Source: Sphaerochaeta globosa str. Buddy (GTDB lineage Bacteria; Spirochaetota; Spirochaetia; Sphaerochaetales; Sphaerochaetaceae). Taken from it: a stretch of 64,000 bases of DNA. Positions 1-64,000 of this stretch are shown here, piece after piece. Position 1 is the first letter of the stretch, and each line of letters starts with the position of its first letter. A program made the position numbers and the translations under genes. The notes beneath the pieces are model-generated. The model did not search any database. It worked only from the letters and a program-made list of their open reading frames with translations, and was not told the origin of the DNA. The DNA lies in NCBI RefSeq assembly GCF_000190435.1, contig NC_015152.1, positions 2,486,458-2,550,457 of the forward strand, given 5' to 3'.

Positions 1-440
1 TCATCGTTGAGGCGGTCAATGAACAGTACTCCGTTGAGGTGGTCATACTCGTGTTGGATCGCACGGGCAAGCAAGCCTTCCGCTTTGACGGTGAAAACCT
101 TGCCTTCGACATCCTGAGCCTGTACGGTAACCCGCGCGGGACGCTGAACATCGTGCCAGACCCCTGGAATTGAGAGGCAACCCTCTTCTGAGGTATCGGT
201 CTCGATCGAGGTCTCGATAATTTGCGGATTGATATAGGCGCGATTTTCGGAGCCCTGGATGTGAATCACAAACAAGCGGCTGTTTACACCAACTTGCGGG
301 GCGGCCAGTCCGACACCATCTGCTTCTGCCATGGTTTCAAACATTGCATCCACCAGGATTCTCAGAGCACTATCAAATTTGGTTACTGGTTGGCACTTCT
401 CTGTAAGTACCTCATCTCCAAGTGTATATATATCTAACAT
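1..440 (-). CDS. def: Peptide deformylase (C-terminal end cut by window edge)
   Basis: Removes the formyl group from the N-terminal methionine of new proteins in the cytoplasm, a metal-dependent hydrolase. All three family motifs are readable on the minus strand: GVGLAAPQVG near residue 45, EGCLSIPG near residue 90 and QHEYDHLNG near residue 133, the last carrying the HExxH metal ligands. The ATG at 440 gives a normal N-terminus (MLDIYTLGDEVL). About 146 codons are present and the remainder lies left of the window. No Shine-Dalgarno sequence precedes the ATG; instead a strong promoter ends 9 nt upstream, so the mRNA may be leaderless. Identification is secure. Confidence 0.96.
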   Translation of the reverse strand, partial: MLDIYTLGDEVLTEKCQPVTKFDSALRILVDAMFETMAEADGVGLAAPQVGVNSRLFVIHIQGSENRAYINPQIIETSIETDTSEEGCLSIPGVWHDVQRPARVTVQAQDVEGKVFTVKAEGLLARAIQHEYDHLNGVLFIDRLND

Positions 441-449
441 AGTAGCTCA

Positions 450-478
450 ACTATACCAACACAAAAGGCTATGGTCAA
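450..478 (-). promoter_or_regulatory. Sigma70-type promoter of def, next to the start codon
   Basis: Minus-strand TTGACC (478-473), 17-nt spacer, TATAGT (455-450). Only 9 nt separate the -10 box from the def ATG at 440, so transcription should begin 1-3 nt before the start codon, leaving no room for a ribosome binding site. Confidence 0.7.
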
Positions 479-630
479 CGCAAGGGCGGTGAGTACACCC
501 ACAGGACAAAGAGGGTTGTTCTCTAGGCAATAATTTATTACAGATTTACTATTATGTATAATAAAGAGTGTTTCAGTTCCCTTGGTTTTTGCCAGTCCAA
601 TCGCACCTATAGGACCAGAAGGAGGCACCT

Positions 631-1092
631 ATGCGCACCATGCTGTCAGTTCTTCTTTGTCTCGCTCTCCTTTTCTTTGTTTCCTGCGACCCGGATGGGG
701 GTTCGGACCTGAATCCAACCCAAGAAAAGATCAAACTACTGCTAGATGAGCTCAAGCTTGCAGATGAGGAGGTAATGGCGTATCGGAGTTCGCATAGTGG
801 AAACCCACCTGCAGGATATTCAGAATCAGGGACTACACGCACCTACACCGATTATACGAACGCACATGGAGTACTCATAGATGGAACAGATGATCTCTCC
901 GCCTTGCCCGTACCGCAATACGGAGTCATGGATATGGATTTCAGCGGGGGGACGGTGGGGACTCTGACACGCCTGCGCCTGAATATTACCATTGTAGCAA
1001 CCGGTCCCCCGAGAGAAATGGATGTCACTTCCTGCTTCCTCAACGAAACTGATGTGACTGAGGATGCTGAAGAAATGTACGAAAATCCCTAA
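631..1092 (+). CDS. Small putative lipoprotein, unknown function
   Basis: Not recognised as a known family. The 153-residue product has a type II signal peptide: basic start MRT, hydrophobic stretch residues 4-18, lipobox FVSC with Cys at about 19, followed by an Asp-rich mature start, so it should be an exported lipoprotein. The rest is hydrophilic with no recognisable domain. A GGAGG at 621-625 fixes the start at 631. A perfect -10 box TATAAT lies at 557-562, giving a leader of about 60 nt. It stands alone between def (divergent) and the 3' end of priA (convergent, 3 nt gap). Confidence 0.7.
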   Translation: MRTMLSVLLCLALLFFVSCDPDGGSDLNPTQEKIKLLLDELKLADEEVMAYRSSHSGNPPAGYSESGTTRTYTDYTNAHGVLIDGTDDLSALPVPQYGVMDMDFSGGTVGTLTRLRLNITIVATGPPREMDVTSCFLNETDVTEDAEEMYENP

Positions 1093-1095
1093 AAA

Positions 1096-3060
1096 CTACA
1101 GCAACTGCAGCGGGTCGAGGTCAACCTCGAGGTACACAGCCGATACTGGAGTGTAGGAAGCAAGAACGGTGGCAACCAAATGGTGTGCTGAAGAGCCATC
1201 CTTGGCTGAGATCAGGATGTGATATCGATAGTTGGAGGCAATCATTTCCAAGGGGCACTCACCCGAGGTAAGTACTTCTGCCTTGGCATGAACGGCTGCT
1301 GAATTCAGCAGCGCTTCCAGCTTCTCTGTCTCCTCTTGTACCTTTTTCTGATTCCTGCCCCTGAGTACCAGGTTTATCAGCCTGCTATAAGGAGGAAATC
1401 CAGTGTCTTTCCTTACTGCAAGTTCTTCGTTGTAGAAGCCTTCGACATTACCGGCAAGGGCATACTGAATGGCGGGATTATCGGGATGGAAGGTCTGGAT
1501 GATCACCTTGCCTTGGTCGTTGTACCGTCCTGCCCTGCCCGAGACCTGTACAAGCAGGCTGAACGTCCGTTCCTGACTGCGGAAATCGGGAATATTCATG
1601 CCGCTATCGGCAAGCACGATTCCCACCAGCTCAACTTTGGGGAAATTGAGTCCCTTGGCCACCATCTGAGTTCCTAAAAGAATGTCGATCGAACCTTGGC
1701 GGAAATCAGAAAGAGTTTTCTGTACATGCCCTTTTTCCTTGGCACTATCGGTGTCCAGACGCTCGACGCGTGCCTTGGGAAAGAGTGTACGGATTTCCAT
1801 CTCCACCATCTCGGTACCAAAGCCGCTATACTGCACGTCAACGCTTCTGCACTCAGGACAGACGCGCATCGGAGCAGTGCGGTAGCCGCAGTAATGGCAC
1901 ACCATTTGCTCACTTTTCTTATGATACGTCAAAGCTACCGAGCAATTGGGACAGTGCAGCTCATAGCCACAGCTGTTGCAGTGGAAAAAGTATGAGAAAC
2001 CCCTGCGATTCAAAAAGAGTATTACCTGCTTCTGCTTGTCCAGTGTCTCTTTAATACCCTGTTTCAAGGCGGAACTGACCAAGGACTTCTCAAAGGCAAG
2101 ATTCACAACCTCCACCTTGGGCATGCTCCCTCCGGCCACTCGTTTGGTAAGATGCAAGGCACCGACCTGTGAGCCATCCTGCATCAGGCTGTAAGCCTCC
2201 AAGGAGGGGGTTGCACTTCCCATGACCAACGTCGCCCCTTCCTGCTGACAACGCCTTTGGGCAACCTGTCTGGCATGGTAGCGGGGAGTATTGCCGCTCT
2301 TGTAGCTGTTTTCGTGCTCCTCATCGAGAATAATCAGGCCAAGGTTCTCAAACGGGGCAAAGACGGCACTGCGAGCCCCGATGGCAAGCTGCACCTCTCC
2401 TGAAATTATCCGCTTCCACTCTTTCAGCCGTTGGCTCGGAGTAAGGGCTGAATGCAGGATTGCCACCTTGTTGGCGAACCGCGAGGTCACCTGTTGGGCA
2501 AGTTGATGAGTCAAGGTAATCTCGGGAACAAGGTAGATGACCGCCTTGCCTTCTGCGATTGCCGCCTCGGCACAACGAAGGAACACTTCACTCTTGCCGC
2601 TTCCCGTCACCCCATAGAGGTAATACATCGGCTTGTCACGTTTTAGGATGGCCTTAATGGCTGCATCCTGCTCATCGCTGAGCTGTTCAATCTTCGCAAA
2701 GCTGAGATCTTCCTCGACTTCAAGGGCCGGGATGCTGATCTCCCTCCTGCCACCGGGAATCATCATGCTCAATGCTTCGCCAAGCGAGCACAAATAGTAG
2801 CGACTCATCCAGGCAGCCAAATCCAGGAGTTGCTTTCCATACAGCGGCGATGCATCGATTACCCGCTTGATCGCCTTCAGCTCATACGGAGAGCTGAACG
2901 CATCCATCAAATCGATGACATACCCGGTCATCTCCCGCTTTCCGAAGGGAACAACAACCCGGTGACCTACTGCGACCTTATCCTGCATAGCTGGTTCAAT
3001 GGTATACGTAAAGGATTGCTTGAGCGGCAAATCCAATGCCACCATGGCAAACAAGGCCAT
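1096..3060 (-). CDS. priA: Primosomal protein N' (replication restart helicase)
   Basis: PriA is a 3'-5' superfamily 2 helicase that recognises stalled forks and reloads the replisome. Visible are the Walker A motif GVTGSGKSE, the DEEH box in LDEEHENSYK, and the zinc-binding insertion with paired CxxC motifs (CNSCGY, CPNC, CHYCGY, CPEC). At 654 residues it is slightly shorter than the E. coli protein. The ATG at 3060 overlaps the udg stop codon (TGATG) and has a GGGAGG 6-8 nt upstream; an upstream in-frame start at 3120 lies inside udg and is less likely. It is the last gene of the glpK-cdaA-acpS-truA-udg-priA minus-strand run. Confidence 0.97.
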   Translation of the reverse strand: MALFAMVALDLPLKQSFTYTIEPAMQDKVAVGHRVVVPFGKREMTGYVIDLMDAFSSPYELKAIKRVIDASPLYGKQLLDLAAWMSRYYLCSLGEALSMMIPGGRREISIPALEVEEDLSFAKIEQLSDEQDAAIKAILKRDKPMYYLYGVTGSGKSEVFLRCAEAAIAEGKAVIYLVPEITLTHQLAQQVTSRFANKVAILHSALTPSQRLKEWKRIISGEVQLAIGARSAVFAPFENLGLIILDEEHENSYKSGNTPRYHARQVAQRRCQQEGATLVMGSATPSLEAYSLMQDGSQVGALHLTKRVAGGSMPKVEVVNLAFEKSLVSSALKQGIKETLDKQKQVILFLNRRGFSYFFHCNSCGYELHCPNCSVALTYHKKSEQMVCHYCGYRTAPMRVCPECRSVDVQYSGFGTEMVEMEIRTLFPKARVERLDTDSAKEKGHVQKTLSDFRQGSIDILLGTQMVAKGLNFPKVELVGIVLADSGMNIPDFRSQERTFSLLVQVSGRAGRYNDQGKVIIQTFHPDNPAIQYALAGNVEGFYNEELAVRKDTGFPPYSRLINLVLRGRNQKKVQEETEKLEALLNSAAVHAKAEVLTSGECPLEMIASNYRYHILISAKDGSSAHHLVATVLASYTPVSAVYLEVDLDPLQLL

Positions 3061-3809
3061 CAGGACCTCCCGGAAAGCTGAATGTCCAGGTAGGCGGCAA
3101 TCTTCTTCAAATCGTCCCATACCGGTCGTTTCAACTCCATATTCCGAAGGACTGCAGCGGGGTGATAGGTTACAACCACCGGAACGTCCTCATACCGGAG
3201 GAAACGCCCCCTGAGCTTGCCCACCCCATCGGAAACACCCAATAGTGAACGTGCAGCAACACTGCCGACGAGAAGAATGATCTGGGGCTTGACCAACTGA
3301 ATCTGGCGCTTGAGGTATGGCAGGCACGCTTGTACCTCATCGACTTCAGGGTCGCGATTCTCCGGTGGCCGGCATTTTACAATGTTGGCTATGTAGACTG
3401 CGTTGCTGCGATCCATATGAATGGCACCCAACCAGCTGTCCAGATACTTGCCGGCCTTTCCTACAAAGGGTTTGCCGCTCGCATCCTCTTCAAATCCCGG
3501 GCCCTCCCCGATAACCATCAGGCGTGCAGGAATGGACCCTTCACCAAATACTACTTGCTTCCTAGTCTCGCACAAACGGCATTTGGTGCAGAGTGCGACC
3601 AACGCTTCAAGCTGACGGACATTGGTACCATGCACCGATCCCTTATCGATAGGAAGGGGAAGCATCGTATCAAGCAGGACAGAGAAGTCACGCTCACCAC
3701 AGCTTTGCAGCGGGGTTGCTCCGATCACGGCTTGTGCCTCATCACACAAATCAACAAAACTTTGGAGTGCGGAGGCAAGACCTTTGCGTCTCTCTTGGAT
3801 ATCACTCAT
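3060..3809 (-). CDS. Type 4 (Fe-S) uracil-DNA glycosylase
   Basis: Excises uracil from DNA as the first step of base excision repair. The 249-residue protein has the family 4 signature: a Cys pair in CTKCRLCETR for the [4Fe-4S] cluster, GEGPGFEEDASGKPFVGKAG for the active-site loop, and the C-terminal VTYHPAAVLRN motif. A roughly 50-residue N-terminal extension precedes the catalytic domain. The ATG at 3809 overlaps the end of truA (ATGAGTGA), indicating translational coupling; a longer frame up to 3920 lies inside truA and is not favoured. E. coli-type UDG motifs are absent. Confidence 0.93.
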   Translation of the reverse strand: MSDIQERRKGLASALQSFVDLCDEAQAVIGATPLQSCGERDFSVLLDTMLPLPIDKGSVHGTNVRQLEALVALCTKCRLCETRKQVVFGEGSIPARLMVIGEGPGFEEDASGKPFVGKAGKYLDSWLGAIHMDRSNAVYIANIVKCRPPENRDPEVDEVQACLPYLKRQIQLVKPQIILLVGSVAARSLLGVSDGVGKLRGRFLRYEDVPVVVTYHPAAVLRNMELKRPVWDDLKKIAAYLDIQLSGRS

Positions 3810-4647
3810 GCTCTTCCTCCTCGAACCACGCATACTCATCCACATCATAGCTGATGCGGTAGAGATACAGACCGCAGGCACTTGCAGTACGACCAGAACG
3901 GCTTCGGTCCTTGGAAGCAAGGATGTGCCTAAACTCTTCTACAGGCAAATCCTTGGTTGCAAACTCCATCATCGATCCAACCAGAGAACGCACCATTTTA
4001 TACAAGAAAGCATTACCGCATATGGTATAGGATAACAACTCCTTGCCAAAGCGGTCGATCTCCAACCTCCAATAGGATTCATAAATATCCCGAAAGCGCG
4101 AGGGACAGAGGTCGCCGCTTGCAGTGAATGTAGTAAAATCGTGAGTTCCCCGTATGCTGCATGCATACTCATTCAGTAGCTCAAGGGAGGGAAACTGCTT
4201 GACTTTTGCAACCAGCTTGTCATCGAAAGCAGTCATATCGCACTCCCGTTTATAGTAGTAGCGATACGTGCGGGCCATCGTTGTATAGCGGGCATGAAAG
4301 GTCCCATCAGTCTCACATGAATCCAAAATCCTGATATCAGCAGGGAGCAGACGGTTGAGGGCAAGGGCGAATTTCTCGCCCTTGATCCTCGTGTTTGCTA
4401 TGTCCATATGACAGACTTGGGCTAGGGCATGCACCCCGCTGTCGGTTCGTCCACTGCCAACAACCTGGACTTCCTCGTCGAGTATCTGCTTAAGCGTCTG
4501 TTCAATAATTTCTGCAACACTTTTGGCATTTGATTGCTTCTGCCAGCCACTGTAGTGACTTCCATGGTAGGAGACGGTCATACGTATTCTTCGCAAACCG
4601 GGGTCCAACGGCTCAAGGTCAGGTCGTTTCCAATCAGAGCGAGCCAT
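3802..4647 (-). CDS. truA: tRNA pseudouridine(38-40) synthase
   Basis: Converts uridines 38-40 of the tRNA anticodon arm to pseudouridine. The catalytic aspartate lies in GRTDSGVHA near residue 65, and the N-terminal SYHGSHYSGWQ matches the family SYdGt.f.GWQ pattern. The length of 281 residues is close to the usual 250-270, the extra being an N-terminal tail. It overlaps acpS upstream by 14 nt and udg downstream by 8 nt, so these genes are translated from one message. Confidence 0.95.
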   Translation of the reverse strand: MARSDWKRPDLEPLDPGLRRIRMTVSYHGSHYSGWQKQSNAKSVAEIIEQTLKQILDEEVQVVGSGRTDSGVHALAQVCHMDIANTRIKGEKFALALNRLLPADIRILDSCETDGTFHARYTTMARTYRYYYKRECDMTAFDDKLVAKVKQFPSLELLNEYACSIRGTHDFTTFTASGDLCPSRFRDIYESYWRLEIDRFGKELLSYTICGNAFLYKMVRSLVGSMMEFATKDLPVEEFRHILASKDRSRSGRTASACGLYLYRISYDVDEYAWFEEEEHE

Positions 4648-5011
4648 CGTTGCCTCCCTGAAGAAGAACCACCGCTACTGCCACAGGCTGATCATGACTG
4701 ATGGAAAGCATGGCCTTGCGACTTCCTACCAATGCCTGGGCTCTCCCACAAAAACAAAGCAGCGGACTGCCATCGGCTTGTCGCTCAACCCAGATTTCCT
4801 GCAAGCTGATGCCCTTCAATCCTGTACCCAAGGCTTTACCCAAAGCCTCTTTGGCGGCAAACCTCCCCGCAAGGAACTCACTCTGTACCCCTGGGGCAAG
4901 AGAAGCAGCATCAGAGAGCTCCAGTGGGTGGAACAAGCGCTGTTTGACTGCCTCAGAGAGTTTGCCGATCCGAATAATATTCACTACATCGATGCCGATA
5001 CCCTCAATCAT
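4634..5011 (-). CDS. acpS: Holo-[acyl-carrier-protein] synthase
   Basis: Transfers 4'-phosphopantetheine from CoA to apo-ACP, making ACP active for fatty acid synthesis. The family motif GIGIDVV (Mg-binding Asp) opens the protein and FLAGRFAAKEALGKALGTG carries the second metal ligand Glu and the Lys. The length of 125 residues is typical. The ATG at 5011 overlaps the ybbR stop codon (TGATG). It lies between the c-di-AMP genes and truA. Confidence 0.95.
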   Translation of the reverse strand: MIEGIGIDVVNIIRIGKLSEAVKQRLFHPLELSDAASLAPGVQSEFLAGRFAAKEALGKALGTGLKGISLQEIWVERQADGSPLLCFCGRAQALVGSRKAMLSISHDQPVAVAVVLLQGGNDGSL

Positions 5012-5418
5012 CAGGTTCCGCTCCCTACTCCGAAGAGAATCCGATATTGGGTGGGATTGGCCAATAGGGCAATTTCGGCACTGTCGAAGACCTGTTCGTC
5101 GTATACAAGAATAACCGGGGCGGTGGCTATGCCCTCCTGCTTGACCGCTGAGAAGTCCACGGTTGCCCGAATATAATTCGGGTCAATGAGATAAATGATG
5201 TCTTCATTTCCGCGGATGCTGACCTCAACCGAAGTTGGTACCAAACTCTGAGCTTCAAATTGTGCAGGCAGAGAGACTGAAATGGGAATGGTTACCACTC
5301 TTGCTCCCAACGTAGTGTATTGGATGAAGGCGTAGACTAGCACGGCAAATACCAAGGAAAGAACTTTGGCCGGCCAGTTATACAAAAATGCTTGCAGGTT
5401 TTTACTCAGCTTCGTCAC
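5011..5418 (-). CDS. YbbR-domain protein, CdaR-like regulator of the c-di-AMP cyclase (short form)
   Basis: CdaR proteins sit in the membrane facing outward and modulate the diadenylate cyclase CdaA. This 135-residue version has one TM segment (residues 17-36, around KVLSLVFAVLVYAFIQ) and a single YbbR-type beta domain, whereas firmicute CdaR carries several. It starts at a GTG (5418) with AGGAGG 6 nt upstream, inside the end of cdaA (17-nt overlap), which supports the functional link. The assignment rests on topology, domain pattern and position next to cdaA. Confidence 0.82.
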   Translation of the reverse strand: MTKLSKNLQAFLYNWPAKVLSLVFAVLVYAFIQYTTLGARVVTIPISVSLPAQFEAQSLVPTSVEVSIRGNEDIIYLIDPNYIRATVDFSAVKQEGIATAPVILVYDEQVFDSAEIALLANPTQYRILFGVGSGT

Positions 5419-6223
5419 TGCTTGCCTCCTGCAAAAGCTCTTCGGGAGTAATGTCGTTGTAACTGAACAAGGCTAGCAGCATCCGCTTGATGGTTCCTGC
5501 TTCAAGATCATAGTAGAGGTTCGCATTATACGTCATGCTGATGGCACCGGTCTCTTCACTGACAATCAGGACCACGGCATCGGACTCCTCAGCCAACCCC
5601 AAGGCAGCACGGTGACGGGTACCAAAGCTTTTCTTGATGTCGGTCTGTTCACTGAGAGGCAGATAACAGCCGGCAGCTACGATGCGGCCGCTCTGAACGA
5701 CCATTGCTCCGTCATGCAACGGTGTGTCATGGTCGAAGACGGTAAGAATCAGACTGGTGGAAAGGTCGGCATTGAGCCTCGTTCCACTGTCGATAATATT
5801 CTTGATGCCCAAACGACGGGGGAACACAATGAGGGCGCCCCTTCGTTTATTCACCAGTACATTGCAGGCATTGAGAATGGAGTCTATCTGGTCGGAACTC
5901 GTGGTCTGCGTACCAATCCTGAAAAGCCTCGAGCCACCACTCCACAGCTGGGTGAAGGATCGGCGCAGTTCGGGCTGGTAAACAATACAGATGAATATGG
6001 TTGCAGGAATCGAAATATACCGAAACATCCAGAGCAGAACATCCAGCTTCAGGATGTAGCTCACGGCAAAGGAGGCAAATAAGACTACTACAACCTTGAC
6101 CAGTTGCTGAGCTTTGGTCTGTGCTATCGTTACATAAAACCGATAGAACACCCATGCAAGCACCCCCACCTGAAGGGCGGGGCGCATGAATGAGAGCAAA
6201 CCTTGCATCGCATCGAAAACCAT
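5402..6223 (-). CDS. cdaA: Membrane-bound diadenylate cyclase CdaA (DAC domain)
   Basis: Joins two ATP into cyclic di-AMP, the second messenger controlling potassium and osmolyte balance. About three N-terminal TM helices (residues 8-75) precede the DAC domain. Both catalytic motifs are visible: DGAMVV and GTRHRAALG (RHR). The 273-residue length matches CdaA. The start is set at the ATG at 6223, with AGGAG 6 nt upstream, in preference to the TTG one codon earlier. glpK ends only about 10 nt upstream, so it may also be carried on a glpK transcript. Confidence 0.93.
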   Translation of the reverse strand: MVFDAMQGLLSFMRPALQVGVLAWVFYRFYVTIAQTKAQQLVKVVVVLFASFAVSYILKLDVLLWMFRYISIPATIFICIVYQPELRRSFTQLWSGGSRLFRIGTQTTSSDQIDSILNACNVLVNKRRGALIVFPRRLGIKNIIDSGTRLNADLSTSLILTVFDHDTPLHDGAMVVQSGRIVAAGCYLPLSEQTDIKKSFGTRHRAALGLAEESDAVVLIVSEETGAISMTYNANLYYDLEAGTIKRMLLALFSYNDITPEELLQEASSDEAE

Positions 6224-6232
6224 CAAGCACTC

Positions 6233-7747
6233 CTACTGTTCATCTTCCTGCGGCCCCACCCAGTCGAGGGTGCGATTCACAGCTTTCTTCCAGAAGCGAA
6301 TCTTCTCACATCGAACTTCCTTGGACATCTTCGGTTCCCAACGGCGCTCCTCCTTCCAATAGGCGGCAAGCTCCTGTAAATCCTTCCATACTCCCACAGA
6401 CAAGCCCGCAGCGTAGGCGGCACCCAAAGCAGTAGTCTCCACCACCAAGGGACGGATGACAGGAATCCCCAGCAGGTCGGCTTGGAATTCCATCAATGGC
6501 TGGCTGTTGGTAAGCCCGCCGTCGACCTTGAGGGTAGTCATCTCGATTCCGCTATCCTTTTCCATTCCCTTGAAAATATCGTGGGCTTGGAAGGCTGTCG
6601 CTTCCAAAATGGCCCTGGCAAGGTGGGCGCGGGTCACATAGCCGGTCAGCCCTGCAATTACCCCGCGTGCATCAGATCTCCAGTACGGAGCAAAAAGCCC
6701 ACTGAAAGCAGGAACGATGTACACTCCGCCGCAGTCTGGCACAGAGGAGGCCAGTTTGTCCAGTTCCTGTGGATTCTGCACGATCTTCAAATTGTCCCGT
6801 GCCCATTGAACCAAGGAGCCTGCTACTGCAATGGAACCTTCCAATGCGTACATCGGCTTTTCACTGCCCAGCTGATAGGCCACGGTTGTCAACAAACCTT
6901 GGGCACTGGTGACAAGCTTGAGTCCGGTGTTTACCAAAAGGAAGCAGCCGGTACCGTACGTGCTCTTTCCCAATCCTTCCGTGAAACAGGCCTGGCCGAA
7001 CAAGGCAGCCTGCTGGTCGCCGAGGATTCCACACACAGGAACTTCGCTGCGAAGCGGACCGCTGGGGGTGGTAGTGGCATACACCATGCCCGATGACGGA
7101 ACAATCATAGGAAGAGCTTTCTTGGGTATATTGAACAGGGAGAGCAGCTCGTCATCCCACTGACAGGTCTCGATATTCATCAAAAGGTATCGTGAAGCAT
7201 TGGTCACATCGGTAACCAGTGCTTTTCCACCGGTAAGGTTCCAGGTAAGCCAGGTATCGATGGTGCCGAAGACCACATCGCCCTTCTCGGCCTCATCACG
7301 CAGACCATCCACATGGTCAAGCAACCAAGCAATTTTGGAAGCAGAAAAATACGGGCTGAAAAGCAGACCGCTCTTTTTCTGCAAAAAAGAAGCATCCACA
7401 TGCTCTTTCAGCTTCTCAATGAGGTCGGAACCCCTCAGGTCCTGCCATACGATGGCATTGTGCCAGACTTTTCCAGTCTTCGGATTCCAAGCGATGATGG
7501 TCTCCCGCTGGTTGGTGATGCCGATTCCTGCAATATCGCTGCCTTTGAGGTTGGCAGCCTTGAGGGCCTTGCTGATGCACTCCGAGCTGTTGTCCCAGAT
7601 TTCCCAAGGATCATGTTCGACCCAACCGGGCTGGGGATAAATCTGCTGGTGTTCCAGCTGATGGGATGCGACAAGAGTCCCTTTCTGATCAAATACAATA
7701 AATCGGGTACTGGTCGTCCCCTGGTCCAAAGCTCCAACGTATTTCAC
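6233..7747 (-). CDS. glpK: Glycerol kinase
   Basis: Phosphorylates glycerol to glycerol-3-phosphate. FGGY-family features: N-terminal ALDQGTTSTRFIVFD phosphate-binding loop, the substrate segment NQRETI near residue 80, and the C-terminal DGGLTNSQPLMEFQADLLG. The length of 504 residues is essentially that of E. coli GlpK. A GTG start at 7747 is chosen because AGGAGG lies 7 nt upstream; the longer in-frame ATG at 7783 has no ribosome site. A minus-strand TATACT at 7774-7769 is a possible -10 box. Its location beside cdaA may be no more than a shared transcript. Confidence 0.96.
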   Translation of the reverse strand: MKYVGALDQGTTSTRFIVFDQKGTLVASHQLEHQQIYPQPGWVEHDPWEIWDNSSECISKALKAANLKGSDIAGIGITNQRETIIAWNPKTGKVWHNAIVWQDLRGSDLIEKLKEHVDASFLQKKSGLLFSPYFSASKIAWLLDHVDGLRDEAEKGDVVFGTIDTWLTWNLTGGKALVTDVTNASRYLLMNIETCQWDDELLSLFNIPKKALPMIVPSSGMVYATTTPSGPLRSEVPVCGILGDQQAALFGQACFTEGLGKSTYGTGCFLLVNTGLKLVTSAQGLLTTVAYQLGSEKPMYALEGSIAVAGSLVQWARDNLKIVQNPQELDKLASSVPDCGGVYIVPAFSGLFAPYWRSDARGVIAGLTGYVTRAHLARAILEATAFQAHDIFKGMEKDSGIEMTTLKVDGGLTNSQPLMEFQADLLGIPVIRPLVVETTALGAAYAAGLSVGVWKDLQELAAYWKEERRWEPKMSKEVRCEKIRFWKKAVNRTLDWVGPQEDEQ

Positions 7748-7851
7748 GCGATTCCTCCTCTTTGAGTCAGTATAGCTTCTCACCCCTCTTTTTGAAAGGC
7801 AAAAAGAGCAAAAGGGACCTGAGTTTTACCTACCGTTATGAGCCTTGTCCA

Positions 7852-7860
7852 TGGTATACT
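7852..7860 (+). promoter_or_regulatory. Extended -10 promoter directly before the DRTGG gene
   Basis: TGGTATACT is an extended -10 element (TGnTATACT). It ends 7 nt before the ATG at 7868, so the transcript should start at or next to the start codon. No convincing -35 box is seen 16-18 nt upstream, as expected for an extended -10 promoter. Confidence 0.5.
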
Positions 7861-7867
7861 CACACCT

Positions 7868-8212
7868 ATGAAACTTAAAGATATCCTAGCATGTGTGGAT
7901 GGGAAGCTTGTCTGCGGAGAATCCCATCTGGAAGACGAAGTAATGAGAGGTTTTGCCAGCGACCTTATGAGCGATGTACTGACCATCCTTGAGGATGACA
8001 TCATCCTCATCACCGGCTTGTCCAATAATCAGGCCATCAGAACGGCGGAGATGAGTGACATCAGCAACATTCTGCTGGTTCGCAACAAGAAACCCAGCCA
8101 AAGCATGATCGACATGGCCAAGGAGTTGAATATTTCGCTCGCCTACACCTCCTTCTCCCTTTTTAAAGCTAGCGGGCTTCTCTATCAACAAGGGTTGAAG
8201 CCGGTATATTAG
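7868..8212 (+). CDS. DRTGG-domain protein of a hydrogenase-linked signalling cluster
   Basis: The 114-residue protein resembles free-standing DRTGG domains found next to HATPase and iron-hydrogenase-like genes in anaerobes; the DRTGG domain binds nucleotides in larger proteins. It is soluble, with no signal peptide. The ATG at 7868 (MKLKDILACVDGKLV) is preferred; an in-frame ATG at 7838 exists but lies upstream of the -10 box. No Shine-Dalgarno is visible, so the message may be leaderless. The next gene starts 1 nt after the stop. Its role as part of a redox or hydrogen sensing relay is inference from neighbours. Confidence 0.75.
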   Translation: MKLKDILACVDGKLVCGESHLEDEVMRGFASDLMSDVLTILEDDIILITGLSNNQAIRTAEMSDISNILLVRNKKPSQSMIDMAKELNISLAYTSFSLFKASGLLYQQGLKPVY

Positions 8213-8213
8213 C

Positions 8214-8636
8214 ATGCATCAAGAGTACCTTGTCCCAGCACAGGACTTCTCGGTGGCGGGTGTTGCATCCAGCAACCTAAAGCGGCTGCTCAAACAGCTG
8301 AATATCCCCCCCTTGACGATCAAGCGCATCATAGTCGCAGTCTTCGAGGCTGAAGTCAACGTCATAGCCCACTCCTATGGGGGCAAGATTCTTTGCGACT
8401 TCGAGGAAGAACAAGTTCAGGTGGATGTCATCGACACCGGACCCGGCATCCCCGACTTGGAGCTGGCCATGACCGAAGGATGGTCGACGGCAAGCGACGA
8501 AGTCCGCGAGATGGGGTACGGAGCAGGCATGGGATTGCCGAATATTCGAAAGAGTTGTGACAAGTTGTCCATTTATACCAAGGCCGGGGACCACACCCAC
8601 CTGTCCATGCTGTTCAAATTCAAGGAGGAGTCATGA
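8214..8636 (+). CDS. HATPase-fold anti-sigma/serine kinase-like ATP-binding protein
   Basis: A 140-residue stand-alone GHKL ATPase domain like RsbW. Visible are an N-box (EAEVNVIAHSYGG), a G1 box (DVIDTGPGIPD) and a G2 box (GYGAGMGLPNIRK). There is no sensor or phosphoacceptor histidine region. It lies 1 nt after the DRTGG gene and overlaps the following Fe-S protein by 4 nt, so the three are one operon. In this arrangement it probably transmits a signal from the hydrogenase-like protein, but its partner is unknown. Confidence 0.8.
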   Translation: MHQEYLVPAQDFSVAGVASSNLKRLLKQLNIPPLTIKRIIVAVFEAEVNVIAHSYGGKILCDFEEEQVQVDVIDTGPGIPDLELAMTEGWSTASDEVREMGYGAGMGLPNIRKSCDKLSIYTKAGDHTHLSMLFKFKEES

Positions 8637-9970
8637 GCAACCAACTATTCCATCATGCCCTCTATATCGTTGAATCAGCGTGCAAAGGGTGTACCCACTG
8701 CATGAAACGCTGCCCCACCCAAGCCATCCGCATAGCCAAGGGAAAAGCCCGTATCGACAATGACTTGTGTATCGAATGTGGTCAGTGTATGGCTGTCTGT
8801 CCGAACAACGCCATCGCCATTGAACAGGATTCCCTCTCACAGCTTGAAGCGTTCACTACGCGGGTAGCCATTGTTCCTGCTGTATTTTTCGCTCAGTTCG
8901 ATGATTCAGTGACGCTCAGCCACATTTGCGGAGCCTTGTATGCGCTCGGCTTCACCCACCTGTACCTCGCTGAAACCGGGGTGGACATTCTTGGTATACT
9001 TGAGGCTGAGGACCAAAGTACCACCCTTCCTTTGATCAGCAACTTCTGTCCTTCGGTACAACGACTCATTCAGGTCCGCTTCCCTCTTTTGGTGAATAAC
9101 CTGAGCACCCTGCGCTCCCCCGCCCAAGTCACCGCCCTCTTTGCCCGCAGTGAATTGAAAGCCCTATTCGAAGGTCTGGGCATTTTCTATTTCAGCCCTT
9201 GTGCAGCCAAAATCGCCCAGTTCAAAACTGAGGGCTCCGAAGAGCACCGCCTTTTCGATGGTATCATCAATTTCGACACTGCCTACAACCTGGTATGCGC
9301 CTACATTGCCAAACACAAAGGGGACGCAGATCAAAAGCAGCACACCTTCAGCTTTCCTGACTGCACCCGCAAAGCCTTGCGATGGAGTCTGGTAAAAGGA
9401 CAAAGCTCGCACCATACCGGTCGCTGCCTCGCTGTGGATGAAATGCACAATGTGATTGAATTCCTGGAGATTCTGGAAGACGAGCAGGATACAAATCTGC
9501 AGTTCTTGGAACTCGATGCCTGCGCAGAAGGTTGCGTCGGCGGGATACTCACCGTACGCAACCGTTTCCTGGCAACCGAGCGAATCAGGCACTGGTCCAG
9601 CACGGTGCCCAAGCAATTGAGCCAAGACCTCTGTGAGCGGATCATCGAGCAGAAGCAGGCTTTTTTGAAGAACCTCAACCTTGAACCGGTACAGGCCTTG
9701 CACGTTCTAGGCCTCGATACCGATCACAGCAAAGCCCTGCAGAAACTGAGAAAGGCGGAGCGCATCCTCGCCTATCTTCCGGGTATCGACTGCGGACTGT
9801 GCGGCAGCCCGTCCTGCAAAGCCTTGTCCGAGGACATTGCCAAGAGTCAGGCGAGTATTCGTCAATGTGCCGTTCTAAAACTAAAATCGGCCAAGGATTT
9901 GAACTCCCTGGCCCGGATTTGGGGTGAAAGGTCTACAACGGCAGACGGACTGCAGGACGATCAAGCATAG
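8633..9970 (+). CDS. Sensory-type [FeFe]-hydrogenase-like iron-sulfur protein
   Basis: Domain order: two [4Fe-4S] ferredoxin motifs (CKGCTHCMKRCP and CIECGQCMAVCP, residues 17-60), an H-cluster domain (about 80-330), and a C-terminal four-Cys [4Fe-4S] domain (CGLCGSPSCKAL). The H-cluster cysteines appear kept: SNFCPS, SPCAAK and ACAEGCVGG. In catalytic enzymes the first motif is TSCCP, where the first Cys relays protons; here that position is Asn, as in putative sensory group C/D proteins. At 445 residues with DRTGG and HATPase partners it is more likely a hydrogen or redox sensor than a producer of hydrogen. Its 3' end overlaps the convergent peptidase gene by 38 nt. Confidence 0.82.
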   Translation: MSNQLFHHALYIVESACKGCTHCMKRCPTQAIRIAKGKARIDNDLCIECGQCMAVCPNNAIAIEQDSLSQLEAFTTRVAIVPAVFFAQFDDSVTLSHICGALYALGFTHLYLAETGVDILGILEAEDQSTTLPLISNFCPSVQRLIQVRFPLLVNNLSTLRSPAQVTALFARSELKALFEGLGIFYFSPCAAKIAQFKTEGSEEHRLFDGIINFDTAYNLVCAYIAKHKGDADQKQHTFSFPDCTRKALRWSLVKGQSSHHTGRCLAVDEMHNVIEFLEILEDEQDTNLQFLELDACAEGCVGGILTVRNRFLATERIRHWSSTVPKQLSQDLCERIIEQKQAFLKNLNLEPVQALHVLGLDTDHSKALQKLRKAERILAYLPGIDCGLCGSPSCKALSEDIAKSQASIRQCAVLKLKSAKDLNSLARIWGERSTTADGLQDDQA

Positions 9971-12884
9971 GATGCTTATCCTTCTCCGCTTCCAGGAGCT
10001 GGGAACCCGCAAGCACTACATAACTATCCTCGGTCTTGGCCAGTTCAAGCAATGCCTCGGCTCCCCTGTTGAGCCGGTCGCTATCCAATCCCAATAACTG
10101 TTCACGGCGCATCAGACGGAATTCGTCGGTAATGTGATAGAGCAACCGGCGGAAAGCCAGAATGGAGTCCTGGCTTGGAGAGAGTGGCTTGAGCTCCGAT
10201 CCGACGGTCGAAATCAAGGCATTCTCAATATGCTTGGCATCGATGCTTTGGGTTGCATACTTTGCAAGCACCCGTTTGAAATCACTCAAGGAACCAACAA
10301 TCCGGGGATCGCGATAGGTTGAGAAGACGAACATCTGCTCCATCACATCGGCATTTGCCGACACCCCGTAAGCTCCTCCTTGACCGCGAATGACTTCCCA
10401 TAAATCGTTTCCACTGAGAATCTGGCCCAACAGCATCTGGGCCGCCTGTTCGATACTGCCCCGTGCGCTGGTCCTCATCGCATACGCTGCATAGCTGACC
10501 GTGGAGGGAAGCCTGTAGAGCTGCACCTCATGCACTTCGCCCTTGCTGACTGCCTCATAGTTGCGTTTTCTTGCTGCAATGGGGCCTTTATCCTCAAAAC
10601 CCCTTACAAAATGCTCCCATACCGGTACCAAGGTTTGCACATATTCCTCATCGCAACTAAGATGGTTGATCAGCCGGTGACAGTTGTTCAGTTTCTGTTG
10701 CAATGCGAGCATCTCCTGGGCCAATTGGGGAAGGTCCGCATCGGTGAGTGCATCGAGGAAGAACCACTGATGCAAACCCGAAAGCTGTTCGCCCTCGTAC
10801 TGGACCGCGCTGAAAACACTGGCGGCACACAACGAGGCAAAACCATGGGCGTTGTAGGTGATGCTGTCTGCGAAATCAGTCTTATAGTTGTTCAATACCT
10901 GCTTGATCTGCCTCAGGTCATCCACGTTTGCCTCAAAGAGCAAGCGTTGGATGAACTGCATCGCATCATCAAAGTCCTCAAGAAGCATCTTTGTTCTGAG
11001 AAGCAGAACCAAGACATCCTCATCGATGCAGGAGGAGCCCATCTCAACAAAGAGGTTGAAATCACCGGTCAGATGCTTCAGCTTGGTGGCAACTTGCACA
11101 TAGGAGAGCTCTCCGAGCCCGGTCATCTGTACCAAGCGGGTATAGAACGGAAGCAACAACAGCTCCCGTTCACTGAGGTCCTCAATGCGTATGGCTATAT
11201 CGGCATAGACTATCTGGTTGCAGAACTGCGACCTGACAAAAAGGTCCTGGCCTTCCAGGGATACATGCTCATGGGTATTCGGCTTGATCGTGCTGGGGAG
11301 GTCGCTTAAATGCAGGTACGGCACAGTGGCTAGAGCCTGGGGGGTATCACCCTCGTTCTCAAACTGCAAGAACCGTTCGTTTTGCAGGACAAGCTGCTTC
11401 AGTCCCTTTTTACCCAAGGCTTCCTTGGTCTGTTGGGCATACTTTGCAATTGCCTCATTCTGGCGCTTCTGATGATCGGCATCACCTTTGACGGTTACCA
11501 AGCACCGGTGAGGGTTGTCGATGAGATTGGTCTGAATCCAATCCTCAAAATAGCGAGGATTGGCCTGCAGCTGCTGCTCAAGTTCCTCAAGCGGTCCTAC
11601 CGATTGGATGGTTGCAGTCGGCCCGAAATCAAAAAGCCAGCCGCGAAGACTTCGGTTCAAGGCTCTCAGCCCAGTAGGCATTCCCCCGGGAATCTCCAAC
11701 TGCTTGAAACGGGCACGCTTCAGGCACGAGGCTACCAGGTCGCTGTCCAGTCCTTCTTCTACAATGGAAGACAGGGCACCCAGGATGCACGCTTTGGCAG
11801 CTTCAGCTTTTTCGGCATCAATGCCTTTGAATCCAACCAAGAAAGGCATCTGCCTGAAATCGGCACTCATACCGCTTTCCGGAGAAATATCCAAACCAAG
11901 CTCGCTATCCAGTAATGCCTTATACAGCGGAGCTGCAGGATTGCCCAGAATAATATCCACCAAGGTGGAGAGCGTGACCACTTCCAAAGGCTTTGTCACC
12001 TCGCTGGTCGCCCACGAAAGTACGACCGAGGAGCTCTCCTGAGTCTGTCCTTCTTCCATCGGACTGGTGAAACTGACACTGCGTTCCTGCTTCCAGCTCT
12101 CAGCAAGCTTGCAGGTGCTGTTTACTTTCAAAGAACCACGGGTTTTTAAATATTCCTGGTCAAGGAAGGCCAATTTCTCCCCGACCTGCAAGTTGCCGTA
12201 CAAGAAGAGCTTGCAGTTGGATGGATGATAAAATTGGCTATAGAACGAGAGAAATTGTTGGTAATCAAGACGGACGATTTGTTCAGGATTGCCTCCCGAC
12301 TCAAAAGCATACGGAGTATCGGGAAACAAGGTACGCACACTGTTCTTGCCGACGATGGAATCATGATCCGAACCATCCCCGAGCATTTCGTTGTAGACTA
12401 CGCCCTCGAAGTGGCTGTTCTCCCCATCGGTGACCAAGCGTACTCCTTCCTGCCAGAAGGTTTCCTCCCGCAACAGCGGAGCGAACACCGCATCGGTGTA
12501 CACGCAAAAGAGGTTGTCGAAGTCTTTCTTCAACGGACTTGCGGCAGGATACAACGTCTTGTCGGGGTAGGTCATCGCATTCATGAAGGTGTTGGTGCTG
12601 CCCTTGAGCAAGGTCATGAAGGGGTCGCGCACCGGGTAGCGTTCAGAACCTGCAAGCACGGAGTGCTCCAGGATGTGCGCGATACCGCAATCGTTGCTGG
12701 GCAAGGTCTTGAACACATAGCTGAAGAACAGCTCACTGTCATCATTGACTACCTGAAACACTTCCATATTGGTTTCGATATGCCGAAACAGGTATCCAAC
12801 ACCCTTGTATTCCGGCAAGGTGGAAATCTCAACCAACTGAAAACCGGATAGTTCATCGCCAAGGGCCCATTGCCGTTCGCTCAT
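9933..12884 (-). CDS. M16C metallopeptidase (presequence protease/PreP-like)
   Basis: A large zinc peptidase that closes around and degrades unfolded peptides. The inverted zinc motif HILEH (His70, Glu73, His74) and the downstream Glu region are in the N-terminal half; the C-terminal half is the inactive M16 repeat. At 983 residues it matches the M16C single-chain form. No signal peptide, so cytoplasmic. The ATG at 12884 has GAGGAG about 9 nt upstream; an earlier in-frame start at 12938 would run into the divergent nfo promoter. It converges on the sensory hydrogenase gene with a 38-bp overlap. Confidence 0.93.
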   Translation of the reverse strand: MSERQWALGDELSGFQLVEISTLPEYKGVGYLFRHIETNMEVFQVVNDDSELFFSYVFKTLPSNDCGIAHILEHSVLAGSERYPVRDPFMTLLKGSTNTFMNAMTYPDKTLYPAASPLKKDFDNLFCVYTDAVFAPLLREETFWQEGVRLVTDGENSHFEGVVYNEMLGDGSDHDSIVGKNSVRTLFPDTPYAFESGGNPEQIVRLDYQQFLSFYSQFYHPSNCKLFLYGNLQVGEKLAFLDQEYLKTRGSLKVNSTCKLAESWKQERSVSFTSPMEEGQTQESSSVVLSWATSEVTKPLEVVTLSTLVDIILGNPAAPLYKALLDSELGLDISPESGMSADFRQMPFLVGFKGIDAEKAEAAKACILGALSSIVEEGLDSDLVASCLKRARFKQLEIPGGMPTGLRALNRSLRGWLFDFGPTATIQSVGPLEELEQQLQANPRYFEDWIQTNLIDNPHRCLVTVKGDADHQKRQNEAIAKYAQQTKEALGKKGLKQLVLQNERFLQFENEGDTPQALATVPYLHLSDLPSTIKPNTHEHVSLEGQDLFVRSQFCNQIVYADIAIRIEDLSERELLLLPFYTRLVQMTGLGELSYVQVATKLKHLTGDFNLFVEMGSSCIDEDVLVLLLRTKMLLEDFDDAMQFIQRLLFEANVDDLRQIKQVLNNYKTDFADSITYNAHGFASLCAASVFSAVQYEGEQLSGLHQWFFLDALTDADLPQLAQEMLALQQKLNNCHRLINHLSCDEEYVQTLVPVWEHFVRGFEDKGPIAARKRNYEAVSKGEVHEVQLYRLPSTVSYAAYAMRTSARGSIEQAAQMLLGQILSGNDLWEVIRGQGGAYGVSANADVMEQMFVFSTYRDPRIVGSLSDFKRVLAKYATQSIDAKHIENALISTVGSELKPLSPSQDSILAFRRLLYHITDEFRLMRREQLLGLDSDRLNRGAEALLELAKTEDSYVVLAGSQLLEAEKDKHPMLDRPAVRLPL

Positions 12885-12931
12885 GCTGTATCGCTCCTCT
12901 GTAAGGAGGACACTAACACGAGTTAAGATGA

Positions 12932-12960
12932 TTGACAACCCTGCCTCAAAGCTCTAGGTT
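12932..12960 (+). promoter_or_regulatory. nfo promoter, start codon 6 nt after the -10 box
   Basis: TTGACA (12932-12937), 17-nt spacer, TAGGTT (12955-12960), then 6 nt to the ATG at 12967. The complementary strand reads TTGTCA at the same place, a possible -35 for the divergent peptidase gene, so the two promoters may share a -35 region. Confidence 0.6.
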
Positions 12961-12966
12961 TCTTCT

Positions 12967-13809
12967 ATGCATACGATTGGACCTCATACAAGCATCGGTG
13001 GAGGGCTTCACCTCGCCTTGGCCAGAGCGGATGAATTTGGTGCAAATGCCTTAGGCATGTTCACCAAGAATCAGAGACAGTGGAAGGCCAAGCCCCTGAC
13101 AGACGAGGAGATAACGCTTTTCGTCGAAACATGCGCTTCGCTGCATTTTTCCAATGATCAGATTCTGGTACATGACAGCTACCTGATAAATCTTGCAAAT
13201 CCTGATGCACAAAAGCGTAAGCAGAGCCTAGAGGCCTTCATCGACGAGCTGAGGAGGGTTGAGCAACTTGGCTTGAAGCTTCTCAACTTCCACCCAGGCT
13301 CCCACCTCGCTCAGATTGATGCAAAAGAGGGCCTGCTCTTGGTTGCACAAAGCCTCGACATAGCTCTTAGTGAGACCGAAAGTGCCATCGCGGTCGTTGA
13401 GAACACCGCCGGACAAGGATCCAATCTTGGCTCGAGTTTTGAAGAGCTTGCCTACCTGTATGAGAACTGCCAAAGCAAGAATCGAATCGGCTTTTGCATC
13501 GATACCTGTCATGCGCACGCCGGCGGCTACGACTTGTCCAGCGTTGAGAAATTCGAAAAGACCATCGATCGTTTTGACCATCTTATCGGGTTGGACAAGC
13601 TTATGGGCATGCATCTCAACGATGCCAAGGCCCCTGCGGCAAGCCATCTCGACCGCCATGAAAGTCTTGGAGCAGGTACCATCGGCTGGGCCACCTTCGA
13701 ACATATCGCCACCGACCCACGATTCGAAAACATTCCCTTGGTTTTGGAGACCATCGACAGCGAAAAATGGAAGGATGAAGTGGCGCATCTGCGCTGGGGG
13801 AAGCGATAA
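12967..13809 (+). CDS. nfo: Endonuclease IV (AP endonuclease)
   Basis: Cleaves DNA 5' of abasic sites in base excision repair using three zinc ions. The N-terminus GPHTSIGGGLHLALARADEFGANALGMFTKN is the classic start of the xylose-isomerase-like TIM barrel of the family. Zinc ligands are in NFHPGSH, VVENTAGQG, CIDTCHAHAGGYD and MHLNDAK. The length is the normal 280 residues. No Shine-Dalgarno precedes the ATG and a promoter lies immediately upstream, predicting a leaderless message. The following gene overlaps the stop codon (TAATG). Confidence 0.96.
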   Translation: MHTIGPHTSIGGGLHLALARADEFGANALGMFTKNQRQWKAKPLTDEEITLFVETCASLHFSNDQILVHDSYLINLANPDAQKRKQSLEAFIDELRRVEQLGLKLLNFHPGSHLAQIDAKEGLLLVAQSLDIALSETESAIAVVENTAGQGSNLGSSFEELAYLYENCQSKNRIGFCIDTCHAHAGGYDLSSVEKFEKTIDRFDHLIGLDKLMGMHLNDAKAPAASHLDRHESLGAGTIGWATFEHIATDPRFENIPLVLETIDSEKWKDEVAHLRWGKR

Positions 13810-14528
13810 TGCACAGAGTATTCGATACACCCGTTCTCTTTGGCCATCGAGGGTCCTCGTTCGATCACCCGGAAAATACCCTCTCAAGCTTTTCAGCATG
13901 CCTGGATATGCATATACAGGGCATAGAGCTCGATGTTCAGCAGTGTAAAAGTGGAGAGCTGGTTGTCATCCACGACTTCGACCTCAAGCGTATAGCCCGC
14001 ATACCCAAGCGCATCGATGCAATGACCTACCAAGATCTCAAGCATATCGATGTAGGCAGAGGTGAACACATTCCCCTCTTTGAGGAGGTTTTGGCTCTGG
14101 GAAAGGATATGCTCTTATATGATATTGAGCTGAAAGCAGAAGGAATACAGAACACCGGCTTGGAGATGGCAGTTTGGGACCAGCTGGCCAAGACAGGCTT
14201 GCAAAACCAAGCGTTGATAAGCTCCTTCAACCCTGTCAGCCTGCTACGCTTCAAACACATCAGTAAAAACAGCATCCCCACCGCCCTCATCTATAGTGAC
14301 TCACCATCGGTTCCGAGATTCCTTCGCCATGGATTCGGCAGGCATCTGGTACATCCGACCTATCTCAAGCCACCTGTACAGCAGTTTGAAGAAGCACGCC
14401 TGTGGAACTATCAACGTTGTACGTGGACGGTCGATGATCCCGAACAGGCAGCATCTTTGCTTGCGAAAGGGGCCATGGGCATTATCAGCAACAATCCAAA
14501 AGAACTGGTGCACTTGTTCAACGCATGA
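13809..14528 (+). CDS. Glycerophosphodiester phosphodiesterase
   Basis: Hydrolyses glycerophosphodiesters to glycerol-3-phosphate and an alcohol, feeding the same pool as glpK in this window. GDPD motifs: GHRGSSFDHPENT at residue 12 (HR...EN), ELDVQQCKSGELVVIHD (E, D and H of the active site), and YDIELK near residue 98. The 239-residue protein has no signal peptide, so it is a cytoplasmic UgpQ-like form. Its ATG overlaps the nfo stop codon, so it is translationally coupled. Its 3' end overlaps the convergent lipoprotein gene by 11 nt. Confidence 0.93.
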   Translation: MHRVFDTPVLFGHRGSSFDHPENTLSSFSACLDMHIQGIELDVQQCKSGELVVIHDFDLKRIARIPKRIDAMTYQDLKHIDVGRGEHIPLFEEVLALGKDMLLYDIELKAEGIQNTGLEMAVWDQLAKTGLQNQALISSFNPVSLLRFKHISKNSIPTALIYSDSPSVPRFLRHGFGRHLVHPTYLKPPVQQFEEARLWNYQRCTWTVDDPEQAASLLAKGAMGIISNNPKELVHLFNA

Positions 14529-15924
14529 ACAGGAAGGAACTTACCAAATAACTGGCGATTGAGCCAAAACGCTTGAACGCTGCATCGCGCGCCGCATCCA
14601 TCGTTTGTCCCGAAGCGACAGCCTCAACCTCTTTGGTGTCGTACAGCACGCTTTGGGTACCCAAGTCATAGACCTGTACCCTGCCGGAGGCGACCACCAC
14701 CTGCTGTTGGCGCACGACTTCGGTGCGCACCACTCCCACCGTCCCCAACAAGGCCAAGCCTCCCTGGGGATAGCGAGAACGCAACTCACTGAGTTGGTCT
14801 TCGAGCTCCAACGTACCCAGTGATAGCTGCACAACCGGGATGGTATCCAAGGCAAGCTCTTCGCTGAACGTTTGCAAGGCCCCAGGGTGAGAAAGAAGCA
14901 CCCCTTCCTGGCTGAACGCCTGAATTGCAGCAACCACTGTTTTCTCTGTCACCGGAGAACTGACCGAGTAAGGGAACTCAATGCGGCACGCATCCATGGC
15001 GGCCAAAATGGGGGCTATGGTCTCTTGGTCGAACACAGAGGATATTTGTTCGCGCAAGCGGGAAAAGTCTACAGAAAAAATCACTTCCCCACTCTTTTGA
15101 AGACCCTGGTTATAGGGAATAAAGGTGAAAAATCCATCGGTTGCAGTATTGAACTGAAGAAAATCCGTATAGGGCTTGCCTAGGCTGTTACGTGCCTGAA
15201 AGGTAGCATGCACCGGTGCCTTGAGCACTTTCGGCGACAACAAACGGCTTTTACGCCGAACATACACGGTGACGGTAGCCTTTGTCTGGTCGGCATCACG
15301 CAAGGTAAACCGTAAGGAAGTCAGGAAGGTTTGGGCCTTTTCCAAAAGATTGGAGACCTCATGCTTCTTCACATTGACAGGTCCTTGGGAAGCAAGGATG
15401 GCAGCTTGCAGATAGAGATCGATGGCTGAGGTGTCATCATTCGCCCGATAGGCACGATCGGCCTCCTTCAAAAGGACTTCTATCTGGGCATCGCGCTCCA
15501 ATATTTCGTTGTAGACACTGGTACGCTTGCCTGCAAGCAGGTTGGCATCCAAGCGGGCCAGAAGGTACATCTGATGTTGGCCGCGGGTTTCAGTACGCTC
15601 ATATTCGTTGGATATGGACAGATTCAAATCGACGATGGCGTTGGTAGTGGTCAACTCACGATAGTAGGCATCACGTACATCCTCACCTACATACGCTGAA
15701 ATTTGTGCAAGAATGTCCTCATAGGCAAGCAGTCTCGCATTATAGGAAACCATATCAGTGCCCCTTCCCACATAGGCTACTTGGTCACTACGGGTTTGAG
15801 GACTGTAAACCCAGGACGGAAGGCCCTCCACCTGTGAGCGCACCAACGAGGAGAGCGAGGAGCAGGAAGACAGTACTAGGCTGAAGATGAGAATGATTGT
15901 TACATTGCGTACCGCTTGTTTCAT
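14518..15924 (-). CDS. Putative LPP20-like envelope lipoprotein
   Basis: 468 residues with a type II signal peptide (hydrophobic residues 9-19, lipobox LSSC, Cys21). The next segment, LPSWVYSPQT...VAYVGRGTD, resembles the start of LPP20/DUF-type lipoproteins of spirochaetes and epsilonproteobacteria, and the predicted amphipathic helix (residues 120-165) follows. A C-terminal domain (about 320-468) looks like an LpoB/penicillin-binding-protein activator type alpha/beta domain, which I cannot confirm. Start ATG overlaps the upstream gene stop (ATGA). Last gene of the pepT-centred minus-strand cluster. Confidence 0.65.
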   Translation of the reverse strand: MKQAVRNVTIILIFSLVLSSCSSLSSLVRSQVEGLPSWVYSPQTRSDQVAYVGRGTDMVSYNARLLAYEDILAQISAYVGEDVRDAYYRELTTTNAIVDLNLSISNEYERTETRGQHQMYLLARLDANLLAGKRTSVYNEILERDAQIEVLLKEADRAYRANDDTSAIDLYLQAAILASQGPVNVKKHEVSNLLEKAQTFLTSLRFTLRDADQTKATVTVYVRRKSRLLSPKVLKAPVHATFQARNSLGKPYTDFLQFNTATDGFFTFIPYNQGLQKSGEVIFSVDFSRLREQISSVFDQETIAPILAAMDACRIEFPYSVSSPVTEKTVVAAIQAFSQEGVLLSHPGALQTFSEELALDTIPVVQLSLGTLELEDQLSELRSRYPQGGLALLGTVGVVRTEVVRQQQVVVASGRVQVYDLGTQSVLYDTKEVEAVASGQTMDAARDAAFKRFGSIASYLVSSFLFMR

Positions 15925-16883
15925 GGTGTGTAAGTGTACGATGTTCCGAGACTGAGGAAAAGCCCTTGATGAGTCAAGGCCGCAGAAGTTGCCGATACTC
16001 GGTTTCCCCCTCCCAAGCTGAAGGCCAAGGCTCCCATTCGATACACCAAAGCGAGGCTGCCTTCACTGTAATAAAGCAAGCTCCCTCCTGTAAAAGCGGT
16101 CCCAATCCCTACAAGGGCTCTCCCTTCGAGGCTTATGGCACGCACAAATTGGGTTTTGGATGAAAACAGAAGGGAAAGCGGCAATTCAGAGCCGAGACCG
16201 ACAACAAGAAACCCTTGTTTCAGGTCAGGGGAGGTGAGACCGAACAGCACTCTGAAGGGATAGGAGGGAAGCGGATAGGAACTATCGAAGGCAAAGCCCA
16301 CTGTGCCACCTTGGTGTAGGCTGAAGTGAAGCGAAAGGGGAAAGGAACCCATCGGCACGAGGCCCATACCCAATGAAAGTTCCTTTCCTGCTGTCTGCTG
16401 CAGAAACGCCAGCTTTGACTCGTTCTTTCGCACATGGGTGGCTACCACCACCCCACGCTTATCGCCCTGTCCATCCAAAACCCAATAGGAAAGTCCTTCC
16501 CTGATATGTTTTTCAGAATCCAGGGCAACGGCAAATCCCCGATCAAGAGCTACTTCCAAGCCTAAGAGAGGAAGATCCTGCAACAAGGAAAGGCCGTCGT
16601 AGTGCAGATTGGAAACCAGATATTCTTCCAAGTCCTCATCATTGGTGGCAATATCAAGGGTAAGTGTCCGTTCCCCTACCTGCAGACGAAGAACGGAAAG
16701 CTCAGTTAGCTGGGCAATAAGCGTCTCGTCTGCTTTGAGTCGGGGCAGCATTGAGCGCTCCAGAGCCCGCTTGACTGACAAGCGAACCCGATCTGATACC
16801 CCGCTTTCAGTTTCCAGCTCAAGGGTGGCAGCCGGAAGCACAAAGAGGAGCAAACAGATGAACAGAGCCCAAAGCTTCTTCAT
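15921..16883 (-). CDS. Exported protein, probable outer-membrane or periplasmic
   Basis: Not recognised. 320 residues with a signal peptide (MKKLWALFICLLLFVLPAAT, cleavage near residue 19-21). The mature part alternates hydrophobic and polar residues and is rich in Gly, Ser and Leu, as in beta-barrel or beta-rich envelope proteins, but it does not end in phenylalanine. The start overlaps the pepT stop (ATGA) and no Shine-Dalgarno is seen, so translation is probably coupled to pepT; the end overlaps the next lipoprotein gene by 4 nt. Confidence 0.6.
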   Translation of the reverse strand: MKKLWALFICLLLFVLPAATLELETESGVSDRVRLSVKRALERSMLPRLKADETLIAQLTELSVLRLQVGERTLTLDIATNDEDLEEYLVSNLHYDGLSLLQDLPLLGLEVALDRGFAVALDSEKHIREGLSYWVLDGQGDKRGVVVATHVRKNESKLAFLQQTAGKELSLGMGLVPMGSFPLSLHFSLHQGGTVGFAFDSSYPLPSYPFRVLFGLTSPDLKQGFLVVGLGSELPLSLLFSSKTQFVRAISLEGRALVGIGTAFTGGSLLYYSEGSLALVYRMGALAFSLGGGNRVSATSAALTHQGLFLSLGTSYTYTP

Positions 16884-18124
16884 TTCGAAGCACCAACCTC
16901 AACAATCTTGATGATCAGGCGGCAGGCATCTTCCATGGCAGGAAGAGCAGCCCACTCATAACGAGAATGCAGGTTGTGTCCGCCGGTAAAGATATTCGGG
17001 CAGGGAATATTGCGTTCGTTTGCCATCCGTGCCCCATCCGTACCTCCACGGATCAACGCACTCTCAAGCTCCATACCCAACTGTCGGCCTGCTTCATACA
17101 GATTTTCCATGGCAAAAGGCTTGGTAGCAGCCACCAAGGCCATGTTGTAGTAGATATGCTTTGCATCGACGAGGACCTTCCCCTTCGGATAGAGGGCTTC
17201 GGTTGCAGATGCAAGACTCTTGATCGTATCGATTCTGCGGTTGAGGATGTCCAAATCGAAATCCCTGAGGTAGAGGGTCAGATCCGCTTCAGTACTCGTC
17301 CCGTTGAAACTCTGTGCGCAGTAATACCCATAGCGGCCATCGGTTGCCTCAGGACTCTCTGCTTGGGGAAGGGCGTTGATAAAGAACGAGGCCATAGTCA
17401 ATGCATTGACGAGCCGGCCGCGGGCCATGCCCAAATGATAGCTGACCCCGCTGAAATGGACTTTCACCGTTGCTGCATTGAAACACTCACTTTCAATTTC
17501 AAAGCGCTTGCCACCATCGATGGTATAGCAATAGTCACAGCTGATTTTCTCATAGGGAAAGGTGTTCATACCAGCCCCGGTTTCTTCATCACTGGTGAAG
17601 ATGAACTCCACCACCCCGTGCTTTACCTCGGGATGGGCTATCAGATAGGCTGCTGCACTCATTATTTCGGCAACACCGGCCTTATCATCACTGCCAAGCA
17701 ATGTATTGCCGTCGGTGACGATCAGGGTCTCGCCGATATACTTGCCAAGCTCGGGATTATCCTCAGAGAAAAGGGTGTACTGCTCGTTCAGTACGATGTC
17801 CTTGCCGTCAAAAGCTTCGATGACTCTTGGTTTTACATTGTTTCCCATTACATCGTCGGCAGTATCGACATGGGCCATGAAGGCTACCGTGGGTACTGTA
17901 TACTCAATATTGGAGGGAAGTCTTGCGATGACCACACCATTGGGATCGACTTGTACATCGTTGATGCCCAGAGCTTTCAGCTCATCAACAAGCAGATTAA
18001 GCAAATCCCACTGACCGTCGGTGGAGGGGTGCTTCACGGCAACAGCTTGGTCGTCGCTCATGGTATCGATGACTGCATAGCGGAGGAAACGTGACAGGAT
18101 TTCTTTGCGGAGAGTAGTAGACAT
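16880..18124 (-). CDS. pepT: Peptidase T (tripeptide aminopeptidase)
   Basis: Releases N-terminal residues from tripeptides; zinc enzyme of the M20B family, cytoplasmic. Motifs: FMAHVDTADD (first metal His and catalytic Asp), LLGSDDKAGVAEI (bridging Asp), FTSDEETGAG (general base Glu plus metal Glu), and near the end IFTGGHNLHSRYE (last metal His). 414 residues compares with 408 for E. coli PepT. The ATG at 18124 has AGGAGC 6-8 nt upstream; the longer frame to 18193 has no ribosome site. Confidence 0.96.
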   Translation of the reverse strand: MSTTLRKEILSRFLRYAVIDTMSDDQAVAVKHPSTDGQWDLLNLLVDELKALGINDVQVDPNGVVIARLPSNIEYTVPTVAFMAHVDTADDVMGNNVKPRVIEAFDGKDIVLNEQYTLFSEDNPELGKYIGETLIVTDGNTLLGSDDKAGVAEIMSAAAYLIAHPEVKHGVVEFIFTSDEETGAGMNTFPYEKISCDYCYTIDGGKRFEIESECFNAATVKVHFSGVSYHLGMARGRLVNALTMASFFINALPQAESPEATDGRYGYYCAQSFNGTSTEADLTLYLRDFDLDILNRRIDTIKSLASATEALYPKGKVLVDAKHIYYNMALVAATKPFAMENLYEAGRQLGMELESALIRGGTDGARMANERNIPCPNIFTGGHNLHSRYEWAALPAMEDACRLIIKIVEVGASK

Positions 18125-18214
18125 GATGAAAAGCTCCTTCCTGATTTTTGTGATGCACATAGTATTCCACAAAGCACAGGCAGGAGCAACCACAGAAACA
18201 CGGAGCTTGTTACC

Positions 18215-19054
18215 TCATACGTTGAAATTGTACTTGGCGAGCATCGGCTTGACCATGTCCAACACATTGTACAAAGCAAAGACACAAATAATGATTCCTG
18301 TTACCACAAAGCCTCGCTTGAGCGTGTTGCCTACTGCAATTACACTGGCAGCCAAGGCATAGGAGAGTTCGGGCTCAGTAGTGACGCTGGTCAGCCACTC
18401 ACCGAATGATTCGTCAATACTGCCCCCAAACTGATAATACCGCCAAATTGACATGACGGTGCTTGCCACCACTCCGGTTGCCACCGCCACCGCCGTAGCT
18501 GCCGAGATTTTGCCCCAGAAGACCACTGTAGGAATGCAAGCATAGACAACACCTGCAGTAAAAAGAACCAGTGTTCGGGTAACCAGTTTTTGCATGTCCT
18601 TCCAGAATGGCGCCCGTTGGCTCGGAGCCAAGGCCCGGCTGAGTACTTGTGCCTTGTCCAGCATCAGAGATCGGGCAACCTCCAGTTTCTCATCCAATTC
18701 CTGCTGCTTCTCTGCATCCAACAAGCCATGAGCAAAGTCCACAACTTGTTGGAGATCAGCACTCGAGCCCACGGTATAACAGAACTCCAGATACTGGCGA
18801 CCTTGTTCCTCGTCCAAGGTGTTGTTCACAATCTCTTCTGAGCTGATCGTTCGGCTAACCAGACTACGTTGGACATCCTCCTCCAAATACGGCCAAACGA
18901 CATCCTTTTGTTGTTCAATCATCTCGGAAACGGCAGGAAACAACTGGTCATCGCTGATTTTTGCTTTGCTTTGCACTTCCCAACCCAAAGAACAGCCGCT
19001 GAGAGGCAGTACCAGCAGGATGACCATCATCCAATTGCCAAGCGTGCGCACCAT
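18215..19054 (-). CDS. Putative lipoprotein with internal membrane segments, unknown function
   Basis: 279 residues, unrecognised. A lipobox signal peptide (MVRTLGNWMMVILLVLPLSGC, Cys21) is followed by an acidic, helical region rich in Gln and Glu (about 25-140), then two or three hydrophobic segments (about 145-200 and 240-270). A lipoprotein signal plus TM helices is unusual. The ATG at 19054 is chosen for its AGGAGGAG 6 nt upstream. It lies 32 nt after the gene at 19087 and shortly before pepT, so it is probably in the same transcript. Confidence 0.6.
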   Translation of the reverse strand: MVRTLGNWMMVILLVLPLSGCSLGWEVQSKAKISDDQLFPAVSEMIEQQKDVVWPYLEEDVQRSLVSRTISSEEIVNNTLDEEQGRQYLEFCYTVGSSADLQQVVDFAHGLLDAEKQQELDEKLEVARSLMLDKAQVLSRALAPSQRAPFWKDMQKLVTRTLVLFTAGVVYACIPTVVFWGKISAATAVAVATGVVASTVMSIWRYYQFGGSIDESFGEWLTSVTTEPELSYALAASVIAVGNTLKRGFVVTGIIICVFALYNVLDMVKPMLAKYNFNV

Positions 19055-19086
19055 ATAACTCCTCCTTACCTGCTCATACTGCATTT

Positions 19087-19635
19087 TCACTGCTCAGCCT
19101 TTTTGGAGGAGGGAACAGGAAACTTCCACCCAACAAGCAGAGCGAAGCGAACCATGGGAAACTGTGAGAAAAGTGCTCCCAATTCTTCATACTCCTGGAC
19201 GAAAACCTTATGGGGATCCTTAATGACGAGGCAGGGCTTGATCACGATTGATGGGGGAACCGAGAATTGCCAGCCTACGGCCATTTCATTAAGAAAAAGA
19301 AATTGCGGCCCCTCTTCATAGGGATGGTTGGCCAAGAGGGCCACTTGCATGAGGGAGAGTGAAAGAAACAGGTCATACGAAAGCGGATGGTATTGAAGAA
19401 ACAGACCTGTCTCCCAACATTGGACGGCGCCACGGCGGCGTTCGGCAACCAAGGAAACGGGAATGCTCAAGCTGAACTCCCCCGTCAGGGCCACAGTGGC
19501 CTCAATGCGAACCTGGGCTGTATCCAAAACAAGACTTTCCAAAGAGCGGAGGTCGATGGAAGTGCAGATGCTTGCCTGGCTTGCGGCCAAGCTGAACGGC
19601 ATCAGCAGGAACAGGACACAAAGGCGGATATGCAT
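19087..19635 (-). CDS. Exported protein of unknown function
   Basis: 182 residues with a Sec signal peptide (MHIRLCVLFLLMPFSLAASQAS, cleavage near residue 18). The mature part has strongly alternating beta-like hydrophobic patterns (for example around YDLFLSLSLMQVALL), suggesting a small envelope beta protein. GGAGGG lies 5-6 nt before the ATG at 19635; longer in-frame starts exist up to 19725. First gene of the minus-strand envelope cluster that includes pepT. Confidence 0.55.
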   Translation of the reverse strand: MHIRLCVLFLLMPFSLAASQASICTSIDLRSLESLVLDTAQVRIEATVALTGEFSLSIPVSLVAERRRGAVQCWETGLFLQYHPLSYDLFLSLSLMQVALLANHPYEEGPQFLFLNEMAVGWQFSVPPSIVIKPCLVIKDPHKVFVQEYEELGALFSQFPMVRFALLVGWKFPVPSSKKAEQ

Positions 19636-19832
19636 ACAGAACCCTCCGTTTGCAGACCCTACCATGCAACACCAAGGGAAGATATTCTCCGCTAGAAGTA
19701 CTCCTGCAAGGGAAGAAATGCACAAATCTTCACAGAAAAAGGAGGAAATGATAGTACCGTCGGTAACAACTCGTGCTAGACTTGTACATAAAGGGCCTTG
19801 TATGGTGTTATAGTTATTGTAAGGAGTACGTT

Positions 19833-20927
19833 GTGAACAAGACTTGGTCAGTAGTGTTGATTATCCTAGCCTGCCTCGGAGTACTTTCCGGCACCTACTG
19901 GTATTTCGTGCTGAGGCCTGCGACAAGTACCACTGAGCAAATTGAGGCGGCCTCTGTTCCTGTTCAGAAGCAAAGTGCTGCGCCTTCGGGACAACCGCCT
20001 GCACCCACTGTCAACAACCAACCGGTACCGCAGGTACCTGAAGTTAAGCCCAAGCAGGAAGCAACCGAGCCTTTGGAAGTAGGAAAGCAGGAGCCGATCG
20101 TTGAGGTAGGCATCGAGCAACCGGTCGTCGGCGTCAGTTCTCCCCTTCCTCCACCCATCGACCCCCTGCTGCTATCGGGCTTGCTTAAGCTTCCCGTTCC
20201 CAGCGCTCCCAAGGTACCTGTCCCGTTTGCTGTACGAGAGCCTCTGGTACAGGCTTCAAACGAAGTTGCTCTACCAGCAGAAACGCCTAGTGCTGACGTG
20301 CAACCAATACCCGTTGAGCCGGCTGTCATCGTTGAAGAGACACCTGAAATGGTAGTACCTGAAACCAAAGCTCCCCAAGAAGAGCCATCTGCCATCGAGG
20401 TTGCTCCTGAGAGCGAGAAAGTGGTCCTCACCCCCTCTGTACCCCAGACGCCGGTGATTCCTACCACCCGCGTGGAGATCGACCCCCAGCCGCTTACTTG
20501 GACGATTGGAACTGCTGTCTCGTTTGCGAACTTCGGCTTGCCTCTACCATTGACCCATAATGGATTCTCCGTACAGGTGGACATACTGAAACACACCGAC
20601 ACGCTCTTCAGTTTCGGAGGAGCTCTCGAATATGGACAAATTGATGGGGATTCCTATCTCAGTGTTCTGGCAAAAGGCCAGTGGACGTTCCGAGAGGACA
20701 GGGCCTTCAATATCCCGGTCTCCGTCTCCCTTGGACCCACCTTCCTGATGGGAACCAGCAATGAATTCGGATTGTCGGCAAAAGTATTGGGAGGTTTCTC
20801 CTACGAAATTGTCAGGAATCTGCGCTTCTTCTACCAAGCAGGCATTCAGGCGCAGTGGGTGATCACCAAACCTGACTTCACCCTCACACTTGAACCAATG
20901 CGCGTGGGGTTCAGCTACAGTTTTTAG
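19833..20927 (+). CDS. Membrane-anchored protein: TM, Pro/Val/Glu linker, beta-barrel-like C-terminal domain
   Basis: 364 residues, no known family. N-terminal TM helix (residues 5-25), a long linker (about 30-225) dominated by Pro, Val, Glu and Gln like the TonB or procyclin-type spacers, then a 140-residue beta-rich domain ending in VGFSYSF, a C-terminal Phe as in outer-membrane barrels. A GTG start at 19833 with AAGGAG 7 nt upstream is preferred over an ATG at 19773 that lacks one. It may span the periplasm between inner and outer membranes. Its 3' end overlaps the disrupted gene on the other strand by 4 nt. Confidence 0.6.
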   Translation: MNKTWSVVLIILACLGVLSGTYWYFVLRPATSTTEQIEAASVPVQKQSAAPSGQPPAPTVNNQPVPQVPEVKPKQEATEPLEVGKQEPIVEVGIEQPVVGVSSPLPPPIDPLLLSGLLKLPVPSAPKVPVPFAVREPLVQASNEVALPAETPSADVQPIPVEPAVIVEETPEMVVPETKAPQEEPSAIEVAPESEKVVLTPSVPQTPVIPTTRVEIDPQPLTWTIGTAVSFANFGLPLPLTHNGFSVQVDILKHTDTLFSFGGALEYGQIDGDSYLSVLAKGQWTFREDRAFNIPVSVSLGPTFLMGTSNEFGLSAKVLGGFSYEIVRNLRFFYQAGIQAQWVITKPDFTLTLEPMRVGFSYSF

Positions 20928-21341
20928 GCTTTTTTCCAACCTAAGGCAAGCGTAATTGCCTCTTTATCCTTCGAGGCTCGGTAACTTACAAACCGGGCCT
21001 CTCTTTCTTCTGCAATGAACGTGACACCTTTGCGTACCGAAATTACCTGTCCTACGGTAAATTGTTTGACTTGATCGATGTCCATGCTCCAAACTTCCTT
21101 GACAGCCCTACCCTTGGCTTCTTTCTGAAAGAGGGCAAGGCGCTTGGAGGTAATAATCAACCTGCCGCGGATGAGGTCCCCATCGTCAACGGGCGGAACG
21201 AGAGCACAAAAGCATGAGTAGGTAAAGCTTTCATCCGTCACCTTGCGCACCTGCTCCTCACCTACGTAGTACCTGATTCGATAGTACAGCCATACCAGGA
21301 TGAACAACAGGGGGAAGAGAGAATAATACACCACCTGTCCA

Positions 21342-21370
21342 ATGTAACCTGAAATCTCGAGAAATTATAG
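21342..21370. repeat. Left end of the IS1634-like element: target duplication plus terminal inverted repeat
   Basis: ATGTAA (21342-21347) is the 6-bp target duplication. The 23-bp terminal repeat 21348-21370 begins CCTGAAATCTCG and matches the right end in 20 of 23 positions in inverted orientation. Confidence 0.85.
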
Positions 21371-23098
21371 TTAGGGCTCACGACTCGAGCCCGAAGATCT
21401 GGAAGATCTCACGCTGAGCCTTCGTTTTCTCCGGGTGAATCGGCTTGTAGGTGTTCTTGAACACTATCTCGGTGTACGATTCCAGCCGGTTGAAAACCTC
21501 GGGTACGGAATACCGGGTGATCCAAGTCTTCGTATTCCCCAGCCGGGGGTCGATGGGTGTGTCGCGAAGCACTTTCCTTATGTACTCGGTGATGATGAGC
21601 GACAGGAACCGGAGGAACACAACCGACTCATTGGAGACGGTCCCCTTGGTCCTCAGTCGGTTGCCGTCGATCATGTTCTTGAGGTTGTCGAACTGCTTCT
21701 CGACCTTGTCACGCTTGCGGTACTGCAAGAGGGCGGTACGGGCATCGGGCTCGCAACTCGTCACCAGGGACCAGTATCCCACATACCGGTCACGATAGGC
21801 TTTGATCGCATCATGGTTCCAGATGACTTTCCTTCCCCTCACCGGCGTCTCCTTGACGGTGAAGAACAGTGAATAATCCTCGGCATGCGACTCTACAAGC
21901 TCCCCCGTCTCAAGCTCCCTGGAAAGCTCGACCATGTAGGCATTGAACTTCGCCACATGCTCGATGCGCATGGCCGTGTCGGTGAATACATGGTAGTACA
22001 GCCTCTTGCCGTCAAGTTTCGTCCTGTGGGTGATCCCGTACACGGTGGAGCGCTCATCGGAGACCAGGATGTTCTGGGGAAGCTCGAGGTCGTCCCTGTC
22101 ACCATCCATATAGCCCTTCACCCGGGAGATGTTCTTCGGTACAGGCATGGTGAAATGGATGCCGTTCTCCAGGAGCATCGAGATGTTCTTCTGGCTGTAG
22201 AAGCCCTTGTCCATCATCAGGGAGACCTTCGTCATGCCCAGTTTCCCCAGCATGGCCGTGAATGCGGGCAAGGCTGAGACATCATGAAGGGAGCCGGGCA
22301 GTATCTCATAGTAGAAAGGGATCTCGCTTTCCATCCCCATCAGCAGGGCTATGTTGATCTGGGGCAGGGACTCCCCATCCCTGTTGTAGCCGTACTCGTC
22401 GTAGGGATTGTACGTCCCGTAGGTGGAGACGCTGCTGATGTCGAAGCACAGGTACTCCGTATCCTTGGACCGTCTCAGCCAGCTCTTGAAGAAGGACAGG
22501 ATCTGGTCCCGGCTTATCGACTGCAGCAGTTCGGTGATCCTCGGGCTTGCCAGAGGGCTTTCCTGGTGGGGGCAGCGATGGGATTCCATCCATCCTTCCG
22601 CCAGATATGCCCTCTGGGCGGGACAGGATGCGAAGAACCATGCAAGAGCCAGCAGCTGGGAAGTGGTGTCCGCGTCGAACCCTTTCAGCAGGGACCGCTT
22701 CAACCCAAGCTTATCCGTCACCGCCTGAAGCAGGAGGGAAGGACCGATGCTGAGCGTCGAGGAGACGGCGGGAGGCATGTCGGTGCCGGGGGCCTTGTCT
22801 TGCTGCTCTGCCTGGAGCTCCTTCCATCGCTTGTTGTAGATGATCTCGCCGGTACGGGGATCCTTCTTGCCGATGCAGATCATGCGGGTCCTGGTAGTCT
22901 TCCTTTCGGCGTCCCAATAGGAAGAAGACATGTATGCATAGTCGGTACCGTTTGGATGGTGCTGGAATACGATGCTTGACACTGTGGCCTCCCATAGCTA
23001 ACTATAATTATAGTTAGCTTAAGACCCATTGTCAATGTTTTATTCAAAACAGAATAATGATTTAGCTATTCATAACTATAAAATCACGAGATTTCAGG
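21348..23098. mobile_element. IS1634-family (IS4 superfamily) insertion sequence
   Basis: 1751 bp, one transposase gene on the minus strand. The ends are 23-bp inverted repeats (21348-21370 and 23076-23098, 20/23 identical, the first 12 bp from the outer end perfect) flanked by direct repeats ATGTAA. Inside the right end is a perfect 20-bp palindrome CTAACTATAATTATAGTTAG (22998-23017), half of which (AATTATAGTTAG) also occurs at 21363-21374. Intact ends, intact transposase and identical target duplications suggest a recent insertion. Family assignment is from the transposase. Confidence 0.88.
21378..22982 (-). CDS. IS1634-family DDE transposase
   Basis: 534 residues, full length for the family. 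An N-terminal beta-rich DNA-binding region is followed by the RNase H-like core: first Asp in YLCFDISSVSTYG, second in MMDKGFYSQKN, and the YRKRDKVEKQFDNLK signature with the catalytic Glu (Y-(2)-R-(3)-E-(6)-K of IS4-type enzymes). Start is a GTG at 22982 with GGGAGG 5 nt upstream. The stop lies 8 nt inside the left inverted repeat region. Appears intact and potentially active. Confidence 0.92.
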   Translation of the reverse strand: MSSIVFQHHPNGTDYAYMSSSYWDAERKTTRTRMICIGKKDPRTGEIIYNKRWKELQAEQQDKAPGTDMPPAVSSTLSIGPSLLLQAVTDKLGLKRSLLKGFDADTTSQLLALAWFFASCPAQRAYLAEGWMESHRCPHQESPLASPRITELLQSISRDQILSFFKSWLRRSKDTEYLCFDISSVSTYGTYNPYDEYGYNRDGESLPQINIALLMGMESEIPFYYEILPGSLHDVSALPAFTAMLGKLGMTKVSLMMDKGFYSQKNISMLLENGIHFTMPVPKNISRVKGYMDGDRDDLELPQNILVSDERSTVYGITHRTKLDGKRLYYHVFTDTAMRIEHVAKFNAYMVELSRELETGELVESHAEDYSLFFTVKETPVRGRKVIWNHDAIKAYRDRYVGYWSLVTSCEPDARTALLQYRKRDKVEKQFDNLKNMIDGNRLRTKGTVSNESVVFLRFLSLIITEYIRKVLRDTPIDPRLGNTKTWITRYSVPEVFNRLESYTEIVFKNTYKPIHPEKTKAQREIFQIFGLES

Positions 23099-23104
23099 AT
23101 GTAA
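23076..23104. repeat. Right end of the IS1634-like element: terminal inverted repeat plus target duplication
   Basis: The inverted repeat 23076-23098 ends in CGAGATTTCAGG; ATGTAA follows at 23099-23104, identical to the left flank. Differences from the left repeat are three positions in its inner half. Confidence 0.85.
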
Positions 23105-23253
23105 TGGGGGTTGATGAAAACCAAAACCAACGTCAGTGACAACAGGACTAGCTTAATCAATACTTGCATGGTGTGAATGTACCTTCTGACGAGAAAAAAG
23201 AAAAGATGTGAAGCAATTCTTGCTCCTTTCCTCCTTTGCGAATGGAGGAAAGA

Positions 23254-25290
23254 ATGAATAAAATATCCATTACTTCTCGTTGGTTTCTCATCCCTCTCAT
23301 AGGCCTTCTGTGCCTGATGACTGCAGGATGCAAGCAAGAGAGCGCAGCACGATCCACCATGCAATTGAAGATGGTGAGCAGTGAAACAAAAAGTCGCTCC
23401 CTACTGCCAAAAGACACTCCCCTGGAAGTGTCCCGCTATGTTGTAGAAGGTGAAGGTCCCCAGGGAACCACCTTCAGCGTCATGAGTACCACGCAAAACT
23501 TGGAAGTGGAAGGTTTGATGATCGGCAATTGGACCATCACAGCCATCGGACAGAACTCCGGCGGCGTAGATTTGGTCACCGGCCAAGCAACGGTTACGCT
23601 GACACCCCAGCCTTGTGAGGTGACCATCGAACTGAGCTCTCTGGTTGGCAAGGGATTGCTGAGTATCGAACTGCTTTGGAATGCGCTGAATGTCAGTGAT
23701 CCTTCGCTCCAGGTAAGTCTTACCGATGAGGCTGGCGCCATCCAGACACTTACTCCCACGACAAACAATATGGCTAATGGCTCGGTGCTCTACAGCGGAC
23801 ACTACCTTGCGGGATCCTACCTTTTAAATGCCCAGCTGTTCAGTGGCTCGGTCCCTGTCGCAGGGTGTGCCGAGGTGATCAGACTTGTCGGAAACCGAAC
23901 CACCGAGGGAAGCATCGAATTGAGGTTGGACAAGTATGCAAATGTTCCTTCCCCTCTTACCTTGGTGAATCATCTTGGGGTGCCGGTAGAGTGCACCATC
24001 GCCGGCATCAGCGAGAACGTCAATGCCCTTCAGCCGGTGACAGCCAGCCTGACAACCAGCGACCCCTCGAACCTGGAAGTCGATTGGTATTTGGATGGAG
24101 TCTTGACGGCTTCAGAACTGACCTGCACCTTCACCCCTTCCAGCGGTTCCCATCGCTTGGATGTCATTGCAAAGGGGGCCTTACAGGCCAGTTCCGGGTC
24201 GGCCAGCATTTCTTTCACTGCCACGGTAAACGGGGAAGCGGGTGTACCGATCCTCGTAAGCACGGTACAGGACAATACCGGCGGCATGAATATCGGAATC
24301 GATGCCCATGCGGCATTCCTGCCCGATGGAAAGATTTTGCTGGCCAGCAACCAACATCAGACCATTCAGGTCTGCAGAATTGTCCGTGAGTCGTTGGAAG
24401 TCGTGCATACCTACACTGCAGCCGATGGATTCAATGCTGCCGGGATTACCGATATCTTGGTCGATTTTGCCACCAATAGGGTGGCCATTGCCGATTCCGT
24501 GAAACCGGGCATCACCATCTACCAATACAATTTCGGGACTTCCTCCCTGGTAAAACTCCTCAATCGCGACAATACCTATGGGACCAGTCGACCGGGCAGC
24601 CTTACGTTCCCCTATCTTAGTGAACTTACGTTGCTTAGGAGTACGGGAGTTCTCTATGGCCTGCATCCGCTCAAAGACCATGTTATAGAGACCAATTTCT
24701 ATGCAAATACGCAAGATACCCTGTATACGAATTACTACTATATGAAAATACCCCCGTTCCCCAACCCGTATACGGCAATGGCCATCAGTAGTGGAGGCCT
24801 ATCAACCGCCCTTGTCCAGCAAGCTGGCTCGCTTCTGAGAATCTTCCGCAAGGGAACGATCAACGCCCAATTCACCAATCCAGTGGATTTCTCTTCTCCG
24901 GGAACACCGTATATTGCCAATGTGTCCAAGGTGGAATTCCTGAACGACAACCACCTGATCTATGCTACGGACAATGATGTCGGCAAGTTTGCCTATACCG
25001 GTTCGGTATGGGAACAAGCCGAGGTTTACTCCTCAGGTTCGGATGGAATCACCGACATGGAAGGCATCGTACAGCTTACAGCGAATACCACCGGCACCCG
25101 GTTGTATGTCCTAGCCAGCAATGCCTTGCTTACTTTCCAAACACCTTCACCAGCGTACGAGCTTACCTATGTGGATTCCACCCTCCTCGATTCCTACCAA
25201 GCATCCAGAATGGATATTTCGCAGGACCAGGATATGGTAGTGATTACCTCTGCTTCCAGCCCATCGTTGCTTCTTTGTAGAATTCCCTGA
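23254..25290 (+). CDS. Large putative lipoprotein with Ig-like/PKD-like and beta-propeller-like parts
   Basis: 678 residues. Signal peptide II: hydrophobic residues 11-24, lipobox MTAGC (Cys25). Residues about 45-230 form repeated beta domains found in spirochaete and Bacteroides surface lipoproteins; around 230-310 a PKD-like segment (ASLTTSDPSNLEVDWYLDG) is visible; the C-terminal half (320-678) has repeated WD/NHL-like strands suggesting a propeller. The ATG at 23254 is preferred because GGAGG lies 6-7 nt upstream. It diverges from the IS-disrupted gene. Substrate or partner unknown. Confidence 0.7.
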   Translation: MNKISITSRWFLIPLIGLLCLMTAGCKQESAARSTMQLKMVSSETKSRSLLPKDTPLEVSRYVVEGEGPQGTTFSVMSTTQNLEVEGLMIGNWTITAIGQNSGGVDLVTGQATVTLTPQPCEVTIELSSLVGKGLLSIELLWNALNVSDPSLQVSLTDEAGAIQTLTPTTNNMANGSVLYSGHYLAGSYLLNAQLFSGSVPVAGCAEVIRLVGNRTTEGSIELRLDKYANVPSPLTLVNHLGVPVECTIAGISENVNALQPVTASLTTSDPSNLEVDWYLDGVLTASELTCTFTPSSGSHRLDVIAKGALQASSGSASISFTATVNGEAGVPILVSTVQDNTGGMNIGIDAHAAFLPDGKILLASNQHQTIQVCRIVRESLEVVHTYTAADGFNAAGITDILVDFATNRVAIADSVKPGITIYQYNFGTSSLVKLLNRDNTYGTSRPGSLTFPYLSELTLLRSTGVLYGLHPLKDHVIETNFYANTQDTLYTNYYYMKIPPFPNPYTAMAISSGGLSTALVQQAGSLLRIFRKGTINAQFTNPVDFSSPGTPYIANVSKVEFLNDNHLIYATDNDVGKFAYTGSVWEQAEVYSSGSDGITDMEGIVQLTANTTGTRLYVLASNALLTFQTPSPAYELTYVDSTLLDSYQASRMDISQDQDMVVITSASSPSLLLCRIP

Positions 25291-25301
25291 TTCGTCGAGC
25301 G

Positions 25302-25325
25302 GGCAGGGGCATTATTGCCCCTGCC
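25302..25325 (+). terminator. Perfect 10-bp hairpin after the large lipoprotein gene
   Basis: GGCAGGGGCA, loop TTAT, TGCCCCTGCC, beginning 12 nt after the stop. A strong G+C stem but followed by TCTCC and not a T run, so termination efficiency is uncertain. It lies between two convergent genes and could act on either strand. Confidence 0.6.
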
Positions 25326-25412
25326 TCTCCATCCAACAACAGATTACCCTCCGTTGACGTTAGGTTTGCATTCCTTCTCTTTGTGAAATAAGTATCTGAT
25401 CTGAGAAATCGC

Positions 25413-26126
25413 TCAACTGCGCAGCGTCCGGTAAAGAAGGTAAAAGGTGCCAGGCAACAGCACTGCGAGAAGCCGGTACATACTGGTCGCCGAGAGCGTC
25501 AGGAATCCTGTCACTACCCCGACTACAATACTCACATCGATTATGACGAAGACGAGGGTCAGAAACTTCGCCACTTTGGTGCGATAGAACCCTGGACGGG
25601 GTTTGATCTGCTGCATTGCCGGCCGAAAAGAGGGTTCGCCTGCCTTCTCTTGTTGCTTTCCCCCGGATACAGGGATGCTCTGGACAAAGCTCTGTACAAA
25701 CTGATCGAAGGCTGTATCGTGCATGGTTTTTCCAGCAATTTTCCATTGGAAGTAAGGTTTCTTGCCCCTGATGAGCAAATACGGATAGGCTTGCCGGTTT
25801 CGATTGCGGTCATAGTCAAGCGTATACCATTCGATACGCGCCCAATCGATATGAGTCAGACGCTTCAGTTGCTTGTATCTCAAAACCTTCGGATTGATCG
25901 AACGGGTTAGTCCATCGAATTCCAAGCTATACCGGATTTCAGCCGAACAGATGAATAACACTGCCGTAATAGTCCCCACCAGCAGCAGCACTTGTGCCCA
26001 GAAAGGCAATCCGAGCGGAAACGAAGCAACCATCACGCCTATTCCAAGTTGGGTGCTGATCAGCAATTCAGGCAGAACGCCTCCCGAAACCAATCCCTTG
26101 CACCGGTACTCCGCAGGTTCAAGCAT
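25413..26126 (-). CDS. Membrane protein of unknown function
   Basis: 237 residues with two pairs of TM helices: residues about 28-70 and 183-233, separated by a cytoplasmic domain (70-180) of beta strands and basic residues resembling bacterial PH-like domains (SLEFDGLTRSI...RYKQLKRLTHIDWARIEWYTLDYD). ATG at 26126 has AGGAGG 8 nt upstream, which decides against the GTG/ATG codons just before it. Stands alone between convergent neighbours. Confidence 0.6.
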   Translation of the reverse strand: MLEPAEYRCKGLVSGGVLPELLISTQLGIGVMVASFPLGLPFWAQVLLLVGTITAVLFICSAEIRYSLEFDGLTRSINPKVLRYKQLKRLTHIDWARIEWYTLDYDRNRNRQAYPYLLIRGKKPYFQWKIAGKTMHDTAFDQFVQSFVQSIPVSGGKQQEKAGEPSFRPAMQQIKPRPGFYRTKVAKFLTLVFVIIDVSIVVGVVTGFLTLSATSMYRLLAVLLPGTFYLLYRTLRS

Positions 26127-26212
26127 CCACATCACCTCCTGGCATTCATTGTTTCATGCTACCATGGTTTTGTTTCATCACATAGATTCGATGCTCCCCG
26201 TCTAAAGAGTCC

Positions 26213-26235
26213 TACGATGGTTTTTCACCATCGTA
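26213..26235. terminator. Perfect 9-bp inverted repeat
   Basis: TACGATGGT, loop TTTTC, ACCATCGTA. It lies between the start of the membrane protein gene and the end of hydA. Function not clear; it is symmetrical and has no T run on either side. Confidence 0.35.
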
Positions 26236-26302
26236 TCGGTGATCATTAGGTGCAATACAAGCGACCCAGACAGTTGTCCGGGTCGTGTCATTACAGAGAA
26301 AG

Positions 26303-26325
26303 GCCCGGCCTGTCGGGGGCCGGGC
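26303..26325 (-). terminator. Rho-independent terminator of the hydrogenase operon
   Basis: On the minus strand GCCCGGCC, 7-nt loop, GGCCGGGC, followed by CTTTCTCT. It starts 22 nt after the hydA stop codon and is the likely end of the hyd operon transcript. A second weak hairpin (CGACCC...GGGTCG) lies just beyond. Confidence 0.7.
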
Positions 26326-26346
26326 ACATTGGATACTGGCCAACTA

Positions 26347-28095
26347 TCAGGCCTTATAAACAGGAATTTCCTGATAGGTGGTATGCAAGAGATGATGCGC
26401 CTTGTGGCTCATCGGCTTTTCGAGGTAGGTCTCGTAGAGTTTCTGAATCGATTCATTCTCATGCGAGCGCCTCACTGCGCTGTTCTTGTCGTCGGTATAC
26501 AGACCGGCGGAGCGTTCCTTGCGCAGACTATCGGTAGCACCGTAGGGCTGACCGCCACCGGCGATACAACCACCGCGGCAAGCCATGACCTCGATGAACT
26601 CATAGGGAGCTTGCTTGCCCTCAGCCTTGGCAGCGCGGATCTCATCCATCACTTCCTTGACATGGGACAGACCGTGAACGACAGCTACGCGAACCGGAGT
26701 TCCGTCAAAGTCGACCGTTCCCTTCTTGATTTCAGAAAGACCGCGAACGACGTCTACCTCAACGTTCTGAAGCTCATTACCGGTTACAATATGGTAGGCA
26801 GTGCGTACTGCAGCTTCCATAACACCACCGGTGGCACCAAAGATGGTACCGGCTCCGCTATACTCACCAAGCGGACTGTCGGCCTCTTCCTCGGCAAGAG
26901 AAAGGAAATCGATTCCCTGACTCTTGATCAGACGGGCGAACTCGCGGGTGGTCAGCACCAAATCCACATCTCTGAAGCCGCTGGCGTACATATGCTCGTC
27001 GCGATCGGATTCATACTTCTTCGCGGTACAGGGCATTATGGCAACGGTATACATCTTTGCAGGATCCATGCCCATCTTCTCGGCATAGAAAGTCTTCTCG
27101 ATAGCTCCAACCATCTGCATCGGGCTCTTGGCACTGGACACATGGTCAAGCAGGTCGGGGTAGTACTTCTGAACGTAGTCAACCCAGGCCGGGCAGCAGC
27201 TGGTCATCTGAGGTAGTGCTCCACCCTTGGTCAGACGGGTTACCAGTTCGGTTCCTTCTTCCATGATGGTGAGGTCGGCACCGAAGTTGGTGTCATGCAC
27301 AGCCTTGGCTCCAAGCCTGCGAAGTGCAGCATAGATTTTCTTGGTTGTGACAGTCCCTGCAGGAAGACCGAAGGATTCGGACAGTCCTACACGGATTGAG
27401 GGAGCGATTTGGACGACGACCTGCTTCTGGGGATCAGCGGCAGCAGCGAGGAAGGTTGCAATCTCATCCTTCTCATAGATGGCGCCAACCGGGCAGTGTG
27501 CAGCACACTGGCCACAGCGTACGCAGGGGCTGTCCTCAAGCTTGAGCATGGCAGCGGGAGCCATGCAGGTCTCATCGCCACGACCGATGAACTCAAGGGC
27601 AAATACACCCTGGAGGTCCTGGCAGACCTGTACGCAGCGTCCGCACTTGATGCACTTTTCTGGATCCAAAACGATGGAGGCAGACGAAGTGTCCTTTGCG
27701 CGGTCATTGAGGCGGACCTCAAAAGGCTGCTCACGGATGCCAAACTCAGCAGCAAGGTCCTGCAGCTCACACTCACCATTGCGAATACAGGTAAGGCAGC
27801 TGGAGGGGTGCGTGGACAGAATCAACTCCAAAATGGTCTTGCGGGCTTCGAACAACTCATGGTCGTGGGTGATGACACTCAGACCTTCATTGACCGGTGC
27901 TGCGCAAGCACGAATAATCTTTGCGCTGCCTTCCTGCTTCACGATACACAGACCGCAGGAGCCGAAGGGCTTGAGGTCTTCGTGGTAGCAGAGAGTCGGG
28001 ATTTTGACCCCGGCTTTCTTGGCTGCATTCAGAACACTGGTCCCCTCTTCAACTTCAACAGGGATGCCATTTATCTTCACATGTACGATACTCAA
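26347..28095 (-). CDS. hydA: [FeFe] hydrogenase catalytic subunit HydA (trimeric, bifurcating type)
   Basis: Forms or oxidises hydrogen at the H-cluster. 582 residues: N-terminal [2Fe-2S] domain (CYHEDLKPFGSCGLC), a His-Cys [4Fe-4S] motif (HPSSCLTCIRNGEC), two [4Fe-4S] ferredoxin motifs (CIKCGRCVQVCQ, CVRCGQCAAHCP) and the H domain with intact L1 TSCCPAW, L2 MPCTAKKYE and L3 MACRGGCIAGGG, so catalysis is expected. A C-terminal small-subunit domain is fused (residues 515-582). Start is a TTG at 28095 with AGGAG 7 nt upstream. Context with hydB and hydC suggests electron bifurcation between NADH and ferredoxin. Last gene of the operon. Confidence 0.94.
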   Translation of the reverse strand: MSIVHVKINGIPVEVEEGTSVLNAAKKAGVKIPTLCYHEDLKPFGSCGLCIVKQEGSAKIIRACAAPVNEGLSVITHDHELFEARKTILELILSTHPSSCLTCIRNGECELQDLAAEFGIREQPFEVRLNDRAKDTSSASIVLDPEKCIKCGRCVQVCQDLQGVFALEFIGRGDETCMAPAAMLKLEDSPCVRCGQCAAHCPVGAIYEKDEIATFLAAAADPQKQVVVQIAPSIRVGLSESFGLPAGTVTTKKIYAALRRLGAKAVHDTNFGADLTIMEEGTELVTRLTKGGALPQMTSCCPAWVDYVQKYYPDLLDHVSSAKSPMQMVGAIEKTFYAEKMGMDPAKMYTVAIMPCTAKKYESDRDEHMYASGFRDVDLVLTTREFARLIKSQGIDFLSLAEEEADSPLGEYSGAGTIFGATGGVMEAAVRTAYHIVTGNELQNVEVDVVRGLSEIKKGTVDFDGTPVRVAVVHGLSHVKEVMDEIRAAKAEGKQAPYEFIEVMACRGGCIAGGGQPYGATDSLRKERSAGLYTDDKNSAVRRSHENESIQKLYETYLEKPMSHKAHHLLHTTYQEIPVYKA

Positions 28096-28116
28096 TTGTT
28101 TACTCCTCTCCTGATC

Positions 28117-29904
28117 CTAGTGGATTTCGACAGCGCCGAACTTACAGGTCTCCATGCAGACTCCACACTTGATGCAGATGGACTGATCGATGACATGAAC
28201 CTGTTTTCGTTCGCCTGAGATTGCAGCGACGGGACACTTTCGTGCACAAGCCGTACAACCGATACACTTCTCGGCATTGATCGTGTAGGAAATGAGTTTC
28301 TTACACTTACCGCTTGGGCAAGTCTTGTCCACGATGTGGGCGAGATACTCTTCCTTGAAGTGTTTGATCGAAGAGAGGACCGGGTTTGGAGTGGTCTGTC
28401 CCAGAGCACACAGACTGCCCTTCTTCATTGCCTCGCCGATATTGGCAAGGGTATCCAAATCCTTGAGCGTGCCATTTCCTGCAGTAATCTTCTCCAGGAT
28501 GTTGCACAAGGACTTTCCACCGATTCTGCACGGGGCACATTTTCCGCAGGATTCATCAACGGAGAAGTTCAGGTAGAACTTCGCAACGTCGACGATGCAG
28601 TCGTCCTCGTCCATGACGATCATACCACCGCTTCCCATCATCGAGCCGATACGGATAAGCGAGCCGAAATCGATCGGGGTGTCGAGGTTCTCTGCAGTGA
28701 TGACGCCGCCTGACGGACCGCCGGTCTGCACAGCCTTGAACTTTTTGTCATGGGCAATGCCGCCGCCGATGTCGTAAATGATCTCACGCAGGGTGGTTCC
28801 CATCGGAACTTCTACCAGGCCGGAGTTGCGGATCTTGCCGGTAAGGGCGAAAACCTTGGTTCCCTTGCTGTCAGCAGTACCAATCTTATTGAACCAGTTG
28901 CCGCCCTTGGTGAGAATAACGGGGACGTTTGCCCAGGTTTCAACGTTGTTGATAACCGTCGGCTTACCCCACAAGCCTTTTACCGCTGGGAATGGGGGAC
29001 GGGGCTGGGGCATGCCACGCTTGCCTTCGATGGACTGCAACAGGGCAGTTTCCTCACCGCAGACGAACGCACCGGCTCCAAGACGAATTTCAATATCGAA
29101 ATCAAAACCGCTGCCCAGAATGTTCTTGCCCAAGAGGCCGTATTCACGTGCCTGCTTCATGGCAATTTCAAGGCGGTGGATAGCCAAGGGATACTCGGCA
29201 CGAATGTAGATGAAGCCTTGGTTTGCACCGATGGTCTTACCGCAGATGGTCATGGCTTCGAGCACGGAATGCGGGTCGCCTTCACATGTCGAGCGGTCCA
29301 TGTAGGCACCCGGGTCCCCTTCGTCGGCGTTGCAAACGACATACTTGGTGTCGTTTTGTACTTGACGGGAGAAATTCCATTTCATCCAGGTGGGGAAGCC
29401 GGCACCGCCGCGGCCGCGCAAGCCTGCAGTCTTCAGCTCCTCGATAATTTCCTCACCGGTCATCTCAAAGAGAGCCTTTTCAAGACCTTGGTAGCCTTCA
29501 CGGGCAATGTATTCATCAATGTTTTCGGGATCGATAAAACCGCAGTTGCGCAGTACGATACGAAATTGCTTCTGGTAGAACTTGATGTCCTCAACCTTGG
29601 CATGCTTGCGGCTGGATTCCTTGTCGTACAGCAGACGGGTGACTTCGCGGCCCTTGATAACGTGCTCGCTGATCAACTCCTTGGCATCCTCGGGAGTAAC
29701 TTTTACATAGAAAGAGTCCTCAGGAAGGATTTTGACGATCGGGCCCTGCTCACAGAAACCGAAACAGCCGGTCTTGACGACCTGCACTTCATCAGCGATT
29801 CCCTGTGCCTTGCACTCCTCTATCAGGTTCTGGTAAATCTGGTCCGAGCGGCTTGACTCACAAGCAGTACCTCCGCAGACCAAGATGTAGTTTCTGAACG
29901 CCAT
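28117..29904 (-). CDS. hydB: Hydrogenase subunit HydB (NuoF-like, flavin and NADH binding)
   Basis: 595 residues. N-terminal thioredoxin-like [2Fe-2S] domain (LVCGGTACESS...KTGCFGFCEQGP), a NuoF core with the NADH/FMN loop (GRGGAGFPTWMKW and GEETALLQSIEG), a C-terminal NuoF iron-sulfur motif (ESCGKCAPCRIGG), and two extra [4Fe-4S] motifs at the end (CIGCTACARKCP, CIKCGVCMETCK). This is the layout of HydB in bifurcating hydrogenases, where the flavin splits electrons between NAD and ferredoxin. The ATG overlaps the ferredoxin gene stop (TAATG) with a GGGGGT upstream. Confidence 0.94.
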   Translation of the reverse strand: MAFRNYILVCGGTACESSRSDQIYQNLIEECKAQGIADEVQVVKTGCFGFCEQGPIVKILPEDSFYVKVTPEDAKELISEHVIKGREVTRLLYDKESSRKHAKVEDIKFYQKQFRIVLRNCGFIDPENIDEYIAREGYQGLEKALFEMTGEEIIEELKTAGLRGRGGAGFPTWMKWNFSRQVQNDTKYVVCNADEGDPGAYMDRSTCEGDPHSVLEAMTICGKTIGANQGFIYIRAEYPLAIHRLEIAMKQAREYGLLGKNILGSGFDFDIEIRLGAGAFVCGEETALLQSIEGKRGMPQPRPPFPAVKGLWGKPTVINNVETWANVPVILTKGGNWFNKIGTADSKGTKVFALTGKIRNSGLVEVPMGTTLREIIYDIGGGIAHDKKFKAVQTGGPSGGVITAENLDTPIDFGSLIRIGSMMGSGGMIVMDEDDCIVDVAKFYLNFSVDESCGKCAPCRIGGKSLCNILEKITAGNGTLKDLDTLANIGEAMKKGSLCALGQTTPNPVLSSIKHFKEEYLAHIVDKTCPSGKCKKLISYTINAEKCIGCTACARKCPVAAISGERKQVHVIDQSICIKCGVCMETCKFGAVEIH

Positions 29905-30308
29905 TATTTACCCCCGTTCTTCTTGATGATGTCAGCTGCCGGCCGATCGAACATGTGGTCGGTCACCAATTGCTTACCAATGATGTGCTGTTCAACGATC
30001 TTACGAGCGGTTGCAGCATCCACTTTTCCATAGATTACGTCGGGCATGCCGGGAACGATGACCTCGATGGTCGGCTCTACATAGCAAAGGCCCATGCATC
30101 CGGTCTGGGTGACCGATACGTTTTCAATTTTCATTTCGTCCAGAACCTGCAAGAAGGTATCGAGTGCGACTTTGGCGCCGGCGGCAATACCGCAAGTACC
30201 CATTCCCACTACAATGCGGGAATCCTTTCCCTCGATATCACGCTTCTGCAGCTCGCTTTGCTTCTGGTCCCTGAGCTTTCTCAGCTCCTCTAGTGTCATT
30301 TTTGCCAT
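29904..30308 (-). CDS. Thioredoxin-like [2Fe-2S] ferredoxin of the hydrogenase operon
   Basis: 134 residues, cytoplasmic. Four cluster cysteines are in the thioredoxin-like pattern: GMGTCGIAAGA (a single N-terminal Cys visible here) and QTGCMGLCYVEP; the N-terminal half has one fewer Cys than the usual CxxxxC pair, so the cluster ligation is not fully clear. A basic helix with Lys, Arg and Gln opens the protein. ATG at 30308 has AGGAG 8 nt upstream, better placed than the GTG at 30314. Lies between the HATPase gene (overlap zone of a few nt) and hydB. Confidence 0.85.
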   Translation of the reverse strand: MAKMTLEELRKLRDQKQSELQKRDIEGKDSRIVVGMGTCGIAAGAKVALDTFLQVLDEMKIENVSVTQTGCMGLCYVEPTIEVIVPGMPDVIYGKVDAATARKIVEQHIIGKQLVTDHMFDRPAADIIKKNGGK

Positions 30309-30310
30309 GT

Positions 30311-30925
30311 TCACATCTCCTGTTGTTTGGAAAGCGGCGCTTTTTGCTTGTGTAGATTCAGACTTGCGTAATATTGCCGAACATCCTCTTCCTGTGAAGT
30401 CACATACTCCTTCAACAGGTTCAAGGTCCCACTGGTGGTCAGGCTTCCGAGTACTTCCTCAAGCTCCAACTTATCCAGCTGGTAGCTCCCCGAGCCTTTT
30501 TGTGTACTGATCGTCCGCTTGATGACAAACCCCTTTGCCAGTGGGTGAGCCAACAGAATTACGAACGTTGCACACAGATCCCCAAGTGGTGGGGCATCAA
30601 GGTGGGCCAGATTGAAACTGAATTCAACGGTGGTACCGACCCCGACTTCGGAATGGAGGGCGAAAGTTCCTTCACAGGCTTCACAAGCCTGGATGAGAAA
30701 CGGCAACCCCAATCCTACCTTACGCGTACTGTGCTTCTTCCCATCCGTGTAGAACGGGTCGAGCACCCTTTTCTGAACCTCTGCATCCATCCCCTTCCCA
30801 TTATCCCGAACCGTGCAGTCCAATCTGTCCTCGGTTTGGTCGATCAGCAGTTCAACCTGTGAACTGTCTGCCTCGAAGGAGTTTTGTACGATATCAAGCA
30901 GATAGTCGTCGATGCAGATATGCAT
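30311..30925 (-). CDS. HATPase-domain protein inside the hydrogenase operon
   Basis: 204 residues. A GHKL ATPase domain occupies residues 1-112: N-box DIVQNSFEADSS, G1 RDNGKGMD, the segment DPFYTDGKKHSTRKVGLGLPFL with G2, and GVGTTVEFSF. It lacks the dimerisation and phosphoacceptor part of a histidine kinase. Residues 113-204 are a small unrecognised domain. Similar kinase-like proteins occur in hyd operons of clostridia and Thermotogales, and this genome also has a separate one at 8214. Its target is unknown. Confidence 0.8.
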   Translation of the reverse strand: MHICIDDYLLDIVQNSFEADSSQVELLIDQTEDRLDCTVRDNGKGMDAEVQKRVLDPFYTDGKKHSTRKVGLGLPFLIQACEACEGTFALHSEVGVGTTVEFSFNLAHLDAPPLGDLCATFVILLAHPLAKGFVIKRTISTQKGSGSYQLDKLELEEVLGSLTTSGTLNLLKEYVTSQEEDVRQYYASLNLHKQKAPLSKQQEM

Positions 30926-30945
30926 TACGAAGAGCGCCTCTCTTC

Positions 30946-31419
30946 TTACCTGAACTTCGCGATGATTCCGGAAATCTGGTCTTTAGTGACCTTGCCGAAA
31001 ACCTCTCCACCGACAGTCATTACGGGAGCAAGCCCGCAGCAACCGACACACCGTACCGCATCAAGGGAAAAGTTGCCGTCCTCGGTAACTGCTCCGACAG
31101 GCAGATGAAGCTGCTTGTCAATCTCGTCAATGAGCGGCTGTGCACCCTTGAGATAACAAGCTGTTCCCAGACATACCTGGATGTTGTGCTTACCCGGCTT
31201 TGTCAACTTGAAAAAGTGGTAGAAAGATACGACACCCCAAATGGTAGCCAAGGGTACATCGAGCTGAGCTGCCACCAGATCCGCTGCCTCGCGGGAGATG
31301 TAGCCCTGTTCCTGCTGTACCTTATGGAGCACCATGATGAGATTGCCCGGCTTGGTTTTCCATTCCTTGATGAAAGACACCAGAGCGGGTGAGAACGTGA
31401 ATTCGTTATTGTCCGACAT
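30946..31419 (-). CDS. hydC: Hydrogenase subunit HydC (NuoE-like [2Fe-2S])
   Basis: 157 residues of the 24-kDa NuoE type: an N-terminal helical region and a thioredoxin fold carrying a [2Fe-2S] cluster with ligands in QVCLGTACYLKGA and VRCVGCCGLAPV. It passes electrons between HydB and other subunits. ATG at 31419 has GGAGG 6 nt upstream. First gene of the operon, 160-180 bp from the divergent rex gene with shared candidate operators. Confidence 0.93.
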   Translation of the reverse strand: MSDNNEFTFSPALVSFIKEWKTKPGNLIMVLHKVQQEQGYISREAADLVAAQLDVPLATIWGVVSFYHFFKLTKPGKHNIQVCLGTACYLKGAQPLIDEIDKQLHLPVGAVTEDGNFSLDAVRCVGCCGLAPVMTVGGEVFGKVTKDQISGIIAKFR

Positions 31420-31485
31420 GTAACCTCCAGTACCCAAATAAACGTTGGGAGTATCCTAGCACTTTTTCCTCTCTCTTGTACATAA

Positions 31486-31586
31486 CATTTTTGACATAAA
31501 ACAGGGTTTTATCTACAAGACTCTATTTTTTGGAACAATATATTGACCAAGTACGAGAGTTAATGTACAATTTTTCACATAAACAG
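31486..31586. promoter_or_regulatory. Repeated candidate Rex-binding motifs between hydC and rex
   Basis: Two similar stretches in the same orientation: ACATTTTTGACATAAAACAGG starting near 31485 and ACAATTTTTCACATAAACAGG starting near 31567. The second lies inside GTTAATGT-N10-ACATAAAC, an imperfect dyad overlapping the rex -10 box. Rex sites are usually TTGTGA-like dyads, so these fit only loosely. A palindrome CAATATATTG lies between them (31536-31545). Confidence 0.4.
31543..31571 (+). promoter_or_regulatory. rex promoter
   Basis: TTGACC (31543-31548), 17-nt spacer, TACAAT (31566-31571). The start point would be about 31578, followed by CAGGAGTAAATGAT as ribosome site. The -10 box overlaps the candidate operator, which would allow autoregulation. 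Confidence 0.65.
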
Positions 31587-31597
31587 GAGTAAATGAT

Positions 31598-32233
31598 ATG
31601 AACAACGACCAACTCATACGAATCACCAGATACTACCGCTCGCTTAATCGTCTGAAGACCATCGGACTTGAGAAAGTGTTTGCACATAACCTAGCCGATG
31701 CAGCCGGTGTTTCAGCTGCAATTGTACGTAAAGATTTCTCCCAATTGGGAATCCATGGACAGAAACGCGGCGGCTATGAAATCCACGACCTACTGATTTC
31801 CTTGGGTGAAATCCTTGGCAAGGGAGACAGCCAGAACTGCATTATCATCGGCTGCGGGAGAATCGGAAAAGCGTTGATGCACTACAATGGCTTTGAGCCC
31901 GACGGCATCCGTATTGTTGCAGGGTTTGACAGCGATCCGCTGGTGTACAGCGATGCCTCGCATCCGGTGCCCATCTATCCTATCAGTCGTATCGATGAGG
32001 TGGTCGAAGCTCTGGAAGTCACTGCAGGCATCATCACCGTTCCTGAACAGGCAGCATCGGACAGCTATGAACGACTGCTCAAGGCAGGAGTCTTGGGAAT
32101 CCTGAACTTCAGTCCCATCACTCTCAAGCCTCAGGCAATCGAGGACGGACGCATACCTGTCGTGCACAACATCAACATTGCCTTGGAGCTGGAGCAGATT
32201 TTCTACGAGCTCAAGTTCCCCAAGGCGAAGTAA
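31598..32233 (+). CDS. rex: Redox-sensing transcriptional repressor Rex
   Basis: Binds DNA when NADH is low and releases it when NADH is high, controlling fermentation and hydrogenase genes. 211 residues: winged-helix N-terminal domain (RITRYYRSLNRL...GVSAAIVRKDFSQLG) and a Rossmann domain with the NADH-binding GCGRIGKAL motif, then the swapped C-terminal helix. CAGGAG lies 9 nt upstream of the ATG. It is divergent from hydC-hydA, and control of that operon is the natural inference. Confidence 0.95.
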   Translation: MNNDQLIRITRYYRSLNRLKTIGLEKVFAHNLADAAGVSAAIVRKDFSQLGIHGQKRGGYEIHDLLISLGEILGKGDSQNCIIIGCGRIGKALMHYNGFEPDGIRIVAGFDSDPLVYSDASHPVPIYPISRIDEVVEALEVTAGIITVPEQAASDSYERLLKAGVLGILNFSPITLKPQAIEDGRIPVVHNINIALELEQIFYELKFPKAK

Positions 32234-33247
32234 TCAGCGCCGTTTCAGGGTCATCAGGACCGGGAAATGGTCGCTGACACCTTGCAATGTATTCAAATTC
32301 CACGCATAGGGCCTGCCGTCACTGCTACACAATGACGGCAGGTTCTGTATTGTAAAGCTCTCATACTCCCATCCCATACCATCAAACAATTTGTTGTTGC
32401 ACAAAATCTGGTCGTACCGATGCCACTGCCCGTCCCAATTACAGGATCCCGAAACACTGCTAGTCCATGCCTGGTCCAAATAGGGGCAGTAGTAGAGAGC
32501 GGGAGAGAGCTGTTGTGAGCTTCCGACCAATCCCAGTGAACCGGCGTTTTGATACACTCCTGCATCGGGGTGACTCATATCAACCAGGGCCGGCTGCCCA
32601 CTTTCTGTAGACCATATGCTGGTGGGATCCTCGTTGAAGTCCCCGCACAACAATACGGCTGAGCTTGCATGTTTCTGTGCCGCCGACCCTACTGCCTTGG
32701 CAAGGGCAAGGCGAAGCTCCGACCCATCCCCGATCTGACTTTTGGCATGGAGGGCGAACAGGCAGATATCTCCCGCTTGGGTGGCAATGGTTGCCTGAAG
32801 CACCGGCCTGATACCATCAGAGCCGTGAACCAGGGAAGAAGTAATGGGGTGGCGGCTGATGATGGCAACAGAAATGGCAGCATCAGAGCCTTTTGCCACA
32901 GCATACCAACGATACCCTTTGCGTCCCAGATGGAGGGACAGCAAGTCTTGTACCACAGAAAGTCCTTCAACTTCCTCAAGTATTATCGCATCGGGAAAAC
33001 CGATTCTATCACTGAGGAGCATAGTGCTGAGTGTGGTAAGGCGCATGCGGTAGGAACGATCTGTCCAATTTTTTGCATCTTGATACTCCGGGTATTCACC
33101 TCCATCCAACTGTGCATCGAAGAGGTTCTGCACGTTGTACGAAAGCACACGGAAATGTTTCGGGTCGTCTTGGATATCGCAGGAACAACCGGAGAAGAGT
33201 ATCAGAAAAACAAGAAGTACAATCACCATGCCCAATAAGGTATGCAA
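32234..33247 (-). CDS. Endonuclease/exonuclease/phosphatase-family lipoprotein
   Basis: 337 residues. A lipobox signal peptide (hydrophobic 5-19, FSGC, Cys near 21) is followed by an EEP-fold domain: FRVLSYNVQNLFD (Asn of the active site), IILEEVEGL (metal Glu), LLCGDFNEDP (catalytic DFN) and GVSDHFPVLMTL (SDHxP His). The fold hydrolyses phosphodiesters of DNA, sphingolipids or inositol phosphates; the export signal points to an extracytoplasmic substrate. The TTG at 33247 is partly supported by a GGGTGA; an ATG six codons later has no ribosome site. It follows the MFS-HEAT gene by 14 nt. Confidence 0.83.
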   Translation of the reverse strand: MHTLLGMVIVLLVFLILFSGCSCDIQDDPKHFRVLSYNVQNLFDAQLDGGEYPEYQDAKNWTDRSYRMRLTTLSTMLLSDRIGFPDAIILEEVEGLSVVQDLLSLHLGRKGYRWYAVAKGSDAAISVAIISRHPITSSLVHGSDGIRPVLQATIATQAGDICLFALHAKSQIGDGSELRLALAKAVGSAAQKHASSAVLLCGDFNEDPTSIWSTESGQPALVDMSHPDAGVYQNAGSLGLVGSSQQLSPALYYCPYLDQAWTSSVSGSCNWDGQWHRYDQILCNNKLFDGMGWEYESFTIQNLPSLCSSDGRPYAWNLNTLQGVSDHFPVLMTLKRR

Positions 33248-33261
33248 TCACCCTGTTTGCT

Positions 33262-35490
33262 TCAGCTCTTGGCGTTCTTTCCCAATGAATAACTGAAATA
33301 CAGCATTGCCAGGGCATCCTGGACATCGAATGTAGCAATGTCCATTTCCCTAGCCCGGAGAAGGCCTTTCTTCAGGTTGTCGAAGCAGGGGTCGAAACCG
33401 ACATCACTGACTTCAAGGATGCCCAGACAGAAGTCCCTGAGCGCCACCCAATCCTGATTTTTAAAATAAGACAGTACTTCGTTGAAATAGAGGTCAATCT
33501 GGTTCAGGTCTCGTGCTTCGGTAAGGAAAGGAGAAAGGAAATCCTTCGGAGTTCCCAAGTTCATCTGCTCATAGAGCCCGGCTAGCCGGGGGGAGCCGAA
33601 TTTCAAGAAACTTGCGATGACCGCATAACGGGTCTGACGGAAAGTGGCGCTGCGCCCTTGGTCGATCGAGAGGAAGAACTCCTGATAAAAGGAGCCACTC
33701 TTGTCCATGAAGCGCTTGGCAATTAAGTAATCGATGACTTCATCGATGTGTTTAGCCGAGTGGCTGAGCTCATTGACCAAGCTCAAATATTCGGTACTTT
33801 CGGTAATCCGCGCCAAGCTCTTGCTGGCCATGGAACGTACTGATGACCATCTACCGTGCAGCATCAGCTGAAGGAGGGCATCCTTGGCCTTCTCTTCCTT
33901 GCGATACGATCCCAGAGCGGCTATGGCATCGAGCTGGACATAGGAATCGTCGTCACGGGCCACTTTGATCACATCGTCCAAAAGTGATTTTCTCGGCCTG
34001 TCTGCAAGCGTACGTACCGCCTCCAGCTTATCTGGAGAGAATGGGCTGGCCAAAATCTGCTTCAGTTCGCTGGTGGCAAGGTTGTTGAAGTTTTCTCCCA
34101 AACTGAGCATCAAAAAGCGGCGTTTTGCCGGATCGTTGGTTCTCTCAAGCTTTTCGATCATGGAAACAGCACGGATGCCGTGCATCGAGAATATGACCTG
34201 TGCAGCTTCCTGGGATGAATAGGCTCCTACTTCCTGCAATCTGGTTGCCACGAGAACTTCAATCATGGTCAGGGCGATTGCAAACAGAAAGACCAGCGTA
34301 TAGCCGTTGCCGGCTACTCTTCCATCGAGCACAAACAGACTGCGGGCAATATCGCCTTTATCGGCCAAAAATCCACTGAAGATTCCGACAAAGAACGCAA
34401 TGATGGCTATGACAAAATTGACCATGGAATTGAAGGGAACCGTCTCATCATCGGGCATGACCTGGGCGACCAGGCGGAAGGTCAACAAGCTGATCAGGGC
34501 GACAAAGAAATTGGTGAAGAAACCCAGCACGAAAAACCATATTGGATTGACTGATTTGGTAATCAGGACCCAGGCCATAAAAAAGAAAAGGGCGAACAGG
34601 GTCGAGAAGAATACCAAGGGCCGGGAACCAAGGCGGTCGGAGAACTGTTTGCTGACAAAACTGGCAGCAATGACTGAAACACCGAGAACCACCGAATACA
34701 AAACGACCACTGAATTGGAGAGTCCCAGTTCAATGCGCAAGAACGGTGTGGTAAGACCGAAAATAACGGCTACAGCGGTAGAAAGCCAACGCAGGATCAA
34801 GCGGCGACGGAACATTTGCTGGGCCATAGCTTCTTTGAAGAGAACCATGACGGTTCTCCCCTTCTTGAAGACGATGGTGCTTCGTGATGGGATGAGGGAC
34901 ATCTCGCGGCTGGCGGCAAAATTGACGATTACTCCAAAAATTTGCAGTCCGACGAGGCCCGCCAAGCCGCCAAAGCGCTGAACGCCCAATATAAGTGCGG
35001 TAAGGCAGCGGACCACAATTGAGGAACTCTGATAGGCAGCGTTCACATTGGCCACCACCTTGCCTCGGTTGGAGACACTGCTGATGTTCTTCAGCGTCGA
35101 GTCGTTAAGGGCGATGCCGATCATACGGAAGATGTTGAACAACGTGTACACGAACAAAAGTAGGAGTACGGCCAAGTCACCCGAGATGACGAACAAGCCT
35201 ACATACCCCAAGCACACCACACCGCGCAATACCCAAACCAGCGATTGTACTTTGATTTGGTTACGGCCGTGAAACATTTGCGGAACAAAGGGAAGGACGA
35301 TACCGGCTATGTAGCTGGCCGACGAGATGTAGCCCAAGGCAATATTGCCGGCGCCGAAGTAGATAGCCAAGAGATACACAATAGTATCGCCAAGCAAGCT
35401 GTAAGCAACACCGTTGTACAGCTCCTGGCGGTACATATGCTTCCTACCAACTCGTTTTTCTGCCTCGCTGAGGTATTTTGTCTTGGGCAT
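33262..35490 (-). CDS. MFS-type membrane protein fused to a HEAT-repeat-like C-terminal domain
   Basis: 742 residues. Residues about 25-430 contain roughly 12 TM helices in the arrangement of a major facilitator transporter, with no clear substrate motif. Residues 440-740 are soluble, helical and repetitive (LRLSLGENFNNLATSELKQILASP, DDDSYVQLDAIAALGSYRKEE, RWSSVRSMASKSLARITES), the look of HEAT/armadillo repeats. Such a tail is not part of normal MFS carriers and may bind a protein partner. The substrate is unknown. Followed closely by the EEP lipoprotein gene, preceded by clpP after 6 nt, so the three are likely co-transcribed. Confidence 0.75.
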   Translation of the reverse strand: MPKTKYLSEAEKRVGRKHMYRQELYNGVAYSLLGDTIVYLLAIYFGAGNIALGYISSASYIAGIVLPFVPQMFHGRNQIKVQSLVWVLRGVVCLGYVGLFVISGDLAVLLLLFVYTLFNIFRMIGIALNDSTLKNISSVSNRGKVVANVNAAYQSSSIVVRCLTALILGVQRFGGLAGLVGLQIFGVIVNFAASREMSLIPSRSTIVFKKGRTVMVLFKEAMAQQMFRRRLILRWLSTAVAVIFGLTTPFLRIELGLSNSVVVLYSVVLGVSVIAASFVSKQFSDRLGSRPLVFFSTLFALFFFMAWVLITKSVNPIWFFVLGFFTNFFVALISLLTFRLVAQVMPDDETVPFNSMVNFVIAIIAFFVGIFSGFLADKGDIARSLFVLDGRVAGNGYTLVFLFAIALTMIEVLVATRLQEVGAYSSQEAAQVIFSMHGIRAVSMIEKLERTNDPAKRRFLMLSLGENFNNLATSELKQILASPFSPDKLEAVRTLADRPRKSLLDDVIKVARDDDSYVQLDAIAALGSYRKEEKAKDALLQLMLHGRWSSVRSMASKSLARITESTEYLSLVNELSHSAKHIDEVIDYLIAKRFMDKSGSFYQEFFLSIDQGRSATFRQTRYAVIASFLKFGSPRLAGLYEQMNLGTPKDFLSPFLTEARDLNQIDLYFNEVLSYFKNQDWVALRDFCLGILEVSDVGFDPCFDNLKKGLLRAREMDIATFDVQDALAMLYFSYSLGKNAKS

Positions 35491-35496
35491 GGCTCG

Positions 35497-36072
35497 TTAC
35501 AGCTTACTCCTGTGGGAGACAATGTTGCTAACCAGACCGTAGGCCTTGGCTTCTTCTGCAGTGAGCCAGTGATCCCGCTCGGTATCCAGTCTGACGTCCT
35601 CGGCACTCTTACCGGTTTCTGCGGCAATGAGGGCATCGAGCTTGAGACGGAGTTTTTCCAGGTGCAGTGCATGAATTTCAATATCGGTTGCCACCCCGCG
35701 CATCCCGCTCATCGGCTGGTGGATCAGGTAGGTGGAGTTGGGAAGTGCGATGCGTCGCTCTACAGGGACGGCAAGCAGAACGAGGGCTGCTGCACTGGCC
35801 ACGAGTCCCATGCCGATCATGGTAACAGGGGCGGTGATGAAACGGGCCATGTCAAAAATTGCATATCCGGCATCGACGTCGCCGCCTGGGCTGTTGATAA
35901 AAATCTTGATGGGTTCGTTGCTTTCGCCCTCGAGGACCAACAGCTGCTTAATCATGACTTCTGCAGTTTCCTTGTTGATTTCCCCGCTCAAAAGTATGCT
36001 TCGGGTCTTCAGGAGTTTTTCTTGTATCTGCGGATCCTGCACTGCAGGCTTCTTTTCTTCTTCTTGTGGCAT
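35497..36072 (-). CDS. clpP: ClpP-family serine protease, divergent paralogue
   Basis: 191 residues. The catalytic triad is present: Ser in GLVASAAALVLLA, His in YLIHQPM and Asp in DTERDHW. The usual GQAASMGAF around the Ser is replaced, and the N-terminus lacks the typical axial-loop sequence, so this looks like a second-type ClpP and not the canonical housekeeping one. It is cytoplasmic and would need a Clp ATPase partner. ATG at 36072 has AAGGGG 6-8 nt upstream. It is the first gene of the run clpP - MFS-HEAT - EEP lipoprotein. Confidence 0.88.
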   Translation of the reverse strand: MPQEEEKKPAVQDPQIQEKLLKTRSILLSGEINKETAEVMIKQLLVLEGESNEPIKIFINSPGGDVDAGYAIFDMARFITAPVTMIGMGLVASAAALVLLAVPVERRIALPNSTYLIHQPMSGMRGVATDIEIHALHLEKLRLKLDALIAAETGKSAEDVRLDTERDHWLTAEEAKAYGLVSNIVSHRSKL

Positions 36073-36225
36073 GTAACGCCCCTTCTTTTCAGTTGAATTC
36101 CATAAAGGTCCAGTCAAGTATACGGGATAAGAGCGTCCTTGAAAAGGGAGATGGGTTTGGGATTCTTACCCAAATCCCTACCGTTCATACCAAGATGTTC
36201 GCTTCCCTAGTAATACAGAGATGAT

Positions 36226-36955
36226 TCAATATCCGTTACCTATCGGTCTAAACGGTTTAGTATACCTTTCAGAAGCTTTAGCTATGCATATTCCCAAGTT
36301 GGTGTGGCGTTCAAGAGAATGTTTGTCCTTTTTTATGAAAGCCCAAGATTCCAGATATCCTCCCCCGACAGAGAAAGATGATTCGGATATGAACTTCACG
36401 AAGTCAGGAATATTGGAACCATACTTTTTTTACAAAGCTTAACGAGTCCCTTTCCTTTTCATCATCTGTGGAATTTAGCTTGTCGTACAAAACATGATCC
36501 AAGTTGCAGGACATGAAATACGCCTGATACGGAATAGCGCAAAGCATCGGCGTCGAGGAAATCCTGTCGACACAACCACGCTTTGTCATATTACGATTAA
36601 TAATGCCAGTAACATCGGCGGTTCGGATCTCCTCCAGCGAATAGATGGGTCTCTTTGCTGTTTCATCCTGAACCACCGCATCATCGGGAATGTATGCTCC
36701 ATCCGTATCCACGATGTGGACAATTTCCTGAAAATGCGTCTTGGCAAGGTGATTCGAACTCATATACGTTTTAACAATACCTCCAAGCTTTGCAAGAATT
36801 GTCGAAGAGCCAACCCCTTTCTTTGTAGTAACATCACCATGGGTGATTTGGATATGCACAGAGTTCTTGTCATACATCTGTTCCAGCAGAACACCGAGCG
36901 CTTCATCGTCTGAAGGTCCCTCTACAATCACGAACACTATCTTTTTACGAGCCAA
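36226..36955 (-). pseudogene. TOPRIM-type partner of an AAA ATPase, frameshifted at an A7 run
   Basis: As it stands the frame from 36955 stops at 36404 after 183 residues. N-terminal KKIVFVIVEGPSDDEALG and the VDTDG near residue 83 give the TOPRIM Glu and DxD motif. Seven A (minus strand, 36431-36425) precede the stop; reading on with one A fewer continues for 65 more residues with strong coding character (KFISES, ESWAFIKKDKHSLERHTNLGICI) to a TGA at 36226, giving 242 residues. The longer form ends like OLD/PARIS-type TOPRIM partners. Either it is inactivated or made by slippage. It overlaps the ATPase gene by 11 nt. Confidence 0.75.
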
Positions 36956-38372
36956 AGTATTCTCCAGCCTTCCTGAACGAAAGCGCTATTTCAGCATTGT
37001 TCGTTTGTTCATAGAGTTCTTCATCCTGTTCCCCAAGCATGATGTCTCGATAATAGAAGTCTCGTAGGTTGTTGTTATCCTTCACTTTTGTCATCCGTAC
37101 GTAACGGTTATGTGGATTTGTTGTCGTGAATGCAATGAACCCGCGATCCAGCGTCTCAAGTGGGCGTAGGTTGTGTGAAGTAAAGATCAATTGACCCTTC
37201 CCCTTCTCAGAAATAATCCTGAGCATCTCTCCAAGCAGATACTCGAAGACTCCGGAATCAAGTTCGTCAACGGCCACCGTAATGGACGGTTGATTGTAAA
37301 CGACGATGAGAAGTTGGAGGATGGAGATCAGCTTCTTGATACCCTCTGATTCATAATTGAGTGGAATCTCCCTGCTGTTCTTGCGAGACATGAGCTGGAT
37401 TCGGCTTCCCTCCTTGCCGTTCTCAAGAACCTGAGTACCTAAGTCCTTGACACTAATCGTAAGCCCGGGAACGATTTGTTGCAGGACCGTATTCATGTTT
37501 TGGATGACCTTTATGACGATATCCTTTGCCTTCAGTGGTATCAAAGCTGGTTCATTGAGTGGAATCATCATCGAACCGAGGGCTCCCATGTTCCCTTCAG
37601 CGAACTTGAAGCTCAAAGGCTGTTCATTGAGACTTATCAGGCCGGAATTAGTGGTATTGATGACAAAAAGCTCGTGGTTTCCAAAGTTCACCAGGTTCTC
37701 GATGAGACTTGTATAGAATGAAAGTTCCTTATCGGAATGCATAGATTCCTTCAGAGTGCTTCTTACAGCGTCCAAGAACTCCCTAGAAAACACAAAGGAA
37801 CGGGATTGTGCGCTTGCAAGCTTCTTTGCGACAAGAAGGTTTGTGATAGATTCCTTGTCATTACCAATCAGAAGCTGCCTCTTCGGTCTTGGAAGGAAGA
37901 CTTCTGTTGTATCTGTATCAACGAGCTTGCCTGTCCTGATTTGCTTGTCACTCAGAATCGGACACTTCAGGATTTCATTGCATATACAGACCCGCTTCTT
38001 AGTATCAACAGTTTGGAGGGAAGCTATATTTCGTTCGGGAGTATCCAAGACCGACTTAATGCTGAACTGGTATGAAAGTGTAGAAGTATCCTCAAGGGTA
38101 TTCACAGCAAACTCAAAAACAAGCGTAGCGACATCCGAATCAACATTGATGAATTCTGCAAATTTCCCCGGGATTGTACTTCCGCATAGCACATGCTTGA
38201 GAAGTTCCAAGGAATCTATCAAGGCTGTCTTGCCTGAACCGTTTTGGCCATAGAGGCCCACAATGCTGGCCCGGTAATTCTTTCTTGTGTTTTCGAGAGA
38301 TAGCGATCCGTCGATTACATTCTTGAAGTTGTGGATGGATATACCGACAATCCTTACTGTAGCCGATTTCAT
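36945..38372 (-). CDS. AAA ATPase (OLD/RecF-like SMC-type ABC ATPase), probable defence protein
   Basis: 475 residues. Walker A GLYGQNGSGKTALIDSLE near residue 33, a long insertion, Walker B VAVDELDSGVFEYLLGE near 365 and switch His in FTSHNLRPLET. The N-terminal IVGISIHNFKNV beta pair is typical of AAA_15/OLD ATPases. The ATG at 38372 is set by AGGAGG 7-9 nt upstream; the longer frame to 38477 is not supported. The TOPRIM gene follows with an 11-nt overlap, a two-gene layout used by several anti-phage systems (OLD-like, PARIS). The specific system is not identified. Confidence 0.82.
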   Translation of the reverse strand: MKSATVRIVGISIHNFKNVIDGSLSLENTRKNYRASIVGLYGQNGSGKTALIDSLELLKHVLCGSTIPGKFAEFINVDSDVATLVFEFAVNTLEDTSTLSYQFSIKSVLDTPERNIASLQTVDTKKRVCICNEILKCPILSDKQIRTGKLVDTDTTEVFLPRPKRQLLIGNDKESITNLLVAKKLASAQSRSFVFSREFLDAVRSTLKESMHSDKELSFYTSLIENLVNFGNHELFVINTTNSGLISLNEQPLSFKFAEGNMGALGSMMIPLNEPALIPLKAKDIVIKVIQNMNTVLQQIVPGLTISVKDLGTQVLENGKEGSRIQLMSRKNSREIPLNYESEGIKKLISILQLLIVVYNQPSITVAVDELDSGVFEYLLGEMLRIISEKGKGQLIFTSHNLRPLETLDRGFIAFTTTNPHNRYVRMTKVKDNNNLRDFYYRDIMLGEQDEELYEQTNNAEIALSFRKAGEYFGS

Positions 38373-38722
38373 AAGCCATCCTCCTATCCTCTTTTGTCTC
38401 TCCAAAAAGATGGCATTACTTTCCATATTTGTCAAGTTGAATACCTCAAATGATATTTTTTGTACCTTTTCCTTCATTTATATTTGATTTTTCTTAATTC
38501 CATCATGTATACGTATTCCATCCAAGCTTACGGATTCGGTATACCTAACAAGAGGAATTTTCATACGTGTAAGCTTCCGATGTACTCGGTTTGCTTCAAA
38601 GTATAAACGTGACAGAGAAAAGGCCAACTGCATCAAGTGGATGCTTTCCAAAACTCAGGCGAACTGGACATATATACAAGGAAGAGAAAATTCCCGATAC
38701 TTAGCGTAAGGAGCAACACCCT

Positions 38723-39604
38723 ATGAAATGTGCCACGGTTGCCATTATCGGCCGACCATCTGCAGGCAAAAGCACCCTGCTCAATACTATTTGTGAGATG
38801 AAAGTCTCAATCACCGCCTCTACGCCCCAGACGACCCGCAACGCCATCAGGGGAATCTATACCGACGCCCGTGGTCAGTTGATCTTCACTGACACCCCGG
38901 GTTTCCACCTCAGTGAGAAGACGCTGAACAAGCGCCTGCAGGATACGGCTCTCAAAAGCCTTGAGGAAAGCGATGCAGTGCTCTACATCATCGACTCCAA
39001 GCGCAGTGCCGGAGAAGAAGAACTTGCCTTGGTCTCCCATATTGCCAAAATTAAGACTCCGGTAATTTGCGTCATCAACAAGGCCGACATTATCCGCGAC
39101 AGTGAAGAAGAGGCTGTAAAAGCCTTCCTTGCCGAACACCTTCCCGACAGGCCCGTGCTCAAAGCCTCGGCCAAGTTGGATGAAGGGGTCGATGAGATTC
39201 TTATCGAACTGTTCAAGATTGCCCCTGAAGGGGAGCTGCTCTACCCCCCCGATGCGTACACCGACCAGAACCTGGAGTTCCGTATCAGTGAAATCATCCG
39301 CGAGAAGGCCATCAATCTGGTCACCGAGGAGATTCCTCATGCCATTTATGTCACCATTGAGGACATAGAGCATACCGAAGCTACCAATACCATCTGGATT
39401 CGTGCTGCCATCATTGTTGAGCGCGATACCCAAAAGGGTATTGTGGTCGGCAAGGGTGGAGCCAACATCACCAAAATCCGCAAGGGTGCCGAGCCCGAGA
39501 TCCGTCAGATTTTCTCCGGCAAGAAACTCAGGCTCGACCTCAGGGTAAAAGCCCAGGACAAGTGGAGAAACAACTCCGTCGTCCTGGACAAGATCCTGCG
39601 CTAA
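38723..39604 (+). CDS. era: GTPase Era
   Basis: Binds 16S rRNA and helps assemble the small ribosomal subunit. 293 residues: G1 GRPSAGKST, switch STPQTTRNAIRGI, G3 DTPG, G4 NKAD and a C-terminal KH domain (VGKGGANITKIRKGAEPEI). AAGGAG lies 9 nt before the ATG. The 350 bp upstream (38373-38722) holds no gene that I can support; a minus-strand TTGACA at 38435-38430 may serve the ATPase gene. The 3' end overlaps the next minus-strand gene by 4 nt. Confidence 0.95.
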   Translation: MKCATVAIIGRPSAGKSTLLNTICEMKVSITASTPQTTRNAIRGIYTDARGQLIFTDTPGFHLSEKTLNKRLQDTALKSLEESDAVLYIIDSKRSAGEEELALVSHIAKIKTPVICVINKADIIRDSEEEAVKAFLAEHLPDRPVLKASAKLDEGVDEILIELFKIAPEGELLYPPDAYTDQNLEFRISEIIREKAINLVTEEIPHAIYVTIEDIEHTEATNTIWIRAAIIVERDTQKGIVVGKGGANITKIRKGAEPEIRQIFSGKKLRLDLRVKAQDKWRNNSVVLDKILR

Positions 39605-40224
39605 CGGATGTAATTCGTAACAAACTGACGTTCAGCCTCAGGAGCTACTACACCTGCTTGTCTGCCTGCCTCGATCGAGGCGAGCAGCCAGGCAAGGTTG
39701 GAGCCTAGGTTTCGCATCACCTGCAGTCCCTCCAGGTCCTGTTCAACTTCTTCTACTGAATTTCCGTGGACACTGTCCCAATACGTTGAAGAGACTACCG
39801 GCATGCCGCTGATCGTAAAGTACTTGTTCAGTTGGTCGAAGGAAGCGCTGGCACCACCTCTTCTGCAGGAGACCACGCTGGCCCCGGGTTTGAGGTACAT
39901 ACGCTTGGAAACAACGCGGAACAACCGGTCCAGGAAAGCACTGCCCGCACCTGCAATACTTGCGTAGTGCACCGGGGCTCCTAAAATAAGGGCATCACAG
40001 GCCAGTGCTTTCTGACCCGCCTCATTTACTGTATCGTCGTTGAAAACACAAACACCATGCTTGAAGCAATAGCCGCAGTCGATGCAGCCATGCAGGCTCT
40101 CTTTGCCGATCCACAAGATTTCACTACTGACTCCTTTCTTTTGAAGAACAGAAGCAATTTCCTCAAGAGCCCGGTTGGTACAGCCCTTTTGGTGGGGACT
40201 GGTGTTGATCATCAAAACATGCAT
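39601..40224 (-). CDS. Flavodoxin-fold NAD(P)H-dependent FMN reductase/oxidoreductase
   Basis: 207 residues. N-terminal MHVLMINTSPHQKGCTNRAL is the FMN phosphate loop of the NADPH-dependent FMN reductase family; GCIDCGYCFKHGVC resembles the Cys motif that binds a [4Fe-4S] cluster in iron-sulfur flavoproteins, and APVHYASIAG follows the usual flavin contact. Likely a redox protein of anaerobic metabolism; partner unknown. ATG at 40224 has GGAGG 6 nt upstream; a longer frame to 40347 overlaps the lysK terminator. Confidence 0.85.
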   Translation of the reverse strand: MHVLMINTSPHQKGCTNRALEEIASVLQKKGVSSEILWIGKESLHGCIDCGYCFKHGVCVFNDDTVNEAGQKALACDALILGAPVHYASIAGAGSAFLDRLFRVVSKRMYLKPGASVVSCRRGGASASFDQLNKYFTISGMPVVSSTYWDSVHGNSVEEVEQDLEGLQVMRNLGSNLAWLLASIEAGRQAGVVAPEAERQFVTNYIR

Positions 40225-40245
40225 AGAAACCTCCAAATAATAAAA

Positions 40246-40261
40246 GGGAGCCGAAGCTCCC
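40246..40261 (-). terminator. Terminator of lysK with UUCG-type loop
   Basis: Minus strand GGGAGC-TTCG-GCTCCC followed by TTTTATTATTT. It starts about 25 nt after the lysK stop codon. The 6-bp GC stem with a stable tetraloop and T-rich tail is a typical rho-independent terminator. Confidence 0.85.
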
Positions 40262-40285
40262 TGTAAGTATGCCACACAAGTACGA

Positions 40286-41860
40286 TTAATACTTGGTAAG
40301 AATTGCCAGAACTTTCTCTTTTCCACAGGTCTGCAGGAAAGGTCCAAGTTTCGGTCCCTTGTCCTTGCCGATCATAATGCTGTAGACAAGCTTGAAGAAG
40401 TCACCGGTATCCAGACCATTGAGCTTTGCAGCATCGTAGAGGCGCGTGGTGTACTCTTTGTCTTCCAATACATCCATCTGCTCAACGACTTTCACCAAGT
40501 CGTGAATTGCCTTGGTCTGCAGTTCATCCAGTTCTACAAGTGCATCGCCCTCATGCCAGAGTCGGTATTTGAAGTCCTCAGGGGCAAAAGTGGTAATCCA
40601 GTTCCAAGCACACTTGCACCGGGTTCTGAGTCGATCCTTTTGGCTAATGGTCATCTCGCCGAGTGTGCCGATGGCCCGTTCGATATCACCTTCATGCAGC
40701 TGAAGGAGGTTGCACAGATGGCGGAAAGGAATCTGGAAGCAAGCTTCAGAGGGAATCTCACCAACTTGGCTCAGTTCATAGATTCTCTTCTCCTTCTCCT
40801 TACGCTTCTCATTGACTTCCTGCAGTCCGAAGTAGATGCGTTCGCAGGTATCGTAGTCCTCGTAGATTTTCAGTACGTCAAGGTCGAAGGAGATGGCAAA
40901 CTCCGTGTTCGGCCGCGTACCGGCGAACATGAAGCGGGTAATCTCAGGCGTATAGACTTCCAGGACATCATAAATATCGATGACCTCACCGCTGGACGAG
41001 GAGATTTTGCCTCCCCTGCCCTTGATACTGATGAAGTCGTACTGGAACGATACCGGAGGCTGAGCCCCGAAGACGGTTACCACCTTCTTGGAAGTATCGA
41101 AGCTGCCGCCCTCGCTGTGATGATCCTTTCCGGCCGGCTCGAAGTCAACGCCCTCATGAGCCCAACGCATGGGCCAGTCGATGCGCCAAGGCAGCTTGGC
41201 ATAGGGAGTAGTACGCAAGTCGATGGTCTCGGTTTGTCCGGTCTCATCGTCACGATAGGTAATATTCCACTCGCCATCCCAGTCGAGAACAGTGGTTGTG
41301 TCCTTGTCGGTAAAGGAGGAGAATACGGAAATCGGCCACCAGTCAGCTTCCAACGGTTCGGTGCGGAACTCGTCAAGAATCGCCCTGATCTCGTCTTTCT
41401 TCTCCAAGGCGGTTCTCATGCCCTGGGCGTACATGCTTGACCGGTAGCGATCAGCTTGGTAGAGAAACTCGGGCTTTACACCGACGGTCGGAAGAATTTG
41501 CTCGACATCCAATTCATTGGCACGTGCATAGTTCTCAGCCTTGCCGGTGGTATCGGGAACCAAGGTGATGGGTTTGCGCAAATAGGTTGCCAAAAGCTCG
41601 GGCTGAGGCATATTTTTAGGAACTTTGCGAAATACATCGTAGTCGTCCCAGCTGTAGATGAAGCGGACCTGTTTGCCTTTGGCTTTGAGGGCTCTCACCA
41701 CCAGGTCGACCGAGATAATCTCCCGGAAGTTTCCAATATGTACGGTGCCAGAAGGGGTAATTCCGGAGGCACAGGTATATACCTCTTTCTCCCCTTTCTC
41801 ACGAATGATCTTGTCGGCGTATATATCCGCCCAATGTGTAGATACGTTCTGTTCACTCAT
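40286..41860 (-). CDS. lysK: Lysyl-tRNA synthetase, class I
   Basis: Charges tRNA-Lys with the class I (archaeal/spirochaete) enzyme. 524 residues with the HIGH-type motif TVHIGNFRE near residue 38 and the KMSKS-type loop KGRGGKISSSSG near 285. The C-terminal part is the alpha-helix-cage anticodon-binding domain. Presence of this form supports a spirochaete origin. The ATG at 41860 has no Shine-Dalgarno; the promoter -10 box ends 8 nt before it. It is divergent from rlpA, 81 bp apart. Confidence 0.96.
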   Translation of the reverse strand: MSEQNVSTHWADIYADKIIREKGEKEVYTCASGITPSGTVHIGNFREIISVDLVVRALKAKGKQVRFIYSWDDYDVFRKVPKNMPQPELLATYLRKPITLVPDTTGKAENYARANELDVEQILPTVGVKPEFLYQADRYRSSMYAQGMRTALEKKDEIRAILDEFRTEPLEADWWPISVFSSFTDKDTTTVLDWDGEWNITYRDDETGQTETIDLRTTPYAKLPWRIDWPMRWAHEGVDFEPAGKDHHSEGGSFDTSKKVVTVFGAQPPVSFQYDFISIKGRGGKISSSSGEVIDIYDVLEVYTPEITRFMFAGTRPNTEFAISFDLDVLKIYEDYDTCERIYFGLQEVNEKRKEKEKRIYELSQVGEIPSEACFQIPFRHLCNLLQLHEGDIERAIGTLGEMTISQKDRLRTRCKCAWNWITTFAPEDFKYRLWHEGDALVELDELQTKAIHDLVKVVEQMDVLEDKEYTTRLYDAAKLNGLDTGDFFKLVYSIMIGKDKGPKLGPFLQTCGKEKVLAILTKY

Positions 41861-41868
41861 AAACGTCG

Positions 41869-41897
41869 ATTATAGTGAATCATATCCATCAGTTCAA
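41869..41897 (-). promoter_or_regulatory. lysK promoter with -10 box 8 nt before the start codon
   Basis: Minus strand TTGAAC (41897-41892), 17-nt spacer, TATAAT (41874-41869). The -10 box is the full consensus. The ATG at 41860 is 8 nt away, so the first transcribed base should be at or beside the start codon. Confidence 0.75.
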
Positions 41898-41904
41898 CTG
41901 CTGG

Positions 41905-41934
41905 TTGCCAAAACCAATAGCGGGAGTTTATACT
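41905..41934 (+). promoter_or_regulatory. rlpA promoter with -10 box 7 nt before the start codon
   Basis: TTGCCA (41905-41910), 18-nt spacer, TATACT (41929-41934). The ATG is at 41942 and no ribosome site lies between. The two divergent promoters lie almost back to back, only 7 bp between their -35 boxes. Confidence 0.7.
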
Positions 41935-41941
41935 CTTTGGT

Positions 41942-42604
41942 ATGAAACGATTGATGGCATTGCTTGCAGTACTTCTTCTCTCATCGCTTTGGCTCTTTGC
42001 AGCCGATGAACCGCTGCAACCCGGCAGCGTCATAGAAAAGGGAATAGCTTCCTGGTACACCACTGACAAGAGCGAGAGCTTGACTGCCAATGGTGAAATC
42101 TTCGACCCCAATGTACTGTCAGCCGCCCACAAGAGCCTGAAGTTCGGCACCATTGTCAGAGTGACGAACCTTGCCAACGGAAAGAGTGTGGATGTGCGCA
42201 TCAACGACCGGGGCCCCTATGTTGATGGAAGAATCATCGACCTTACCCCGGCTGCTGCCAAGCAGATCGACATGCTCAATAGTGGTATCTCATCGGTCGA
42301 CCTAACCCTGATTTTCGAACCGGAGGTTCCTGAGTCAAAGTACAACCGTGCAGGTGACACCGGCTGGTATCAGATCCAGGTGGGAGCCTACTCCTCCCTG
42401 CTCACCGCCTATGCCCAGTACGACAGGCTGCTCAACGCAGGGCTCAAGCCCTATGCCGAGCAACTTCCCGACTCTCAGGCAGTGCGGCTTACGGTACGCT
42501 GGGTTCCGGCTTACCAGCTCGATAGAACGATGAAGGCTCTCTCAGCCCTTGGCTTTGCCGAGAAGAATGTGCTGAAGAAGAGCGAGGTCAATCCTTACCG
42601 CTAA
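41942..42604 (+). CDS. rlpA: RlpA-like septal ring lytic transglycosylase (DPBB + SPOR)
   Basis: 220 residues. Signal peptide (MKRLMALLAVLLLSSLWLFA, cleavage near 20), a double-psi beta-barrel domain (about 35-115) with GIASWYTTDK and the VRINDRGPYVDGRIIDLT stretch holding the catalytic Asp, and a C-terminal SPOR domain (about 143-215, WYQIQVGAYSS) that binds denuded septal glycan. It cuts peptidoglycan during cell separation; in this genome it lacks a visible lipobox. No Shine-Dalgarno, leaderless promoter upstream. Its 3' end overlaps the next minus-strand gene by 17 nt. Confidence 0.92.
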   Translation: MKRLMALLAVLLLSSLWLFAADEPLQPGSVIEKGIASWYTTDKSESLTANGEIFDPNVLSAAHKSLKFGTIVRVTNLANGKSVDVRINDRGPYVDGRIIDLTPAAAKQIDMLNSGISSVDLTLIFEPEVPESKYNRAGDTGWYQIQVGAYSSLLTAYAQYDRLLNAGLKPYAEQLPDSQAVRLTVRWVPAYQLDRTMKALSALGFAEKNVLKKSEVNPYR

Positions 42605-44063
42605 AATGCTTTCCATCCTGCTTGCAAATACACCGTGCAATGTCACGACCATCCTTTGCAGCGGTGGGAAGGCCGCCTCCGGGTGTTGTCCACTGCCCGA
42701 TCATGGCAAACTGAGAAAGGCCTTCCAATGTCTTGGGGAGACGTTTTGAAAGCGATGCCTTGGTGGGGGCAAAGCCCTCAAAGCTACCCTTGTAGTTTCC
42801 GGTGTAGCGTATGACCGAGTGCGGGGTACTGACATCGACCATGTCGATCAGCCCATTCAAGGGTCCCAACACAGCTTCCAATCGCTTGATCACCTCTTCT
42901 GCTATACGCTTCTTCTCGGCTTCATACTCCTGTGGTCTCTCGTTAGCTAGCGTTTCCCAACGCTCCCACTCCCAGGTATTAAACAATACGGTCACCAACG
43001 TGCAGCCTGCCGGAGCAAGGGTAGGATCGAAGGCGTAGACATTCAGGTTGAAACTATTGTGGATTGTACCGTCAGCAAGGACGATGGGCTGCTCAAAGTA
43101 GGGAGTTGAGGAATGTACGAACTGATGCAACTCTTTCCTAATTCCCAAGGCAACCATGACCGTGGAGGGAAACAGCAGGTACTGCTCATACGCTTCTTGG
43201 TAAGCAGAACTAATGTATTGGCCACCAAGCATCGAATATAAGGTGGTATAGCCATCGGCTGCGCTGACCACATAGTCGCTGGCTATCGTCTCGCCTCCAA
43301 AAAGCTGTACTCCTACGGCTTTTCCCTCTGAAACCAATACCTTTTCTACAGGACTGTTGAACCGGAATGTCACCCCAAGTTGTGCAGCTTTTCGCTCTAT
43401 GTTTTTAGAAAGGTTCAGAGAGCCCCCGATTGGATACCCGGCACTCTTAAGTGGCTGCTGGGAGAGTCCCAGGGTAAGGGCTACCAAGCTCCAGGCTGGA
43501 GGAACTGAACAGAGAAAGATCTCACGCATTTTGGGATTCTTGAATCGCTTGGCATACTCTTCCATGGGCTTGAGATGGCTCATCATGGTGGCAAACTGTA
43601 TCAGGCCGGCATAGGTGCGCACCAGAGGATTGGCCGAGAGCGTACCGCCGAGGCGCTTGAGGCTACGGTAGAATTTCTTGATTTCTTTCTCGTCTTCAGG
43701 GGCCAGCTGGAGCAACTCATCCCTCAGTTGTTCAAGATTGCTGGATAGGCAGAGAGAATCACCGGTGGAAAGGCCTATGGTGGTGAACTGGTCGAAGTTA
43801 ATAATTTCAACTGTTGATCCATCAGCATTGGTGAAGGCACCCAGTTCCTGCCACATAGAGTAGAACTCGGTTCCTTTGCGCGAGCCCATCAGCCAATGGA
43901 TACAGTAGTCTACGGTGTAGCCTCCCCGTTTCCACGAAGTGCAGAGGCCTCCGCTCATGCTGTGCTTCTCAAGGACGGTTACTTGGTAGCCATTTCTTGC
44001 AAGATAGGAGGCTGCAGAGAGCCCTGCTATTCCAGCTCCGATGACAACGATGTGCTTTCCCAT
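42588..44063 (-). CDS. FAD-dependent phytoene desaturase-like oxidoreductase
   Basis: 491 residues. N-terminal IVVIGAGIAGLSAASYLARNGYQVTVLEKH is the FAD ADP-binding motif, followed by SMSGGLCTSWKRGGYTVDYCIHW, a segment shared by phytoene desaturase/carotenoid isomerase-like proteins (CrtI/CrtISO). The C-terminal GQWTTPGGGLPTAAKDGRDIARCI is the second FAD motif. The substrate is not clear; many anaerobes carry such proteins without carotenoids. ATG at 44063 has GGAGG 7 nt upstream. No carotenoid genes are nearby. Confidence 0.85.
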   Translation of the reverse strand: MGKHIVVIGAGIAGLSAASYLARNGYQVTVLEKHSMSGGLCTSWKRGGYTVDYCIHWLMGSRKGTEFYSMWQELGAFTNADGSTVEIINFDQFTTIGLSTGDSLCLSSNLEQLRDELLQLAPEDEKEIKKFYRSLKRLGGTLSANPLVRTYAGLIQFATMMSHLKPMEEYAKRFKNPKMREIFLCSVPPAWSLVALTLGLSQQPLKSAGYPIGGSLNLSKNIERKAAQLGVTFRFNSPVEKVLVSEGKAVGVQLFGGETIASDYVVSAADGYTTLYSMLGGQYISSAYQEAYEQYLLFPSTVMVALGIRKELHQFVHSSTPYFEQPIVLADGTIHNSFNLNVYAFDPTLAPAGCTLVTVLFNTWEWERWETLANERPQEYEAEKKRIAEEVIKRLEAVLGPLNGLIDMVDVSTPHSVIRYTGNYKGSFEGFAPTKASLSKRLPKTLEGLSQFAMIGQWTTPGGGLPTAAKDGRDIARCICKQDGKHFSGKD

Positions 44064-44141
44064 GTCACTTCCTCCAGACACTTAGTCTCATGTATTGTAC
44101 CATGCTGAATACAAATGAGAAGAAAATGTTGGGAAAAAGAG

Positions 44142-45248
44142 TTAGAACTGCAGCCTTGCCAGGATTTTGCCGACCATTTTTGACCCTGGATATTCGTAAT
44201 TCTCCCCTGCTAGGAGGTAGGCCATTTCATAACCGATATCCATGTATGAACGTACAGTGAAGGTTACCGCTACTCCTGTGCTTGCTATGAAGTCCGACTG
44301 AGCAAGAGACGTGTTATACAACTCCCCCCAGCCGTAGCCGAAGTCGAGGAAGAGTGCCAGGCGGGGAAAGAAGCCGGAGAGAAAGGGTTCCGGACCGTTG
44401 AAGCGAAGATCGATCTGGTTGGCTAGGGAGTAATCGGTGGGAAACTGGAAGGTTCCAAAACCCCGTACTTTACTGCCCAGAGTGGCATTCTGCTGTACTG
44501 CTAAGGGAATACTGGAACCAAAAACAATACTCGATGAAACTCGATTGGAAATAACAATTGAATAGAGGTTCTTTTCTTGCTCACGAATATTGAAGAGAGT
44601 CTTGGCAGCTTGGGCTTTACCTTCAATGCGAACATAGGAGGCGTTTGCATTCATAAGCATGGGGCCGAACCAGAGGAGAGCTGAAGCAGAAAAGCCGTCC
44701 GTGGCGGTAAGCGTGTCGACAAGGTTGTTGTATTGGTAGGCCAAGCCGATATTGGTGCCAATTCCTGATAGCGGACCATATACACTATCACCACCTGAAA
44801 ACCAGGAAGATAGGGTTTGGACGGTGCCGCTATCCAGCACAGTTCCAACGATCATTGAATCGAGGGCTTTTTCATAGGAACCTCGGTACCCGACAAAGAG
44901 GCTGTGCTTTTGTGGAGAACCAAAGTATTGGCGAAGTCCTATGGTCCAATCGAAGAGCAGCTGGTCATAAACCAAGGGGTTAGTTGATAGCATTGCTCCA
45001 GATAAGGGATTCTGCCAAACAAGTCGTTCATGGTAGCCGACTTTTCCCAGGAGATAGAGATTGGTCTTCCAGTCGGCAAATAATGAAAGATCGTCATTCA
45101 CAATTCCTGCCCTGATTCCGGTTGGAATAAGGCCGGCACTGATGCGGGGGTGGCCTTCCCAGCTGTCGTAGGCGAAAGACCAAGAGGCAAAGAGCGAGAA
45201 TGGCAAGAAGCAAGCAAGGATGATCATCCAAACAATCTTCTTACGCAT
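44142..45248 (-). CDS. Outer-membrane beta-barrel protein, unknown function
   Basis: 368 residues with a signal peptide (MRKKIVWMIILACFLPFSLFASW, cleavage about 21) and a mature chain of alternating polar and aromatic/hydrophobic strands ending LARLQF, the C-terminal Phe signature of proteins inserted by BamA. Family not recognised. GAGGAGG lies 6-9 nt before the ATG. Transcribed on its own towards the FAD oxidoreductase gene, 78 bp away. Confidence 0.72.
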   Translation of the reverse strand: MRKKIVWMIILACFLPFSLFASWSFAYDSWEGHPRISAGLIPTGIRAGIVNDDLSLFADWKTNLYLLGKVGYHERLVWQNPLSGAMLSTNPLVYDQLLFDWTIGLRQYFGSPQKHSLFVGYRGSYEKALDSMIVGTVLDSGTVQTLSSWFSGGDSVYGPLSGIGTNIGLAYQYNNLVDTLTATDGFSASALLWFGPMLMNANASYVRIEGKAQAAKTLFNIREQEKNLYSIVISNRVSSSIVFGSSIPLAVQQNATLGSKVRGFGTFQFPTDYSLANQIDLRFNGPEPFLSGFFPRLALFLDFGYGWGELYNTSLAQSDFIASTGVAVTFTVRSYMDIGYEMAYLLAGENYEYPGSKMVGKILARLQF

Positions 45249-45332
45249 GCCTGTCCTCCTCTTTTATTGGTCTCAATACTACCACAGCAAAGAGACTCTG
45301 AGTACAAGTACCATACCTCTTCACAAACATTC

Positions 45333-45361
45333 TTTACATTCTTCCAAAAATCCTTTAGATT
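45333..45361 (+). promoter_or_regulatory. Promoter of the tRNA gene
   Basis: TTTACA (45333-45338), 17-nt spacer, TAGATT (45356-45361). It ends 10 nt before the first base of the tRNA. Confidence 0.55.
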
Positions 45362-45371
45362 ACCATCAATC

Positions 45372-45449
<78 letters not shown>

Positions 45450-45453
45450 ATTA

Positions 45454-45472
45454 CTTCTTACGTTGTAAGAAG
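45454..45472. repeat. 8-bp perfect hairpin just after the tRNA
   Basis: CTTCTTAC-GTT-GTAAGAAG, 8 nt downstream of the tRNA. It could stop tRNA transcription or be an inverted repeat at an integrase core site. Confidence 0.45.
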
Positions 45473-45514
45473 ATAGCGTAGCTCACCGGAAAAACCGGCA
45501 GCATGTCACATCGC

Positions 45515-45550
45515 AACTGTACCAAAAGGTGTACCAAAAACACCTTTTGG
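45515..45550. repeat. TGTACCAAAA double repeat and 10-bp inverted repeat before the integrase gene
   Basis: AACTGTACCAAAA-GG-TGTACCAAAA occupies 45515-45539, and CCAAAAGGTG / CACCTTTTGG (45522-45531, 45541-45550) forms a perfect hairpin over part of it. A near copy of the double repeat is at 49503-49528. Short direct repeats of this type are often integrase arm-binding sites. Confidence 0.6.
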
Positions 45551-45571
45551 GGTCAGTTTCAGGAGTGGAAC

Positions 45572-46840
45572 ATGAGCCGGAAACCCTTCTATCTTTCCCG
45601 TCATGGTAGCGTTTGGTACGCAAGAATTGTTGATCCCAAAACAGGAAATCAGCTCTCAGCAATAAGCACCGGTCAAACTAATCGGGATATGGCTGTCATG
45701 ACTGTGTCCCGTTGGCTTGTCGAAGGAATTCCTCAAAAACGTATAAAGGCAAAAAGAGATGTCTCTGAAGCCATTACCGTAAATCGATTGTTCAATGTTC
45801 TTCAAGATATTGATCTCACCAATCGGGAAGCTGAGAAGATTATGACCATTCTCAAGCAACGGGGACTGCTCAAGAAGATCAAGGAAGCAGAGGATAGGGA
45901 CCTCATCACCTACCTGCTCGACTTTTACAACTATGACACCAGTCCCTATGTACGGGAGAAGCTTGCACATGGCCAGTCCATCGGAAAGACACACTGCCAA
46001 GACTCAGTAAATCGCGTCAATATCTATTGGAAGAAGTATTTTAAGAAGAGAACACTTTCCAGTATCACCAGGGATGAGTTGAGAGAATTTTCACTCTCTT
46101 TAAAAAAGAAAGGTCTTGCTGCAGCCACCATCAATAAAGTCATGCTTGCCGGTAAGGTTGCCTTTGCTTGGGCCTATCAGGAGGGCTACATTCATACCAA
46201 CCCCAGCGAAGGGCTCAAGAACTTCGTTGGCAAAGCGAAAGAAAGAGGCATTCTCACCGATGAAGAGAATACCGCCCTCTTTGAACAGGAATGGAAGGAA
46301 GAACGATCGTATGTGGGCAATTTGGTTGCCTCCACCTGCGGGCTCAGATCTGGTGAAGTGTTGGGACTCAAAGCTGAGGATATTGGTTTGGATAGGTTGT
46401 TCATCCGTCATTCGTACAGTCCGCTTGATGGGTTGAAAACTCCCAAGAATGGAGAACAACGCCAGGTACCGTTGCTTCCTGAAGTCAGAGAAAAACTACT
46501 TAGCCTTGTCGAGAAGAATCCTTGGGATGATGGGTTCATCTTCTACAGCGACAAGGCAGGCCAGCCTATGGATCACAAGTTTTTAAATGATGGGCTGATG
46601 GAGGCCATGATCAAGATTGGCATTTCTAAGAAAGAAAAGGAAGAACGCAATATCGTCTTCCATAGCTGGAGGCACCGATATGCGGCTAAGATGGCTGACC
46701 TGGTAGATGCTAGAAGCCTTGGGCTGGCCACGGGCCACAAAACGATGGCAATGCTTGAGCATTATGCCGCCCATGCGAATGAAAATCATTTCAAAGCTGT
46801 CAGGGAAGCAACGGAGAAAGCTTTCGGACAGGCAAAGTGA
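45572..46840 (+). CDS. Tyrosine site-specific recombinase (phage/ICE integrase)
   Basis: 422 residues. N-terminal SAM-like core-binding domain (about 150-235) and C-terminal catalytic domain with Arg in CGLRSGEVLGL, HxxR in HSWRHRYA, and the His...Tyr pair in LGLATGHKTMAMLEHYAAH. An N-terminal region of about 100 residues includes an arm-binding-like beta segment (FYLSRHGSVWYARIVD). ATG at 45572 has AGGAG 9-10 nt upstream; the frame extends to 45503 through a hairpin and is not favoured. It lies 127 bp from the tRNA and transcribes away from it. Confidence 0.93.
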   Translation: MSRKPFYLSRHGSVWYARIVDPKTGNQLSAISTGQTNRDMAVMTVSRWLVEGIPQKRIKAKRDVSEAITVNRLFNVLQDIDLTNREAEKIMTILKQRGLLKKIKEAEDRDLITYLLDFYNYDTSPYVREKLAHGQSIGKTHCQDSVNRVNIYWKKYFKKRTLSSITRDELREFSLSLKKKGLAAATINKVMLAGKVAFAWAYQEGYIHTNPSEGLKNFVGKAKERGILTDEENTALFEQEWKEERSYVGNLVASTCGLRSGEVLGLKAEDIGLDRLFIRHSYSPLDGLKTPKNGEQRQVPLLPEVREKLLSLVEKNPWDDGFIFYSDKAGQPMDHKFLNDGLMEAMIKIGISKKEKEERNIVFHSWRHRYAAKMADLVDARSLGLATGHKTMAMLEHYAAHANENHFKAVREATEKAFGQAK

Positions 46841-47283
46841 AGTAACTTACATACAGGGAGAGAACGACTCAAAACAGCGATTTTCCAGTCGTTTTCTCCC
46901 TTATATAATGGGAAAAACTTTTGGACATCCAAATTACGGGGTAGAATGTACTCTAGAGGATGGGACCACAGAAAACCCGTTATTATGACAGTATACAGCT
47001 GAATCTGCATTCTTCCAGGTACCTGAGTAGCCAATTTATTCGGTACCCAGGGCAGCTTCACCAAGCCATTCTCATAGACAGGGGTCAAGCCGACGGACTT
47101 ACCCTGACCGTTCTTGTTCTTGTATTGCAGAAACCAGGAGAAAGTCGGATCAGCAAGATTATCCCCATTGGTGACGGCAGCAAGACAGAACAGGATACCA
47201 TCTTTCCACGTCTGTCCCCCGATGATCAGGTTCTTAATTTCTGCAGTTTCAATCGTCTTCGACCTCAGATGGGCATCAACCAT
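46786..47283 (-). pseudogene. Fragment of a phage tail/baseplate-type gene, 3' end lost
   Basis: From the ATG at 47283 (AGGAGG 6-7 nt upstream) the frame reads 165 residues. The first 130 (IKNLIIGGQTWKDG...LVKLPWVPNKLATQVPGRMQIQLYTV) look like the N-terminal domain of phage tail-associated proteins, where a short helix-strand pattern ends in W.P...A...G...IQL. From about residue 120 the frame runs into the reverse strand of the integrase gene (overlap 46786-46840), so the true 3' part was deleted. It suggests a second, degraded prophage at this locus. Confidence 0.5.
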
Positions 47284-47474
47284 GATTCCTCCTAGCTCTA
47301 TAGCTCAGAGGAAGTTTAACAAATGATTGGTACCCCCGAACCAAGGGGAAATCTAAATCTTCAGAATATTCTGGCCGAATGCTCTTGTGATATGAAGATG
47401 GTGAAACTACACTGAGAGAAATTTTGAACAACTAGGCTGAACAAGAATTTTACTTCAAAACGGAGAATATTATC

Positions 47475-48530
47475 ATGAGTAAAAAGAAAAATAAGCCACT
47501 TGACCTATTTAAAATCGAAGTAGATGAAAGCCTTTTCCATCCAAATTTCAAACAAACAATAATTCCTGGCAATAAAGCAGTCAGGGACGTTCTTACCCAA
47601 TGGGCTGATGGTTTCAAAGATCGTGATGGAAAACTGGCAAAAGAATTCCAAACAACCTATAACTCGGTGTTTTGGGAGTTGTATTTGTTCAATCTATTCA
47701 AACATTGGGGTTTATCGGATGACTTTAGATATGATGCGCCAGATTTTAATATCAATGAATTCAATGGTATCTGTGTCGAAGCTGTAACAGCAAGTAACGC
47801 TCTTGATTCTGACCCTGAATGGATTAACTCTGGAAAAGAACCAGAATTCATTAACTTAGAAAATCCTGATGAACATGCAAAATTTGTAAAGGAATCGACA
47901 ATAAGATTGGCGAATGCCATCTTTTCAAAACTAACTAAATTTAAGAAAAGTTATGCAGAACTCGAACATGTCAAATCGAAACCTTTTATTATTGCACTCG
48001 CTCCCTTCGATCGTCCTTTTTTCTATATACAGACCTCTCAAGCAATCTCACTGCTTTTATATGGAAAGTGGATTAGGCGTATTGATGAAACTACAGGTAG
48101 ATTTGAAAATCTCGATTTCATTCAGAAGGAAAATGGAGCCGATATTAATCTTGGCATATTCAACAATGATAGCTGCTCAGAAATTAGTGCAATAATTTTT
48201 TCAAACGTAGCTACTTTTGGCAAGGTCCAAGCGATGGCTAATAAAATCAAACCATTTCCTGCAATTTTTCAATGGGTCCGATTTAACAAAAATGTATTCG
48301 GGAACCCACATATCGGCGCATCATGGGGAAAAGATTACGATGAGTCTATAGAAGATGGAATCAGTATATTATTGAACCCATTTGCAGATCATCCTGTACC
48401 TGAAGATTTTGTGAAGAAGTTCCAAACTATTCATAGAAGTGCAAATGATATGGATTCTGCTGATAATTCTCTGCTCGCCAGAATGACTCAACGGATAACA
48501 TTAAGGGATGATGATAAAAATTCCATTTAA
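47475..48530 (+). CDS. Predicted PD-(D/E)XK-fold protein, unknown function (candidate cargo/defence gene)
   Basis: 351 residues, AT-rich unlike the backbone. Near residues 66-105 it has the pattern of restriction-endonuclease-fold proteins: FWELYLF (Glu68), DAPDF (Asp90) and CVEAVTA (Glu102); the usual Lys of the third motif is not seen, so activity is uncertain. No TM or signal peptide. The ATG at 47475 has GGAG 9 nt upstream. The one-TM protein gene follows 51 bp later in the same direction. Family unrecognised; nuclease function is inference from the motif pattern. Confidence 0.55.
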   Translation: MSKKKNKPLDLFKIEVDESLFHPNFKQTIIPGNKAVRDVLTQWADGFKDRDGKLAKEFQTTYNSVFWELYLFNLFKHWGLSDDFRYDAPDFNINEFNGICVEAVTASNALDSDPEWINSGKEPEFINLENPDEHAKFVKESTIRLANAIFSKLTKFKKSYAELEHVKSKPFIIALAPFDRPFFYIQTSQAISLLLYGKWIRRIDETTGRFENLDFIQKENGADINLGIFNNDSCSEISAIIFSNVATFGKVQAMANKIKPFPAIFQWVRFNKNVFGNPHIGASWGKDYDESIEDGISILLNPFADHPVPEDFVKKFQTIHRSANDMDSADNSLLARMTQRITLRDDDKNSI

Positions 48531-48581
48531 GACGATTCTAAAATACAAAGTATCATAAATTCATTATGAAGGAGCTGGATT

Positions 48582-49148
48582 ATGGATTTAAAAACATTCA
48601 TTGCCAATATTATTGATTCTGCTATATGGCCAGTATTTCTAATCGCTCTTCTTATCATTTTCAGGAAACCACTAAGGAAACTATTGGGTAGAATTGCCTC
48701 CTTAACTTTTAAAGATGTCGCAGTAGAGTTCTCTGAAGAACTAGCCCAACTTAATGATTTAAATCCTGGTCTAGAGTCCAAGAAACCAGAAAAAAAATCC
48801 TCGCCGCTAAAACAAGTCTCTCTTGATGAAATAGTAAGAGAATCACCGAAAGCGGCAATCCTCATGGGATGGAATCAGTTAGCTGATAGCATTTCCTCAA
48901 ACTTAAGAAGATTAAATCTTAGATCTGAAACTATGCTATTTGATTCAGTCTCTGGAATGGGTAAGCTTATAAGGAATACAGAGCTTGAAAGCGTTACTAG
49001 TTTGGTTTTTCATAAGCTTTACAATCTGAAAAATATGGCTTCCAGTGAAAATGCAAAAATCAGTGAAACAGATGCAAAGGACTATTTGAATAATGTGTCC
49101 TATCTGATAGACAAGATATCTCGTGCAAAACTAAAACTTAACGACTAG
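48582..49148 (+). CDS. Single-TM membrane protein, partner of the PD-(D/E)XK-like protein
   Basis: 188 residues. One N-terminal TM helix (residues 13-28, AIWPVFLIALLIIF) followed by basic residues RKPLRK, so the rest faces the cytoplasm; the segment LTFKDVAVEFSEEL resembles many small uncharacterised membrane proteins. The remainder (50-188) is helical with no known domain. AAGGAG lies 6-8 nt before the ATG. Its tandem with the nuclease-like gene in an integrase-proximal AT-rich segment suggests a two-gene cassette. Confidence 0.55.
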   Translation: MDLKTFIANIIDSAIWPVFLIALLIIFRKPLRKLLGRIASLTFKDVAVEFSEELAQLNDLNPGLESKKPEKKSSPLKQVSLDEIVRESPKAAILMGWNQLADSISSNLRRLNLRSETMLFDSVSGMGKLIRNTELESVTSLVFHKLYNLKNMASSENAKISETDAKDYLNNVSYLIDKISRAKLKLND

Positions 49149-49161
49149 CCAGGTTTCCGAA

Positions 49162-49443
49162 TTACAAGTACAGCACTATGGAGCCCAAGGCCATCCTCAA
49201 ACTCACAAAGAACCAAACATAATAAAGCTGCCAAAACAGCACTCCCCCAGCCACTACCCCTAGCGCATCAGCCAGCAAATCTCCCCAGCTCCAGATGTTC
49301 CCTGGGGCTTTGTGATTACCATACTTTTTCCCTATTCTAAGGAAGATACCACTGAGTACTCCTGCTACCGGATGATGTATCCTTGCCCCCTGTATACTGT
49401 ATAGGAGAACCCTTTGTTTAGTTTTCTCACCACGGAAAGCCAT
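49162..49443 (-). CDS. Short VanZ-like membrane protein, possibly truncated
   Basis: 93 residues. NIWSWGDLLADALGVVAGGVLFW matches the C-terminal VanZ signature (pGR.gswxDxxaDxxGxxxG) and HHPVAGVLSG its first conserved His segment, but the middle of the family, including the DE.hQ motif, is missing and the start is not clearly placed. VanZ proteins are membrane proteins of unclear biochemical role (teicoplanin resistance in one case). It ends 14 nt from the end of the one-TM protein gene on the other strand. Confidence 0.4.
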   Translation of the reverse strand: MAFRGEKTKQRVLLYSIQGARIHHPVAGVLSGIFLRIGKKYGNHKAPGNIWSWGDLLADALGVVAGGVLFWQLYYVWFFVSLRMALGSIVLYL

Positions 49444-49502
49444 TCCGCGGGTATAGTATTATATTTACTTATATAATTTACAATTACATTATTTCCATTT
49501 CT

Positions 49503-49528
49503 AACTGTACCAAAAAAGTGTACCAAAA
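49503..49528. repeat. Second copy of the TGTACCAAAA double repeat
   Basis: AACTGTACCAAAA-AAG-TGTACCAAAA, identical to 45515-45539 except for one extra base in the middle. With that copy it brackets about 4 kb holding the integrase, tail fragment, nuclease/TM pair and VanZ-like gene. Confidence 0.6.
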
Positions 49529-49671
49529 TCTTAAAATTTGCATGATTTTCATACCCTTTCGGGGCATCTTTGCCACCTTCGAAAGTCTATCACCCATCTC
49601 GTTACCTGCATTCATGTGTAGTTCCTCATAGTCCAGCATACTTTGCCGTATCAACCTTGGAGGACACTAAA

Positions 49672-51003
49672 ATGAACGTTAAACCAATTTTCCCTACTGA
49701 TTTCAAAACATATGCTGATGCCGTCAAAATGGCCTATGGAGAAATTAATACCGTAGATCTCAACACACCCCTTATCAAAGGAACATTTATTTCAAAACGC
49801 CTTTGCAGCCTTTTCCCAAGACTCGCATCCAGCCAAGTCCAGCAATTGGCTGCAATGGCTGAGGACAGTCTGGTAAGAGCATGCGGAGAAAATTTTAAAG
49901 GAATGGTTCTCCCACTTCCGGTTCATCAAAAGCTATACAGAACCACATCCAAGGAAGAACTAACGCAAATAACCGACAGTATCAAATCCGCTCTTGACCA
50001 AGGATGCTGGGATCAATACCCAAACACACCGCCATTCAAGATAAGTGAAAGTTGGCTCAAGGGATATCGAAAGCTGCTTATGCCATTCACGTTTAAGCCT
50101 ATACCAAGCAATTTAATCGATGCAGCGAATAAGGCCCTCAATGAAATGGAGGATCAAATCCTCAGATTCACAGAGGACCAGTACCAAAACCACCCGGCTG
50201 ACTTGTTTGCATTGAGCATCATGAAAATCGTGGAACAATACTGTCAAGACAATCTAGCATCCATGTTATCGACCTATCCTAACTTCCCGGAGGGTAAGGG
50301 AGCCTCTGGTTCTGAGTGGGGGCCAGTACTTGCGATAAAATGGTATGCGATACTTCAGGACCATATCAGGAGCATCGATGAAAGCCAATATATGAAGGAG
50401 CAATACCTACAGCAAGTACTGCAACAAAAAGCGATATCCGTGGAAACTTTCATGACTCTTGATATTGAGATAGCCTTGGAACTTCAGAATGAAGCTGTAC
50501 TTCTTCACCAGCAGAGTCTCGAAAAGAAACCACAAACCAAAAAAGCAGACCCAAGATCTGCAAAGCTGATTCCTTGGATGCGAGGAGAAGAAAACCTTCA
50601 AGCATTATGGAAGGTACTTACTGAGCATGAGTATGTTAAAAACACAGAGTTCCAGGATTTCCTAAGTGGTCGTTTCCAACTTGTTGACAAACATTCCAAG
50701 AATAATCGAACAACCCTTGCACCGAAAATCAGATGGTACAGCTCTCTTGACAACCTGCTCAGAATGCTCGAAAGCCTTGTGGAATTTAATATAATCAGTA
50801 TTGTTCCTTTCGGGAAAAAAACTTGTACGAAAACTGCTGGAAAGATCTACAACCTCATTGAAACTCATTTTGCCAACAGTGATGGAATCGACTTCAAGTT
50901 GGACGCCATACGAAAGGCAGCACAGCGCAAGAGGAACCCTGAGGCAAAATTTGACAAGAGCTTCAATGGCAGCGTTCTGAGAACAATTCGATCAATGCAA
51001 TAA
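49672..51003 (+). CDS. Unknown protein of the accessory region
   Basis: 443 residues, family not recognised. Hydrophilic and predicted mostly helical, with no TM segment, signal peptide or nucleotide-binding motif; Gln-rich helical stretches near 255-300, C-terminal Arg/Lys-rich. It may be a phage or ICE regulator because it stands alone in front of the HTH genes with its own terminator, but this is only context. GGAGG lies 8-9 nt before the ATG at 49672; the frame further to 49570 has no ribosome site. Confidence 0.6.
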   Translation: MNVKPIFPTDFKTYADAVKMAYGEINTVDLNTPLIKGTFISKRLCSLFPRLASSQVQQLAAMAEDSLVRACGENFKGMVLPLPVHQKLYRTTSKEELTQITDSIKSALDQGCWDQYPNTPPFKISESWLKGYRKLLMPFTFKPIPSNLIDAANKALNEMEDQILRFTEDQYQNHPADLFALSIMKIVEQYCQDNLASMLSTYPNFPEGKGASGSEWGPVLAIKWYAILQDHIRSIDESQYMKEQYLQQVLQQKAISVETFMTLDIEIALELQNEAVLLHQQSLEKKPQTKKADPRSAKLIPWMRGEENLQALWKVLTEHEYVKNTEFQDFLSGRFQLVDKHSKNNRTTLAPKIRWYSSLDNLLRMLESLVEFNIISIVPFGKKTCTKTAGKIYNLIETHFANSDGIDFKLDAIRKAAQRKRNPEAKFDKSFNGSVLRTIRSMQ

Positions 51004-51020
51004 AACTTTAAGCTTTTTTT

Positions 51021-51050
51021 ATACCGGTCATCAGTGGCCGGTATTTTTTT
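51021..51050 (+). terminator. Rho-independent terminator
   Basis: ATACCGG, 10-nt loop region that can extend the stem by two pairs, CCGGTAT, followed by seven T. It lies 18 nt after the stop at 51003. Confidence 0.88.
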
Positions 51051-51240
51051 ATGATAATGTCCTAATAAAATTTCTCAGAAAATTCTATTTATTTGTTTAT
51101 ATGTTATTACTTTAGACTACCTTTAAAAAAAGTTGTCCCACTCTGTCCCAGTCATTTCTAGGACAAGCTTATTCTCCGTTATCTTCGTGATTGTAAGGGT
51201 AGCGCACGTTATTCAAACATCAAATTTCAGGAGATAGTTT

Positions 51241-51498
51241 ATGGCCACACGAACAGAACGAGCAACGTTGCTAACGTATGAGGAAGTAGCGGAAACCCTC
51301 CGTATGCATCCACAAACTCTACGACAATGGGTTTCCCAAAAGAAGTTTCCGCACCTAAAAATTGGGGCCAATGTTCGCTTCACACAAGCGATGATTGACC
51401 AATACATCAAATCAACCCTCGTTGATCCAACATGCGTCATTTCTCACAGCAGTCAAAAGGATTCTCAGGACTGCTTAAAGGAGGAAGAAGATGCCTGA
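51241..51498 (+). CDS. Excisionase-like helix-turn-helix protein
   Basis: 85 residues. TYEEVAETLRMHPQTLRQWVSQKKFPHLKIGANVRFTQAMIDQYI is a MerR/HTH_17-type winged helix typical of excisionases and phage regulators. CAGGAG lies 8-10 nt upstream of the ATG. It overlaps the next HTH gene by 8 nt, starting a plus-strand run that continues to the helicase. Confidence 0.8.
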   Translation: MATRTERATLLTYEEVAETLRMHPQTLRQWVSQKKFPHLKIGANVRFTQAMIDQYIKSTLVDPTCVISHSSQKDSQDCLKEEEDA

Positions 51499-51685
51499 GA
51501 ATACTAGAGGCAAGAGGTTCCTCACTATAAAGGAATTCTGCGAGGAAGCAAGAATCGGCAGGACTACGCTTCATCGGTATATGAAGCAGGGAATCGTACC
51601 GTTCAGAAAGCTAGGGAATAGGGTCCTGATCTCAGCATCCATACTCGACCAGCTTGAGAACACCAAACTCGGAGGCTCGGTATGA
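51491..51685 (+). CDS. Second small HTH_17-type DNA-binding protein
   Basis: 64 residues. FLTIKEFCEEARIGRTTLHRYMKQGIVPFRKLGNRVLIS is a winged-helix similar to the preceding product, so the pair may be related by duplication. The ATG at 51491 follows AAAGGAGGAAGA, which lies in the end of the first gene. The next gene overlaps its stop by 4 nt. Confidence 0.78.
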   Translation: MPENTRGKRFLTIKEFCEEARIGRTTLHRYMKQGIVPFRKLGNRVLISASILDQLENTKLGGSV

Positions 51686-51864
51686 AGCGCGATAAAATCC
51701 CACTTTCATGTCTTTCGGAACTTTATGATCAATTGGTATCAATGTTCGAACAGGCTCCGGAACATGGGAAACTCACACTTGCAGTGCACATCCGCGACGG
51801 TATACCTCAACGGTTTGAGACGACAAGAGAAGCTTCTGTCCTCTTCAATGGAGGTAAAGCGTGA
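51682..51864 (+). CDS. Small phage-type protein, unknown
   Basis: 60 residues, no recognised domain. It starts with ATG overlapping the stop of the HTH gene (ATGA) and its own stop overlaps the next start. Retained for its tight packing and codon pattern; mixed charge, probably soluble. Confidence 0.6.
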   Translation: MKRDKIPLSCLSELYDQLVSMFEQAPEHGKLTLAVHIRDGIPQRFETTREASVLFNGGKA

Positions 51865-52124
51865 GTCAAGTCACTCAAATTAGCCAGCAAAATGGAGCAT
51901 CTGGGACAAAGAAGATCACTCCCCTGAACAGCATTCGGACATATTGCCTCTGGTGCTGCTGCGACTCAAAGAAGGAAGTCAAGCAATGTCCAGCAAAGGA
52001 TTGCACACTATACCCTTTCAGACTGGGCAGAAACCCATTCCAAAAACGAACGAACTTGACGGATGAAGAAAAACAAAAAATTGCAAACCGATTAAGGAGA
52101 AGAAATGTATATGAAGAAAACTAG
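51861..52124 (+). CDS. Small Cys-rich phage protein
   Basis: 87 residues. YCLWCCCDSKKEVKQCPAKDCTLYPFRLGRNP has five or six Cys that could bind zinc, a motif common in uncharacterised phage early proteins. The start is a GTG at 51861 overlapping the previous stop, with GGAGG about 9 nt upstream. Function unknown. Confidence 0.68.
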   Translation: MSQVTQISQQNGASGTKKITPLNSIRTYCLWCCCDSKKEVKQCPAKDCTLYPFRLGRNPFQKRTNLTDEEKQKIANRLRRRNVYEEN

Positions 52125-52371
52125 TTTGTTGAACAGCAAAAATATCCACTCGCAAACGTCTACGATTGAGAATCCTCATGATCCTACTTCTGCAGAAATC
52201 GCTGATTTCTATCTCACAAGGGAATTCGGGGAAGTGGATGCTGATACCAGGTATCCCGTAAGGAATTTATTGTCCGCAATTTTGAGGATCTTGGTTAGCA
52301 AACATTGCAACCAGCAACAAGATACCAGATCTTTCAATTCACTATTGTTTTCCGTATTACAGAACGCTTAA
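52105..52371 (+). CDS. Small protein, unknown
   Basis: 88 residues, no family. Overlaps the end of the previous gene by 20 nt; an AAGGAGAAG stretch lies 5-12 nt before the ATG. Rich in Ser, Asn and Thr at the N-terminus, helical at the C-terminus. Confidence 0.55.
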   Translation: MYMKKTSLLNSKNIHSQTSTIENPHDPTSAEIADFYLTREFGEVDADTRYPVRNLLSAILRILVSKHCNQQQDTRSFNSLLFSVLQNA

Positions 52372-52386
52372 GAGGAGAAAACTAAA

Positions 52387-53142
52387 ATGGCAAAATTAGA
52401 TAATCGGTTCATTCGCCACGACGAAAATACATCTCGAGATGAGAAAATCTTAAGGATGAGAGAAAAGTATGGTGCAAGGGGAATTGGCTATTTCTGGGAA
52501 ATCATCGAGTACCTTTTTACGTGCAATGGGAGAGCCTTGCTCAACCCAAAGATTGTGTCTCTGGCAATCGGTGAAGATGTGAAATCAGTGAAGTGCTTCC
52601 TGTCTGATTGTATCGAGATTTATCAATTATTCGACTCAGACGGCACGTATTTCTGGTCCAACCGACTCTTATTCGAAATAGATAGAATCCTTGGGATGTC
52701 TCACAAGAAAAGCAATGCTGCTCAGATCAGACACCAGAGAGATCTTGATAATGCCTTAAGAAATATTGATATAGAGCAAAATAAAGACATTGTGGAACAA
52801 TGCACCTGTACTGCATCTGCACTGCACCTGCACTGCAGGAACACTGCAATAGATGAGAAAGATAAGATAGATGAGAAAGATAGTAGTTATGGGAAACAAA
52901 AACCACATCAGTTTTTAAGACCATCACTCGAAGAAATTGAGGCATATTGCCTTGAAAGGAGAAATGACATTGACCCTGTTCATTTCCATGATTACTACGA
53001 GGCCAATGGTTGGAAAATTGGGAAGAACCCGATGAAAAGTTGGAAAGCTGCAATCCGAACCTGGGAAAAAAACTCAACCGTGAAAGCTGATAAACCATCT
53101 CAGTCATATGATCCGTATGAAAATCTGAGGAGGCTTGGATGA
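52387..53142 (+). CDS. DUF4373/Lin1244-type phage replication organizer protein
   Basis: 251 residues. The N-terminal domain (residues 5-105, FIRHDENTSRDEKILRMREKYGARGIGYFWEIIEYL) is the winged-helix of phage replisome organizers, and the C-terminal part (175-240) resembles the helicase-loading end, WKAAIRTWEKN. Between them is a linker encoded by non-codon-periodic DNA repeats (52801-52883), a likely origin. AAGAGGAG precedes the ATG. The DnaB-type helicase gene follows with a 4-nt overlap, so the product should bring the helicase to the origin. Confidence 0.82.
   Translation: MAKLDNRFIRHDENTSRDEKILRMREKYGARGIGYFWEIIEYLFTCNGRALLNPKIVSLAIGEDVKSVKCFLSDCIEIYQLFDSDGTYFWSNRLLFEIDRILGMSHKKSNAAQIRHQRDLDNALRNIDIEQNKDIVEQCTCTASALHLHCRNTAIDEKDKIDEKDSSYGKQKPHQFLRPSLEEIEAYCLERRNDIDPVHFHDYYEANGWKIGKNPMKSWKAAIRTWEKNSTVKADKPSQSYDPYENLRRLG
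52801..52883. repeat. Iteron-like tandem repeats inside the replication gene
   Basis: Four tandem 11-bp units at 52801, 52812, 52823 and 52834 (TGCACCTGTAC, TGCATCTGCAC, TGCACCTGCAC, TGCAGGAACAC) with a fifth partial TGCA, then two 17-18-bp copies of ATAGATGAGAAAGATAAG (52849-52866 and 52867-52883). Since 11 is not a multiple of 3 the array does not repeat amino acids, so selection at DNA level is likely. Confidence 0.75.
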
Positions 53143-54386
53143 GCATTGAGAAATACTTTATCGGCCAGATTTTCTGGGACCCTTCCATTGCAGGCAGGAC
53201 AGTGCTGACTCCATCCGATTTTCTCTCAACGCAGGAGCAACAGATTTTTTCATCAATGCAATCGTTGGTGGATGAGGGAAGCATAATCGATGAGCAGACG
53301 GTGTCGAAGAAATCCGGCTTGCCACTTGGGACCATCCTCCCCTTCAAGGACATCAAGGTAATCCCGTCAACCTGGGAATATTATCAGAGGCAGATAATCG
53401 ATGCATCCAGAATCAGGACCATCAAGAAAACTTGCGAGCAGATACTCGCAAGTGAGCTTCCTGCTGATAGGTTGATGGATATGTTCATCACAGGAAACGA
53501 GCAGGCTAGAAGCCTACAAATCTTCAAGCCATATCCGCTTTCCCAATGCATCGATGAAAGCATTAGGGCACTTGAGGAGCGGGTATCTAGCAAGTCTCTT
53601 CCCGGCTTGACGACAGGATTCAAACGGCTTGATGCCGCTTTTGGTGGATTGCAGAAGGGGCGATTGTATTACATCGGGGCAAGACCATCACAGGGTAAAA
53701 GTACCTTGCTGATGAACATTGCAATAAACTCTAAGGTCCCCTGCCTCATTTTCTCTGCTGAGTCCAGCAGGAGGGAGTATGCAGACCGGATGATCATCAA
53801 GCAAGAAAAAATCAACAGCATGAATTTTTACAATGGTACCCTGACGGAGAACGATACTGCGAAAGTAGTCCAAGCCAGCAACGAACTATATCAGCGAGAT
53901 TACGTGACCATACATGATGAGCCCAACATCTCGTTGAGAAGGCTCATACAGGTAGCTCATGATGCCTTCAAGTACTACAAGATCAAAGCAATCTTCATCG
54001 ACTACATTCAGCTGATTACCTACGGTGATCAGACTCGGGCAAAGAATGAACAAGTCTCAGAAATTTCCAAGCGTCTGAAGCAGTTGGCAAGAGAACTCGA
54101 TGTTCCTGTAATTGCAGCAGCACAGCTTCGGAGGGATGCAGAAGGCAAGCAACCCCAACTCAGTGATTTCTCAGATTCAACGCAGATTGAACGGGATGCC
54201 GATGTTGCCATCATGGTTTACCACATTCAAAATGCGATATCAGACAGAAGTACTGACAAGGAAACATTTCTGCTTATCCAAAAGAATCGTGACGGGCGTC
54301 TTGATTATGTGAAGATGAACTATCAACCGGGATACATGCTCTTTGAGGAGGCAAGGGACCAAGCACTACCGCCTAAAGCAAGTTGA
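53139..54386 (+). CDS. DnaB-type replicative helicase of the phage/ICE
   Basis: 415 residues. N-terminal DnaB dimerisation domain (1-100) and RecA-like ATPase with Walker A GARPSQGKST near residue 188, Walker B IFIDYIQLI near 288, and the motif H4-type loop NRDGRLDYVKMNY. It unwinds DNA ahead of the fork on the element origin. The ATG overlaps the end of the organizer gene. Confidence 0.93.
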   Translation: MSIEKYFIGQIFWDPSIAGRTVLTPSDFLSTQEQQIFSSMQSLVDEGSIIDEQTVSKKSGLPLGTILPFKDIKVIPSTWEYYQRQIIDASRIRTIKKTCEQILASELPADRLMDMFITGNEQARSLQIFKPYPLSQCIDESIRALEERVSSKSLPGLTTGFKRLDAAFGGLQKGRLYYIGARPSQGKSTLLMNIAINSKVPCLIFSAESSRREYADRMIIKQEKINSMNFYNGTLTENDTAKVVQASNELYQRDYVTIHDEPNISLRRLIQVAHDAFKYYKIKAIFIDYIQLITYGDQTRAKNEQVSEISKRLKQLARELDVPVIAAAQLRRDAEGKQPQLSDFSDSTQIERDADVAIMVYHIQNAISDRSTDKETFLLIQKNRDGRLDYVKMNYQPGYMLFEEARDQALPPKAS

Positions 54387-54740
54387 GTACATACCCACAG
54401 TTTGCCCATTTTCTTGGGGATTGGCTACCATCAACAATCCCCTTGAATATGGAGACCCCCCAGAGGCCTACCGACTTTGAAAAGCTGGAAGGTCTACACT
54501 TTACAAGTCGATTCTCAGCCTCTCTCTATTATAATTATATGTATATTGAGCGGACTACCGTGTATCCGGGCAATTGGGATTGCTCACATGACCATAACGG
54601 TACTGTACGGTATCCTTCAGGTACCGAAAAGCATCAGAAGATCCCATATTCTATAGGAAAAATTCACAGTAACCATAGTAGGTTAACTCCTGACGCATGT
54701 ATGACCAAGCGTCCTAAAAGCATCATATTTTTAGAGGGAA
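54387..54740. other. Gene-free stretch between convergent operons
   Basis: About 350 bp with no supported gene. A plus-strand frame from a TTG at 54383 is open for 123 codons but has no ribosome site and no resemblance to a protein family. The two flanking operons (plus to the left, minus to the right) end here. Confidence 0.4.
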
Positions 54741-55232
54741 TTATTCAAAAATAAAGGGTCGTGCAAACTTTGCCTCATGCTCCTTCAAGTAGCAAGTAAG
54801 GAACAGCATATCTGAGCATGAACCCAGCCTATTCTGAAGCATGTTGAAGATTTCATTATCCATTTGATCCTCGACATCCATCATATAGAAGTATTTACCC
54901 TTGACCATAGTCAATGCTCTAATGAAGTACTCCGCACTATCCAACTTCACACTCAGTATGTAATCAAAAAACATATCGATAGGGAGTCCGTCCGGTGAAT
55001 GGTAAAAAGCTTCCTCGATATGCTCTTTCACAACTTTCTGACCATCATATTCAGAGAACATCTTGAAACACTCATCCAGGGTCAGACAAGTGTAATCATT
55101 GTCTTTTTCAAGGATGATTCGATCAAGCCCGTCTTCTTTCTCAAGCCTTTCAGCAGTCTGTTCGGCCAGCATCCACTTTCTGGACATTGGAGATGCAAAT
55201 GTGTTTGGTGATGGTATATTTTCTTGCTGCAT
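54741..55232 (-). CDS. Unknown protein, last gene of the minus-strand recombination operon
   Basis: 163 residues, acidic, no family, no TM segment. Helical with several Met-rich stretches near 90-125. GGGAGCGAGG upstream of the ATG at 55232 contains a moderate ribosome site. Separated from the upstream small gene by 150 bp, so it may have its own start of transcription. Confidence 0.55.
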   Translation of the reverse strand: MQQENIPSPNTFASPMSRKWMLAEQTAERLEKEDGLDRIILEKDNDYTCLTLDECFKMFSEYDGQKVVKEHIEEAFYHSPDGLPIDMFFDYILSVKLDSAEYFIRALTMVKGKYFYMMDVEDQMDNEIFNMLQNRLGSCSDMLFLTCYLKEHEAKFARPFIFE

Positions 55233-55383
55233 GGCCTCGCTCCCTTAGCCGAGTATTATCTTCAATAATACACTACCAGAGAGCAAACCAATCACGTAAT
55301 ATGCAGCTTTTACTGATAAAGTAGTCGCAAACTAGAATGGTAATGATTATCTTGAAAATGGCTAAAGCAGCAGGTCTTGCTGT

Positions 55384-55659
55384 TCAGCATCCAGAAGCAT
55401 TGGTGCTATACAAGCCAGTAGGAACAACTTCTGGGATATACTGCCTCATTTCTCTAAACTCACTGAGTGTATCACCCTCTCTGGAATACCAATCAAGAGT
55501 GGTATAACCATCCTTGAGTGTGCATCCATCATTGATCCGGTCGAGGATGATCTTCTTGTTTACGTTATATTCAACAGCTGCTTCCGCAATGGAATTAAAA
55601 ACATAGGTTTCTCTCCTCTCGAATGCAACTACTTGCTTTGGTTGATACAATTTCGACAC
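55384..55659 (-). CDS. Small NUMOD-like DNA-binding protein
   Basis: 91 residues. VFNSIAEAAVEYNVNKKIILDRINDG resembles the NUMOD1-type helix-turn-helix found in homing-endonuclease tails and phage proteins. Start is a GTG at 55659 with AGAGAG directly before it, so the real start is uncertain. Probably a nucleic-acid-binding accessory protein. Confidence 0.5.
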   Translation of the reverse strand: MSKLYQPKQVVAFERRETYVFNSIAEAAVEYNVNKKIILDRINDGCTLKDGYTTLDWYSREGDTLSEFREMRQYIPEVVPTGLYSTNASGC

Positions 55660-55778
55660 CTCTCTGTTTGGAAAACACTAATACTGTATTGATACGAACT
55701 AATTTTCAGAAAGCACAGAATGTACATGAACCTCAGTAGCTTGCTTCTTTCCTAAGCTCCCCCTCCAAGGAAGAACCA

Positions 55779-56156
55779 CTAGAAAGGAATTTCAGCATCA
55801 TCATCGTACGGATTTAAACGGCTTGGGTTTTCTTCCTGACATCCTCCAAGCGGCTGGACACCGAACGAATCAGCAACCAACACCCAACGGCTTTTCTTTG
55901 ACCCATCGTTGGAATTCCAGAATTCCTGTCTCATCTCTCCTCTGACAACTACAGGCTTGCCCCTTGTGAGCTTTCCGACAAGCGATTCAGCAGCCCTTGA
56001 AAATTGGACAACATCAAAGAACGATGAGGTGTTCTGTCCCTTGTCATATCGTCCAACAGCAACGCTGAATTTCAGTATCGGGGTCTGCCCTGCATATTTG
56101 ATTTCACTGTCAGAAGTGAGCCTTCCAGTAATCATGATTGAACACATATCTGCCAT
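55779..56156 (-). CDS. ssb: Phage single-stranded DNA-binding protein
   Basis: 125 residues, OB fold: MITGRLTSDSEIKY...KFSVAVGRYDKGQNTSSFFDVVQFS and the acidic tip DDDAEIPF that recruits partner proteins. It coats single-stranded DNA during replication and ERF-mediated annealing. It lies 2 nt after the stop of the gene upstream, so it is operonic with the ERF and nuclease genes. Confidence 0.93.
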   Translation of the reverse strand: MADMCSIMITGRLTSDSEIKYAGQTPILKFSVAVGRYDKGQNTSSFFDVVQFSRAAESLVGKLTRGKPVVVRGEMRQEFWNSNDGSKKSRWVLVADSFGVQPLGGCQEENPSRLNPYDDDAEIPF

Positions 56157-56158
56157 AA

Positions 56159-56569
56159 TTAGTCCTCCAGACTGTAACCGTTCTCCGCAGCCATCATATG
56201 GACGGCCTCAATCAACAACGCACACTCCCCAACGTTAGCCTCGCTGGAAGGTATACCCTTTACACCAAATTCGCCTTCGACCGGATTGCCATGCTCATCG
56301 GTTTCCACTGGATAGCCGAGCGAGACAGCCTTAGCTTTTGCCATCTCCTTAATATCCTCGGGTGTTCCTCCAGCCATCTCGGAAAGCCTCTTGCACAAGA
56401 CATGGAAGTAAGCATTCTCCCTCATGGTTCTCTGCTGGTAATTCGGCTCGACAGTCACCTTGATTGTTCCATCACCCTTGAGAGCTTGTAGGAGGATTGC
56501 CTCGTACCTAGCTTCATATCCGGCAGGGACCCGAAAGCCCCCACCGTGAATTACAAACGTCAGATTCAT
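56159..56569 (-). CDS. Phage recombination protein, possibly NinB/YqaN-like
   Basis: 136 residues. The pattern RENAYFHVLCKRLSEMAGGTPEDIKEMAKAKAVSLGYP and the C-terminal IEAVHMMAAENGYSLED recall phage NinB/Orf-type ssDNA-associated proteins (Q/N-Y-H-x-L helix). The identification is weak. Its start overlaps the ERF stop by 4 nt. Confidence 0.5.
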   Translation of the reverse strand: MNLTFVIHGGGFRVPAGYEARYEAILLQALKGDGTIKVTVEPNYQQRTMRENAYFHVLCKRLSEMAGGTPEDIKEMAKAKAVSLGYPVETDEHGNPVEGEFGVKGIPSSEANVGECALLIEAVHMMAAENGYSLED

Positions 56570-57399
56570 GCAATCGCCCCACTAGCCTCAAAGGGAATCT
56601 CGTCATCAATGAACAGCTCTGGGCCTTCCGGCTCTTCAGCAGGACTCTTGATAGCATTGAACACAGCCTTGTAAATGTCGTAAGTGATCTCATCTGAAGT
56701 AGGTGCCCCGAATTGCTCGAACAAGCCTTTGGCAACCTGCTTATCACCAGAGCAAATCTCAAGAATATGGTTCCAAGCCCTTCTTACCGAGAACAGCCCA
56801 GGAATAATCAGGTTCGCATCCGTGATGATTGCCTTGGTCGTACTTGCAACCTTCGGCAGGAAAGCCTTTGCAGGGTCGTACGGAGGAGTTGTTGGTTCTG
56901 GCTTAGGTTGTCTCTCTGGCTTTTGCTGTACATCCTGCCTTACTACATTGGAGGGTGTTCCAGTGGGTTTCCTGGTACTCGTTTCTTGAGTCTCTGAATC
57001 CGGATCAACCATGTCCTCGGTTGGGATGCAGAGTGTCTGGAGCAAGGCATACTTGTGAGCGATTGCCATACCCTTGTTCGCCCCCTTGTCTCCGCTGTCC
57101 ATTCCCTCGCCAATGACCACAGCTTCAACGTTGGAGCCATCGGAGGCAAAGAAGGTGTACTTCATGGTCAAGATGCGATAGATGAGATTTCCTCCGTTTC
57201 TGGTCTGCCTCTCCTCGGTTCTCTCGGCTAGGAGGGTTGGAACAGTGAAGACACCATGCTTTGCAAAGATTGGGTGGACGGCATTGTAAACATCGTCAAT
57301 CCCACGAAACTTGAAGCCTTGCTGTTGGTTCTTCTGGTCTTTTCCGATAGCCTCAACATCCCTCATTACTTCGGCCATTGCCTGATAGATGTTACTCAT
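56566..57399 (-). CDS. ERF-family single-strand annealing recombinase
   Basis: 277 residues. Pairs complementary single strands during phage recombination. The ERF core spans residues about 1-155: MAEVMRDVEAIGKDQKNQQQGFKFRGIDDVYNAVHPIFAKHG, then a GEGMDSGDKGANKGMAIAHKYALLQTL segment. A Pro/Gln linker (160-195) and a small C-terminal domain follow. GAGGAG lies 7 nt before the ATG at 57399, which overlaps the nuclease gene by 8 nt. The nearby nuclease and SSB complete a recombination module. Confidence 0.85.
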   Translation of the reverse strand: MSNIYQAMAEVMRDVEAIGKDQKNQQQGFKFRGIDDVYNAVHPIFAKHGVFTVPTLLAERTEERQTRNGGNLIYRILTMKYTFFASDGSNVEAVVIGEGMDSGDKGANKGMAIAHKYALLQTLCIPTEDMVDPDSETQETSTRKPTGTPSNVVRQDVQQKPERQPKPEPTTPPYDPAKAFLPKVASTTKAIITDANLIIPGLFSVRRAWNHILEICSGDKQVAKGLFEQFGAPTSDEITYDIYKAVFNAIKSPAEEPEGPELFIDDEIPFEASGAIA

Positions 57400-58330
57400 T
57401 GATTGTCTCCTCACTTTGAGCTTCAAGTGAAGCCATGTAGTTTTTGTAGAAATTGCACTTATCAGCACAGTTGCAATAATCCATGCACTTCACAGGAACG
57501 CCTGAGCGATGCTCGATGTAATGACCTGCACCAAGAGTCTGAAGATGCTGTTCTGCATCGAATTTCTTGAAGTGGCGTTTGACTGCTGACTTTCTTCCGG
57601 TCTTCATGATTGCCCAACATTCATCCCTCTCCCAACGTTGGTCTGGAGTACAGATTGGAATATCTTCCTCCAATGCGTCCTTGTACTGCAGAATCTCTTG
57701 GATCTTGCAGGAAAGGTCGGCAATCATATCAGCCGCAACATCGCTGCGGAAAACAGGACCGAAGTCATAGTTGATGTTCAAAATCGGCTTCTGAGGATAT
57801 GAACGGTCACGCCTTGCTTGGGTCTTTGACCAATCCTTGAGGAACACAGTGTTGCGAACACCCTTCACAGGGAAACCAGCATTCTGGAGAATCAGCCAAT
57901 AGACACGCAACTGCTTTGCCCAATCACTTTCGGTGCCCTCTTGAAGCTTCATCTGGTAGGAGAACACTCCAGTGGTCTTGTAGTCGGTGAGGATTTTGGT
58001 GTCACCGTTGTATAGATCGAAGCCGCCAGATACCTTTCGGATGCCATACTCGCCACAAGGAACTTCCATCGAGATACGCTCTTCAGCAAGCTCATTGTCG
58101 CTCTCATGGCCTTCCATCACGCTGTGAACTGCTGTCCCGAAGACTGTCCAGATCATATCCACGCAGTCCATTTCAAGCTCTTCCCAGTAACGTCTGTTTA
58201 GGACGATTTCCCTCGTACCCTTCATCAGCTCCGTTACAGAGAATGAATCCCAACCAAATCTCGGATGATTGTCATGAAGGCAACTTCTGTAGTAAGGTTC
58301 AGGTAATCCAAATTTGTTGGTGATCAACAT
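57392..58330 (-). CDS. RecB/Cas4-like PD-(D/E)XK exonuclease with Cys cluster
   Basis: 312 residues. Motifs: FGTAVHSVMEGHE (His/Glu), GGFDLYNGDTKILTDYKTTG (the D...DYK catalytic core) and QLRVYWLIL (Q...Y). An N-terminal Cys (YRSC near residue 18) and the C-terminal CMDYCNCADKC give a possible Cas4/AddB-type [4Fe-4S] cluster, but ligand spacing is not settled. It likely resects 5' ends to feed ERF. The gene is preceded without gap by the coiled-coil gene and overlaps erf by 8 nt. Confidence 0.85.
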   Translation of the reverse strand: MLITNKFGLPEPYYRSCLHDNHPRFGWDSFSVTELMKGTREIVLNRRYWEELEMDCVDMIWTVFGTAVHSVMEGHESDNELAEERISMEVPCGEYGIRKVSGGFDLYNGDTKILTDYKTTGVFSYQMKLQEGTESDWAKQLRVYWLILQNAGFPVKGVRNTVFLKDWSKTQARRDRSYPQKPILNINYDFGPVFRSDVAADMIADLSCKIQEILQYKDALEEDIPICTPDQRWERDECWAIMKTGRKSAVKRHFKKFDAEQHLQTLGAGHYIEHRSGVPVKCMDYCNCADKCNFYKNYMASLEAQSEETINE

Positions 58331-58590
58331 TAGATGACCTCCTTGAGGTTGTTGAAGGAGTTGGAAGCGGCAACTTCCTGCTCCTTTTTTTGTGCCTTGA
58401 GGGTTGTTATCTCTGCCTCAAGATTTTTAATTTTCTCCTCCAGAGAGCAGCTTGAGCGATACCACACATCCCTGCCATCTCTGGCTTGCTTGAGTTTCTC
58501 GGTCAGCTCCTCAATCTCTCCAGCCATTTTCTCGACTTCTGGTTGAACCAGATTCAGACTCTCCAACAAACTCCGTTCCAGCACTGTCAT
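58330..58590 (-). CDS. Small coiled-coil protein
   Basis: 86 residues, nearly all coiled coil (residues 15-75: EKMAGEIEELTEKLKQ, SLEEKIKNLEAEITTLKAQKKEQ). First gene of the minus-strand recombination operon, its stop touching the nuclease start. Role unknown; probably an oligomerisation or adapter protein. The leader of this operon may contain the tRNA-like hairpin at 58652-58691. Confidence 0.7.
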   Translation of the reverse strand: MTVLERSLLESLNLVQPEVEKMAGEIEELTEKLKQARDGRDVWYRSSCSLEEKIKNLEAEITTLKAQKKEQEVAASNSFNNLKEVI

Positions 58591-58651
58591 AAAATACTCC
58601 TCGCCGCATTAACCTTGCGGCTTTTAATGATTTCCTTCCATAGAGAAGGTA

Positions 58652-58691
58652 TGCGATGTCCGGGAATCGAACCCGGGTAACCATCATCGCA
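58652..58691 (-). ncRNA. tRNA-like acceptor/T-arm minihelix in the operon leader
   Basis: Minus strand: TGCGATG (58691-58685), ATGGTTAC, T-stem CCGGG, canonical T-loop TTCGATT, CCCGG, A, CATCGCA (58658-58652). The 7-bp outer stem and 5-bp T-arm with perfect T-loop look like a tRNA without D and anticodon arms. It lies 61 bp upstream of the first gene of the recombination operon. It may be a pseudo-tRNA, attachment remnant or regulatory mimic; function unknown. Confidence 0.5.
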
Positions 58692-59038
58692 GTAATTTTT
58701 GTTCACTTGTTTTTGGAGAGCAGATTGATACGCTCATACCCCGAGAATGTAAAACGTTCCCCAATAAATCCTGGAAACGTTGCCTTACACAAATCCATCA
58801 AAGCGTGGACCATTCGGGAAATTGGTAACATGTCAGTAAGTGAGATGAATAACAGCGGAGATTAACTAATTCCGCCTAATAGCGACACCACATTGCAGGA
58901 AGTGTTTAATAATTCTTCCAACCAGTTGTTAGCCTAACTCGCTAAAACCTGGTTCAATGTTTACATTCTCCTGAATCGGATATTCTGCAAGGGATGTTCC
59001 GATTCACTAGATGCTTAACATTTGTGGGTAAACCTTAC

Positions 59039-59090
59039 TTTCGTCAACTACTTTATTCATTTTTTTTCATTTCGTCAACTACTTTTTTCA
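59039..59090. repeat. Tandem operator-like repeats upstream of the repressor gene
   Basis: TTTCGTCAACTACTTTATTCA (59039-59059) and TTTCGTCAACTACTTTTTTCA (59070-59090), spaced 31 bp, i.e. close to three helical turns. The minus strand of both contains TTGACG, a possible -35 box for the leftward operon. Together they fit binding sites of the adjacent CI-like repressor. Confidence 0.6.
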
Positions 59091-59099
59091 AATTTTTTC

Positions 59100-59108
59100 T
59101 GGTATACT
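59100..59108 (+). promoter_or_regulatory. Repressor promoter, extended -10
   Basis: TGGTATACT, an extended -10 box, lying 10 bp after the second operator-like repeat, with AGGAGGAATTCCGAT as ribosome site before the ATG at 59133. Confidence 0.6.
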
Positions 59109-59132
59109 CTCAGTATCAGGAGGAATTCCGAT

Positions 59133-59483
59133 ATGATGTTTTGGGATAGAATCAATGCCTTGCTAGCGACACACAGAATGACTCAAACGGATTTAGCTAA
59201 GGCTTTAAACGTAACAACCTCGTATGTTTCAGTCTCAATCAGCAGAGGAACAATCCCAAGGGGAGACTTTCTCATCGCTGCGTCTGATTATTTTGGAGTA
59301 ACCCCACATTGGCTCATGACTGGAGAGGACAAGAATGCAATCGATGTGAAATACGCAGTAGTTATCAACAACGAGCGAATCATGGATATCGGGTATTTTC
59401 TCACCAAATGTGATAGCGACTTTGTTGATCTCGTGCAAGAGCTAGTCGAACATGAATTTTCCCATCAAAAGACTATTTGGTAA
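59133..59483 (+). CDS. XRE/CI-like transcriptional repressor (no peptidase domain)
   Basis: 116 residues. HTH at residues about 13-65: MTQTDLAKALNVTTSYVSVSISRGTIPRG, DYFGVTPHWLMTGED. The C-terminal part (70-116) is short and lacks the S24 autocleavage domain, so control by RecA cleavage is unlikely. AGGAGG lies 9 nt before the ATG. It is divergent from the recombination operon and has operator-like repeats in its own promoter, suggesting autorepression. Confidence 0.85.
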   Translation: MMFWDRINALLATHRMTQTDLAKALNVTTSYVSVSISRGTIPRGDFLIAASDYFGVTPHWLMTGEDKNAIDVKYAVVINNERIMDIGYFLTKCDSDFVDLVQELVEHEFSHQKTIW

Positions 59484-59486
59484 ATG

Positions 59487-59684
59487 GCTTAATTAAAAGC
59501 TTAATTAGCCTAAAATGCTTAATTGGCATTTAGGCTATTAAGCTTAATTTTGATTATTGACCAATAAGCTTATTGACCAATAGCTTTATTATATATAATT
59601 AAGCTTTAATATATAATATAAGCATCTTATATCTTTAAAGAGAAGATAACTTATTACTGGGGTTGTGGATAACTTGTGGATAAC
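59487..59684. other. AT-rich repeat region ending in two DnaA boxes (candidate origin)
   Basis: Several GCTTAATT units (59487-59494, 59499-59506, 59517-59524, 59542-59549, inverted at 59597-59604), two tandem ATTGACCAATA-AGCTT copies (59556-59571, 59572-59586), a hairpin (TAGCCTAAAATGC...GCATTTAGGCTA, 59506-59537), then tandem TTGTGGATAAC at 59663-59673 and 59674-59684. The core TGTGGATAA is the reverse complement of the canonical DnaA box TTATCCACA. No gene is supported here. Confidence 0.6.
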
Positions 59685-59825
59685 TCACTTTTCCTCCTCA
59701 ACCAAGCCGACCTCATAAAAAGCAGTCGGTATTGGTCTTTTGATAGCGTCCTCAAGCTTCTTTCCAACATACTCCTCATCAGCAAGCATGTCCCAAATGT
59801 GAGCGGTAAGATGTTTTTACCGGAA
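59685..59825 (-). pseudogene. Remnant of an ORF next to the IS3 insertion
   Basis: Minus-strand reading ending at a TGA (59687-59685) gives about 42 residues with good codon character (HIWDMLADEEYVGKKLEDAIKR, ...FYEVGLVEEEK). An in-frame stop occurs just before it, next to the IS3 end, and no homologous part is visible on the other side. Possibly the tail of a phage gene cut by the IS, or a short gene from the ATG at about 59786; uncertain. Confidence 0.3.
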
Positions 59826-59854
59826 TGGGGGTGCGGACAAAAAGTTGGACTTTT

Positions 59855-60646
59855 CTATGATACTAGACCAAGACTCCTGCGGTACTCAAGAGGGCTCCGC
59901 CCTCCCAAGGACATTTTGATTCGTTTCTCATTATACCAATAGATGTAATCATCAAGCAGTGCACAAAACTCTTCGATTGATACACCAAACCATGAGCGGG
60001 AATAGAACATCTCATTCTTCAATCGGCCGAAAAAACCTTCGCATGCCGAATTGTCGGGTGAGCAGCCTTTCTTCGACATTGAACGAACCAACCCGGCATT
60101 ATCCATTCTCTCAATCCAGCCGGGCCAACGGTAATGACTCCCCCGATCGGTATGGACCAATGGGTGCTCACCGTCTTCCAGTGTTCCTACAGCCCCATCC
60201 AGCATCGAGTTCACCAGCTCCGCATTGGGGCTCGTACCACGGGTCCAGGAGGTGACGTAGCCGTCAAAACAATCAATCACCGGAGAAAGATATACTTTGC
60301 CGGCGGGAATGCTGAATTCCGTGATGTCGCTCAGCCATTTCTCATTCGGATTCTCGGCATGGAAGTCACGCTTGATGATGTTCTCGACCTCAGGGCTGAG
60401 CTCACCCTTGTATGAGCTGTACTTCTTTCTCTTCACGGAAGGAACGACAAGGTTTTCCTCGTGCATAAGGCGAAGAACCACCTTCTCTGAAATGGTGCTT
60501 CCATTGGATGTCATGACTGCATGCAGTCGGCGATAACCGTAACACTGCCGGTTCTCAGAGAACACATTCCTCAGGTCTTTCCTGAACAGCTCATGCTTAT
60601 CTTTCTTCATGGCTTGGATTTTGTAGAAAGTACTGCTTTTTCGCAT
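59855..60646 (-). CDS. IS3-family transposase OrfB (integrase core)
   Basis: 263 residues. HTH_21 region (about 30-75, CYGYRRLHAVM), then the rve core: SDITEF (first Asp), HTDRGSHY (second Asp), SACEGFFGRLKNE (Glu), and RIKMSLGGRSPLEYR at the end. In an active element it is made as an OrfAB fusion by -1 frameshifting; here the ATG at 60646 is the only start in frame with the core, because a one-base insertion separates it from the frameshift product. Possibly a separate but non-functional protein. Confidence 0.88.
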   Translation of the reverse strand: MRKSSTFYKIQAMKKDKHELFRKDLRNVFSENRQCYGYRRLHAVMTSNGSTISEKVVLRLMHEENLVVPSVKRKKYSSYKGELSPEVENIIKRDFHAENPNEKWLSDITEFSIPAGKVYLSPVIDCFDGYVTSWTRGTSPNAELVNSMLDGAVGTLEDGEHPLVHTDRGSHYRWPGWIERMDNAGLVRSMSKKGCSPDNSACEGFFGRLKNEMFYSRSWFGVSIEEFCALLDDYIYWYNEKRIKMSLGGRSPLEYRRSLGLVS

Positions 60647-60703
60647 ATGCAGGGAGGGCAGCAGCCTGCCTTATGGTGTACCTGCCTGTAAGGGCATCGA
60701 TAA

Positions 60704-61417
60704 TCATGGCTTTCTCCCTGTTGGAGAGTGTATCGATACCGATGCCCTCATCTTTTTTATTATTTCAGCCGCCTTTTCAAGAATATCCTTCTCCATCTGG
60801 AGCTTCTGTACCTGCTTCTGCAGCCTGTCCCGTTCTTCTTTCAAGTCGTTGCATTCAGCCCTCAGCTGAATCTCCTGTTCTGATGAAGCCTTCTCGGATT
60901 CTTTTTGGGATTTCCTTCTCATCTCGGGGTTGCTTACCTCCCCAAGCAATTGCCGTTTCCAATGCCAGACCGTTCTCCGGGATACTCCAATCTCTGATTG
61001 GATCTGTTTTGAAGTCTTTTCACCGGAAGCTACAGACACTACAGCGGCCATCTTTTGCTTGTCTGTGCATTTTACAACAGGCTGTTCCCTTTTCAAAGGT
61101 TGAAAATCGCAAGAAGAGTCTTGGCTGACCCATTTCCCAAGAAGTTGGCGGCAAGGATATCCGAGAGCCTTGACCGTACGGGCGAATCCTCTCCCGTGCT
61201 CCTGGTAGTATTTGACAGCAACCGCTTTTTGCTCTGCTGTGTATCCTGATTGCATTCGAGACTTCTTGCGCAGGTCTCCATTCTCAAGGTATTCCCGATA
61301 CCATAGCGTAAGCATCCTGGTGGTTGGATACCCAAGTTCCCTTACGACAGCAGAAGCACTTTTGTCAAACTTTATGTAAAGTTCAACGGCTTTCTTCCTC
61401 TCTTCGTATGAATACAT
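60704..61417 (-). CDS. IS3-family transposase OrfA
   Basis: 237 residues. Three helix-turn-helix-like segments (about 5-50, 58-105, 115-160; SYEERKKAVELYIKFD, YTAEQKAVAVKYYQEHG, DKQKMAAVVSVASGEKTSKQIQSEIGVSRRTVWHWKRQL) for binding the IS ends, then a coiled coil (175-225). The length is in the longer IS150-like range. AAGGAG lies 6 nt before the ATG. The slippery A_AAA_AAG is at 60758-60752. Confidence 0.9.
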   Translation of the reverse strand: MYSYEERKKAVELYIKFDKSASAVVRELGYPTTRMLTLWYREYLENGDLRKKSRMQSGYTAEQKAVAVKYYQEHGRGFARTVKALGYPCRQLLGKWVSQDSSCDFQPLKREQPVVKCTDKQKMAAVVSVASGEKTSKQIQSEIGVSRRTVWHWKRQLLGEVSNPEMRRKSQKESEKASSEQEIQLRAECNDLKEERDRLQKQVQKLQMEKDILEKAAEIIKKMRASVSIHSPTGRKP

Positions 61418-61461
61418 TCCCTTCTCCTTAAAGAGTCCAAGAAAATGTCTTCACCCCCAAT

Positions 61462-61551
61462 GCGGTAGGGATGTCTTTCTCTCTCACGGTAATGAAGTTT
61501 TTCACAAGCGCGGTAATGAAGTTTTTCTAGTCTACGGTAAGCAGTTTTTTC
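61462..61551. repeat. Four 24-bp-spaced repeats at the IS21 left end
   Basis: GCGGTAGGGATGTCTTTC (61462), ACGGTAATGAAGTTTTTC (61486), GCGGTAATGAAGTTTTTC (61510) and ACGGTAAGCAGTTTTTTC (61534) start exactly 24 bp apart. IS21 ends are known to carry several transposase-binding repeats; here the array is unusually regular. Confidence 0.8.
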
Positions 61552-61661
61552 AATGACAGCCAATCCCTGCCAGTAAACCGGCCAATAAAATTGGGCCAAG
61601 CATTGGCGACTCCCAGTATAGTGATAGGTAGCAATACATTATCACCAGAAGGAGGCCGCCA

Positions 61662-63299
61662 ATGGCAACGTTGCTGAAGCAGGTAGAAGTAATGAACACA
61701 ATCATCGAACTGAAACGGCAGGGCATAGCCCAATCGGACATCGCAAAAGTGCTGCGGAACATGAATCTCAAGCCACCGTCAGCGCCGACGATCCGCAAGT
61801 ACTACACCATGAATGATGCCCCATCGGCAAGCCAGTTGGCAAGCCCCTACCAGAAGGACAAAGCCTTCGACGATCCGGTTTGCAGGGAAATCATCATCAG
61901 CACCCTGCAAGCCAACTGCAACAACAAGCAGCTGCGGATAAGCTCGTTGTACGACCTGCTGGAAGAGATGCTGGTGGATACGGGAAAGATGCAATCCCTG
62001 CCCGGCAACCAGCAGACGCTTCGCAATTATTGCGCACATCTGAGAAAAACCGAACAGGTCACGAGCCCTCCCGTCGAGGCAAGGCTCTGCAATTACATCG
62101 AGTCGCCTCCCCCTGGAGTGCAGATCCAGCTCGACTACGGCGTCCAGAAAATCAACGGGGGGGAGCATGTGCACTTCCTCTGCATCAGGATGCGTTACAG
62201 CCGGCTCTTGTTCGTTCGGGCCCAGGACCATCGGTTCAATGCAGTGGAAACATGCCGGACGCTCTTCCTCTTCTTCGTCTACATCAAGGGAAGGCCGAAG
62301 GAACTTGTCATCGACCAGGACAGCTGCATGGTGGTCCAGGAAACCCTCGGGGAGATCATAGCGACAAGGGACTTCCAGGCATTCCTGCATGAGCAGGACA
62401 TCGAGTTGAGGGTCCTTCACAAGGCCGACCCCCAGAGCAAGGGAAGTGTTGAGAATCTAGTTGCTTATGTAGAGAAGAATTACTTAAGTGCAAGGCTGGA
62501 CCAACCGGCCCAGAAACTCATTGCAGGAATTGCCGACTGGTGCAGGAGGAAGAACACCAGGGATCTCAACAAGGCAACCCACAGATTGCCGATGCAGCAA
62601 TTCCTTGAGGAGGAGCAGCCGGCCTTGAGGCCGAACCTGCCGTCGGCCTATGGAGGCTTGGCCATGCTGACGGGACCGGTCTCGATAGACAAGAACCGCA
62701 TCATCACCTACAAGACAAACGGGTACTCGGTACCGCCCGCCTACCGTTTCAAGGCTGTCTACTACCGCATAGTGAGTGGTGTCATGTTCGTCTTTTCCGA
62801 TGAGCAGGGGACCCTGCTCATACGCCAGCATCAGGTTGCACCAGCGGAGGTCAAGTACAAAACCTTCATCCATCCGGACGACATGAGAATGCCTTCCCTC
62901 AAGTGGATGAATGTCAAGGATACCTTGCTGCGAAGATATCCCAGCCCGAACATGCTGCATTTCCTCAATGGGGTCTGCAAGGAGAACCCACACTACCGGG
63001 AACCACAGCTGAGTGCCATTCTTGCATGGCTGGATAAGCAACAACCCGAGTCAGCCTTTCTGGATTCGGTGCTGACCCGCTGCTGCGAGACGTTCAGCTA
63101 CAAGGTCTCCCAGTTCCAGGCAATCTACGGCGGGCTTCAGAAGGAATGTTCCATCCATGATGAACTGTACGCAGATGACGGCATGCAGCCCTCGTTCATC
63201 ACCATGCCCAACGGGGTAGGCGTGCAGGTCAGGGGCTCCGATGCCTACCAGGATCTTTTCCAGAAGAAGGTGCAGCAGACTGCAATGGGGGGTGTGTGA
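61662..63299 (+). CDS. istA: IS21-family transposase IstA
   Basis: 545 residues. N-terminal helix-turn-helix (residues 1-45, ELKRQGIAQSDIAKVLRN), RNase H-like core with D-D-E residues in QIQLDYGVQK, LVIDQDSC and KGSVENLVAYVEKNYL, and a long C-terminal region. AAGGAGGCC lies 8 nt before the ATG. With IstB it carries out transposition. Appears intact. Confidence 0.92.
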   Translation: MATLLKQVEVMNTIIELKRQGIAQSDIAKVLRNMNLKPPSAPTIRKYYTMNDAPSASQLASPYQKDKAFDDPVCREIIISTLQANCNNKQLRISSLYDLLEEMLVDTGKMQSLPGNQQTLRNYCAHLRKTEQVTSPPVEARLCNYIESPPPGVQIQLDYGVQKINGGEHVHFLCIRMRYSRLLFVRAQDHRFNAVETCRTLFLFFVYIKGRPKELVIDQDSCMVVQETLGEIIATRDFQAFLHEQDIELRVLHKADPQSKGSVENLVAYVEKNYLSARLDQPAQKLIAGIADWCRRKNTRDLNKATHRLPMQQFLEEEQPALRPNLPSAYGGLAMLTGPVSIDKNRIITYKTNGYSVPPAYRFKAVYYRIVSGVMFVFSDEQGTLLIRQHQVAPAEVKYKTFIHPDDMRMPSLKWMNVKDTLLRRYPSPNMLHFLNGVCKENPHYREPQLSAILAWLDKQQPESAFLDSVLTRCCETFSYKVSQFQAIYGGLQKECSIHDELYADDGMQPSFITMPNGVGVQVRGSDAYQDLFQKKVQQTAMGGV

Positions 63300-64000
63300 T
63301 GGAAAAGCGCACCATGGCACAAACCAAGGCATCCCTTACCGGAGTGGGTTTCAAGCATGTCATCCCCGTCCTCTCCGAGCTCATCAACGCCGCCGAGGAA
63401 CAGAAACTGTCATACCGTGAGTTCCTCAACCTGCTCATCGAGAACGAACTGACGGCCAGGAACGAGAAGCATCGAAGGAGAAACCTCTCCGGTGCGCACT
63501 TCCCGCCGAATCCGCGCACCTTGGATGAATTCGATACCAGGGAGCTGGAGTCGGGCATCACCTCAACCCAGCTCTACCAGCTCAAGGACCTGAACTGGAT
63601 AGACGCCCATGTCAACATACTCTTTCTGGGCCCGCCGGGTGTAGGCAAGAGCATGTTGGCAATAGGGCTCGGACTTGAGGCCGTCAATGCAGGGTATTCG
63701 GTCTGCTTCGAGAGGATGGCATCCCTGGTGGATATCATCGACACCGCAAGGGTGAGCAGGGCTTCCAATTTTCGGCTCAAGAGAATCCGCAAGGCTGACC
63801 TGATCATCATCGATGAGATCGGCTTCACCCCCATCAAGAAAGACCAGGCGAACAGCTTCTTCAACCTGGTCAGCGAGATGTACGAGAAGACATCGATCAT
63901 ATTCACGACCAACAAGGAGATCGGGCAGTGGGCTGAGGTGATGGGGGACCCGATTCTCACCACCGCCCTGTTGGACAGGATTCTTCATCATTCAAAATGT
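63299..64000 (+). CDS. istB: IS21-family helper ATPase IstB (3' end cut by window edge)
   Basis: 234 codons present. AAA+ domain with Walker A FLGPPGVGKSM near residue 115, Walker B LIIIDEIGFTPI near 185, and sensor-1 FTTNKEIGQW near 210; an N-terminal helical IS21-specific extension of about 100 residues. IstB is a DnaC-like ATPase that assists IstA in target choice. ATG overlaps the istA stop (TGATG). The final residues run to the window end. Confidence 0.92.
   Translation, partial: MEKRTMAQTKASLTGVGFKHVIPVLSELINAAEEQKLSYREFLNLLIENELTARNEKHRRRNLSGAHFPPNPRTLDEFDTRELESGITSTQLYQLKDLNWIDAHVNILFLGPPGVGKSMLAIGLGLEAVNAGYSVCFERMASLVDIIDTARVSRASNFRLKRIRKADLIIIDEIGFTPIKKDQANSFFNLVSEMYEKTSIIFTTNKEIGQWAEVMGDPILTTALLDRILHHSKC

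Follow-up and report, generated by a model that had tools for sequence, protein, structure and literature searches.

The two adjacent genes described here are, with high probability, two independent, single-gene defence-type genes that occupy the cargo slot beside the integrase of a prophage-like element of ~62 kb, integrated at a tRNA-Met. Both lie in the window, by which we mean the whole stretch of 64,000 nucleotides of Sphaerochaeta globosa DNA that was analysed. Gene 1 (47475..48530, plus strand) encodes a 351-residue homologue of PD-T7-5, a predicted PD-(D/E)XK-type nuclease, on the evidence of the PADLOC profile PDLC04110 and a 68-sequence alignment. Gene 2 (48582..49148, plus strand) encodes a 188-residue, single-TM, 'WP-signature' HEPN (DUF4145-type) protein, on the evidence of its HEPN fold and a 23-member alignment. 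An earlier note had proposed an undescribed system; this proposal does not stand, gene 1 being a PD-T7-5 protein and gene 2 a member of the WP-TM DUF4145/HEPN family (Anantharaman et al. 2013). Judged from sequence comparison, each gene is most likely a remote member of a family that has been described before, rather than half of a new two-gene defence system.

The cargo slot of a tRNA-Met element

The earlier description of the reading frames, two AT-rich, co-directional ORFs of 351 and 188 residues with ribosome sites, was exact in its coordinates. Both frames are intact, both lie on the plus strand and a gap of 51 bp separates them. A Shine-Dalgarno-like GGAG precedes the start codon of each gene, and the G+C contents are 35.9% (gene 1) and 35.4% (gene 2) versus 49.5% for the window. 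Promoter-like and terminator-like sites around the two genes did not exceed chance level.

Where do these genes reside? The tRNA-Met that serves as attachment site (45372..45445, plus strand) was located with ARAGORN. The attL core, a piece of this tRNA (45404..45446, plus strand), has an exact 43-bp copy 62 kb downstream, the attR, at G000:C1:2593873-2593915; gene 1 and gene 2 therefore lie just inside attL of an element of ~62 kb, which extends beyond the window end. Its tyrosine integrase (PF00589, E 2e-15) occupies 45503..46840 on the plus strand. A sister element in a same-genus genome (G009) uses the same tRNA-Met and has an integrase 92% identical to this one; since that identity runs from 45572 on, 45572 is the more likely start. 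Among the genes of the ~62 kb element are ones of phage type for replication and recombination (DnaB-like helicase, SSB, NinB, Erf, exonuclease and repressor); it also encodes ZacA, ZacB and ZacC, ArdC, a type III-type methyltransferase and a shortened terminase. As predicted from its sequence, it is a prophage-like and defence-rich element.

The DNA of the sister element (L168) aligns to the window up to 46975 and resumes at 50513, with other genes between. This alignment defines a variable cargo slot (46976..49500, right edge approximate) between the integrase and the backbone gene at 49570-51003. We read it as a cargo slot because the same slot in the sister element is filled with other cargo. 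The placement of the pair as mobile-element cargo next to an integrase and a tRNA was thus correct, with a tyrosine integrase and a tRNA-Met both found and the slot variable in the sister element. The sister cargo includes a protein of 200 residues (L168:4792-5394, minus strand) that has a TM-like segment at its N-terminus and matches nothing in Pfam or PADLOC.

The repeats said to bracket the two genes exist, as pairs of TGTACCAAAA, yet they are not cassette ends, being part of the backbone that is shared with the sister element. One pair lies near attL (45518..45539, plus strand, copies at 45518/45530) and is a probable integrase arm site; the other lies at the right edge of the cargo slot (49506..49528, plus strand, copies at 49506/49519). 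These four copies in two pairs compare with 0.11 expected. At the place equivalent to 45518..45539 the sister element has a TGTGCCAAA/TGTGCCAAAA pair near attL, and it has an equivalent pair at the place of 49506..49528 also. The pairs at both edges change in step, the TGTACC of one element standing against TGTGCC, or something close to it, in the other. One more copy, unpaired, is found ~127 bp before attR. We rejected the repeats as ends of a two-gene cassette, since the sister element, whose cargo differs, has them at corresponding points of its backbone. The matching base changes at both edges in both elements mark them as backbone repeats, which are probably the integrase arm sites of the element.

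Several other genes were recorded in passing. At 54744-55232 (minus strand) the window encodes 163 residues, of which 108-160 match the anti-CRISPR AcrIC5 (Pfam PF22147, E 8e-22). AcrIC5-type matches occur a second time in the same genome and in two same-genus genomes; the type I-C protein Csd1 (Cas8c) was not found in the organism's own genome. The candidate defence genes ZacA, ZacB and ZacC lie in the right-hand part of the element, at G000:C1:2581409-2587834 (L158:11409-14768, L159:1593-2834 and L170). Also inside it are a 950-residue protein, most of whose length matches a type III methyltransferase profile (L157:14157-17009, minus strand), an ArdC-like anti-restriction protein with a metallopeptidase domain (L157:5520-6461, minus strand) and a terminase large subunit, apparently shortened and intein-like (L157:11738-12907, plus strand; LAGLIDADG match, NTPVLTKTGWKKHGELQVGDS). 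Two near-identical two-ORF insertion sequences stand in opposite orientation, at window 59855-61417 (minus strand) and L157:969-2534 (plus strand). The former adjoins an IS21-like transposase at 61662-63299, the family names being assigned by reading only.

Gene 1, a PD-T7-5 homologue

PADLOC PD-T7-5 (PDLC04110) matches gene 1 with E 8e-100 and 332 bits over positions 1-341 of 346. PADLOC PD-T7-1 gives E 4e-43, with a match starting only at profile position 102, and PHROG 8571 (function unknown) matches also. Pfam and NCBIfam hold no model matching gene 1. PD-T7-5 is an E. coli anti-phage protein discovered by experiment (Vassallo et al. 2022, PMC9519451). That study reports direct immunity from 7/11 systems with DNA-binding or nuclease-like parts, a statement in which PD-T7-5 is not named (PMC9519451). 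A review places PD-T7-1 and PD-T7-5 under PD(D/E)XK nucleases (PMC10952713), and for both there is a low-probability prediction of an RmuC-like domain (PMC10270631).

The identification of gene 1 as a PD-(D/E)XK-type protein, first made from the motifs FWELYLF, DAPDF and VEAVTA, is supported: all three are present, E68, D90 and E102 are invariant in 68 sequences, and the match is to PD-T7-5. Across the aligned sequences the invariant residues are K53, E57, Q59, E68, Y70, P89, D90, E102, K152, Y160 and some others, and gene 1 keeps every one of them. The third-motif lysine had been reported missing from gene 1, and it is missing from all 68 aligned relatives as well. All 68 sequences have Thr, Val or Ala two positions past E102, so that the canonical lysine of (D/E)xK is absent family-wide. 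What might take its place? The invariant K152 might substitute for it in the PD-T7-5 family; a family-wide loss with an invariant candidate substitute is open to mutational test.

The AlphaFold2 model of gene 1 is confident (pLDDT 91). Foldseek returned no match with E <0.001 for it in the PDB. With VIA-align, many rows are restriction-fold enzymes (PspGI, Nt.BspD6I, SfsA, EcoRV, Kpn2I, Bse634I, FokI, MspJI, Shedu, Hjc and DdmD), at Z of only 3-5. Heading these rows, at Z 5.1, is a protein whose function is unknown, not a PD-(D/E)XK enzyme. Structure prediction, put forward earlier as a check on the nuclease fold, thus gave a good model and restriction-fold rows at low Z, with another protein at the top; the matches agree with a PD-(D/E)XK fold, short of proof. 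Profile searches, the other check put forward, led from gene 1 to PD-T7-5 and from gene 2 relatives to DUF4145/HEPN models, the latter below curated cut-offs. We conclude that gene 1 belongs to the PD-T7-5 family of predicted PD-(D/E)XK-type proteins. By analogy with PD-T7-5, it would most likely act alone, cleaving or blocking the nucleic acid of incoming phage.

How widespread is this family? Single-protein scans of the genome and viral collections found no gene 1 relatives, which came to light only when the query was an alignment or tblastn was used. As many as 101 plasmid records and 13 phage records carry relatives, as do 105 genome-contig stretches recovered with an alignment, of which 80 were kept. 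These genomes come from Proteobacteria, Cyanobacteria, Planctomycetes, Acidobacteria, Firmicutes and other phyla, and the plasmid and genome relatives likewise score best against PD-T7-5. Identity to gene 1 is ~30-43%, at which an altered function is possible. Matches occur in only 2/296 sampled genomes of the window's own phylum, one of them the genome of the window, and gene 1 was not found in any other of 25 same-genus genomes. Given this scarcity in phylum and genus, gene 1 was probably acquired horizontally. A family found in E. coli is now extended to a genus in which no other copy was found.

Gene 2, a membrane-anchored HEPN protein

In the gene 2 protein a single hydrophobic helix lies at the N-terminus, and RKPLRK comes after it. 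Four profile libraries gave no credible family score for it. Matches to KRAB and DUF1599, and to repebody and oxysterol proteins in the PDB, were rejected as weak chance hits. A single-protein scan with the gene 2 of the window found no relatives either, alignment or tblastn queries being needed. With tblastn, remote relatives appeared on plasmids and in one Pseudomonas phage; DUF4145 and HEPN models pick up two of them, at scores under the curated cut-offs. More relatives came from genomes and viral contigs, the viral ones mostly at contig ends.

Full-length family members have a TM helix bearing Trp-Pro at the N-terminus and a helical domain at the C-terminus, which in most of them contains R-N-x3-H. 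W16-P17 is invariant in a 14-member alignment, and the Trp-Pro is also kept in the enlarged, 23-member alignment, one truncated gene call excepted. In the model of the C-terminal domain of gene 2 (residues 79-184) pLDDT is mostly ~90, the TM and linker part being less certain. Its best structural matches are HEPN domains (Z 11.5, 10.9 and 10.5; top rmsd 2.3 over 101 residues); AbiA follows at Z 8.4 and HepS of the Gifsy-1 prophage at Z 8.2. The earlier description of gene 2, one TM helix and a helical part in the cytoplasm, is borne out, the helical part being HEPN-type. We conclude that gene 2 is a member of the WP-TM DUF4145/HEPN family, with a HEPN fold in its predicted structure. Anantharaman et al. 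(2013) described DUF4145-overlapping HEPN proteins that have just one TM helix and strictly conserve a WP signature, for which they proposed a role in RNA processing at the inner membrane upon stimulus (PMC3710099).

A typical WP-TM HEPN protein probably cleaves RNA at the membrane once a signal arrives. The R-x4-6-H catalytic pair is lacking in gene 2, in which K150 and S155 replace R and H. Because of these replacements gene 2 more likely has a non-catalytic role, probably in RNA binding or regulation, and one separate from that of gene 1. The lost catalytic residues, together with an element disturbed by insertion sequences and a shortened terminase, might instead mark both genes as decayed passengers without function. 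We consider this highly improbable: both frames are intact, and gene 1 keeps all the residues that are invariant in 68 PD-T7-5 sequences.

Association of the two genes and comparison with known systems

Do the two genes travel together? We assembled 91 PD-T7-5-type loci with flanks, 11 from plasmids and phages and 80 from genomes (one of them of PD-T7-1 type, with a few contigs stopping short), and examined 4-5 kb of flank. A gene 2 relative lies that close in only 1/91 loci, that of a marine Pseudomonas (L093). There the gene 2 relative comes first after a tyrosine recombinase (integron-integrase-like, with a Pfam integrase match) and the PD-T7-5 gene comes fourth, and one and the same attC-like repeat of ~75 bp stands behind the genes. 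By these repeats the two are separately mobile integron cassettes. A clear full-length gene 2 occurs in 1/30 PD-T7-5 genomes, this Pseudomonas being the one, versus ~9/397 other sampled genomes of the phylum. Across the PD-T7-5 loci no common downstream neighbour was found, and about half lack a co-directional gene within 200 bp. The earlier view of the pair as a system fails on this point, 1/91 loci having both genes and that one in separate integron cassettes. We conclude from these loci that gene 1 and gene 2 are not a conserved pair or functional unit.

Co-direction, the 51 bp gap and the shared base composition would also fit an operon with joint function. On the strength of the same strand, the short gap and the similar A+T content, one may suppose that the two form a genuine system confined to this lineage, with the inactive membrane HEPN protein as the sensor of infection or as a tether that restrains the PD-T7-5 protein at the membrane; loss of the HEPN catalytic pair could suit such a regulatory role. 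We regard this as unlikely, since the 91 loci gave no other instance of the pair as neighbours, the single nearby case is in separate cassettes and PD-T7-5 relatives lack a common downstream partner. That the catalytically dead HEPN protein here serves the PD-T7-5 protein as sensor or tether, so that a single-gene defence protein has turned into a two-gene, membrane-linked variant, we hold to be decidedly improbable. A toxin-antitoxin pair, whichever of the two genes supplied the toxin, would suit a small co-directional pair on a mobile element, and HEPN domains are common in such systems (PMC3710099). However, the relatives of each gene occur without the other, no MNT partner is present and the catalytic motif of this HEPN copy is lost, so we give this reading very little credence.

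Independence of the two genes is preferred because they come near one another in 1/91 loci, and there as separate integron cassettes. The two may share a transcript through adjacency, and both may serve the defence of the lysogen. The neighbours of gene 2 relatives include defence-type genes (TrlF ATPase, Mrr-like nuclease, DUF262/DUF4917, R-M, GmrSD, KwaB-like and DUF5343 with HEPN_Swt1); prophage ends are another setting. The integrase-proximal cargo slot of this genus's prophage-like elements and the WP-TM HEPN family are thus places to seek defence genes, with the caution that adjacency inside such slots does not make a system.

How do the two proteins compare with known systems? Gene 1 resembles PD-T7-5 in its full-length match (341/346 positions), its size and its carriage on mobile elements. 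It differs in being divergent in sequence, in sitting in a genus without another copy found and in being followed by a HEPN-TM gene, a neighbour unseen beside other members. With PD-T7-1 (PMC9519451) it is homologous in the nuclease part (E 4e-43), but lacks the ~100-residue N-terminal part of that protein. Gene 2 shares with the WP-TM DUF4145/HEPN proteins (PMC3710099) the TM helix with WP, the cytoplasmic HEPN domain and carriage on mobile elements, whereas its R-N-x3-H pair is replaced (K150, S155). With AbiA and AbiV, of phage defence, and HepS, of the Gifsy-1 prophage, it has in common the HEPN fold; it has no visible sequence-level relation to them, and adds the WP-TM module.
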